Of a stretch of 37,570 nucleotides of DNA, positions 1 through 37,570 are shown piece by piece. Position 1 is the first letter of the stretch. Each line of letters opens with the position of its first letter. Source of the stretch: an uncultured Clostridia bacterium (GTDB lineage: Bacteria > Bacillota > Clostridia > Oscillospirales > QAMX01); contig CALWBW010000023.1 of the NCBI GenBank assembly GCA_944376195.1, positions 1 to 37,570 of the forward strand, read 5' to 3'. The position numbers and the translations under genes are program-made. Below the pieces are notes generated by a model. It did not search any database. It was given only the letters and a program-made list of their open reading frames with translations, and was not told the origin of the DNA.

Positions 1-54
1 CGTGCGACCCCGGGCTTAGGAGGCTCGTGCTCTATCCAACTGAGCTACTGGGAC
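1..54 (-). tRNA. tRNA-Arg (CCT), 3' part cut by window edge
   Basis: Read on the minus strand, the 5' acceptor strand GTCCCAG is followed by a canonical D-arm (GCTC-AGTTGGATA-GAGC) and an anticodon loop CTCCTAA, giving anticodon CCT (Arg, AGG codon). The anticodon stem has one A-C mismatch (positions 29/41). The variable loop GGGTC and the start of the T-stem are visible before the window ends. The acceptor and D-arm match the usual clostridial tRNA-Arg(CCT). Confidence 0.8.
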
Positions 55-77
55 ATATATCAAAATTATTCAATTTT

Positions 78-147
78 CCCGCCCAAACGGATTCGAACGA
101 ACTGCCGCTTAGGAGTCGACCGCTCTATCCAACTGAGCTACGGGGGC
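78..147 (-). pseudogene. Degenerate tRNA-Arg(CCT)-like sequence
   Basis: On the minus strand this has acceptor GCCCCCG, a perfect D-arm, anticodon loop CTCCTAA (CCT) and a T-loop TTCGAAT. It is only about 70 nt long. The variable loop is almost absent, the T-stem hardly pairs, and the 3' acceptor strand does not complement the 5' strand well. It is therefore more likely a decayed or recombined tRNA copy than a working tRNA. It lies upstream of, and in tandem with, the tRNA at 1-54, sharing the D-arm and the same anticodon. A functional but unusual tRNA is not excluded. Confidence 0.5.
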
Positions 148-350
148 TTATATTGGGACAATTTTACTTGATATTGACGTCCTTTGATAATCTATTCAAA
201 ACACAATTGACGTCATGGACTTTTTTATCTTACACCGTGCTATCGCGTCTGTCAAGCGAAAACCTCTTTGTTCTCGTCTTGACATCTTTTAAATTGTCTG
301 GATTTCTTGCAGAGAAGAATTGTTTCAAAAATATACACTCTTTCGTCCGC

Positions 351-398
351 ATAAAAAAGACCACCGCAGGCCCCCATATGACCCTGCGGCGGTTACCA
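351..398 (-). terminator. Rho-independent terminator after MATE gene
   Basis: Minus-strand hairpin ACCGCCGCAGG / CCTGCGGTGGT with a short loop, followed by TCTTTTTT. It lies just beyond the stop of the MATE gene at 411. Confidence 0.8.
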
Positions 399-410
399 AA
401 AGCGCAAAAT

Positions 411-1817
411 TTATAAAGTTTTTTGGGAAAGTTGAGCATCAGAGCTGAGCGGGTTCCAGACCCCTTTTTTATAGCAGATGAAATACAGGAAAAACAGAAG
501 CAAATTGTGCGCAATCATACATGCCCAGGCTGAAATTAACCCCAAATGGAATAGATTAATGCAGAAGAACGTTCCTATAATTCGTATGCCCCACATTCCC
601 GCAATATTGAAAAGAAATGGCGTTTTTGTTTTTCCTACTCCCATCATAAAGCCTTCGACAATAATGGAAAACCCGTAAAATGGTTCGGAAACGGCAACCA
701 TACGCAAAACTGTGGCGCCGAGATTGACCACATCAGCGCTGGAAGAAAAAATTCTCATCAGTGCGGGCGCGCCAAGGAAAAGCAACGCACCGGAACCAGC
801 CATCAGAGCAATTTCCAACGGAATAAAGCGAGCTGCCAGACTTTTCATACGTTTTGCATCTTTGGCGCCAAAGGCATTGCCGGCCAAGGTAGCGGCTGCC
901 GTCTGCATCCCGTATCCGGGAATATAAAAGGCAGATTCAACTGTGTTTGCAATGGTATGTGCTGCTGTTGAAATTTCACCAAGGGAGTTAATCATAGCGG
1001 CAAAGGCGACATAGCCCAGAGAGGTGCCGAAGCGTTGTAAAACATTTGGAAAAGCAACGCGCAGACAGGGAATGAGAATTTCTTTGTCAGGCCGCAGACG
1101 CAGCCCACGCGGAGAGAGAAGGGGATGCCGCCATACTTGAAGCGTGATACAAATTCCACCGGCTGTGAAAGCAATGGCACTGGCAATTGCCGCGCCGAGT
1201 ACGCCAAGTCCCGCACCCCACATGGGGAAGGAAAGTGCCCCCAGGGAGATGGTGCGTACAGGATAAATCAAGAGAAAATTGAGAACGACATTGATGAAAT
1301 TTACAAGAATCCCGATTTTCATCGGCGAGCGGGTGTCGCCCGATGCGCGAAGTATCGTGCCAAAGATTGTGCTTGCTGTACGCGGCAGCATGGGCAGATA
1401 GAGTATTAGGAAATATTGCGATGCTGTTTTTTGGATGCTCGGATCAGCCTGCATCCAGATTGGAATCCATCCGCTTAGAGATACTGTGAGAATTGTGAAG
1501 AAGGTTCCAATCACCAGCGTGAGCAACACGGCCTGTGTTGCAGCGCGTTTGGCACGCTGCGGTTCATTTGCACCGAAAGCTTTGGAAATGTAGGAGAGAA
1601 ATCCAACGCCGACAGCGGAAATGGTGCTGCCGACCAGCCAGTTTACAGTACTGGTGGAACCTACTGCGGCGGTGGCCTCCGTTCCCAATGAACCGACCAT
1701 GGCGGTATCAACGTATTGGACTGTCGTTTGCATCAGTTGTTCCAGCATGGTTGGCCAGGCAAGCGCCCAGATAGTAAAAAGCATGCTGAGTTTTTCTGTC
1801 CTTTGAATTTGTTGCAT
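411..1817 (-). CDS. MATE-family multidrug/Na+ antiporter
   Basis: A polytopic membrane protein of about 468 aa with two MATE (MatE) repeats. The N-terminal half starts with the typical 'WPTMLEQLMQTTVQYVDTAMVGSLG' type first helix (residues about 15-40, written here only as a motif class) and the pattern recurs in the second half with the 'GNAFGAKD' cytoplasmic motif. Family members export cationic drugs and metabolites using Na+ or H+ gradients; the substrate here cannot be told. An in-frame ATG lies 13 codons further upstream, but the ATG at 1817 is preceded by AGGACGG at good spacing and is preferred. It is a single-gene unit on the minus strand, ended by the hairpin at 351-398. Confidence 0.9.
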   Translation of the reverse strand: MQQIQRTEKLSMLFTIWALAWPTMLEQLMQTTVQYVDTAMVGSLGTEATAAVGSTSTVNWLVGSTISAVGVGFLSYISKAFGANEPQRAKRAATQAVLLTLVIGTFFTILTVSLSGWIPIWMQADPSIQKTASQYFLILYLPMLPRTASTIFGTILRASGDTRSPMKIGILVNFINVVLNFLLIYPVRTISLGALSFPMWGAGLGVLGAAIASAIAFTAGGICITLQVWRHPLLSPRGLRLRPDKEILIPCLRVAFPNVLQRFGTSLGYVAFAAMINSLGEISTAAHTIANTVESAFYIPGYGMQTAAATLAGNAFGAKDAKRMKSLAARFIPLEIALMAGSGALLFLGAPALMRIFSSSADVVNLGATVLRMVAVSEPFYGFSIIVEGFMMGVGKTKTPFLFNIAGMWGIRIIGTFFCINLFHLGLISAWACMIAHNLLLFFLYFICYKKGVWNPLSSDAQLSQKTL

Positions 1818-1950
1818 ATCAATTCCGTCCTGTTCCGGCAAAGAAAAGCCTCTCAAAACATATATTTTGCAGTTTAATTGAAATTCTTAGCGCAATATAG
1901 CGGTATTTAATGTCTGTCGTGGAATCTGGAAAGAAAAATGACGCAGAAAG

Positions 1951-1990
1951 ACCCTGGCCACCAAAAACAAGTTGACCAGGGTTTTCTTAT
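1951..1990. terminator. Hairpin between MATE and CorC-type genes, probable terminator
   Basis: ACCCTGG at 1951-1957 pairs with CCAGGGT at 1976-1982. The plus-strand side is followed by TTTTCTT, and the minus-strand side by CTTTCT. It sits 3' of the CorC-type gene, so it most likely ends that minus-strand transcript although its T-tract there is poor. Confidence 0.5.
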
Positions 1991-2018
1991 GAAAAAAGCA
2001 AAGGAAACAGTCGGGAAA

Positions 2019-3353
2019 TCAGGCGGGGGTATCGCTATTTTCTACGGGATTTACGGTGACTTTGATTTCAAGTACCTGTTTATGATCGGTCTTTGTCACT
2101 TCAATCGTCAGGTTTTCATATTGGAAAGTTTCGCCTGGTTCCGGAATATGTTCAAATTCTTCTGTCACCCAACCGCCGACGGAGACGGAATCCGAATCCT
2201 TATCCGGCTCAAAACCAAATTTAGAGAGCATATCGTCAAGATCCATATCACACAGAACACGATATGTGTTTTCTCCGGTCTGAATGAATTCTTCCACCAC
2301 TTCGTCGCTTTCGTCCCAAATTTCGCCTACAATCTCTTCCAGGATATCTTCCATGGTGACGATACCGGCAACGCCGCCAAATTCGTCTACTACCATGGCC
2401 ATATGCGTATGCTCCCGCTGCATTTCTTTAAGTAAATCATGAGCAGGGATGGTTTCCGGGACAAATTTTGCCGGATGCAATAAATCTGTCAATTCATGCG
2501 GCTGATTGTTTTGAATAGCCAGAAGGTATTCGCGCGTATGCAGAATGCCTGCGACATCGTCAATGTTATCACGACAGACCGGCATACGAGAGTATCCGTT
2601 TTCTGTAATAACCTGCAAAATTTCCTCCGGCGTATTGTCCAACCAGAGCACTGTCGTGCGGGTACGGTGCACCATGACGTCCGAAGCCGTAACGTTATTG
2701 AACGCAAAGACGTTTTCAATCAGCTCTTTTTCATCCGGTTCAATGGTACCGTTTTCCTCGCCGATATCGAGCATCATGATGATCTCTTCTTCCGAGACCG
2801 TCTCCTCGTCCTCTTTAGGATTTAAACCAAGGAGGCGCAGGACGGCATTGGTGGAGATGGTCATAAACCAGATCACCGGTTTCAAGACGGTCGAGAGTCC
2901 GGTAATAAAGCCGCAGACAGCACGTGCCACTGCATCGGCCTTTTTCATGGCGATTCGCTTTGGAACGAGTTCGCCCAGAATCAGCGTAAAATACGAAAGA
3001 ATCAACGTAATGACGATAACAGACAACGTGTTGAGGACATTTTGTGGAATGCTGGTGACCCTACAGTCATAAATGAGCCAGTTGACCAGACGGTCGGAGA
3101 AGTTTTCCGCCGCGAATGCAGAACCGAGGAAACCGGCCAGCGTAATACCAATTTGAATGGTGGAGAGGAAACCGGTAGGCTCGGTGACCATTTTTAACAT
3201 TTTGGAAGCTTTACGGTCGCCGGCTTCTACCTGTTTCTTCAATTTGTTTTCGTTCAGAGAAATGACGGCGATTTCCGTCATCGCAAAAAAAGCGTTCAGG
3301 AGAATTAAGATGACCTGTAGTAAAATTTGTTGACCTATTGATGCCGATGGCAT
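2019..3353 (-). CDS. CNNM/CorC (HlyC)-family transporter-associated membrane protein with CBS pair
   Basis: Product of about 444 aa. Residues about 1-190 form a DUF21/CNNM membrane domain with several hydrophobic segments ('NAFFAMTEIAV', 'LILGELVPKRIA'). Residues about 195-330 hold two CBS repeats, beginning at 'DVMVHRTRT' and continuing to 'MVVDEFGGVAGIVTMEDILEEI'. The C-terminal about 90 residues form a CorC_HlyC domain. Such proteins are linked to Mg2+/Co2+ efflux or Na+-coupled Mg2+ extrusion, although older annotation calls them hemolysins. The start at 3353 is chosen because GAAAGGA precedes it; 23 further in-frame codons upstream overlap the leader terminator. Expression probably depends on the structured leader at 3354-3547. 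Confidence 0.88.
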   Translation of the reverse strand: MPSASIGQQILLQVILILLNAFFAMTEIAVISLNENKLKKQVEAGDRKASKMLKMVTEPTGFLSTIQIGITLAGFLGSAFAAENFSDRLVNWLIYDCRVTSIPQNVLNTLSVIVITLILSYFTLILGELVPKRIAMKKADAVARAVCGFITGLSTVLKPVIWFMTISTNAVLRLLGLNPKEDEETVSEEEIIMMLDIGEENGTIEPDEKELIENVFAFNNVTASDVMVHRTRTTVLWLDNTPEEILQVITENGYSRMPVCRDNIDDVAGILHTREYLLAIQNNQPHELTDLLHPAKFVPETIPAHDLLKEMQREHTHMAMVVDEFGGVAGIVTMEDILEEIVGEIWDESDEVVEEFIQTGENTYRVLCDMDLDDMLSKFGFEPDKDSDSVSVGGWVTEEFEHIPEPGETFQYENLTIEVTKTDHKQVLEIKVTVNPVENSDTPA

Positions 3354-3547
3354 AATTATGTAGTTCCTTTCTTCAATTAAATTTGGCTGAAAACGCAAAA
3401 AAGCATACCCCACGTACTTCAATCACAGTACGTAGGTTATGCTATCCACTCAATTTTCATAACGCCTCGACCCGCGGCGTTACTGTCGCTACCGTCCATG
3501 GAACAAGAAGACCCCTTTTTTAAAAATTCTGTATTCCTTACAAATAC
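3354..3547 (-). promoter_or_regulatory. Riboswitch-like attenuator leader of the CorC-type gene
   Basis: The leader is about 194 nt from the predicted start site to the start codon. A perfect 7-bp stem TAACGCC/GGCGTTA (3460-3482) lies upstream of an intrinsic terminator (3396-3442). The terminator has 14 of 16 positions paired, with an 8-nt loop and six Ts. The 3' arm of the upstream stem continues as GTTATG, which can pair with CATAAC in the 5' arm of the terminator. The two hairpins are thus mutually exclusive, as in a transcriptional riboswitch. I do not recognise the aptamer class; a metal-ion ligand would fit the downstream gene (inference). Confidence 0.65.
3396..3442 (-). terminator. 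Intrinsic terminator inside the CorC leader
   Basis: Minus-strand hairpin with arms starting GCATAACC and ending GGGGTATGC, followed immediately by TTTTTTG. It lies about 43 bp before the start codon, so it can only act as an attenuator. Confidence 0.75.
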
Positions 3548-3553
3548 CCTCCC

Positions 3554-3582
3554 ATTATAGTATGCTCTCTATCAAAAGTCAA
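3554..3582 (-). promoter_or_regulatory. Sigma-A promoter of the CorC-type gene
   Basis: On the minus strand TTGACT (3577-3582), a 17-bp spacer, then TATAAT (3554-3559). The start site is predicted near 3547. Confidence 0.85.
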
Positions 3583-3669
3583 GTCATAAAAAGGAATGGG
3601 TAAAAATCTTTCCAAAAAACAGACGACATTCTGGCAAAAGGTCTATGTGCCACACTGCATATATAGAAA

Positions 3670-3705
3670 AAAAGCCGGGAAAGCAACACCCTTCCCGGCT
3701 TTTTA
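3670..3705 (-). terminator. Terminator of the fab-acc-degV operon (bidirectional)
   Basis: The inverted repeat AGCCGGGAA / TTCCCGGCT has A-runs on the left and T-runs on the right, so it can work in both directions. It lies directly after the degV stop codon. Confidence 0.85.
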
Positions 3706-4530
3706 TCATATTTCCGGCTCAAACCACATGACGCCCAAAACGGTAACCCCCAAATGGATACCGAGTACCGGACTAAGACGTCGCAACATAACCTCTCCGC
3801 CCCGGCGTTCACAAATCATTCCGGCCAATTCCCGCGCCGCTTCCGACTCGGAGATATACTGAACCGCCACCTCGAGTGCGTTGGCAGGCACGGCGCGTGC
3901 GAGTTGACGTAGTTGATCGTTTGCCCCATGTGTGATGCCGTAGGAGACGACAGAACCGTCCCGGCAGGTGAGAAGGGGACGAATATTGAGAATTGTGCTG
4001 ACTGACTGACGAACGGGACCAAGACGTCCGCTGCGCCGCAGCGGCGCCATATCGCTGACGGAAAACACCGTTTTGACACGGTCGCGCATGGCGGTAATGG
4101 CGTCGGCCGTTTCTTCAAGTGTGGCGCCTCCGTCAATCAGGCGGCGCGCCTCCCTTACGAGGAAAGCCAGGCCGATAGCCGTGGTACGCGTATCGACCAC
4201 GCGAATTCCGTCGTCCCCCAAATCGTGCGCGCAGGCGGAAGCGTTGCTGAAAGTACCGCTTAGCCGAGAAGATATCGTCAGGCAAAGAACTTCAAAACCG
4301 GCTTTCCGCAGCGCCTTAAACGTACGGAGATACCGTCCGACCGCCGGCTGCGAGGTGTGGGGATTCGGTTCCGATTCAATCAGGGGGATAAAATCACCGT
4401 TTGTCCCGATGAAGCTTTCCGTGTACGTTTTACCACAGAGTGTATAAGTCATGGGCACGTAGATCACGCCTAATTCATGCGCGCCGGCCTTTGTCATACA
4501 GGCACTGGAGTCTGTTGCAATGACAATCAT
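3706..4530 (-). CDS. DegV-family fatty-acid-binding protein
   Basis: A 274-aa protein with the DegV N-terminal signature (TDSSACM, residues 6-12), the 'TSQPAVG' segment near residue 60 and a second-domain 'RRSGRLGP'-type motif near 165. DegV proteins bind a fatty acid in a deep cleft. Those called FakB deliver it to the kinase FakA for phosphorylation and entry into phospholipid synthesis. The start codon overlaps the accA stop by 4 nt (ATGA), so it is translationally coupled to fatty-acid synthesis genes. This supports a role in handling exogenous or newly made acyl chains (inference). No fakA is visible in this window. It is the last gene of the operon. Confidence 0.9.
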   Translation of the reverse strand: MIVIATDSSACMTKAGAHELGVIYVPMTYTLCGKTYTESFIGTNGDFIPLIESEPNPHTSQPAVGRYLRTFKALRKAGFEVLCLTISSRLSGTFSNASACAHDLGDDGIRVVDTRTTAIGLAFLVREARRLIDGGATLEETADAITAMRDRVKTVFSVSDMAPLRRSGRLGPVRQSVSTILNIRPLLTCRDGSVVSYGITHGANDQLRQLARAVPANALEVAVQYISESEAARELAGMICERRGGEVMLRRLSPVLGIHLGVTVLGVMWFEPEI

Positions 4531-5315
4531 GCATCCAACCTCCCGATTTTCCGGAATTTTTCATACCGCGCTTGCAGGAGGACATCCGAAGGCATGGCTT
4601 TTTTCTCACGCAGCGTGTCGAAAAGCGCATAGCGCAAGGTGCTGAAAACCGGAGAAAAATCTGCGCCGTCTGCAGGTTCCGGGATGATCCGCTCGATGAC
4701 ACCCAACGCCTGCAAATCTTCCGCGGTGATTCTCAGGGAGTTTGCCGCTTCCTCGGCATGTTCGGCGTCTTTCCAAATAATACTGGAGGCGCCTTCCGGA
4801 GAAATGACGGAGTAGACCGCGTTTTCCAGCATCCATACTTCGTCCGCAACAGCCAGCGCAAGCGCGCCGCCGGAGCCGCCTTCCCCAATTAAAATGGAGA
4901 GGATCGGCGTTTTCAAAGACATCATTTCTACCAGATTATGCGCAATGGCACTTCCTTGGCCGCGTTCTTCGGCGCCGATTCCACTATACGCGCCGGAAGT
5001 GTCGACAAAACAGATCACCGGACGGGAGAACTTCTCCGCCTGATGCATGAGACGGAGCGCTTTCCGATAACCTTCCGGATGTGCAGAACCGAAATTCCGT
5101 GCGATCCGTTCTTTTGTATCCCGGCCTTTTTCAAGCCCGATAACGGTAACCGGCATACCGGCCAGACGGCCTACGCCGCCGATGATGGCGTGATCATCTC
5201 CGTAAAACCGGTCTCCGTGCAATTCACAGAAATCTTCAATAATATTTTGAATAAAAGCAGACGCCGTGGGGCGGCCTTTGGCGCGGGCAAGCGTTAAGCG
5301 CTCATATGCTGTCAT
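4527..5315 (-). CDS. accA: Acetyl-CoA carboxylase carboxyltransferase subunit alpha
   Basis: A protein of about 262 aa; with AccD it forms the carboxyltransferase that moves the carboxyl group from biotin to acetyl-CoA. The family blocks 'IIGGVGRLAGMPVTVIGLEKG', 'FVDTSGAYSGIGAEERGQ' and 'IGEGGSGGALALAVAD' (motifs given as block names) are all present. It is shorter than the E. coli enzyme at the N-terminus, as in several Firmicutes. A further 26 in-frame codons lie upstream, but AGGAGGTG precedes the ATG at 5315, which is chosen. That start lies inside the 3' end of accD (14-nt overlap), suggesting coupled translation and balanced subunits. Confidence 0.95.
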   Translation of the reverse strand: MTAYERLTLARAKGRPTASAFIQNIIEDFCELHGDRFYGDDHAIIGGVGRLAGMPVTVIGLEKGRDTKERIARNFGSAHPEGYRKALRLMHQAEKFSRPVICFVDTSGAYSGIGAEERGQGSAIAHNLVEMMSLKTPILSILIGEGGSGGALALAVADEVWMLENAVYSVISPEGASSIIWKDAEHAEEAANSLRITAEDLQALGVIERIIPEPADGADFSPVFSTLRYALFDTLREKKAMPSDVLLQARYEKFRKIGRLDA

Positions 5316-6186
5316 GCGGCACCTCCTGATGCAGAGCGAGCAGCATGGAGACCAGTTGACGCTGTTCACCACGCGGCGCGATTTTATCGACAAAGCCTTT
5401 TTCTACTAAGAACTCCGCACGCTGGAACCCTTCCGGCAGCGTTTGGCGCATGGTCTGCTCAATGACGCGCGGACCGGCAAAGCCGATGAGCGCACCAGGT
5501 TCCGCCAAAATAATATCGCCCAGCATGGCAAAGGAAGCGGTGACGCCGCCCGTTGTAGGATCCGTTAAAATCGTAAGATAAAAAAGCCCTGCGTCACTGT
5601 GACGTCCGACGGCGGCGCTGGTTTTTGCCATTTGCATCAGGGAAAGCATCCCCTCATGAATGCGCGCGCCGCCGGAGACCGTGTAGCCGACCACCGGAAG
5701 GCGATGCTCCAATGCATACTCAAAAAGCCGGACGATTTTATCGCCGACCGTAGCGCTCATACTGCCCATCATAAATCGGGGTTCCATGGCAAAAAGCGCC
5801 GTCTTATATCCATCAACTGTACAATGTCCGGTGACGACGGCTTCCCGTTCGCCTGACGCCTTGCGCGCAGCTTCTAGTTTTTCCTGGTAATGCGGAAAGG
5901 AGAGCCGGTCGTGTGCTTCCGCCTCAGCGTCATGCTCTACAAAACTGCCTTCATCTGCAAGAAATGCAATACGCTCCCTGGCGCTCAGGCGGAAATGGTA
6001 TCCGCATCCGGGGCACACGGAATGGTTTTCACGCAGTTCACTCACAAAGAGCGCGCGTTTGCATCCCGGGCAGGCAGTCATGAGCCGGTCGGGAATGGAA
6101 GGCAGCAGTTCTCCGCTCTTTTTCTGCGGCGCGGATTCCCCCTCTAGAGAGAGCTTTGGTTTGATAAACGAACTTTTATTGAACAT
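5302..6186 (-). CDS. accD: Acetyl-CoA carboxylase carboxyltransferase subunit beta
   Basis: A 294-aa protein with the AccD zinc ribbon (C39, C42, C58, C61) followed by the crotonase-like carboxyltransferase fold. The fold includes 'GSMSATVGDKIVRLFEYA', 'PVVGYTVSGGARIHEGM' and 'DPTTGGVTASFAMLGDI' blocks. It partners with AccA. It begins 12 nt after the accC stop, with AGAGGA upstream of ATG. The length and motifs are normal for the family. Confidence 0.95.
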   Translation of the reverse strand: MFNKSSFIKPKLSLEGESAPQKKSGELLPSIPDRLMTACPGCKRALFVSELRENHSVCPGCGYHFRLSARERIAFLADEGSFVEHDAEAEAHDRLSFPHYQEKLEAARKASGEREAVVTGHCTVDGYKTALFAMEPRFMMGSMSATVGDKIVRLFEYALEHRLPVVGYTVSGGARIHEGMLSLMQMAKTSAAVGRHSDAGLFYLTILTDPTTGGVTASFAMLGDIILAEPGALIGFAGPRVIEQTMRQTLPEGFQRAEFLVEKGFVDKIAPRGEQRQLVSMLLALHQEVPHDSI

Positions 6187-6198
6187 GAAAACGTCCTC

Positions 6199-7554
6199 TT
6201 AGTTAAGCCGGTTGGACGGCTCCAGATAACGATTGACAAAATCCGTGGTATACGTTCCGTCGCGGAACGCAGATTCCGAAATCAGCTCGATCTGTAATTC
6301 CCGGTTATTGTCAATCCCGTCGATGACCGTTTCGCATAATGCGGCGTTCATTTTGCGGATGGCCTCCGCGCGCGTCTGTGCGTGCACAATGAGTTTCCCC
6401 ACCATGGAATCATAAAACGGCGGGATCCGATAGCCCTGATAGAGCGCTGTGTCAAACCGGACCCAGGGGCCGCCGGGAATGTGCAAAAGCGAGACAGTTC
6501 CGCAGCTGGGGCGGAACCCGTGACGGGGATCTTCCGCATTGATCCGGCACTCAATCGCGTGCCCGCGCAGGATAATATCCTCCTGCGTAAAATCCATGGG
6601 CATTCCCGCTGCAACGCGGATTTGCCATTTGACAAGATCCATCCCTGTGACCATTTCCGTAACGGGATGCTCTACCTGCAACCGCGTATTCATTTCCATG
6701 AAGTAAAAATTGCCTTCTGAATCGAGCAGGAATTCCACTGTCCCCACACCCCGATACGAGACGGCCTTTGCGGCTGAAACCGCTGCCGCCATCATCCGGG
6801 TACGAAGGGATTCATCTACGGCAGGGGAGGGACTCTCTTCAATCAGTTTCTGGTTTTTGCGCTGCATGGAACATTCCCGTTCCCCCAGGCAGATAACCTC
6901 ACCGAAGTTATCGCACAGAAGCTGCATTTCAATATGTTTGACCGGCGAGAGAAAACGCTCCAGATAAACCGCACCGTCGCCAAAGGCGCTGGAAGCTTCG
7001 CTCGTTGCGGCAAGAAATGCGGGAATGAGCGCGTCTTCGCGTTCGACAAGACGGATTCCGCGGCCACCGCCGCCGGAACGTGCCTTTACAAGAAGCGGAA
7101 AACCAATCAGACGTGCGGCGGCAAGCGCCTCTTCTTCTGTCTGCACAATATCACAGCCGGGTACGACCGGGACGCCTGCGTCCTGCATGGTACGTCGGGC
7201 TTCGTCCTTATCTCCCATCCGTTCGATCACTTCCGCCGGAGGACCGATAAATACAATTCCGCACTCGGCACACAGACGGGCAAAACGCGCATTTTCAGAG
7301 AGCAGGCCGTATCCGGGATGAATGGCTTCCGCCCCGGTCAAAACGGCGGCGGAAAGGATGGCCTGCATATTCAAATAACTCTCACGGGCAGGAGCGGGAC
7401 CAATGCAGATACTTTCGTCGGCAAAGCTGACATGCAGCGCGTCGCGGTCGGCTTCCGAATACACAGCGACCGTCGCAATGCCCATCTCCTTACAGGCCCG
7501 GATAATCCGCACGGCAATTTCCCCGCGGTTTGCAATCAGAATTTTTGAAAACAC
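6199..7554 (-). CDS. accC: Acetyl-CoA carboxylase biotin carboxylase subunit
   Basis: A 451-aa ATP-grasp enzyme that carboxylates the biotin of AccB using ATP and bicarbonate. The N-terminal 'KILIANRGEIAVRIIRACKE', the glycine-rich ATP loop 'KARSGGGGRGIR' (about residues 158-169) and the catalytic 'MEMNTRLQVEHPVTE' (about 286-300) are complete. The start codon is GTG at 7554, directly after the fabZ stop. GGAGGG lies 10 nt upstream within the end of fabZ. Confidence 0.96.
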   Translation of the reverse strand: MFSKILIANRGEIAVRIIRACKEMGIATVAVYSEADRDALHVSFADESICIGPAPARESYLNMQAILSAAVLTGAEAIHPGYGLLSENARFARLCAECGIVFIGPPAEVIERMGDKDEARRTMQDAGVPVVPGCDIVQTEEEALAAARLIGFPLLVKARSGGGGRGIRLVEREDALIPAFLAATSEASSAFGDGAVYLERFLSPVKHIEMQLLCDNFGEVICLGERECSMQRKNQKLIEESPSPAVDESLRTRMMAAAVSAAKAVSYRGVGTVEFLLDSEGNFYFMEMNTRLQVEHPVTEMVTGMDLVKWQIRVAAGMPMDFTQEDIILRGHAIECRINAEDPRHGFRPSCGTVSLLHIPGGPWVRFDTALYQGYRIPPFYDSMVGKLIVHAQTRAEAIRKMNAALCETVIDGIDNNRELQIELISESAFRDGTYTTDFVNRYLEPSNRLN

Positions 7555-7557
7555 CGG

Positions 7558-7977
7558 TCAGCGTCCCTCCGTAATGGCGAAAGAAAGATCTCCTTCGCAG
7601 CACAGTTTCCCTCCTACAGTTGCGCGCGCGTGCGCAAAGTAAAAGGGCGGTTTACTTCTGGTCAGACTTGCGCTGACCTCAATGGTATCGCCCGGACGGA
7701 CCATCTGACGGAATTTTACCCGGTCAAGGCCGGTATAGTAAGCCGTTTTCCCCTCCAATTGCTTGCCAAGCAAAATCGCGCAGGCCTGCCCCATAATCTC
7801 GCATTGAATGACACCGGGCACGACGGGATTTCCGGGGAAATGTCCCTGTAAAAACCATTCGTCGCCGCGGACGGTATACCGCCCGTGCGCTACGCCGTCT
7901 GCGTCTTCAAAAATTTCGTCAACGAGAAGCATGGGTTCGCGATGGGGAAGCAGAGTTTTGATTTCATTTCTATCCAT
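7558..7977 (-). CDS. fabZ: 3-hydroxyacyl-ACP dehydratase
   Basis: A 139-aa hot-dog-fold dehydratase with the signature HFPGNPVVPG; catalytic H46 and E60 are at the expected places. It removes water from 3-hydroxyacyl-ACP in the elongation cycle. GGAGGA precedes the ATG. It sits between accB and accC, mixing dehydratase and carboxylase genes in one transcript, an arrangement common in Firmicutes. No fabA or fabM (unsaturated fatty-acid branch) is visible here. Confidence 0.95.
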   Translation of the reverse strand: MDRNEIKTLLPHREPMLLVDEIFEDADGVAHGRYTVRGDEWFLQGHFPGNPVVPGVIQCEIMGQACAILLGKQLEGKTAYYTGLDRVKFRQMVRPGDTIEVSASLTRSKPPFYFAHARATVGGKLCCEGDLSFAITEGR

Positions 7978-8040
7978 AAAGTCCTCCGATACGCGTGAAA
8001 AAACGTCGGTAGCCGGGACTTTAATCCGGCATGAACCGTC

Positions 8041-8499
8041 TCAGATAATTTTAAACAAGGTCTGCCCGAATTCGACGACATCGCCATTTACCGCGCAGAC
8101 ATCTACAATTTCTCCGTCGCACTCCGCCGTAATTTCATTCATCAGTTTCATCGCTTCAATGATGCAAAGCGTATCCCCTTCGTGAACATGGCTTCCAATC
8201 GTGACAAAGGGAGCGCGGTCAGGCGATGGTGCGGCATAAAAAACACCGACCATGGGGGAAGTGACCAGTTTTGCATGATTGAAATCCATGCCGGGGTCGT
8301 CTTCCTGTGCGGCGGGAGCCGTCTGCGCTCCGGCAGCAGGAACAGGCGAAACAGGTTGCTGGACAGACGGGGCAGCCTGTACGGCTCCGCCCCGTTCCAG
8401 TTTTATGATACAGTCGTTTTCGCGAATTTCCAGCGAGGTCAGCCCGGTCTCCTGCATGAGTTGAGCCAGAGCTTTGACGGTGGAAGGTTTTGTATTCAT
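8041..8499 (-). CDS. accB: Biotin carboxyl carrier protein
   Basis: A 152-aa protein with an N-terminal docking helix, an Ala/Pro/Gln-rich linker (about residues 38-68) and a C-terminal biotinyl domain. The domain contains the EAMKLMNE motif; K118 is the biotinylated lysine. It carries carboxybiotin between AccC and the AccA/AccD transferase. It starts 3 nt downstream of the fabF stop. Confidence 0.96.
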   Translation of the reverse strand: MNTKPSTVKALAQLMQETGLTSLEIRENDCIIKLERGGAVQAAPSVQQPVSPVPAAGAQTAPAAQEDDPGMDFNHAKLVTSPMVGVFYAAPSPDRAPFVTIGSHVHEGDTLCIIEAMKLMNEITAECDGEIVDVCAVNGDVVEFGQTLFKII

Positions 8500-8502
8500 A
8501 GT

Positions 8503-9741
8503 TTATCCTCCGAATGCACGCAGCGCAAGGCAGGCGTTGTGCCCGCCAAAACCAAGCGATGTAGAGAGCGCAGCTGTAAAATTCCCTTCGCGGCGGACAT
8601 TAGGCGTATAATCAAGATCACAGGCGGGATCAGGTTCTTTATAGTTGATGGTGGGCGGTGCGACATGACGTGAAAGCGTCAGCGCCGAGGCAATCGCCTC
8701 TACAGCGCCTGCTGCGCCCAGCATGTGACCCGTCATACTCTTCGTAGAGGAAATGACGGCATGGCGCGCGAGGGTTTCTCCGAGGCCGAGTTTGAAGGCC
8801 TGTGTTTCAGAACTGTCGTTGAGCGGAGTGCCGGTACCATGTGCGTTGATATAAAGCAAATCATCTTCGACGATACCGCCTTCGCGCGCGGCAAGCGCAA
8901 TGGCACGCGCTGCGCAGGACCCATCCGGACGGGGTGCGGTCATATGATAGGCGTCGCAGGTGTTGGCGTAGCCGACAATTTCCGCATAAATCGTCGCACC
9001 ACGCGAAACGGCGTGTTCATATTCTTCAAGAACCATAACGCCGGCGCCTTCGCCCATGACAAATCCGCCGCGGCGTGCATCAAAGGGAAGGGAGGCCGCC
9101 TGGGGATCTTCCGACAGAGAGAGTGCCTGGCTGTTTGTAAAACCGGCGACTGCAAGGGGTTCAATTGTGGCCTCTGAACCGCCCGCGAAGATGGCGTCGG
9201 CGTAGCCATGCGCAATTGCGTGGAACGCTTCGCCGATGGAATGTGTGGAGGTGGCGCAGGCCGTCACAACAGGAAGACAGGGCCCCTGCGCATTATAGGT
9301 AATGGCAATGGTACCCGCCGCCATATTGCCGATCATCATCGGGATAAAGAACGGCGAAACGCGCGCGGGTCCGCGCTTTAACAATTTTTCGGTTTCCGTA
9401 ACGAATGTATGCATGCCGCCGATCCCGCTGCCCAGATAAACGCCCAGACGTTCCGGCGCGACAGTACCTGCAATTCCGCTGTCCGCGGCAGCCTGATAGG
9501 CGGCCGCCATGGCATACTGCGTATAAAGGTCCATATGCCGTGCGCTGGGTACATCGATGCCGTAATCCGCCGGATGAAACCCACGTACTTCGCCGGCCAG
9601 TTTGACCTTGAAATCAGTTGTGTCAAAACGCGTCAGGGTATCGATTCCACAAACGCCATTGATCAGATTGTTCCAAAAAGTAGGAATATCGTTACCGACG
9701 GGAGTGACGACTCCCAGTCCGGTAATGACGACTCGTTTCAT
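8503..9741 (-). CDS. fabF: 3-oxoacyl-ACP synthase II
   Basis: A 412-aa condensing enzyme that extends acyl-ACP with malonyl-ACP. The Cys-His-His triad is at C162 (in VTACATS), H301 (HGTGTPLND) and H339 (SMTGHMLGAAG). An ORF extension of 28 codons upstream exists, but the ATG at 9741 is preceded by AGGGAGGG and begins the canonical MKRVVITGLGVV. It lies in the middle of the fab operon, 17 nt after fabG. It is the only FabF/FabB-type enzyme seen here. Confidence 0.96.
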   Translation of the reverse strand: MKRVVITGLGVVTPVGNDIPTFWNNLINGVCGIDTLTRFDTTDFKVKLAGEVRGFHPADYGIDVPSARHMDLYTQYAMAAAYQAAADSGIAGTVAPERLGVYLGSGIGGMHTFVTETEKLLKRGPARVSPFFIPMMIGNMAAGTIAITYNAQGPCLPVVTACATSTHSIGEAFHAIAHGYADAIFAGGSEATIEPLAVAGFTNSQALSLSEDPQAASLPFDARRGGFVMGEGAGVMVLEEYEHAVSRGATIYAEIVGYANTCDAYHMTAPRPDGSCAARAIALAAREGGIVEDDLLYINAHGTGTPLNDSSETQAFKLGLGETLARHAVISSTKSMTGHMLGAAGAVEAIASALTLSRHVAPPTINYKEPDPACDLDYTPNVRREGNFTAALSTSLGFGGHNACLALRAFGG

Positions 9742-9758
9742 AGTAGATGCCCTCCCTA

Positions 9759-10499
9759 TTACATGGCAAGCCCGCCATCTACCTGAATGACGGTGCCTGT
9801 GATGTAGGATGCGGCCGCGGAACAAAGGAACCCGGCCAGTGCGGCAACCTCTTCCGGACGGCCCGGACGCCGCATGGGAATCATGGGGATCATAGCTTCG
9901 CGCGCTTTTTCCGGCATGGCGTTTGTCATATCCGTTTCTATCATGCCGGGCGCAATGGCGTTGCAGGTGATGCCGCGCGGCGCCAATTCCTTTGCGATAC
10001 TTTTCGTAAGACCGATCAGTCCGGCCTTTGCCGCGGCATAGTTTGCCTGTCCGGCGTTGCCGGTAAGACCGACGATTGAGGAGATGTTGACAATCCTGCC
10101 TTCACGACGGCGGACAAAACCACCATAGCAGTGCCGGATCAGATGAAACGCCCCTTTTAAATTGACGTCAAGTACACGATCAAAGTCTTCTTCCTTGAGC
10201 TGAGAAGCCAGACAGTCGCGCGTAATACCGGCGTTATTGACCAGTGCGTAAACAGGACCGAGCTCGGCTGTGACACGTTCAATCAACGCGCCCGACGCCG
10301 CGAAATCCGCAACGTCACAGGCATAACATTGCGCGTGAACACCAAGTGTTTCCACAGCCAAACGCGTTTCTTCCGCAGCGGTCGCGTTTCCGGCATAAAC
10401 AATGGCAAGATCCATTCCCTGTCGGGCAAGCTCCAACGCGATGGCCCGCCCGATACCACGGGAAGCGCCGCTGACCAGCGCAATTTTTCTTTCAGACAT
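9759..10499 (-). CDS. fabG: 3-oxoacyl-ACP reductase
   Basis: A 246-aa short-chain dehydrogenase with the NADPH-binding GASRGIG (residues 11-17), NNAG at 88-91 and the catalytic S140/S141-Y154-K158 set. The C-terminal 'ITGTVIQVDGGLAM' is typical of FabG. It reduces 3-oxoacyl-ACP to 3-hydroxyacyl-ACP. It starts 8 nt after fabD with AAGGAA upstream. Confidence 0.96.
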   Translation of the reverse strand: MSERKIALVSGASRGIGRAIALELARQGMDLAIVYAGNATAAEETRLAVETLGVHAQCYACDVADFAASGALIERVTAELGPVYALVNNAGITRDCLASQLKEEDFDRVLDVNLKGAFHLIRHCYGGFVRRREGRIVNISSIVGLTGNAGQANYAAAKAGLIGLTKSIAKELAPRGITCNAIAPGMIETDMTNAMPEKAREAMIPMIPMRRPGRPEEVAALAGFLCSAAASYITGTVIQVDGGLAM

Positions 10500-10507
10500 A
10501 GTATTCC

Positions 10508-11419
10508 TTATTCCTTCATTGCGGCAACGGCAGCCGCGAGCGTTTCCTGATTTTCCACGTGCAGAGCAAGCTTGGCGCCTCCGATTTTCCCCATAAAACC
10601 GGTGAGCGTTTTCCCTGCGCCGACTTCCATAAAGTTTGTAAATCCTGCCGAAAGCAGAGTTTCAATGGTGCGCTGCCAGCGCACAGGCGTTTTGACCTGA
10701 AGTGCCAGAAGCACCGCCGGATCGCCATAGGGTTCGGCATTGGTGTTGGCATAAAGCGGGATACGCGGCGCCGCAAAGGGAAGCGCCGTCATATAGTCCG
10801 CAAGGCCGCGCGCTGCATCTTCCATAAAGGGGGAATGGAACGCACCGCCCACTTTCAGCCGCACGGTGCGACCGCGCAGGGCTGCCACATCTGCTTCAAA
10901 GGCGGAAAGCTGTTCCGGCACGCCGGAAACGACAATCTGGCCGGGGCAATTATAGTTGACAGGGAAAACTTTATCATAGTTTGCCGTAAGTTTCTCAACG
11001 GCAGGTGCATCCAGACGCAAGACAGCGTCCATGGCGCCCGGATGAGATTCCGCAGCGGCCTGCATCAATTCGGCACGCCGGCAGACCAGACGGAATGCGT
11101 CGTCAAATGGCAAAACGCCGGCGAAGGCAACGGCTGCCAGTTCGCCAAGCGAAAAACCGGCGGCGGCGTCCGCCTCGACGCCGGCTTCCCGCAGAGCCTC
11201 TGCACAAGCGACATCCACAGTGAAAAGGCAAGGCTGGGTATTGGCTGTAATGGCCAGTTCCTCGGCAGACCCTTCAAAACATTGGTGGAGGGTGCCGGGA
11301 CGCAGACGTTCCGCCGCATCGAAGACGGCGCGCGCGGCAGGGGAGGCGTCATAGAGATCGCGTCCCATCCCAGGGACCTGGGCTCCCTGCCCCGCAAACA
11401 GGAAAACGGTTTTTCCCAT
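10508..11419 (-). CDS. fabD: Malonyl-CoA:ACP transacylase
   Basis: A 303-aa acyltransferase-fold enzyme that loads malonate onto ACP. The N-terminal FLFAGQGAQVPGMG and the partner histidine H195 (in GGAFHSPF) are present. The nucleophile S90 sits in GFSLGE instead of the common GHSLGE, so the residue before Ser is Phe. Many clostridial homologues also lack His there, so activity is still expected. GGAGGA precedes the start, and the gene follows fabK by 4 nt. Confidence 0.95.
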   Translation of the reverse strand: MGKTVFLFAGQGAQVPGMGRDLYDASPAARAVFDAAERLRPGTLHQCFEGSAEELAITANTQPCLFTVDVACAEALREAGVEADAAAGFSLGELAAVAFAGVLPFDDAFRLVCRRAELMQAAAESHPGAMDAVLRLDAPAVEKLTANYDKVFPVNYNCPGQIVVSGVPEQLSAFEADVAALRGRTVRLKVGGAFHSPFMEDAARGLADYMTALPFAAPRIPLYANTNAEPYGDPAVLLALQVKTPVRWQRTIETLLSAGFTNFMEVGAGKTLTGFMGKIGGAKLALHVENQETLAAAVAAMKE

Positions 11420-11423
11420 ATCG

Positions 11424-12386
11424 TCAGTCCTCCGTTACGAAGCGCGTCGCGCCGCGGAGGATTTCTTCTGCTTCGCGGAACATATCCCGAATAATATCGG
11501 CGGACGGTTTTTCATCGTGAATCATGGAGGCGCACTGTCCGGCCATCAGGCCACCGTTGACGACATCGCCATCGCGTGCGGCTTTGCGCAGGGAACCTGC
11601 GCCGAATTCATTGATTTCTTCGTCGGTGATGGAAGTGTCATATTCCATTTCATAGAAACGGCGGCTGAATTTATTCTTGAGCGAGCGAACCGGGTGACCG
11701 AGGCGCTTTCCGGTGACAATGGTGTCAATATCGCGCGCATCCAAAATTTTCTGTTTATAGTTTGGATGGACGGTGCATTCCGTCGCGGTGAGGAAGCGTG
11801 TGCCGCACTGAACGCCGAGAGCGCCCAGCATAAAGGAAGCTGCGATCCCGCGTCCGTCGGCGATTCCGCCTGCTGCGATGACAGGAATTTTTACGGCGTC
11901 TACAACCTGGGGAACCAGCGTCATGGTCGTTAAATCGCCGACATGACCGCCGGATTCGCCGCCTTCTGCAACGACGGCGCAAGCTCCCATGCGTTCCAGG
12001 CGGCGCGCAATGGCAGTGGATGGCACGACGGGGATTACGCGAATGCCCGCTTCCGTCCAAGGCTTCATATACTGGGACGGCATTCCCGCGCCTGTAATGA
12101 CGACAGGGACGTGTTCGTCAATGACAATCTGCGCCACTTCGTCTACAAACGGGCTCATCAGCATGATATTCACGCCAAACGGTAGGGAAGGATCGGTGAG
12201 AAGAGAGCGGCAGCGGGCAATTTCCCCGCGGACGTACTCACCGTTTGCATTCATGGCGGAAATTACGCCGAGTCCCCCGGCATTTGAAACGGCGGAAGCC
12301 AGCTCCGCGTCCGAAATCCAGGCCATGCCGCCCTGGAAAATGGGATACCGGATGCCCAGAAGGTCACAAAGAGGAGTATGAATCAT
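11424..12386 (-). CDS. fabK: Enoyl-ACP reductase II (FMN-dependent)
   Basis: A 320-aa TIM-barrel flavoprotein of the nitronate monooxygenase/FabK family. It starts with the typical 'LLGIRYPIFQGGMAWIS' block and has the flavin-binding 'AEGGESGGHVG' (about residues 138-148) and 'PVIAAGGIADGRG' (about 168-180) motifs. In a fab operon and without a fabI or fabL here, FabK is the likely last step of elongation. The triclosan insensitivity known for FabK would follow. The start codon is 1 nt from the acpP stop, and its AGGAGT Shine-Dalgarno lies in the end of acpP. Confidence 0.94.
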   Translation of the reverse strand: MIHTPLCDLLGIRYPIFQGGMAWISDAELASAVSNAGGLGVISAMNANGEYVRGEIARCRSLLTDPSLPFGVNIMLMSPFVDEVAQIVIDEHVPVVITGAGMPSQYMKPWTEAGIRVIPVVPSTAIARRLERMGACAVVAEGGESGGHVGDLTTMTLVPQVVDAVKIPVIAAGGIADGRGIAASFMLGALGVQCGTRFLTATECTVHPNYKQKILDARDIDTIVTGKRLGHPVRSLKNKFSRRFYEMEYDTSITDEEINEFGAGSLRKAARDGDVVNGGLMAGQCASMIHDEKPSADIIRDMFREAEEILRGATRFVTED

Positions 12387-12387
12387 G

Positions 12388-12606
12388 TTACAGACTCCTG
12401 TCGATCAGGTCGACCAGTTCACGAACAGTCTTCAGACTGGAGTCCAGCTCGATGGAAATGCCGAATTCATCTTCCAGGCTCATCACGATTTCCACGGTGT
12501 CCAGCGAATCCAGACCCAGGTCTTCAAACGTCGAGTCCATGGAGATTTCAGAAACGTCAATGTCCTTATATTCTGCGAGAATTTTTGCGGTTTTTTCGAA
12601 AGTCAT
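12388..12606 (-). CDS. acpP: Acyl carrier protein
   Basis: A 72-aa, strongly acidic four-helix carrier. The phosphopantetheine attachment site is S34 in GLDSLD. It is preceded by GGGAGG and lies directly upstream of fabK, separated from fabH by about 80 nt. It supplies the carrier for all intermediates made by the surrounding genes. Confidence 0.96.
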   Translation of the reverse strand: MTFEKTAKILAEYKDIDVSEISMDSTFEDLGLDSLDTVEIVMSLEDEFGISIELDSSLKTVRELVDLIDRSL

Positions 12607-12684
12607 GGTGATTTCCTCCCATAAATTAAAGTTTCATATGACAACGGCGGATTTCGCCGGTGTTTACGGAAAAAAGTGAAACGC

Positions 12685-13629
12685 TTACCAGGTAAGCAGG
12701 CAGGCGCCTGTCGTCAATCCTGCGCCGAAAGCGCTCATGGCGATTGTTTCGCCGCGTTTCAAGACGCCGGCGCGGTTCAATTCGTCGAGCAGGAGCGGAA
12801 CGCTGGCGGAAGATGTGTTTCCGTAGTGCTCCAGGTTGTGCGGAAATTTTTCAACCGGCTGGTGCAATCTGGTACGTACGGCTTCTAAAATGCGCAAATT
12901 CGCCTGATGCAAAATAAAATGATCGATATGGTCAATCGCCAACCCCGCCGTCTCGCACAGGGCGCGGATATCCTCTGTCGCAGAAGATACGGCAAATTTA
13001 TACACTTCCTGCCCGTTCATCGTCATAGGTTCATACACGCGCCCGCTTTTATCATAAGGGCAATTTCCGGCGGTATTGTAACCATGAAGGACCTCCGGAT
13101 TGGAGGCGGTGTGCATCCGGAACAGGGGATCGCGGCCGCCCTTTGTTACCACACAGGCCGCCGCGGCGTCGCCGAAGAGAACGCAGGTGGCACGGTTAGT
13201 CCAATCTGCCATGCGGGTGGGTTCTTCCGCACAGACAATCAAAATGTTTTGATAATGTCCGCGCGCAAGATAGGCATCCGCCATTTCAAGCGCATAGACA
13301 AAACCCGCGCAGGCGCCGTTGATATCGAGACAAGGACAACCGGCGCCGATAAGCCCCTGAATTACGCAGGAAAGAGCGGGCGTCATAAACCGGTTATAAA
13401 CGGTGGAACAGATGAAAAAATCAATGTCGGAAACGGAAAGCCCCGCATTTTCCATGGCGCGACGCGCAGCTTCTGCTGCAAGCCCCTCCAGATTTCCATC
13501 ATGGATCCGGCGCTCCTCAATTCCCGTACGCGTGCGGATCCATTCGTCGGAGGTGTCGAGAAAACGTTCCAATTCTGTATTCTTTATGATAAGCTCCGGC
13601 GTGGCGCTGCCGGTACCGATGAATTGCAT
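12685..13629 (-). CDS. fabH: 3-oxoacyl-ACP synthase III
   Basis: A 314-aa thiolase-fold enzyme that starts each chain by condensing an acyl-CoA primer with malonyl-ACP. The triad is C107 (NGACAGF), H241 (LHQANLRI) and N271 (GNTSSAS). It is the second gene of the operon after the MarR-type regulator. A primer preference (acetyl or branched) cannot be read from this sequence. Confidence 0.95.
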   Translation of the reverse strand: MQFIGTGSATPELIIKNTELERFLDTSDEWIRTRTGIEERRIHDGNLEGLAAEAARRAMENAGLSVSDIDFFICSTVYNRFMTPALSCVIQGLIGAGCPCLDINGACAGFVYALEMADAYLARGHYQNILIVCAEEPTRMADWTNRATCVLFGDAAAACVVTKGGRDPLFRMHTASNPEVLHGYNTAGNCPYDKSGRVYEPMTMNGQEVYKFAVSSATEDIRALCETAGLAIDHIDHFILHQANLRILEAVRTRLHQPVEKFPHNLEHYGNTSSASVPLLLDELNRAGVLKRGETIAMSAFGAGLTTGACLLTW

Positions 13630-13649
13630 AGGACACGACCCCTTCCTGT

Positions 13650-14117
13650 TTATTGCCTGTGCTCAGAGAGCTCAAGCTGATGCTTGATAAAGCTTGTCAT
13701 ATTGTGGAGGGCGGAAAGCAGGACAGGCCGTTGTTCCGCGTCTACATCTTTGATAAAAGCACGAATCAGGTGCTCGTGAAAATACCGGTGCATGGAGTTT
13801 ACTTTTTCTCCCATGCGCGTCAATTCCACATATACGACGCGTCCGTCCGTATCAGAACGCCGCTTGACAACGTAGCCCTTTTTCTCAAGTTTCTTCACCG
13901 CAATGGTCATAGATGGCAGCGTCACCTGATGTTCCTGCGCGATGTCGCTGATGGAACAGCCGGACAGGCGCCTTTGCCAGACAGTCTCCAAAATGTGCAG
14001 TTCACTGATGGAAAGCTGTTGTCCGCTTTGTGAGAGAAGCTGCTCCTCAAGCCGCCGAATGGAATCATAAATCCCATTCAAAATGGTATTCAGCTCGGAA
14101 GCATAGGTGTCCAGCAT
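13650..14117 (-). CDS. fabT: MarR-family repressor of fatty-acid synthesis (FabT-like)
   Basis: A 155-aa MarR protein with a winged helix from about residues 40 to 110. A recognition-helix region occurs around 'SISDIAQEHQVTLPSMTIAVKKLEKKGYV' (described, about 58-86), followed by the wing 'RSDTDGRVVYVELT'. As the first gene of the fab operon, it matches the position of FabT, which represses the operon when long-chain acyl-ACP is bound. The gene is preceded by a promoter with AT-rich inverted repeats over the start site, suggesting autoregulation. Confidence 0.85.
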   Translation of the reverse strand: MLDTYASELNTILNGIYDSIRRLEEQLLSQSGQQLSISELHILETVWQRRLSGCSISDIAQEHQVTLPSMTIAVKKLEKKGYVVKRRSDTDGRVVYVELTRMGEKVNSMHRYFHEHLIRAFIKDVDAEQRPVLLSALHNMTSFIKHQLELSEHRQ

Positions 14118-14163
14118 GAAAAACCTCCGTGCAAATAGTTAGTTCATTTAATTAGTTTCCCTA
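14118..14163 (-). promoter_or_regulatory. Candidate FabT operator region
   Basis: Downstream of the -10 box, the minus strand carries ATTAG-GGAAA-CTAAT and the repeated half-site AACTAA (twice, 13 bp apart). The repeats overlap the expected start site, where a MarR repressor would block transcription. It does not match the streptococcal FabT box closely, so the exact operator is uncertain. Confidence 0.45.
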
Positions 14164-14193
14164 ATCATATACCAGACGAAGACATTTTGTCAA
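14164..14193 (-). promoter_or_regulatory. Sigma-A promoter of the fab-acc operon
   Basis: On the minus strand TTGACA (14188-14193), an 18-bp spacer, then TATGAT (14164-14169). The predicted start is near 14157, upstream of fabT. Confidence 0.8.
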
Positions 14194-14232
14194 GAGAAAA
14201 AGTGGAAAAAATGACGTTTCCTAAGAAATCGC

Positions 14233-15558
14233 TCAGGTACCGCGGGCTTTTTTGCGGTAGAGCATACCGGTAATGTCGGCCAGCAGCCACCCAATGGGCA
14301 CGGCAACCCAAATCCCTACGACCCCGATTGCGGGAATCGGCGACAGAAGGTAGGCCAGAAGTACGCGGGTACCCAGTGAAATGATGGTGAGCACAACGGA
14401 AATCCCCGGGCGTCGGATAGCGCGATAGTAGCCATAAAGAAGCGCGAGCAATCCAATTCCAAAATAGCAGGAGCCCTCAATCCGCAAATACTGTACGCCG
14501 GCAGCCAGTACATCCGTTTCCTCCGGTTGTATGAACAGACCGATGAGCTGTGGGGCAAAGATACAGACAAAGGTGCTGATGGCGGCGCAAAAGAGAAGTG
14601 CGGTGAGAAAAGCACTTTTGCAGCCTTTTTCAATCCGGTCATGTTGTCCGGCGCCATAGTTTTGCGCGACGAAGGTGGAGAACGCGTTGCCGAAGTCCTG
14701 CGCAGGCATATGGGCAAACGAATTGATTTTGACTGCCGCCGCAAATGCCGCCATGATGACGGCGCCGAAACTGTTCACAAGCCCCTGGATCAGCAGTACG
14801 CCGAAATTCATGATGGATTGCTGCATGGAGGTGAGAAAAGAAAGGCTGGCGATTTCGCGGACAATCCCGGCGTTCCAGCGCAGATGACGCTTGGCCGGAC
14901 GCAGGGAGGGCACGCGAAATACCACATAGAGCGCAAGGCCAAAACTGGATACGCACTGCGCCAATACTGTGGCGATCGCCGTACCTTCAACCCCCCAGGA
15001 AAACTTCAAAACGAAAAGAAGATCAAGCGCAACGTTCAGGAGCGCGGAGACGCCCAGGAAAATCAGCGGAACCACAGAATTGCCTATGGCACGCAAAAGG
15101 CAGGCAAAATAATTATAAAGGAATGTCGCGCCTAGCCCAAGGAAAATAATCCGAAGATAATTTCGCATGAGCGGTGCGACTTCCTCCGGCACGCGCAGAA
15201 GCGTGATGATCATATTGAGCCCGGGAAGTACAATGGCATACAGGACCGCTGTGACGGCGGCAATGAAGAGAAAGGACAGACAAATACTGTTTTTCAAACG
15301 GTCCATATCCCGCCGACCGTACTGTATGGAAAAGGCTGCGCCGCTGCCCATACATAATCCCAGCAGGACCGACGTGAGAAATACCATCAGGGTATAGGAA
15401 GAGCCTACGGCCGCTAATGCATGGGAGCCCAGGAAGCGTCCTACCACCCAGGTGTCCGCGATATTATAAAATTGCTGCAGCAGGTTGCCGATCATCATGG
15501 GAAAGGCAAAACGAAGCAGATTGCCGGTAATAGGGCCTTCCGTCAAATTTTTTTGCAT
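14233..15558 (-). CDS. MATE-family efflux transporter
   Basis: A 441-aa polytopic membrane protein with the MATE two-bundle layout. The first helix has 'FAFPMMIGNLLQQFYNIADTWVVGRFLG' character (residues about 13-40). The second half has the cytoplasmic 'VAQNYGAGQHDRI' motif (about 285-297) that marks the MATE repeat. AGAGGA precedes the ATG. It follows the cobC-like gene by about 50 nt on the same strand and has no clear terminator before fabT. Its substrate is unknown; it is not closely similar to the MATE at 411-1817. Confidence 0.9.
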   Translation of the reverse strand: MQKNLTEGPITGNLLRFAFPMMIGNLLQQFYNIADTWVVGRFLGSHALAAVGSSYTLMVFLTSVLLGLCMGSGAAFSIQYGRRDMDRLKNSICLSFLFIAAVTAVLYAIVLPGLNMIITLLRVPEEVAPLMRNYLRIIFLGLGATFLYNYFACLLRAIGNSVVPLIFLGVSALLNVALDLLFVLKFSWGVEGTAIATVLAQCVSSFGLALYVVFRVPSLRPAKRHLRWNAGIVREIASLSFLTSMQQSIMNFGVLLIQGLVNSFGAVIMAAFAAAVKINSFAHMPAQDFGNAFSTFVAQNYGAGQHDRIEKGCKSAFLTALLFCAAISTFVCIFAPQLIGLFIQPEETDVLAAGVQYLRIEGSCYFGIGLLALLYGYYRAIRRPGISVVLTIISLGTRVLLAYLLSPIPAIGVVGIWVAVPIGWLLADITGMLYRKKARGT

Positions 15559-15609
15559 GTATAGTTCCTCTTTGTTTGTATCCGGATTTTCAAGAAGTAA
15601 TATGGATGC

Positions 15610-16194
15610 TCAGACCTCCCCCAGCAGGCAAAGCCGTGGAATCCCGGCCTCGAGCGTAACGTTTAACCGCCAGCCGTGTCCGAAAGAGGGCTGCCATTCG
15701 TAAAACGTGCGTTTTTCCGTGCAGAAAGACTCCAAAATTGCGCAGATGGTGCCGCCGTGACAGACCAGACAAACTCGCGCCGCGGCATACTGAGCGGCAA
15801 ATGGAACGAAACGGTTGCGTACGCGGGTATAAAACGCGTTGCGGCTTTCCCCCTGCGGACAGGGATCATCGCCGGTTTCGTCGGTAATCCATTGAATGTA
15901 ACGGGGGTCAGTTCGAAGCATTTCATAAGACTTTCGTTCAAAAAGCCCAAAATTCATTTCCCGAAATTCCGGGACCGCAATCCGGCGCTCTCCAAGGCAG
16001 AGAAGATCGGCCGTTTCCCGGGTGCGGTGCATTCCCGTATCCGCAACTACGTCGAAAACGGGGAGAGGGCGGGAGGCAGCCAGCGTGAGAAGTTCCGTTT
16101 TTCCGTTTTCTGAGAGGTGCAGGTCGGTTGACCCGCAGTAAAGATGCTGTTCATTTGCTTCTGTGCGGCCATGCCGCAGTAAGGTTAGTTCCAT
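15610..16194 (-). CDS. cobC: Histidine phosphatase, probable alpha-ribazole phosphatase
   Basis: A protein of about 194 aa of the phosphoglycerate-mutase-like branch. It has the phosphohistidine motif LLRHGRTEAN at the N-terminus (H8), 'REMNFGLFE' near residue 75 and the second His in 'CLVCHGGTICAI' near 145. Alpha-ribazole phosphatase dephosphorylates alpha-ribazole-5'-phosphate, the nucleotide-loop precursor of cobalamin. The cobC name rests on its overlap and co-direction with cobS; by sequence alone it could be another small-molecule phosphatase. The start at 16194 has GAGG upstream, and 9 extra in-frame codons precede it. Confidence 0.75.
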   Translation of the reverse strand: MELTLLRHGRTEANEQHLYCGSTDLHLSENGKTELLTLAASRPLPVFDVVADTGMHRTRETADLLCLGERRIAVPEFREMNFGLFERKSYEMLRTDPRYIQWITDETGDDPCPQGESRNAFYTRVRNRFVPFAAQYAAARVCLVCHGGTICAILESFCTEKRTFYEWQPSFGHGWRLNVTLEAGIPRLCLLGEV

Positions 16195-16208
16195 TTCCGT
16201 TACCTCGG

Positions 16209-17006
16209 TCACAAGAGACAAAAGCCGAATCCCGGCGCTTCCGCAAGAAGTGCCAGAGCAAGCAGCATACAGGTTTCACAAAATACGATGGTAAAACCGG
16301 AGACATCCCCGTTTATACCGCCCAGTCGGCGTGCGGCATAAAGACCAAGCAATGTTCCAAGAAGCAGACCGGTTGCTACGGCAGCGCCGCAGACAAGACC
16401 TGCAAAGAATATCGTGGCAGCCAGCGCCAAAATCCCGGTTAAAAGCAAAACGGTTTTTACGGCGGCCCCATTTCCTGTTTTAAAATACGCGCCGAGTGAA
16501 CTCCCCGGCATGGTTTTTACGCCAAGCAGTAAAAGTCCGGCGGCGCAGCGGGAAAGCGTAGGAATACCGATGAGGAGCGCAGTCCAGGCCGCGCTGCCGG
16601 CAGAGGTGTTATGTAAAAGCCAGACCGATGCCAGATCCGCTGCAAGAACAAACAAAAGAGAAATCACCGCGAAGGAACCGCAGTGGGGATCTTTTAAAAT
16701 ACGCCGCCGCCCTTCCTCATCCCGATGTGAAAGCAGCGCGTCGCAGACATCCATAAAGCCGTCAAGATGGAGAAATCCGGTCAAAAGACAGGCCGCAGCG
16801 ACGGTCAGCACGGAAAAGAGCGGAGCAGGAATGGAAAACCGAACAAAAATCCAAACAAGACAGGCCAAAAGTCCTCCCAGTACGGCGCCAACCAGCCCCA
16901 GGCAAGCCGTCATACGGCTGCCGTGCTCCATATCCCAGTCTATCTGCGGCATGGGGATGGCTGTGAACATACCGAGCGCGGAAAAAAAAGAACGGAAATA
17001 TTGCAT
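16209..17006 (-). CDS. cobS: Adenosylcobinamide-GDP ribazoletransferase (cobalamin synthase)
   Basis: A 265-aa multi-pass membrane enzyme that joins adenosylcobinamide-GDP and alpha-ribazole(-5'-P) into cobalamin(-5'-P). Near residue 78 it has the family hallmark HLDGFMDVCDALLS followed by a DPHCGSFAV segment, and a C-terminal GGINGDVSGFT. Upstream in-frame codons exist, but AGGGG precedes the ATG at 17006, which starts the normal 'MQYFRSFFSALGMFTAIP'. Its 3' end lies 14 nt from the cobC start. The gene is divergent from cobU. Confidence 0.92.
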   Translation of the reverse strand: MQYFRSFFSALGMFTAIPMPQIDWDMEHGSRMTACLGLVGAVLGGLLACLVWIFVRFSIPAPLFSVLTVAAACLLTGFLHLDGFMDVCDALLSHRDEEGRRRILKDPHCGSFAVISLLFVLAADLASVWLLHNTSAGSAAWTALLIGIPTLSRCAAGLLLLGVKTMPGSSLGAYFKTGNGAAVKTVLLLTGILALAATIFFAGLVCGAAVATGLLLGTLLGLYAARRLGGINGDVSGFTIVFCETCMLLALALLAEAPGFGFCLL

Positions 17007-17035
17007 GGTCATAACCCCTAACGTCAAACTATTTG

Positions 17036-17065
17036 ATTGTAGCACGAGAAGCATCCGGTTGTAAA
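17036..17065 (-). promoter_or_regulatory. Promoter of cobS-cobC-MATE
   Basis: On the minus strand TTTACA (17060-17065), an 18-bp spacer and TACAAT (17036-17041). The leader is only about 23 nt, leaving no room for a cobalamin riboswitch. Confidence 0.65.
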
Positions 17066-17149
17066 TATTTATGGGAGGAATCTTGGATGCAAGAAACGAA
17101 AACCTTTGAAACAATTCTTCCAAAACGCCATTCATTCATTCATATGGAA

Positions 17150-17179
17150 TTCACAATTGTCCACTACTCTACATAATAA
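17150..17179 (+). promoter_or_regulatory. Possible promoter of cobU
   Basis: TTCACA (17150-17155), an 18-bp spacer and TAATAA (17174-17179), 25 bp before the cobU start. The match is weak; it is called because the gene is divergent and needs a start site here. Confidence 0.4.
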
Positions 17180-17204
17180 ATGAACGATTTACGGGAGGTT
17201 TTTT

Positions 17205-17741
17205 ATGGTCATCCTGGTCACAGGCGGCGCGCGGAGCGGGAAAAGCCAATTTGCGCAGAGCCTTTTTGCGGAGAATGAGCGGGTTGTGTATGTGGCGACC
17301 GCGGAAATTTACGACGAGGAAATGGCGCAGCGGGTAAATCTGCACCGCCGGATGCGTCCGGATACCTGGCGTACGGAAGAACGTCCGCGGGAATTGAGCG
17401 GCGTGCTTGCCGGGGAAGAGGGGTGTCTGCTGGACTGTGTAACAGTGCTGACATCGAACATTATGTTTGCCCATACCGCGCAATATGAACGCATACCGCA
17501 AAAAGCGCAGGAAGAAACGGAGGCAGAGGTAAAGCGTCAGCTGGATAGCCTAATCGACGCTGCAAACGACGCCGGATGCCGTCTTGTATTGGTGACGAAT
17601 GAATTGGGTTCCGGCATTGTACCGGAACATCATGTCTCGCGGGTGTTTCGTGATATTGCGGGGCGCGTTAACCAGCATCTTGCCCGGCGCGCGGACCAAG
17701 TTTATTTGTGCGTCAGCGGAATTCCGATAAAAATTAAATAA
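17205..17741 (+). CDS. cobU: Adenosylcobinamide kinase / adenosylcobinamide-phosphate guanylyltransferase
   Basis: A 178-aa bifunctional enzyme that phosphorylates adenosylcobinamide and then transfers GMP from GTP. The P-loop GGARSGKS is at residues 7-14, and the guanylylated histidine is in VNLHRRMRPDTW (H47). 'VTNELGSGIVPEHHVSRVFRD' is the C-terminal family block. With cobS and cobC it covers only the nucleotide-loop/salvage end of the B12 pathway. GGGAGG precedes the ATG. It is followed after 16 nt by the lipid kinase gene. Confidence 0.93.
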   Translation: MVILVTGGARSGKSQFAQSLFAENERVVYVATAEIYDEEMAQRVNLHRRMRPDTWRTEERPRELSGVLAGEEGCLLDCVTVLTSNIMFAHTAQYERIPQKAQEETEAEVKRQLDSLIDAANDAGCRLVLVTNELGSGIVPEHHVSRVFRDIAGRVNQHLARRADQVYLCVSGIPIKIK

Positions 17742-17757
17742 GAGTGAGAAATTCCAG

Positions 17758-18729
17758 ATGAGAAAAGATATTTTTATCATTAACCCGGCAGCCGGAAAAC
17801 GAGACCGGTCTGCAGAACTTGCCGCTCTCATTAAAGGCGTGGCGGAATCACATGGACTTACTTATCAAATATATATCACCGAGTATAAGGGACACGCAAT
17901 TCAGATTGTAGAACGGGAGGCGGGGACAAATGATTCGGATCTCTGCCGGTTTTATGCCTGCGGCGGTGACGGAACGCTGAACGAGGTGGTCTGCGGCGCA
18001 GCAGGGCATGGGAATGTCCAGGTGGCGTGTTATCCTTGCGGCACGGGCAATGATTTTATCAAAATTTTTGAAGGGCAAGAGCAGTTTCTTGATATGGATG
18101 CATTGATTGAGGCCGACGCTGTTCCTCTCGATCTGATTCAGATGAATAATAAGTTCGCCATTAACTTATGTTCGGCTGGAATCGACGCACGTGTCGCCGA
18201 TTGGGTGAAACGCAATCACCGCAAAGTTCCGTTAACGGGGAAGCCGGTTTATGATTTGTCGCTTGTCGTCAACTTTTTTGGACGTATTTCCCGTTATTAT
18301 GAAGTGGAATTGGACGGAGAACGCTTGGATGGCGAATATTCCATCCTGGTTGCGGCTTCCGGGCGTTATTACGGCGGTGGATTCTATGCAATTCCCGAGG
18401 CGGAGCCTGATGATGGTTTACTTGATTTTCTGTTAATTCGTAAAGTCGGACATTTGGATTTGTTACGATTTATTGGGAAGTATCAAGCGGGTTTGCACAA
18501 TGAATTGGGAGAGTTTCAAGTTTACCGGCGCGGACGGAAACTGGTTCTGCGCAGCCGGAATCCGGAACCTTGCAATTATGATGGAGAGATTCTGCGTACG
18601 AAAGAAACCGTGATTCAGCTGGCACCGTGGAAACTGTCAGTAGTGATGCCGAAAGGTAGCTGCATTGCCCGGTCCCAAAAAGAAAAATTGAGATATAGTG
18701 AGAAAACAGGAATAAGAAATAGCAAATAG
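17758..18729 (+). CDS. Diacylglycerol kinase / YegS-like lipid kinase
   Basis: A 323-aa DAGK_cat-family protein: N-terminal FIINPAAGK and the nucleotide-binding GGDGTLNEV (GGDGT at 69-73), then GTGNDF near residue 100. The C-terminal beta domain has 'VAASGRYYGGGFYAIPEAEPDDGLLDF'-type sequence. DgkB-type enzymes phosphorylate diacylglycerol in lipoteichoic-acid recycling, and related members act on other lipids. It is probably co-transcribed with cobU, but no functional link is evident. Confidence 0.88.
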   Translation: MRKDIFIINPAAGKRDRSAELAALIKGVAESHGLTYQIYITEYKGHAIQIVEREAGTNDSDLCRFYACGGDGTLNEVVCGAAGHGNVQVACYPCGTGNDFIKIFEGQEQFLDMDALIEADAVPLDLIQMNNKFAINLCSAGIDARVADWVKRNHRKVPLTGKPVYDLSLVVNFFGRISRYYEVELDGERLDGEYSILVAASGRYYGGGFYAIPEAEPDDGLLDFLLIRKVGHLDLLRFIGKYQAGLHNELGEFQVYRRGRKLVLRSRNPEPCNYDGEILRTKETVIQLAPWKLSVVMPKGSCIARSQKEKLRYSEKTGIRNSK

Positions 18730-18792
18730 GATATAATTTGTGAAGAAGGAGAATTGTGCCGGTTTTTTCATGGATGCCCCAATTCAGAACGC

Positions 18793-18821
18793 TTGCGAAA
18801 TGAGGGGCAATGCCTTATCAT
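18793..18821 (+). promoter_or_regulatory. groESL promoter
   Basis: TTGCGA (18793-18798), a 17-bp spacer and TATCAT (18816-18821). The start site is expected near 18828, at the edge of the CIRCE element. Confidence 0.7.
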
Positions 18822-18829
18822 ATATAGTG

Positions 18830-18856
18830 TTAGCACTCAAGAGAACAGAGTGCCAA
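18830..18856 (+). promoter_or_regulatory. CIRCE element (HrcA operator)
   Basis: TTAGCACTC, a 9-nt spacer, then GAGTGCCAA. It differs from the perfect palindrome by one base. It is the binding site of the heat-shock repressor HrcA, which itself is not in the window. Confidence 0.95.
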
Positions 18857-18926
18857 AAATGCCAGTCGAGGGTATTTGAAACCCCGGTCGATACAAAAAA
18901 GAGAACAGTGCTATCAGGAGGGATAA

Positions 18927-20866
<1,940 letters not shown>

Positions 20867-20921
20867 GCTATAGCTGCTAACCCTTGAAATTGCTGGACTT
20901 TTGGACTCTGGAACAAGCGAT

Positions 20922-20943
20922 TTAAGCCAAACTTAAGCCAATT
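20922..20943 (+). repeat. Left attachment-site repeat (attL candidate)
   Basis: Two TTAAGCCAA units in tandem ending in ...CTTAAGCCAATT. It matches 30117-30139 except for one A in the spacer. It lies about 55 bp after groEL. Confidence 0.6.
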
Positions 20944-20976
20944 AGTCAGCGATTTTGGATAGTGTAACACAAAAGG

Positions 20977-21011
20977 TCGGCACTCACTGGTGTAGTGGGT
21001 GCCGATTTTTT
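20977..21011 (+). terminator. Rho-independent terminator downstream of attL
   Basis: TCGGCACTCACT and AGTGGGTGCCGA form a 12-bp stem (one G-T pair) with loop GGTGT, followed by TTTTTT. It lies just inside the element and would stop read-through from groEL. Confidence 0.85.
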
Positions 21012-21022
21012 GCATTCTGCGG

Positions 21023-21054
21023 ACAAACAAAACGCCGCCCCATTAAAGGACGGC
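21023..21054 (-). terminator. Terminator of the small RHH gene
   Basis: On the minus strand GCCGTCC-tttaat-GGGGCGGC followed by GTTTTGTTT, starting 2 nt after the stop codon. Confidence 0.6.
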
Positions 21055-21055
21055 A

Positions 21056-21235
21056 TCAGTTATCTTTTTCGCTATCTTCCATATTGGCAAGTGCAAAGGT
21101 GATACATTGGTTAATCAACTCATTCCGGGATATACCGATTTCAGCGGCCTTGTTATCAATCTCTGCAAGTATATCTGTCGAAATTCGCATGGAGATAACT
21201 TCTTTCTCTGGTTTTCTTGGAATAAAGCTTGCCAC
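21056..21235 (-). CDS. Small ribbon-helix-helix (CopG/MetJ-type) DNA-binding protein
   Basis: A 59-aa reading frame from a GTG. Residues about 14-50 read VISMRISTDILAEIDNKAAE then IGISRNELINQCITFAL: a beta-strand with alternating residues followed by two helices, the ribbon-helix-helix pattern. It is probably a dimeric repressor, transcribed divergently from the 532-aa gene whose promoter carries an inverted repeat. The start is uncertain. The frame stays open 14 codons further, and an ATT at 21259 has AAAGGA at ideal spacing; an internal ATG gives 44 aa. Antitoxin or plain repressor are both possible. Confidence 0.7.
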   Translation of the reverse strand: MASFIPRKPEKEVISMRISTDILAEIDNKAAEIGISRNELINQCITFALANMEDSEKDN

Positions 21236-21252
21236 TTCACCACCGCCTTCCC

Positions 21253-21281
21253 TTGCAATATTGTATCCTTTTTGCTATACT
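21253..21281 (+). promoter_or_regulatory. Promoter of the 532-aa gene
   Basis: TTGCAA (21253-21258), a 17-bp spacer and TATACT (21276-21281). It overlaps the 5' end of the divergent RHH gene. Confidence 0.75.
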
Positions 21282-21289
21282 CAATCTAT

Positions 21290-21317
21290 ATTCTAAATTA
21301 GATAGCTTAATTAGAAT
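21290..21317. promoter_or_regulatory. Inverted-repeat operator candidate
   Basis: ATTCTAA (21290-21296) and TTAGAAT (21311-21317), a perfect 7-bp inverted repeat with a 14-bp centre. It covers the start site of the promoter at 21253-21281. The divergent RHH protein is the natural candidate to bind it. Confidence 0.5.
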
Positions 21318-21339
21318 ACACAAGCGGGAGGTAAAGCGT

Positions 21340-22938
21340 ATGTCTGAACTGTGTGTTAGATTCTTAGGGAAAGAATACTCTTTTCCGCTGGAATTAAAGA
21401 AGTATGTAGAGTATTGTAATGAGTTTAATCAAATCAACCGTAGGTTGGAAGCTGCCTTAGTAGAAACCTCAAAAAAGCCCCCGATGGGAAAAGATGATGA
21501 ACCGAATGCGCTGGAAGATTTGGAAAAACCGTTAAAACAGGCAATGGTGCAAGAAGGGAGGCATATTATTTCCCGCTTGGCAAGTGACGGTATTTTCAAT
21601 ATTGTTGAAAGCGATGTCATCGAAAATAACAAAGGCTATATTCATTATTGCAAGACCTATGAAAAGTTATGGGAAGGCATTCGGGCAATAATGTCAAAAA
21701 TGCTTGAGTCTTATGCTCAAGGTGTAGATCAGGCTTATAGTTCTGCTTCGTCAAAAATCACCGGCACAGGACTCCGCTTGTACTCAAACAGTCTCATTTC
21801 TCATGCAACCTTCGCAGCGATGGAGTTAAGCGCAATCCGAAAGCAGTCTGCCGAAGCGGAAAAAGAATATTCCGCAGCAATTGATAGTTGTTATAATAAT
21901 TGCCGCTCATATCAAGACAGGGAAATCCTAAAGCTATTGGTCGAAAAGGTTTATCCCGAAATTGCTACCGCCTTTTCTCTTTTCGTTTCTGAACTGATGG
22001 AATTTTACCTTGGCAAACTTAGCGAACATTCTCTCTTCGACTACACTAAAGTAAAGGCATACAGTGTTAAGCGTTCGGGTGAATTGCTCAATAATCTGTC
22101 AATTGTTGAGGGGAAGCAAAGCGTTATCGAAGAGGCATTTAAGGCTTGTCCATATAACCCTGATGTTTATATTAAGTCTTTTGCTCTTGACGCATTTGAT
22201 GCAGAAACCTTTGCTACTGCGCAAGAATTTAAGCAGGACACCGTGTTAATCGTTGAACTGGAAACCTATTGCAAGGAGCATCTATCCGAATTTGGTAAGG
22301 TAAAACAGCTTTGCGGTATAATTTCTAAAAATACAAATCAGCCTCTGTCTGCTCTGCTTAGTGAGCAATATAATCCAACTGTAAAACTGATTGAACACAG
22401 CTATGCTGAATTAAAGGAAGTTCAGGGCGATCCGAAACTTTTAGACCGCTGGATCAGGAAAAATGTCTGCCAGCAAACGAAGGATATTATAAAATATACT
22501 GCTGACGAAATCCATGATAAGGTGCAATCAGCCATCAACAATATTGTTCCTGAAGAAGTATTCTCAAATCTTGCAGGAGTAGGTCTATTAGTGCCTTCGT
22601 CACTGCACAATGAAGATAGCAATGCTGTTCAGCGAGATATTATCAATACTGAGTATGTCGAAGCCCTGTCAAACTGTGTAAATGCGTATGTTGCCGAGGC
22701 GATTGAGCGAAAGGGAAAATACGATCAGGCTTATTCTGATTACAGCGCAGAAGTACAGCGTCAAAAAAAGGTCATAGATGACAAGAAAGAAGAATTGCGC
22801 TCTGTCAAATTATTCAACTTCTCACTGAAAAAGAGCCTAAAAGCAGAAATTGACGAGTTGGAACGCAATCTTTCCCAACACTGCAAAATCAATGATCCTG
22901 TTAGTTTTCGGAAATCCTTTGAGAATATGTATCAATGA
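21340..22938 (+). CDS. Uncharacterised 532-aa cargo protein
   Basis: Not recognised. The protein is mostly helical. It has no signal peptide, no clear membrane segment and no P-loop or nuclease motif that I can see. Residues about 1-50 form a charged opening domain. A Gly/Ser-rich stretch around 110-135 (YSSASSKITGTGLRLYSNS) precedes a long helical part. A segment near 245-270 has CPYNPDVYI followed by a repeat-like helix pair (TPR/SEL-like feel). Residues about 455-515 form a Lys/Glu-rich coiled coil. GGGAGG precedes the ATG at 21340. It is controlled by its own promoter with an operator, divergent from an RHH gene. It may be a cargo function such as defence or host interference (inference only). 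Confidence 0.75.
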   Translation: MSELCVRFLGKEYSFPLELKKYVEYCNEFNQINRRLEAALVETSKKPPMGKDDEPNALEDLEKPLKQAMVQEGRHIISRLASDGIFNIVESDVIENNKGYIHYCKTYEKLWEGIRAIMSKMLESYAQGVDQAYSSASSKITGTGLRLYSNSLISHATFAAMELSAIRKQSAEAEKEYSAAIDSCYNNCRSYQDREILKLLVEKVYPEIATAFSLFVSELMEFYLGKLSEHSLFDYTKVKAYSVKRSGELLNNLSIVEGKQSVIEEAFKACPYNPDVYIKSFALDAFDAETFATAQEFKQDTVLIVELETYCKEHLSEFGKVKQLCGIISKNTNQPLSALLSEQYNPTVKLIEHSYAELKEVQGDPKLLDRWIRKNVCQQTKDIIKYTADEIHDKVQSAINNIVPEEVFSNLAGVGLLVPSSLHNEDSNAVQRDIINTEYVEALSNCVNAYVAEAIERKGKYDQAYSDYSAEVQRQKKVIDDKKEELRSVKLFNFSLKKSLKAEIDELERNLSQHCKINDPVSFRKSFENMYQ

Positions 22939-23080
22939 TATTTCCATCGGCATCAAAAATGTGTCCGTATGTTGAGCGGGTGTACTTAGCCCCGCCAGCA
23001 AAACAAAAACTTCCAAAAAGTGTAAAGCACCCCCTACCCTATAACAAATCCCCTGTCCAATCTCGGGCAGGGGATCGTTT
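22939..23080. other. Intergenic stretch between convergent genes
   Basis: Holds the terminator at 23047-23080. On the minus strand a start-less open frame (roughly 22916-23040) could encode a tail such as KYTRSTYGHIFDADGN. It may be a gene remnant but is too short to call. Confidence 0.3.
23047..23080 (+). terminator. Terminator after the 532-aa gene
   Basis: ATCCCCTGTCC and GGGCAGGGGAT pair around AATCTC, followed by CGTTTTTA. It serves the plus-strand gene and abuts the 3' end of the convergent recombinase gene. Confidence 0.75.
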
Positions 23081-23761
23081 TTATTGTCGCAACTCTTTCT
23101 TGTATCGGTAAAAGGTATTCCGGGCAAGCCCTGTTAGCTGCATAACTTCGGCATCGGTCAAGCTACCGTTAAAATCCCGTGAATGCTTCCTGATAATCTC
23201 TTTGGCTGCAATGCTTTTCTTAGTTGTCAACTTTGCACCCTTTGGTTGTCCGATCTGCTTACCGTTCAACCGTGCTGTTTCTATTCCTTCTCTTGTGCGC
23301 TGGTGTAGATCGTCAACTTCCTTTTGTGCCTGAGCAAATGCGGCAATGATTTGTTCCCGGCGCAGCACTTTCAAATACTCATTGATGGCAGCAAGTATAA
23401 TGTCAACACTTGTTCCTGTCATGGGTACACCTTCCGACAATGCCTTCTCATAGGTCGCAGTATCAATATAATGCTCCTTCAAGAACACAAGATGTATTCC
23501 CTTGTTATACAGTTGTTCATATAGTTCAATACCTTCTTCTGCATTACGGCTCATTCTGCTAACGCTGTCAAATACAATCATGTCACCTTGCTTGACTGTC
23601 TTAATCAGCTTTTCAAACTCTTTGCGTCCCTCTACCTTTGTCCCAGTAAAGGCTTCCTGCACAATGATTGCATCCGAGTATTCTGCCAATATATTCCGCA
23701 ATTGCCTGTCAATTGACTGTTCTTTCCGACTTATGCGACAATAGCCGTATGTTTTACCCAT
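23081..23761 (-). CDS. Serine recombinase (resolvase/invertase family)
   Basis: A 226-aa protein. The N-terminal catalytic domain has YGYCRISRKEQS with the nucleophilic Ser near residue 11 and FDSVSRMSRNAEEG near 65. The long helix E comes next, then a C-terminal helix-turn-helix (SLTDAEVMQLTGLARNTFYRYK, about 200-222) that binds the res/inversion site. Resolvases resolve cointegrates or multimers. Here, beside a Rep-like gene, it suggests a plasmid past. AGGTGT precedes the ATG. It is not a large serine integrase. Confidence 0.93.
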   Translation of the reverse strand: MGKTYGYCRISRKEQSIDRQLRNILAEYSDAIIVQEAFTGTKVEGRKEFEKLIKTVKQGDMIVFDSVSRMSRNAEEGIELYEQLYNKGIHLVFLKEHYIDTATYEKALSEGVPMTGTSVDIILAAINEYLKVLRREQIIAAFAQAQKEVDDLHQRTREGIETARLNGKQIGQPKGAKLTTKKSIAAKEIIRKHSRDFNGSLTDAEVMQLTGLARNTFYRYKKELRQ

Positions 23762-23826
23762 ATCAATGACACCTCTTAAATTCCCGGAAAGTATGTTAAA
23801 TAACGCTCGTTAGATTTGATATATTA

Positions 23827-23855
23827 TTTGTACCTTCATAGCGTGAATTTGTCAA
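23827..23855 (-). promoter_or_regulatory. Promoter of the serine recombinase gene
   Basis: On the minus strand TTGACA (23850-23855), a 17-bp spacer and TACAAA (23827-23832). AT-rich inverted segments with AACGAGCGTT follow at about 23795-23815, possibly part of a recombination site. Confidence 0.6.
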
Positions 23856-23943
23856 GCGGTTTTAATACAATTCTCGGAAACCTCACTTTTGATACTGCCA
23901 CAAGGACAAAAGAAATCAGACCCCATTTTTCTTGTATTTCTGG

Positions 23944-24138
23944 TTATTTGCTGGTTTGTTCTCGCTCCATTGTTTCAGTAATCGCCCGTTTAATAAAACC
24001 GTTAACGCTTTCCCCTTGTTTGTCGGCGTGTGATTTTATTCTTTCATAGTCTGATATAGTCACATCAAGCGGTATTCGCTTTAGTTTTGTTTTCTGGTAC
24101 TCATATAAATATTCCTTCCGTTTGTCACTCATTGCCAT
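23944..24138 (-). CDS. Ribbon-helix-helix regulator, 64 aa
   Basis: A 64-aa basic protein: KLKRIPLDVTISDYERIKSH (beta-strand plus first helix), then a second helix around SVNGFIKRAITETMER. This is the CopG/Arc-like fold common in plasmids and ICEs. The start at 24138 is preceded by GGAGGTG; an upstream ATG lacks one. Three TTATGTACATAA-type palindromes lie between it and the divergent operon and overlap both promoters, so it is probably an autorepressor that also controls the 89-aa gene. Confidence 0.85.
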   Translation of the reverse strand: MAMSDKRKEYLYEYQKTKLKRIPLDVTISDYERIKSHADKQGESVNGFIKRAITETMEREQTSK

Positions 24139-24164
24139 GTAATCACCTCCAATTAACACGATCA

Positions 24165-24193
24165 ATTATAGCATAATCGAAAAGATATGTACA
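24165..24193 (-). promoter_or_regulatory. Promoter of the 64-aa RHH gene
   Basis: An extended -10 TGCTATAAT (TATAAT at 24165-24170 read on the minus strand) lies 17 bp from TGTACA (24188-24193). The -35 hexamer is the centre of the first palindrome. Confidence 0.65.
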
Positions 24194-24260
24194 TAACAAA
24201 AATGGACAAAAAGTTATGTACATAATTGTACATTCTACCACTTGAATGTTATGTACATAA
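24186..24260. promoter_or_regulatory. Three TATGTACATA palindromes (operators)
   Basis: Copies are at 24186-24195 (TATGTACATA), 24214-24225 and 24249-24260 (both TTATGTACATAA). A partial GTACAT lies at 24228-24233. The outer copies overlap the -35 of the minus promoter and the spacer of the plus promoter. Confidence 0.75.
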
Positions 24261-24270
24261 CTGCTATAAT
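24242..24270 (+). promoter_or_regulatory. Promoter of the 89-/229-/235-aa gene set
   Basis: TTGAAT (24242-24247), a 17-bp spacer and TATAAT (24265-24270). The spacer contains a palindromic operator copy. Confidence 0.75.
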
Positions 24271-24276
24271 ATAATC

Positions 24277-24373
24277 AAGCAAGAGGGAACAGGGAAACGC
24301 ATTCCCCAGTAGGCCAGCGGCACGAACGGACTCACGCCCCTGTTCCCAAAATAAAACAAAGGTGGTAAATGAT
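24277..24373 (+). ncRNA. Structured 5' leader of the 89-aa gene
   Basis: GGGAACAGGG (24285-24294) and CCCTGTTCCC (24338-24347) form a perfect 10-bp stem near the 5' end of the transcript. It encloses a 43-nt GC-rich loop with further pairing potential (GGC/GCC segments). No T-run follows, so it is not a terminator. It may be a cis-regulatory RNA or a separate DNA site; the class is not recognised. Confidence 0.5.
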
Positions 24374-24643
24374 ATGTCTACAATCGAACTGGAAAGCAAA
24401 TGCCGGGAACTGCGTCAACTGCAAGCCCTGATTGACGAAGCGCAGCAGGAGGCCGAAGCCATCAAAAACGCTATCAAGGCCAGTATGGGCGATTGTGAGA
24501 GCCTTCAGGCGGGGGAGTATAAAATCTCATGGAAGCCCGTAGAAACTGCCAGAATCGATACCGCAAGCCTCAAAAAGCATTGTCCTGAACTTGCAGCTAT
24601 CTACACCAAAACCACCATTATACGGCGGTTTATCGTGGCTTAA
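24374..24643 (+). CDS. Small phage-type conserved protein, 89 aa
   Basis: An N-terminal coiled helix (ELESKCRELRQLQALIDEAQ), then a short beta part (GEYKISWKPVETARIDTASLKK) and a C-terminal TKTTIIRRF. Similar small proteins are often found in Firmicute prophages near recombination or endonuclease genes (YqaJ neighbourhood; recalled, not searched). No such nuclease is present here. AAAGGTGG precedes the ATG at 24374. It is the first gene of the operator-controlled set. Confidence 0.8.
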   Translation: MSTIELESKCRELRQLQALIDEAQQEAEAIKNAIKASMGDCESLQAGEYKISWKPVETARIDTASLKKHCPELAAIYTKTTIIRRFIVA

Positions 24644-24700
24644 TTCAACGGCTGACCTATCGGCCTGACGGGGAAAATCAAACAAAGGAGATTACACATC

Positions 24701-25390
24701 ATGAAAGATTCTTCGCTGCTCGCCTTCCTTGCTCTGCTCTCAAACTATGACTATTTCCGCATCCAGCAGGAGGACAAGCCGCCTTTTTACTCTACGGGTA
24801 TTGACCGCTCTTGCGGATGGGTATTGCGCTTTGATAGGAAGTTTGCTACGCCTGTTTATTCCGAAGGTGAATTGTCCGATGTGAGAGCAGTTAGCGATAA
24901 TGAGTATGATTGTACCATTGGCAGCTATACATACCATATCCAAACACTGCACATGAAGCCCGCTCGTATTCCACACCACAAGCATAAAGCATGGAACAGC
25001 ATTGCTAATTTTGCAAGTGTGGAGTATATCAGTCCTGACAAGTCCAGATATGACAGCGAAACAGGTTGCGTGTTTTTGGTTGTTGATCCTGACAGTCTGG
25101 GCGAACTCACACCAATCGAACAGGCGCAGATCAAGAGCCTAATCAATGTGCAACTTAAAGGATGCGGCAGCGGGAAACAGGTTTGTAGAACTGTATATTA
25201 TCAATGTGATCCGCTCGATACCCGGCAAATCATTTATACTGGTATGTATGATCTGGAAACCAGAAAGCCAGCAACAAAGGTAATGGCATACAACACCAAT
25301 CTTGCGCAATCCATGACCGCAGCCGAAGTTAAGAAGTATTCTGCTCTGTTGGAACTGGCAAGGCGGTATTACACTGCGCAGATTGCTTGA
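24701..25390 (+). CDS. Uncharacterised 229-aa protein
   Basis: Not recognised. A soluble, mixed alpha/beta-looking protein rich in Tyr and Asp, with no membrane segment. Residues 1-20 could form an amphipathic helix. A central HHKHKAW segment (about 91-97) and a Cys-bearing stretch (GCGSGKQVCRTVYYQC, about 154-169) stand out but do not form a recognisable metal site. AAGGAG precedes the ATG. It is co-directional with the 89-aa gene and followed by the 235-aa gene after about 55 nt. Confidence 0.75.
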   Translation: MKDSSLLAFLALLSNYDYFRIQQEDKPPFYSTGIDRSCGWVLRFDRKFATPVYSEGELSDVRAVSDNEYDCTIGSYTYHIQTLHMKPARIPHHKHKAWNSIANFASVEYISPDKSRYDSETGCVFLVVDPDSLGELTPIEQAQIKSLINVQLKGCGSGKQVCRTVYYQCDPLDTRQIIYTGMYDLETRKPATKVMAYNTNLAQSMTAAEVKKYSALLELARRYYTAQIA

Positions 25391-25446
25391 CAGTCAATTT
25401 CCTGTGCAATACAATAACAATAGCGAGTAATACAGGAGGTGCTTCC

Positions 25447-26154
25447 ATGCTGTTTGAATCCTTATATCTTCTGTTCTCTCTCGGCAGTGAGAAAGCCCAG
25501 CAGAACGCCGTAGCTCGACAGGTGGAGCAATGGGATCGAGAATTAAGGCAAATGGATGTATGGGACAGTGCAGAACGGCAAATAAAAGAGCATTGCAATT
25601 TCTATAACAAAACAGTACTACCAAAGAGAAAAGAGTTTATTTACTTCGCCGGAAACAAGGACAAAAGTAGAAACATAAGCATGGTTGACATTCAGGCAAA
25701 CCGGGAATATTGGAGCAGCGGATTAAGCCCACAGGATTTTGCTGTGAAGTACTTTCGCAAGAAGTTTTTAGATAATCCACTTTGGGAAAGCGAGTATGAA
25801 TCTTATTGGCCGGGTTTCACCGAAAACAAAGACCTCTATCTGTTTGATCGAGAGGGAACGGAAACACATTTCACATTGTATGCTTACTATGGAGATCTCC
25901 ATAAACAGGATCATGCGAAGTATCGTGTGATACGCTATTACAGCAGCGGAAATACAAACGCAGAAGAAATAGTATTCAGGATCACAGAGGAAAGCAAAAA
26001 GATGAAAAAGGTTACTGGATGCCTACACACAAAGCCGCATGGAAACTATAAGTTCTCGTTTTATATTGAAGATACGGCAAGCGAAGATCAAATCAAACAA
26101 AAAGTTGATGAACTGCTACAAATCTCGGTAGACTATTCCATAAAGGATGTTTAA
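25447..26154 (+). CDS. Uncharacterised 235-aa protein
   Basis: Not recognised. The first 15 residues are hydrophobic (MLFESLYLLFSLGSEKA) but too short for a typical membrane helix. The rest is charged and soluble, with aromatic-rich parts (ESEYESYWPGF, about 117-127). 'YKFSFYIEDTAS' occurs near the C-terminus. AGGAGGTG precedes the ATG at 25447; 20 in-frame codons upstream lack one. It is the last gene before a strong terminator. Confidence 0.75.
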   Translation: MLFESLYLLFSLGSEKAQQNAVARQVEQWDRELRQMDVWDSAERQIKEHCNFYNKTVLPKRKEFIYFAGNKDKSRNISMVDIQANREYWSSGLSPQDFAVKYFRKKFLDNPLWESEYESYWPGFTENKDLYLFDREGTETHFTLYAYYGDLHKQDHAKYRVIRYYSSGNTNAEEIVFRITEESKKMKKVTGCLHTKPHGNYKFSFYIEDTASEDQIKQKVDELLQISVDYSIKDV

Positions 26155-26184
26155 ACTCAATCAATTGCCAGCCAAAACAAATTA

Positions 26185-26223
26185 AACCGTCCCGCTCAAT
26201 ATAAGAGTAGGACGGTTTTTTTG
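26185..26223 (+). terminator. Terminator after the 235-aa gene
   Basis: ACCGTCC (26186-26192) and GGACGGT (26210-26216) form the stem, followed by seven Ts. It could also weakly stop the minus-strand transcript from the promoter at 26351-26379. Confidence 0.85.
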
Positions 26224-26344
26224 CGCTAAAACACTGACAACTAACAGGCAAACTTTTTTCATTTGCCTATTGACAATACAAATGTATCTATGATATACTG
26301 GTGGATGAAACGCACACAATAAGAAGCATATACTTTTCCTTTTC
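26190..26344 (-). ncRNA. Candidate antisense/small RNA opposing the Rep leader
   Basis: A strong minus-strand promoter at 26351-26379 points away from the Rep gene into a stretch without a convincing gene. A hairpin AGGCAAA/TTTGCCT (about 26247-26267) and the inverted repeat at 26186-26216 lie along the predicted transcript of about 155 nt. The overlap with the plus-strand Rep transcript and promoter suggests copy or expression control (inference). A 26-codon frame (MKKVCLLVVSVL...) is present but has no good ribosome site. Confidence 0.35.
26270..26299 (+). promoter_or_regulatory. Promoter of the Rep-like gene
   Basis: TTGACA (26270-26275), an 18-bp spacer and TATACT (26294-26299). The spacer contains ATACA-AA-TGTAT, a possible operator. 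The leader to the start codon is about 170 nt. Confidence 0.75.
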
Positions 26345-26350
26345 GCATTT

Positions 26351-26379
26351 ATAATACCACATTTCAAGGCGTTTGTCAA
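26351..26379 (-). promoter_or_regulatory. Convergent minus-strand promoter in the Rep leader
   Basis: On the minus strand TTGACA (26374-26379), a 17-bp spacer and TATTAT (26351-26356). It faces the Rep promoter about 50 bp away. Confidence 0.65.
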
Positions 26380-26474
26380 GGGTGGATTTGCAAAAATTTT
26401 AAAAAAGTTTGTTTCTGGTAGGTTGTTTCAATTTTAGATGGAGTAAGCGAATTTGATAGCAAGGGAGGTATGCC

Positions 26475-27383
26475 ATGTCAGAAATAGAACTAAAAGGATT
26501 CCGTGTTAATTGTGATACGGGTGAAACGGAAGAAATAGAAGATGTTTCACGAATTATTACTAAGCAACAAGAATTTGCTATTGCAGCACACAAGGAAGCA
26601 AAAGCAAACAAAGAACACTGCAAACGAAATTCAAATAAGCTGGGAGGCTTTGTGTTCATGCGGACACTTAACCCAAAAAAGAAAATTAGTGCGCAGACAT
26701 TAGGTCGTCTTGCTTATTTGTCTGTTTATATGGATTATGACAATAACAGGCTAATGAGAGGGTATAAGCCAATATACAAGCAGGAATTGAGCAAATTACT
26801 TAAAATCCCTCAATCAACTGTCAACGATTTTTTGAAGGAAACACAAGCGTCTGAGTATCTACGCATTGATGAATACGGCTATATTTACCTATCTGATTTC
26901 TTTTTCAAAGGAAAATCTAAAATACGAAAAAAGATTCAGTTGTTTATTGATCCTATTAAATCCCTCTATGATCGAATTACCATCGAAAACCAAAAGAGCG
27001 GCAGGAAAAGTAGAAATCAGAGCATCAAGCATTTTGGTTATGTGATCCAGTTAGTTCCCCATGTCAACAAGGAATGGAATATTATTTGCCACAATCCAGA
27101 CGAACGGGACATTATAAAGGTATTACCAATGTCAATTTATGAAATCTGCCATCTTTTGAAAGTTAGTCCTTCTCATAGTGATAAACTTGTCAATTCTCTT
27201 ATGAGCATAAGTTTTATCGCAAAGCAGTCAGGCGGTGAACAGGCATTGTGTAACTTCATCAAAGATCGGGCAAGTGGGAAATATCGCATGATTATTAATC
27301 CAGATGTGCTTTATATGGGTGTCCACTCAACGGAAGTTAAGGGATATGCGCAATTTTTTCCTGTCAAATATCCAGATAACTAA
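26475..27383 (+). CDS. Replication-initiator-like protein with two winged helices
   Basis: A 302-aa protein. After a charged N-terminus (about 1-60), residues about 65-150 form a helix-turn-helix/winged-helix unit (YKQELSKLLKIPQSTVNDFLK, then a YLRIDEYGYIYLSDFFF wing). Residues about 215-290 form a second (MSIYEICHLLKVSPSHSDKLV, ending in GKYRMIINPDVLYMG). Tandem winged helices and the 'IINPDVLYMG' ending recall plasmid Rep/RepL-type initiators of Firmicutes. It is adjacent to 17-bp direct repeats and an AT-rich, hairpin-dense region, which fits a replicon. A transcriptional regulator is the alternative. GGGAGG precedes the ATG. Confidence 0.6.
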   Translation: MSEIELKGFRVNCDTGETEEIEDVSRIITKQQEFAIAAHKEAKANKEHCKRNSNKLGGFVFMRTLNPKKKISAQTLGRLAYLSVYMDYDNNRLMRGYKPIYKQELSKLLKIPQSTVNDFLKETQASEYLRIDEYGYIYLSDFFFKGKSKIRKKIQLFIDPIKSLYDRITIENQKSGRKSRNQSIKHFGYVIQLVPHVNKEWNIICHNPDERDIIKVLPMSIYEICHLLKVSPSHSDKLVNSLMSISFIAKQSGGEQALCNFIKDRASGKYRMIINPDVLYMGVHSTEVKGYAQFFPVKYPDN

Positions 27384-27418
27384 ACAAAATAACAAGTATT
27401 CGCAATTTTTCAGACCAC

Positions 27419-27467
27419 TCGCACTTATTCGTTAAAAAACGGGAGGGCAGTCGCACTTATTCGTTAA
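27419..27467 (+). repeat. Two exact 17-bp direct repeats (iteron-like)
   Basis: TCGCACTTATTCGTTAA at 27419-27435 and 27451-27467, start-to-start distance 32 bp (about three helical turns). They lie 36 bp after the Rep-like stop codon. A degenerate third copy (TATTCGCAATTTTTC) lies near 27398. Confidence 0.8.
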
Positions 27468-27557
27468 GCCTAAATCTTTTCAAACACTCCAAAACTCCCC
27501 TGTTTATGGCAATTTGAAAGCGATGGATAATAAAATTTGGTCAAATTCGCCTCTATC

Positions 27558-27875
27558 TATAATACGAGCCGACTTTGTTGGCTCTCCCATTCCCGTAGGG
27601 ACAACCATTCCCCCAAAGGAACAATATATACTATGTGAGGTAATCCCTAATTACCGAACATGAGGCGTTTACGCCGAACACCATCCCGCAGGGCAACACA
27701 AGAGTGCCACAAGACCCAAAACCATACACAGGCTATATGTGTTCGCACACGGGCGAAATGGTTTTGTCTTGCACCTGCAAGAATGGTTTTTATTAACATC
27801 CCCCGCTTTGCGCTTGAAACGCAGCGGGTTATATTAAATGGTTTGCCCTGCGGGATGGTTTAATATAGCATAGCA
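27558..27875 (+). ncRNA. Hairpin-dense noncoding region: candidate large structured RNA or origin
   Basis: TATAAT at 27558-27563 (weak -35) precedes a chain of stems: GAGCCGAC/GTTGGCTC (27566-27584), GGTAAT/ATTACC (27639-27655) and GGCG/CGCC (27664-27675). A perfect 17-bp long-range pair joins 27680-27696 to 27843-27859. A 14-bp bulged pair joins 27710-27725 to 27758-27771 around a TGTG-ttcg-CACA hairpin (27738-27749). Further stems are TCTTGCA/TGCAAGA (27767-27782), CCCGCT/AGCGGG (27802-27828) and ATATTAAA/TTTAATAT (27831-27866). No credible protein is encoded. It may be a large structured RNA, a single-strand origin or an oriT. Confidence 0.6.
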
Positions 27876-27903
27876 CAATTTATTTTGACAAAGGAGATTT
27901 GCA

Positions 27904-28296
27904 ATGTATCAAACACTGACCACAAGAGAAAATGACTTCCGTGATCCCGCTATTATCAAACTGGATTTGAAAAACTATCTCAACAAAACTTTCTTTGACA
28001 GCAACACAAAGGCCAGTGGAGCAATCCACAAACGGCTTGAAAGTGTATCGCCCGATTTGTACGCCGCATATCTTCAGTGCGCAAAGCTGAATCGGGATGA
28101 AATCAAGAAGTCATTGGAGCGGAACACATTCGACAACAATTTCCACAAGGCGAGTTATCTGCTCGGCATCCTGAAAAGGTATTCGGCGGCTGATACCACA
28201 CAGCAAGCACCGAAGCTGACCTATGCACAGCAGCGTAATCAAAGCACACTTGCACCGGGCGATATTCCAACGGTATCGGAGGATGAATTATTTTAG
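27904..28296 (+). CDS. Uncharacterised 130-aa protein
   Basis: Not recognised. The N-terminal about 95 residues look helical and soluble (AIHKRLESVSPDLYAAYLQC, then NFHKASYLLGILKRYSA). The C-terminal about 35 residues are Gln/Thr/Pro-rich and probably disordered, ending in the acidic SEDELF. The 'YLLGIL+RYS' segment is faintly like the C-terminal part of some plasmid replication proteins. AAAGGAG precedes the ATG. It lies immediately after the structured region, which may be its 5' leader. Confidence 0.75.
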   Translation: MYQTLTTRENDFRDPAIIKLDLKNYLNKTFFDSNTKASGAIHKRLESVSPDLYAAYLQCAKLNRDEIKKSLERNTFDNNFHKASYLLGILKRYSAADTTQQAPKLTYAQQRNQSTLAPGDIPTVSEDELF

Positions 28297-28691
28297 TTCT
28301 TCTATATGGCTCATTTTGACGAGCGGTAAAAACTTAAAATGCTCATGAACATGGTTATATCATTGCTTTTCCCCAGGAGGGCAACCGTGCAAATAACCAC
28401 AAATACAAGAATAGCTGTTTTCGCATCGGGGGCGCATCGGGAAATAGCCTTGTTTATGGCGTTTTAGATACACTTTAGCGTGTTAAAGAGTCTTGAAATA
28501 AGGCATCGGATCGAAAAATATTACAGAGCGGTTTCGAGTAAATGAGTTAGTTTACATAAATATAAGATTGAAAGACAGTAACAAGACAACATACAGTAAC
28601 AAGATCACGAAAAGGAATAAGACTATATGAAAGAATATAAAGTTCAAAGATTAAAAATATGGTCGGGGGCTGGAAACGGAAGGAGTGATCT
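28297..28691 (+). other. Noncoding control region upstream of xis
   Basis: Holds two CGCATCGGG copies (28422-28430, 28433-28441) with a third partial copy near 28503, and two ACAGTAACAAGA copies (28575-28586, 28593-28604). A 26-codon frame at 28387-28467 starts with GTG after GGAGG, and a 33-codon frame at 28627-28728 overlaps the xis start; either could be a leader peptide. Control regions upstream of Tn916-type xis genes are similarly long, so these repeats may be Xis or regulator sites. Confidence 0.45.
28575..28604 (+). repeat. Tandem direct repeat ACAGTAACAAGA
   Basis: Two exact 12-bp copies at 28575-28586 and 28593-28604, 18 bp apart start to start, about 90 bp before xis. Confidence 0.75.
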
Positions 28692-28886
28692 ATGCTTACT
28701 GTTCCCATTTGGGAAAAATCAAATTTGACGCTGGAAGAGGCCGCAGCTTATAGTGGCATTGGCATTAACAAAATTCGTGAATTGACAAATCATGAAAAAT
28801 GTCCGTTTGTGCTTTTCATCGGAAACAAAAGATTGATCAAGCGCAAATTATTTGATGCTTATACTGAACGAGCATATTCAATCTAA
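28692..28886 (+). CDS. xis: Excisionase, Tn916 Xis-like
   Basis: A 64-aa protein with the Tn916-type layout: 'VPIWEKSNLTLEEAAAYSGIGINKIRELT' and the basic C-terminal 'IGNKRLIKRKLFDAY'. It is a small winged-helix DNA-bending protein that directs the integrase towards excision. AAGGAG precedes the ATG. It lies 73 nt upstream of int, the standard arrangement. Confidence 0.9.
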   Translation: MLTVPIWEKSNLTLEEAAAYSGIGINKIRELTNHEKCPFVLFIGNKRLIKRKLFDAYTERAYSI

Positions 28887-28959
28887 GATATGGACAAGCG
28901 GACTTTGAGAAGATATAATTATTACACTATCCAAAGTCGCTTCCCGAAAGGAGGCTATC

Positions 28960-30114
28960 ATGGGGAAGCGTAAAGACAGTAAAGGCAGAGTATTAAAATC
29001 GGGCGAAGGGCAACGCCCTAATGGCACATATGACTACCGTTATACGGATCGCAACGGCAAACGACAGCGAGTGTATGCAAAAACGCTTGACGAATTGCGC
29101 CGAAAGGAAGATGACATTCAAAAGGATATTCTGGATGGGATAGACAGTTCAGCCGGTGAAATTACGGTTGTAGAATTGGTCGAGCGATATATTAACTTGC
29201 GCCGTGATCTAAAGCAAAACACACTAAGAGGATACGGGACTTCATTCAACCGTATCAAGCAATCAGAATTCGGGCGGCGCAAAATTAAGAATGTCAAAAA
29301 ATCCGATGCAATGGCGTTTTTCATTTTCCTGCATGACTCCGGGCTAAAGCGAAACACAGTAGAGCAGGTAAACAATCTGTTGCGCCCTGCATTTGAACAG
29401 GCCGTTGAGGATGACGCAATCAGGAAGAACCCGTTTAAATTCAAAGTGTCTGACATTCTTCCTGATGATTCAGAAAAACGGACTGCTTTAACAAAATCCC
29501 AGCAGGAAATCTATCTTGCGTTCATGCGTGACTATTCCAGCGGGAATTATTTTGACGATATTGTGATCCTGCTACATACTGGACTTCGGGTATCGGAGCT
29601 TTATGGGCTTACAACGAAAGATGTGAATCTTCAGGAAAGGCGCATTTCAATTAATAAGCAGTTGTGCAGAACCGGGGATCGTCCGTACTTCGTAACTGAG
29701 CCAAAAACAAAAAGCGGTATAAGGAATATCCCCATGAGCGATCCCGTATATATGGCGTTTAGTCGAGTGTTACAGAATAGGCGAACTCCCAAAGTCGAAA
29801 TGATGATTGACGGTTATGCTGGTTTCCTGTTTCTGGACAAAGAGGGAAAACCAAAAGTTGGTATGCACCTGCAAAATCATATGCGGGGAGCATATAAGCG
29901 GTTTGTGGAACGATATGGGAAGATCATTCCAAAGATTAGCCCCCACGTGCTGCGACATACATTCTGTTCCGACATGGCGAAAGCAGGGATTGATGGTAAA
30001 TCATTGCAGACTCTTATGGGACACTCCAACGTAAGCGTGACGTATGATGTTTATACTCATGTTGACTATGACGCTGTTGAACAAGCGTTTTATAAGGCCG
30101 TTGCAAACACCTGA
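28960..30114 (+). CDS. int: Tyrosine-recombinase integrase, Tn916 Int family
   Basis: A 384-aa protein. An N-terminal arm-binding AP2-like domain (residues about 1-60, with GTYDYRYTDRNGKRQRVYAK) is followed by a SAM-like core-binding domain (about 68-160) and the catalytic domain. Catalytic residues are visible: R210, K251, H329 and R332 (SPHVLRHTF), H355 and the nucleophile Y365. It integrates and excises the element by strand exchange. AAAGGAGG precedes the ATG. Its stop is 3 nt from the right attachment repeat, as expected for an element-terminal int. Confidence 0.96.
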   Translation: MGKRKDSKGRVLKSGEGQRPNGTYDYRYTDRNGKRQRVYAKTLDELRRKEDDIQKDILDGIDSSAGEITVVELVERYINLRRDLKQNTLRGYGTSFNRIKQSEFGRRKIKNVKKSDAMAFFIFLHDSGLKRNTVEQVNNLLRPAFEQAVEDDAIRKNPFKFKVSDILPDDSEKRTALTKSQQEIYLAFMRDYSSGNYFDDIVILLHTGLRVSELYGLTTKDVNLQERRISINKQLCRTGDRPYFVTEPKTKSGIRNIPMSDPVYMAFSRVLQNRRTPKVEMMIDGYAGFLFLDKEGKPKVGMHLQNHMRGAYKRFVERYGKIIPKISPHVLRHTFCSDMAKAGIDGKSLQTLMGHSNVSVTYDVYTHVDYDAVEQAFYKAVANT

Positions 30115-30116
30115 CC

Positions 30117-30139
30117 TTAAGCCAAAACTTAAGCCAATT
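30117..30139 (+). repeat. Right attachment-site repeat (attR candidate)
   Basis: TTAAGCCAA, then a short spacer and CTTAAGCCAATT. It is identical to 20922-20943 except for one extra A. It begins 3 nt after the int stop. Confidence 0.6.
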
Positions 30140-30338
30140 GCCCGTAGAAGAGCATAAATTTGCGTAGATTTATGTGATTTCTGAAATAATCACAAAAACA
30201 ACATTACGGATGAATAGTTCTTATTTTTGCAAATATTGCTTATAAATTGAGCAATTTCAACGAAAATAGTTCGGCGATATAAGTGTGGGTTTCCCTTGGG
30301 CGGCATGTATTAATTCCTCCATTTTTTCAAAGAAGCTG
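30140..30338. other. Intergenic stretch right of the element
   Basis: A+T-rich, with no open frame or promoter that I find convincing. A GTGATTT...AATCAC inverted repeat lies near 30175-30193. It was probably part of the groEL downstream region before insertion. Confidence 0.4.
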
Positions 30339-30376
30339 AAGCACCCGGCAAAACATCTGTTTTGCCGGGTGCTTTT
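30339..30376. terminator. Strong Rho-independent terminator
   Basis: A 16-bp perfect stem (30339-30354 with 30359-30374), loop ATCT, then a short T-run. It contains CACCCGGC/GCCGGGTG. No gene ends just upstream except int, so it may be the former groEL terminator. Confidence 0.85.
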
Positions 30377-30533
30377 ACAGTTTGCTGCTGTTTTTGAGAA
30401 GATCCCTGGCAACTTTGGTTTGTCAAACGACCGTGTATCGCCATTAAGGAAAAGATGCATTTGAAAAGGACCAAAAATAAAAGAAAACTGTTTACAGAAA
30501 AGGTATTTTTAAAGAGGAACAAGCCTATTCTGC

Positions 30534-30562
30534 TTGACAAAAGAATAGAAATTGAGTATCAT
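30534..30562 (+). promoter_or_regulatory. Sigma-A promoter of galE
   Basis: TTGACA (30534-30539), a 17-bp spacer and TATCAT (30557-30562). The start site is near 30569. Confidence 0.85.
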
Positions 30563-30594
30563 TTAGGGTATATCAGTAAACTGGGGTGGTGTGT

Positions 30595-31608
30595 GTGAAG
30601 ATACTGGTGACCGGCGGGCTGGGGTATATTGGCTCCCACGTTTGCGTGGAACTTGCCGCAGCCGGCTGGGACGCTGTGATTGTGGATGACTGCCGTAATG
30701 CGAGTCCACGCGTACTGGAGCGGATTGCCCGGATTACGGGCAAAACCTTTCCGTTTTACCAGGAGAGTGTTTTAAATGAAGCGGCGTTGGACCGTATTTT
30801 TGCCGCACACAGGATCGATATTGTGATTCATCTGGCGGGGCTAAAGTCTGCGCCTGAGTCTGTGCAGGATCCGCTTTCGTATTATACCAATAATGTTTCG
30901 GGAACGCTTTCTCTTCTGCGCGCAATGGAACGCGCCGGTGTGCGCCGTATGGTATATTCTTCCTCGGCCTGCGTATATGGTGGTGTGACGGAAATGCCGG
31001 TGGGGGAGGATGCCCCGGTTTCCGCCATCAATCCCTATGGTGGGACAAAACTTATGTGTGAACGTGTGCTTACGGACCTTTGTCAGGCGGACGCTCGATG
31101 GAGTGTGCTGCTGCTGCGGTATTTTAATCCGGTCGGCGCGCATGAATCCGGTCTCATCGGTGAGGATCCGCGCGGTGTGCCGGGCAATGTGGCGCCGCGT
31201 ATCTTGCGTGTCCTTGCAGGAAAAGATGCTTATTTTACGTTGACCGGAAACGATTTTCCTACGCCGGACGGTACGGGAATTCGGGATTATTTGCATGTGG
31301 TAGACCTTGCGCGGGGTCATCTCAGCGCGGCGCGGCACGTGATGGATACGACTGGGGCGTTGGCGCTGAACCTTGGAACAGGGCATGGCGTCAGTGTTCT
31401 GGAAATGCTTCACGCGTTTGAACAGGCTGCGGGGAGATCTATCCCGTACCGGGTGTTGCCGCGCCGGCCCGGAGATGCGGCGGAAAGTGTGGCACGCGCG
31501 GATTTGGCATGGGAGTTGTTGGGTTGGCGTGCGGAACACGATCTTTCGGATATGTGCCGGGATGCGTGGCGTTGGCAGAAGAACAACCCTAACGGATATG
31601 GGGATTGA
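30595..31608 (+). CDS. galE: UDP-glucose 4-epimerase
   Basis: A 337-aa extended SDR enzyme that interconverts UDP-glucose and UDP-galactose. It has the NAD-binding GGLGYIGS (residues 7-14), SSSACVYG (about 122-129) and the catalytic Y148-x3-K152 in PYGGTK. The length is normal. The start is GTG at 30595 with GGGGTGG a few bases upstream; another GTG at 30586 lacks a ribosome site. It is the first gene of a unit with the nucleotidyltransferase, suggesting supply of nucleotide sugars for the cell surface. Confidence 0.92.
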   Translation: MKILVTGGLGYIGSHVCVELAAAGWDAVIVDDCRNASPRVLERIARITGKTFPFYQESVLNEAALDRIFAAHRIDIVIHLAGLKSAPESVQDPLSYYTNNVSGTLSLLRAMERAGVRRMVYSSSACVYGGVTEMPVGEDAPVSAINPYGGTKLMCERVLTDLCQADARWSVLLLRYFNPVGAHESGLIGEDPRGVPGNVAPRILRVLAGKDAYFTLTGNDFPTPDGTGIRDYLHVVDLARGHLSAARHVMDTTGALALNLGTGHGVSVLEMLHAFEQAAGRSIPYRVLPRRPGDAAESVARADLAWELLGWRAEHDLSDMCRDAWRWQKNNPNGYGD

Positions 31609-31623
31609 TCGGGGGAACGGAGT

Positions 31624-32544
31624 TTGAATAAACCTGTTTTGGTAATTCTTGCAGCGGGTCTGGGTACCCGCTATGGCGGCACAGCTGGACTGAAGCAGAT
31701 CGACCCGGTTGGGCCGGGCGGTGAAATTATTGTTGATTACAGTGTCTTTGACGCAATACGCGCCGGATTTCAAAAGGTTGTCTTTGTCATCAAGCGGGAA
31801 ATGGAAGATGCTTTCCGGGAAACAATCGGGAGCCGGGTATCCAGTCAGATTGAAACGGCTTATGCGTATCAGAAGATTGACGATTTGCCCGTTGGTTATA
31901 CTGTCCCGCCGGGACGTATCAGGCCCTGGGGTACGGCGCACGCTGTTATGGCGGCGCGGCATGTGGTGAAGGAACCATTTGCAGTCATCGGCGCGGATGA
32001 TTTTTTCGGATTCGGTACGTTTCGAGCGCTTGGCCGGTATTTGTCGGAGGTTGACCCGGAAAGCGAAGATTTTGCGATGGCGGGATTTACGATAGAAAAT
32101 ACCGTAACGCGTTATGGTCATGTATCGCGCGGTATCTGCGAGACAGAGCAGGGTTATCTGCGCGGGGTGACAGAACGCACGTATATTACGCTTGCGTCGG
32201 ACGGCCGTCCGCAATACTCGCTGGATCACGGCGTTACCAATGTGCCCATTCCGCGGGGGAGCATTGTTTCCATGAATACCTGGGCGTTTACGCCGCGTAT
32301 GTTCCATGAACTGGAGGCTGGGTTCCCGGCAGCCATTGATGCGATGGAAGATCCGCTGAAAGGGGAATATTATTTGCCTTCTGCGGTGGATGCGCTGATT
32401 CGTTCCGGGAAAGCGACCGTGAAGGTCCTGGAAACGAAGGAACGCTGGTATGGCGTGACCTGGCAGGAAGATAAGCCGCTCGTCATGCAGGCAATTGCCG
32501 ATATGATAGCACGTGGGGATTATCCGGAAAAACTCTGGAAATAA
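31624..32544 (+). CDS. Sugar nucleotidyltransferase-like protein
   Basis: A 306-aa protein of the NTP_transferase fold. It opens with VILAAGLGTRYGG (nucleotide-binding loop, residues 6-18, with K24) and has a GTAHAVMAARH segment near 102. GADDFF near 120 takes the place of the usual GD metal motif. It probably transfers NMP to a sugar phosphate, but the substrate is not evident; it is shorter and more divergent than GalU. The start is TTG at 31624, with GGGGGA upstream and 15 nt after galE. Confidence 0.8.
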   Translation: MNKPVLVILAAGLGTRYGGTAGLKQIDPVGPGGEIIVDYSVFDAIRAGFQKVVFVIKREMEDAFRETIGSRVSSQIETAYAYQKIDDLPVGYTVPPGRIRPWGTAHAVMAARHVVKEPFAVIGADDFFGFGTFRALGRYLSEVDPESEDFAMAGFTIENTVTRYGHVSRGICETEQGYLRGVTERTYITLASDGRPQYSLDHGVTNVPIPRGSIVSMNTWAFTPRMFHELEAGFPAAIDAMEDPLKGEYYLPSAVDALIRSGKATVKVLETKERWYGVTWQEDKPLVMQAIADMIARGDYPEKLWK

Positions 32545-32585
32545 CAGATACAAGAAATTTTTTACTGGATAAGGGAAAAAAGAAT

Positions 32586-35240
32586 ATGATTACTTCAAAA
32601 GAACTCAGAAGCAAGTGGATCCGTTATTATGAGGAAAGAGGGCATCTGAATATCGGCGCGGTTTCGCTGATCGGCGACGGTACGACCGGCGTTATGTTCA
32701 ATGTGGCAGGTATGCAGCCGCTCATGCCCTATCTCCTCGGCGCAAAGCATCCGTCCGGCCAGACGAAGCTCTGCAACGTGCAGGGATGCGTGCGTACCAT
32801 TGATATTGAGAGTGTTGGTGACCCGACCCACTTTACCTTCTTTGAAATGATGGGTAACTGGTCCCTCGGCGACTATTTCAAGAAAGAAAAGACCCGGTGG
32901 TCCTATGACTTTTTGACGAAGGAACTCGGCCTGGACGGCGAAAAGTTGTGCTCCACTGTCTTTGAGGGCAATGATGCCGCACCCCGTGACGATGAAACCG
33001 CTGAGCTTCTGAAACAGGTCGGCATTAAGCCGGAGCATATTTTTTATCTGCCGAAGGAAGACAACTGGTGGGAGCTGGAAGGCACTGTCGACACGCCCTG
33101 TGGGCCCGATAACGAGTGGTTTTATCCGCGTCATGATACGCCCTGCGGCCCGAACTGCGGCCCCACGTGCGGTTGTGGACGCTATGTCGAAGTTGGCAAT
33201 GACGTGTATATGCAGTATAAAAAGACGGCAGACGGCTATGAGCCGCTTGCCAACAAGAATGTCGATACCGGCTTCGGTCTCGATCGTCTGCTTGCCTTCT
33301 TAAATGGCGTCACCGACGGTTATAAGACCGATCTGTTTATGCCGGTCATCCACTATCTTGAAGAAAAGTCCGGCAAGAAATACGACGAGGATGAGCAGGC
33401 CAGGAAGGCCATCCGTATCATTGCCGACCATATGAGAACCTCCACCATGCTCATCGGCGATGTCAACGGCATCGTGCCGCAGAACAGCGGCGCAGGTTAT
33501 ATCCTGAGACGTCTGCTGCGCCGCGCCATGCGCTATGCAAGACAGCTTGAACTGGATATGAGCGTTCTGGCAGACGTCTGCAAGATCTACATTGAGCAGG
33601 TTTATGGCGAGGCCTATCCGTTACTGGTTGAAAAACGCGACTATATCTGCAAGGTTGTCAGCATGGAGGCCGATCGCTTTGCCAAGACCATTGACTCCGG
33701 ACTGGTGCGACTGAACGACATGATAGAGACGCTGAAGGCAGAAGGCAAGACCGAACTTTCCGGAGAAGACGCGTTCCGGCTTTACGATACCTATGGTTTC
33801 CCGGTTGATTTGACGATGGAAATTCTGGGCGAGCAGGGTCTGACTCTGGATCGGACCGCGTTTGATGCCGATATGGAGGCACAGCGTGAACGCGCGAGAA
33901 GTGCGCGTGAGCGGCAAAGTGATCTGGGCTGGGTCGAATCTGGAAATACATTTGCTGCGAAATTAAAATCAGAATTTACAGGGTATGAAAAAGAACAAGA
34001 TACCGCCAAAATCCTTGCGATTGCTGTAGACGGGGAATCTGCCGATGCTATTGGACACGGGATGCGCGGCGTGATGATTCTTGACCGGACGCCGTTTTAT
34101 GCGGAAAGCGGCGGTCAGGTTGCCGACCATGGCACCATTCGTGCAAACGGCGCGGTATTCCGTGTGACGGACGTGCAGAAAACGCCGGATGGGGAAATTT
34201 TGCATACAGGCGAAATGGTGGAAGGCGGTATGTCCGTCGGGGATGCCGTGACAGCGGAGATTTGCGCTGTGCGTCGTGCGGCGATCCGCCGTGCGCACTC
34301 TGCGGCGCACCTGTTGCAGGCCGCACTTCGCCGTGTGCTGGGCAATCATGTCGAGCAGGCCGGTTCACTCGTGGAACCGGATCGCGTGCGCTTTGACTTC
34401 ACGCATTTTGCCGCTATGACCGCAGAAGAAATTGCAAAAACAGAAGCACTTGTCAATGAGACCATTCTTGCCGGCATCCCTGGGAATACGCAGGAAATGC
34501 CGGTTGATGAAGCAAAAAAACTGGGCGCAATGGCGCTCTTTGGAGAAAAATACGGCGCAACGGTGCGTGTGGTGCGCTTTGGCGATTTTTCGCTGGAGCT
34601 TTGCGGCGGTACGCACCTTGACAATACGGCAAAGGTGGGCCTTTTCAAGATTACCGGCGAAGCTTCCGTCGCGGCGGGCGTACGCCGCATTGAGGCGGTG
34701 ACCGGCAAAGCGGTACTGGACCTGCTTGCTACGCGGGAAGGCGAAATCGCGGACGCTGCCCAGGCGCTTAAAACGACTGCGGCCGACTTGCCGCGCCGTG
34801 CTGCCCAGGTCAGCGAGGAGCTCCGCGCACAATCACGCGAGATCGAATCGCTTTCCGGAAAGCTTGCCCGCGTGGATGCCGAGCGGATGTTGGGAACGGC
34901 CGAGACGGTTGGCAGTGTAAAGCTGATTGCGTCCGTTGTGGAAGGCCAGACCGCAGCGGGTTTGCGTACGATTTGTGATATGTTGCGTGATTTGGACGAA
35001 TCGGTCGTTGCCGTGTTGGGAGCCGTGGCGGATGGCAAGGTGGTATTTGCCGCCTGTGCCGGAAAGTCGGCGGTCAAGGCCGGTGCGCACGCAGGAAATC
35101 TGTTAAAGGCTGCGGCAAAGGTTTGCGGCGGCGGCGGCGGCGGACGTCCGGACTCTGCAACGGCCGGCGGTCGTGACGTAGACAAGCTGCCCCAGGCAAT
35201 TGCGGAAACTGCGGAAACGCTCCGTGGTATGTTAAAATAA
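32586..35240 (+). CDS. alaS: Alanyl-tRNA synthetase
   Basis: An 884-aa class II synthetase charging tRNA-Ala. The aminoacylation core lies at about 1-250, with HFTFFEMMGNWSLGDYFKKE as motif 2 and NVDTGFGLDRL as motif 3. The tRNA-recognition domain is about 250-450. The editing domain (about 570-715) has the zinc-type HSAAHLLQAAL and CGGTHLDNT. The C-terminal domain with CGGGGGGRPDSATAGG ends the protein. The N-terminal third is unlike the common bacterial form (for example AGMQPLMPYLLGAKHPSG), and a CxxxCxxxCGC cluster sits near 190-200. Codon use seems to change near codon 440. Confidence 0.95.
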   Translation: MITSKELRSKWIRYYEERGHLNIGAVSLIGDGTTGVMFNVAGMQPLMPYLLGAKHPSGQTKLCNVQGCVRTIDIESVGDPTHFTFFEMMGNWSLGDYFKKEKTRWSYDFLTKELGLDGEKLCSTVFEGNDAAPRDDETAELLKQVGIKPEHIFYLPKEDNWWELEGTVDTPCGPDNEWFYPRHDTPCGPNCGPTCGCGRYVEVGNDVYMQYKKTADGYEPLANKNVDTGFGLDRLLAFLNGVTDGYKTDLFMPVIHYLEEKSGKKYDEDEQARKAIRIIADHMRTSTMLIGDVNGIVPQNSGAGYILRRLLRRAMRYARQLELDMSVLADVCKIYIEQVYGEAYPLLVEKRDYICKVVSMEADRFAKTIDSGLVRLNDMIETLKAEGKTELSGEDAFRLYDTYGFPVDLTMEILGEQGLTLDRTAFDADMEAQRERARSARERQSDLGWVESGNTFAAKLKSEFTGYEKEQDTAKILAIAVDGESADAIGHGMRGVMILDRTPFYAESGGQVADHGTIRANGAVFRVTDVQKTPDGEILHTGEMVEGGMSVGDAVTAEICAVRRAAIRRAHSAAHLLQAALRRVLGNHVEQAGSLVEPDRVRFDFTHFAAMTAEEIAKTEALVNETILAGIPGNTQEMPVDEAKKLGAMALFGEKYGATVRVVRFGDFSLELCGGTHLDNTAKVGLFKITGEASVAAGVRRIEAVTGKAVLDLLATREGEIADAAQALKTTAADLPRRAAQVSEELRAQSREIESLSGKLARVDAERMLGTAETVGSVKLIASVVEGQTAAGLRTICDMLRDLDESVVAVLGAVADGKVVFAACAGKSAVKAGAHAGNLLKAAAKVCGGGGGGRPDSATAGGRDVDKLPQAIAETAETLRGMLK

Positions 35241-35250
35241 GAGGTGGACT

Positions 35251-35592
35251 ATGGACTGCGTATTTTGTAAAATTATTGCGGGGGAAATCCCTTCTAAAAA
35301 GGTATATGAAGACGAGCGGGTGTTGGCGTTTCGCGATATTGCGCCACAGGCGCCGACCCACATTCTGGTGATTCCAAAAGAACATATCCCATCCTTTGCC
35401 TATATTACAGAGGAAACGGCTGCGCTGGTTGCCCATGTGCTTGTTGTTGCTGCACGCATTGCACACGATGAGGGCCTGGAGGAGGGCGGCTATCGGATTG
35501 TTTCCAATTGTGGGCCGGATGCCGGACAGACGGTTCCTCATCTGCACTTCCATATCTTGGGTGGCAAAAAACTAAATGTGGAAATGGCATGA
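35251..35592 (+). CDS. HIT-family (histidine triad) nucleotide-binding hydrolase
   Basis: A 113-aa HINT-type protein with the zinc-binding residues CVFC near the N-terminus (C3, C6) and the triad H97-x-H99-x-H101 followed by the family's hydrophobic residue and GG. HINT enzymes hydrolyse adenosine phosphoramidates and aminoacyl-adenylates. Its place 10 nt after alaS fits removal of stray alanyl-AMP (inference). Confidence 0.94.
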   Translation: MDCVFCKIIAGEIPSKKVYEDERVLAFRDIAPQAPTHILVIPKEHIPSFAYITEETAALVAHVLVVAARIAHDEGLEEGGYRIVSNCGPDAGQTVPHLHFHILGGKKLNVEMA

Positions 35593-35609
35593 CAGACGGA
35601 GTGTAAGAG

Positions 35610-36650
35610 ATGAAATACGCACTGTTGGCAAATCCCGGACATAACCGTGTATATTTTGAAGAATCCAAAAAATTGGCGGCGGCCGAGTTGGAATTGGCTC
35701 TGCCTTGCCTGTCAGTTCCCTGCGGAGACATTCTGCCTGCGCAGATTGGCGGCGTATATTATCTGACCTTTTCCTCGGAGGCAGTTCTTACTGCCTCCGA
35801 TCTTGCAATTTTATCACGTCTTTCCTTTGTTTATGCAATTTTTGAAGAGAACATGCGGGAGGGAAGGACAGCCTTTTTTCCATGCGAGATGGAGAATTAT
35901 GCCTATATTGGGGAAGATATTGGCACAATTTTAAAGTATACGGGAAAAACAAACGAGTTATTTACACGTATGATGATCAATTGCGCGGTGTTTGCTTCCG
36001 GCGCACGGGAGTTTACGGGGAAACGTCTGCTGGACCCTGTAGCGGGGAAGGGCACAACGCTTTTTGAAGGTCTGGTTTATGGAATGGACGTATACGGTGT
36101 GGAAATTGGAGACCGCGCCGTCGCGGAGGCATGCCGTTATCTGCAAAAATACTTGCAGATGGGGAAGTATAAGCACAGTCTGAAAACCGAACGGGTGAGC
36201 GGCGCGGGAAAAACATTTACGGCGGAACGCCGTCATTTGGAGTTGGCGCGCGGCAGGGAAGAAGCCAAACGCGGAGAGTACCGGATTTTTGAAATGGTAG
36301 CAGGAAACTCGTGTTATGTAAATCAGTTTTATAAAAAAAGTTATTTTGATTTTCTGGTCGGCGATTTGCCCTATGGCGTGCAGCATGGAAATGTGACGAA
36401 CGAGGGGCAGACGAAACTCTCCCGTTCTCCTGCGGCGCTGCTGCAAGCTTGTCTGACTGCATGGCGAGATGTTTTAAAGACAGGCGGCGTATTGGCGCTG
36501 GCGTGGAACGTGAATGTCCTGCCGCGCGAGGCGGCGGAGCGGCTTTTAGAGAGCGCAGGATTCACAGTTTTGCACGGCGGCGTATATGAACGTTTTCAGC
36601 ATCGCGTAGATCAGTCGATCCTGCGCGATTTGGTGTTGGCCCGTAAGTAG
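35610..36650 (+). CDS. TRM11/RlmL-like RNA methyltransferase
   Basis: A 346-aa protein with a Rossmann methyltransferase domain: SAM-binding LLDPVAGKGTT (about 140-150) and the N2-guanine-type catalytic motif DLPYG (252-256). The N-terminal about 120 residues probably hold an RNA-binding part, though a clear THUMP domain is not evident to me. It may modify guanine-N2 in tRNA or rRNA; the target is unknown. It starts 17 nt after the HIT gene, forming a likely RNA-related operon with alaS. Confidence 0.8.
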   Translation: MKYALLANPGHNRVYFEESKKLAAAELELALPCLSVPCGDILPAQIGGVYYLTFSSEAVLTASDLAILSRLSFVYAIFEENMREGRTAFFPCEMENYAYIGEDIGTILKYTGKTNELFTRMMINCAVFASGAREFTGKRLLDPVAGKGTTLFEGLVYGMDVYGVEIGDRAVAEACRYLQKYLQMGKYKHSLKTERVSGAGKTFTAERRHLELARGREEAKRGEYRIFEMVAGNSCYVNQFYKKSYFDFLVGDLPYGVQHGNVTNEGQTKLSRSPAALLQACLTAWRDVLKTGGVLALAWNVNVLPREAAERLLESAGFTVLHGGVYERFQHRVDQSILRDLVLARK

Positions 36651-36671
36651 GGAAGACGGAGGACAAAGAAG

Positions 36672-37421
36672 ATGGTGCACTCTTTTTTGCTTATTGGGCA
36701 ATCGAACATGGCTGGGCGCGGTGTCATCGGCAGCGTTGCGCCAATAGAGAATCCGCGGCTATATGTGTCGCGCAACGCCCGTTGGCAACCGATGTTTGTA
36801 CCGGTGAATCCGGACAGGCCGTTTTCCGGCATTAGTCTTGCGGAAAGTTTTGCGGACGCATACAGCCGGGATCATGACGTGGACGTGGGCCTGATTCCCT
36901 GTGCAGACGGCGGAACCAGCCTGGCGCAATGGGCGCCGGGTGGGCTTTTATATGACCATGCGCTGATGCAGGCACGGCTCGCCCGGCGGACGTCCGTGTT
37001 GCGTGGAATCTTATGGCATCAGGGAGAGAGCGACTGTTCGCAGGAAGCCAGCGCGGTTTATGCGGAAAAGTTGTGTGAATTGATTCGAAGGTTAAGACAT
37101 GATCTGGAAATGCCGGAGATTCCGGTCGTCCTGGGCGCTTTAGGTGACTTTTTAAAGGAGTATGACGAAGGAACCAGGAGGTATTATCCGGTGATCAATG
37201 CCGCTCTGCGGCAGGTGGCGGAAACGCAGGCGGCAACGGCGTTCGCTCCGGCGGATGGGCTGAGCGCCAAACCCGATCATTTGCATTTTGATGCGAAATC
37301 TCTTCGTGAATTCGGACTGCGCTATTATGCGGCATATCGCACGGTGGAACCTCCTGCAGATGCGGAACCAATTACCGGGCGGGAAAACGGTTTTGCCCGT
37401 ACACAGATGGAGCAACTTTAA
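36672..37421 (+). CDS. SASA-domain carbohydrate esterase
   Basis: A 249-aa SGNH-like esterase of the sialate O-acetylesterase/acetylxylan esterase (CE6-type) group. Block I GQSNMAG carries the nucleophile S11, and the oxyanion segment WHQGESD is near 115-121. The catalytic Asp/His occur in PDHLHFD near 210-216. There is no signal peptide, so it is probably cytoplasmic and acts on imported acetylated sugars (inference). GGAGG-like sequence precedes the ATG. It is the last gene before the end terminator. Confidence 0.85.
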   Translation: MVHSFLLIGQSNMAGRGVIGSVAPIENPRLYVSRNARWQPMFVPVNPDRPFSGISLAESFADAYSRDHDVDVGLIPCADGGTSLAQWAPGGLLYDHALMQARLARRTSVLRGILWHQGESDCSQEASAVYAEKLCELIRRLRHDLEMPEIPVVLGALGDFLKEYDEGTRRYYPVINAALRQVAETQAATAFAPADGLSAKPDHLHFDAKSLREFGLRYYAAYRTVEPPADAEPITGRENGFARTQMEQL

Positions 37422-37497
37422 AACTGAGGGAAAATAGCGACGGAAAGAGCCGCTCTCCTGCAAAGGCGCCCGCTCATAAGGAAGTAATTTGATTGTC

Positions 37498-37541
37498 GCA
37501 GGGCGGCATGGCTGAAAGGTCATGCCGTCCTGCCTTTTCTT
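37498..37541 (+). terminator. Terminator after the esterase gene
   Basis: GCAGGGCGGCATG (37498-37510) and CATGCCGTCCTGC (37521-37533) form a 13-bp stem (one G-T pair) followed by CTTTTCTTT. Confidence 0.85.
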
Positions 37542-37570
37542 TGCCGTTCCACGGTCTGATCGTCGCCCGG

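Follow-up and report, generated by a model that had tools for sequence, protein, structure and literature searches.

The GOLLD and ROOL RNAs are found in phages and prophages, often by tRNA islands, and many GOLLD RNAs are >800 nt long (PMC12286853). The stretch considered here, positions 27558-27875 of the window (the whole 37,570 nt of DNA analysed), shares with them a location in a mobile element and nested long-range stems, and the original prediction likened it to these and similar classes, although it could not match it to any one of them. The covariance search which that prediction proposed does not bear the likeness out: the Rfam models gave no match at gathering thresholds in the window and none at E<=5 in 27380-28960, so the stretch is neither GOLLD nor ROOL. 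It differs from them further in having a conserved core of 128 nt, against the >800 nt of many GOLLD RNAs, in the lack of a tRNA cluster (no tRNA was found in the window) and in the lack of any phage structural gene among the proteins scanned.

A closer likeness is to cis-regulatory leaders, i.e. attenuators and riboswitch-like RNAs. As in these, a structured 5' region stops shortly before a ribosome-binding site, mutually exclusive pairings surround a hairpin with a run of five U, and pairing is kept by compensatory change. The stretch departs from described leaders in having no Rfam family, in having a promoter, a terminator and a ligand that are candidates only and in adjoining a plasmid-type origin within a mobile element. 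Its closest counterpart in action appears to be the structured leader RNA, a known kind of element, although the family itself appears to be new. What can be offered is a candidate structured leader, absent from Rfam 15, for which the comparative support is direct and real but thin, coming from two copies.

Our reading, to which we give slightly better than even chances, is that the stretch is a structured RNA read from the plus strand, the 5' leader of the gene for a 130-aa protein directly downstream. It would act as RNA and in cis on that gene. It may also switch, because both homologues bear two near-identical 3' strands that compete for one 5' strand. The features on which this reading and its alternatives draw are collected in Table 1.

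Table 1. Features of the integrated element around the structured stretch (window coordinates)
Feature	Position	Strand	Basis
attL-like direct repeat GGGCGGCATGTACTAA, groEL 3' end, left element end	20851-20866		16-bp repeat with 30297-30312
Rep-like replication initiator, 302 aa	26475-27383	+	PHROG 9501, 1.3e-24
Iteron-like repeat 1, CACTCGCACTTATTCGTTAA	27416-27435	+	direct repeat after rep
Iteron-like repeat 2	27448-27467	+	direct repeat after rep
TATAAT just ahead of first hairpin; -10-like or part of A+T-rich origin	27558-27563	+	sequence
Hairpin GAGCCGAC/GTTGGCTC, one G·U	27566-27584	+	folding
Hairpin with GA/GA internal loop (ATGT.GA.GGTAAT / ATTACC.GA.ACAT)	27633-27661	+	repeats, folding
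Hairpin GGCGTTTACGCC	27664-27675	+	folding
Domain closed by perfect 17-bp stem (27680-27696 / 27843-27859)	27680-27859	+	repeats, folding
Conserved structured core, 39 pairs, 7 helices	27715-27842	+	covariance model, compensatory pairs, RNAalifold
Proximal 3' strand ATGGTTTTG, partner of 27717-27725	27758-27766	+	
Terminator-like hairpin TCTTGC-ACCT-GCAAGA, then AUGGUUUUUA	27767-27782	+	two compensatory changes in L045
Distal copy ATGGTTTTT, able to displace proximal strand, includes U5 run	27783-27791	+	same doubling in L045
Terminal hairpin of core	27793-27837	+	
Sigma-70-like promoter TTGTCA-18-TATATT, extended -10	27862-27891	-	consensus match only
Ribosome-binding site AAAGGAG	27890-27896	+	sequence
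130-aa protein, predicted helical, L045 orthologue (40%)	27904-28296	+	
Tn916-type Xis	28692-28886	+	PF09035, 1.2e-22
Tn916-type tyrosine integrase	28960-30114	+	PF00589, PF02920
attR-like direct repeat GGGCGGCATGTATTAA, right element end	30297-30312		16-bp repeat

The stretch is carried by an integrated plasmid-like element of ~9.46 kb (about 9.5 kb) in a gut Clostridia bacterium, inserted at the 3' end of groEL. The sequence GGGCGGCATGTAYTAA is present at both ends of the element, and the insertion restores the end of groEL; in two relatives of the same genus (G001, G002) the 3' end of groEL is uninterrupted and followed by a terminator. Besides the 302-aa Rep-like and 130-aa proteins, the element encodes a serine recombinase (23081-23761), several unknown proteins, Xis and Int. 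The last two match Tn916 families, Xis through PF09035 and the integrase through the Tn916-integrase DNA-binding domain PF02920, and so make up a Tn916-type integrative module. Scans of the element proteins turned up neither a relaxase nor a transfer gene. The Rep resembles RepL-like replicons of the Firmicutes, in that its relatives are carried by phage-plasmids and small plasmids and mostly have a direct-repeat pair after rep. An element of this size at groEL, with no conjugation genes seen, sets the locus apart from both the Tn916-type modules and these replicons. The layout of Rep, paired repeats, folded leader, small gene, Xis and Int was not found described in the literature searched, the coverage of which was incomplete, so that this is weak evidence for novelty.

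The hairpins do not seem to be the origin of replication. From the layout, this is probably the iteron-like pair at 27416-27467, 90-140 bp upstream of the stretch. The relatives of the Rep are found on plasmids of 6.7 and 11 kb and on Clostridium difficile phage-plasmids, and 12 of 16 have a direct-repeat pair of their own directly after rep, as judged by exact matching, some of the pairs being short or possibly due to chance. Imperfect pairs could also be read by eye after rep in L045, L043 and L048, which brings the layout to almost all of the relatives examined. Small plasmids and the phage-plasmids of C. difficile are likely to share this origin layout of Rep and repeat pair, and this Rep family marks a likely origin type for them; a published search found no origin for several other C. 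difficile extrachromosomal elements (PMC6807378). The Rep itself was assigned from its PHROG match, from the plasmids and phage-plasmids that carry its relatives and from a weak RepL match in one relative (L006). Its profile found no match in the PDB, and its AlphaFold model is poor (pLDDT 54). Repeat pairs that follow rep and differ in sequence between elements were noted in L007, L010, L012, L026, L031, L041, L042, L044 and L050. In L047, L031 (HNH-like) and L049 (GIY-YIG-like), endonuclease sequences seemingly come right after the origin region, again as read by eye.

That the stretch is structured beyond chance is clear. When perfect inverted repeats with arms of 7 bp or more are counted, its ~300 bases hold 11, where the original prediction had claimed at least eight inverted repeats. 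In 100 dinucleotide shuffles the average was 2.96, no shuffle came up to 11, and the longest arm was 10 bp. Among perfect inverted repeats within 250 nt, the 17-bp pair is the longest of the entire 37.6-kb window, and it lies exactly where it had been placed, as do the pairing of 27710-27725 with 27758-27771 and the hairpin at 27767-27782. The UUCG-type cap then proposed gives way in the consensus fold to a three-way junction with hairpins at 27726-27742 and 27743-27756. Folding z-scores are -6.15 and -5.59 for the plus and minus strands as RNA and -7.67 and -7.50 as DNA. Being strong for both molecules and both strands, they separate neither RNA from DNA nor one strand from the other. No protein-coding signal was found in the stretch. 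A 67-aa ORF within the structure (27660-27863) was judged spurious, having no family match and losing its frame across the indels to L045.

Evidence that the pairing matters comes from a homologue. A profile search with the Rep led to L026, whose Rep is 48% identical, and a second element in the same genome, L045, has a Rep that is 50% identical and the gene order of the window: Rep, paired repeats, a hairpin-rich stretch, an orthologue of the 130-aa protein (40%), Xis and Int. A covariance model built from the window core alone (27715-27842) matches L045 at 50.1 bits (E 5e-10), exactly where synteny would place it, compared with 23.1 bits for a model of the same letters without the structure. 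In the alignment of the two, 97.4% of the pair cells hold standard pairs, and 12 of 39 pairs are changed on both sides yet still paired, a count reached in none of 500 shuffles but biased towards the tested structure, to which the alignment was fitted. When the register is slid by 1-3 positions, only one or two such pairs remain. RNAalifold, left to predict a structure for itself from this alignment, arrives at 29 pairs, of which 9 are compensatory. Taken with the 12 compensated pairs, this makes selection on base pairing in the ~128-nt core well supported, as judged from two sequences. The original prediction had looked to homologues for compensating changes, and L045, which retains the pairing with altered letters, is the reverse of the outcome that would count against it.

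The same comparison cuts down the single ornate RNA of ~300 nt that was first envisaged, as only the core is kept and the flanking hairpins vary. The window adds five hairpins 5' of the core and the 17-bp closing stem; L045 closes its core with ACCATT/AATGGT instead and bears a second domain on the 3' side of the core. In the window, L045, L026 and L043 alike, the interval from the paired repeats to the next small gene contains hairpins. In L026 and L043 they stand at the same position ahead of unrelated small genes, the covariance model recognizes no core in either, and in sliding-window folding only those of L026 reach a modest z-score. The core is single copy in each of its two genomes, and no further members were found by the covariance models in ~450 genome searches (overlapping sets of 13, 391, 29 and 21, including the genus and family of the window host and the genus of the L045 host). 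At the nucleotide level, no homologue of the stretch turned up in plasmids, phages, viral contigs or 99 related genomes. The other covariance matches L054 and L055, which fall within coding sequence (leuC-like and other), and L061, with 74% GC and no element genes, were judged to be due to chance.

The link to the gene downstream is conserved, as seen at two loci. The structure occupies the space that separates the origin from the 130-aa gene with its good ribosome-binding site, and in L045 the orthologous gene again comes directly downstream. The protein itself has no match in Pfam, PHROG, NCBIfam, PADLOC or the PDB, its structure model (pLDDT 67) has no fold match at E<=0.001, and searches with it gave no useful relative; one weak match, L004, was a false one.

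The doubled 3' strand makes an attenuation switch ahead of this gene plausible. The 5' strand of the first stem, AAAACCAT in the window and CAGAAAC in L045, has two possible partners in both homologues, a proximal one (GTTTCTG in L045) and a distal one (GTTTTTG in L045). These flank a 6-bp hairpin which is followed in both by the conserved TGGTTTTTRTTA, with its run of five U. Pairing of the 5' strand with the proximal copy would leave the hairpin and the U-run free, and transcription would end or pause; pairing with the distal copy would take up the U-run and let transcription reach the 130-aa gene. Candidate triggers are Rep, the state of replication, the small protein itself or a ligand. 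The predicted preference is opposite in the two homologues, proximal pairing being better by 4.7 kcal/mol in the window and distal by 3.8 kcal/mol in L045. The hairpin is weak as a terminator (27767-27791), such hairpins numbering 3 against 1.4 expected. Some stems had been noted at the outset to exclude each other, with a hint of switching, and this now has its counterpart in L045. If the leader is a switch, it would provide a testable link from replication of an integrated plasmid-like element to expression of an accessory gene. A much bolder proposal, which we regard as a long shot, is that it represents a new class of structured RNA among the integrative replicons of Clostridia. A switch by strand exchange, next to an iteron origin, would here couple replication, through Rep binding or unwinding, to expression of a small accessory gene, so that its product would appear only from an excised, replicating element.

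The choice between RNA and single-stranded DNA, and between strands, is only weakly decided. RNA is favoured. Within the plus-strand helices, G·U outnumbers A·C by 9:2 (9:1 with the window and L045 alone), whereas chunks taken at random from the window give 25:29 when the setting is stricter; the excess depends on the threshold, ranging from 14:8 to 1:1. It weakly favours the plus strand and fits RNA. Folding energies show no preference for either strand or for RNA over DNA. The TATAAT on which the original prediction drew in favour of RNA is present, but it has no good -35 and is not called by the promoter scan, which found 4 matches where 3.0 are expected by chance. One of these, the minus-strand match at 27891-27862, points into the stretch and might give an opposing or antisense transcript.

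The alternative that we take most seriously, unlikely as we think it is, is a signal in single-stranded DNA next to the origin: a plus-strand site for primosome assembly or single-strand initiation (ssi). In plasmid pAMbeta1, ssiA lies downstream of the ori (PMC5703833), which gives it a precedent. The stretch likewise lies just downstream, by 90-400 bp, of the iteron-like pair next to rep, where a theta-type origin is probable from the layout, and the plus strand carrying its hairpins would be the one displaced, should replication proceed rightward from the iterons. The DNA folding z-score of -7.67 would suit such a site, as would the GNA and GNNA loops, which are stable in DNA too. Against this, L012, L047, L050 and L042, relatives of the Rep with the same origin layout, have no such structure at the matching place, which weakens the case, since the replicon would then have no general need of it. 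The DNA origin that was originally put forward as the alternative to RNA probably adjoins the stretch, but the same relatives show that the layout can do without a structured region. Moreover, the structure extends to the ribosome-binding site of an orthologous gene, and G·U pairs, which outnumber A·C, occur in its stems, both of which set it apart from ssiA of pAMbeta1 and other primosome assembly sites. An oriT, or a single-stranded-DNA promoter of the Frpo kind from which the small gene would be expressed as the element enters a recipient, is very unlikely given that the element proteins tested yielded neither a relaxase nor a transfer gene and the plasmid records no match. It draws some credit from the variability of the small gene after the structured stretch, which is not the same in every element (L026, L043), a trait of establishment genes (PMC8708921, PMC11541004).

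If the stretch is RNA, it could also be a free-standing noncoding RNA of either strand, with its ends closed by the 17-bp stem and acting in trans or antisense to the leader. The closure of the domain is perfect, the minus-strand RNA folds too, and a minus transcript from the promoter match at 27891-27862 would begin near 27855 with the 17-bp arm. However, the closure is lost in L045, no clear terminator would define a 3' end on either strand, and the G·U bias points to the plus strand; we consider it quite improbable. That the hairpins have no function, being due to chance or derived from repeats, is hardly credible. Modules around ACCATTCCCGYAGGGA are duplicated in the region, an ACCAT..CCCG.AGGG module recurs both there and in L045, and the flanking hairpins differ between the homologues. 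Recent duplication alone, however, cannot yield compensatory changes across stems, and the core is single copy per genome; the compensatory pairs largely refute this explanation. The structured leader RNA of the 130-aa gene remains our preferred reading.

Other parts of these elements also carry repeats and folded sequence. Repeats of TTAAGCCAA lie just inside both ends (20921-20943 and 30113-30138) and again at the right end of L026, and resemble the arm sites of integrases. Ahead of xis, 28300-28690 holds repeats of the forms CATCGGG.. and AGTAACAAGA.., partly common to L026, L043 and L045, which are possibly binding sites for Int and Xis or a transfer-like site. A second nested structure, without a counterpart in the window, is found in L026 between the small gene and xis (7930-8070 of that locus), where an 11-bp perfect stem, CCCGCCGCTTT / AAAGCGGCGGG, closes two hairpins (z -4.41). 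In the window, 24186-24355 contains several copies of an operator-like palindrome, TTATGTACATAA, followed by a long nested hairpin, GGGAACAGGG...CCCTGTTCCC (z -4.49), directly before an ORF at 24362, and this is possibly a second structured leader or a regulatory site of the same element.
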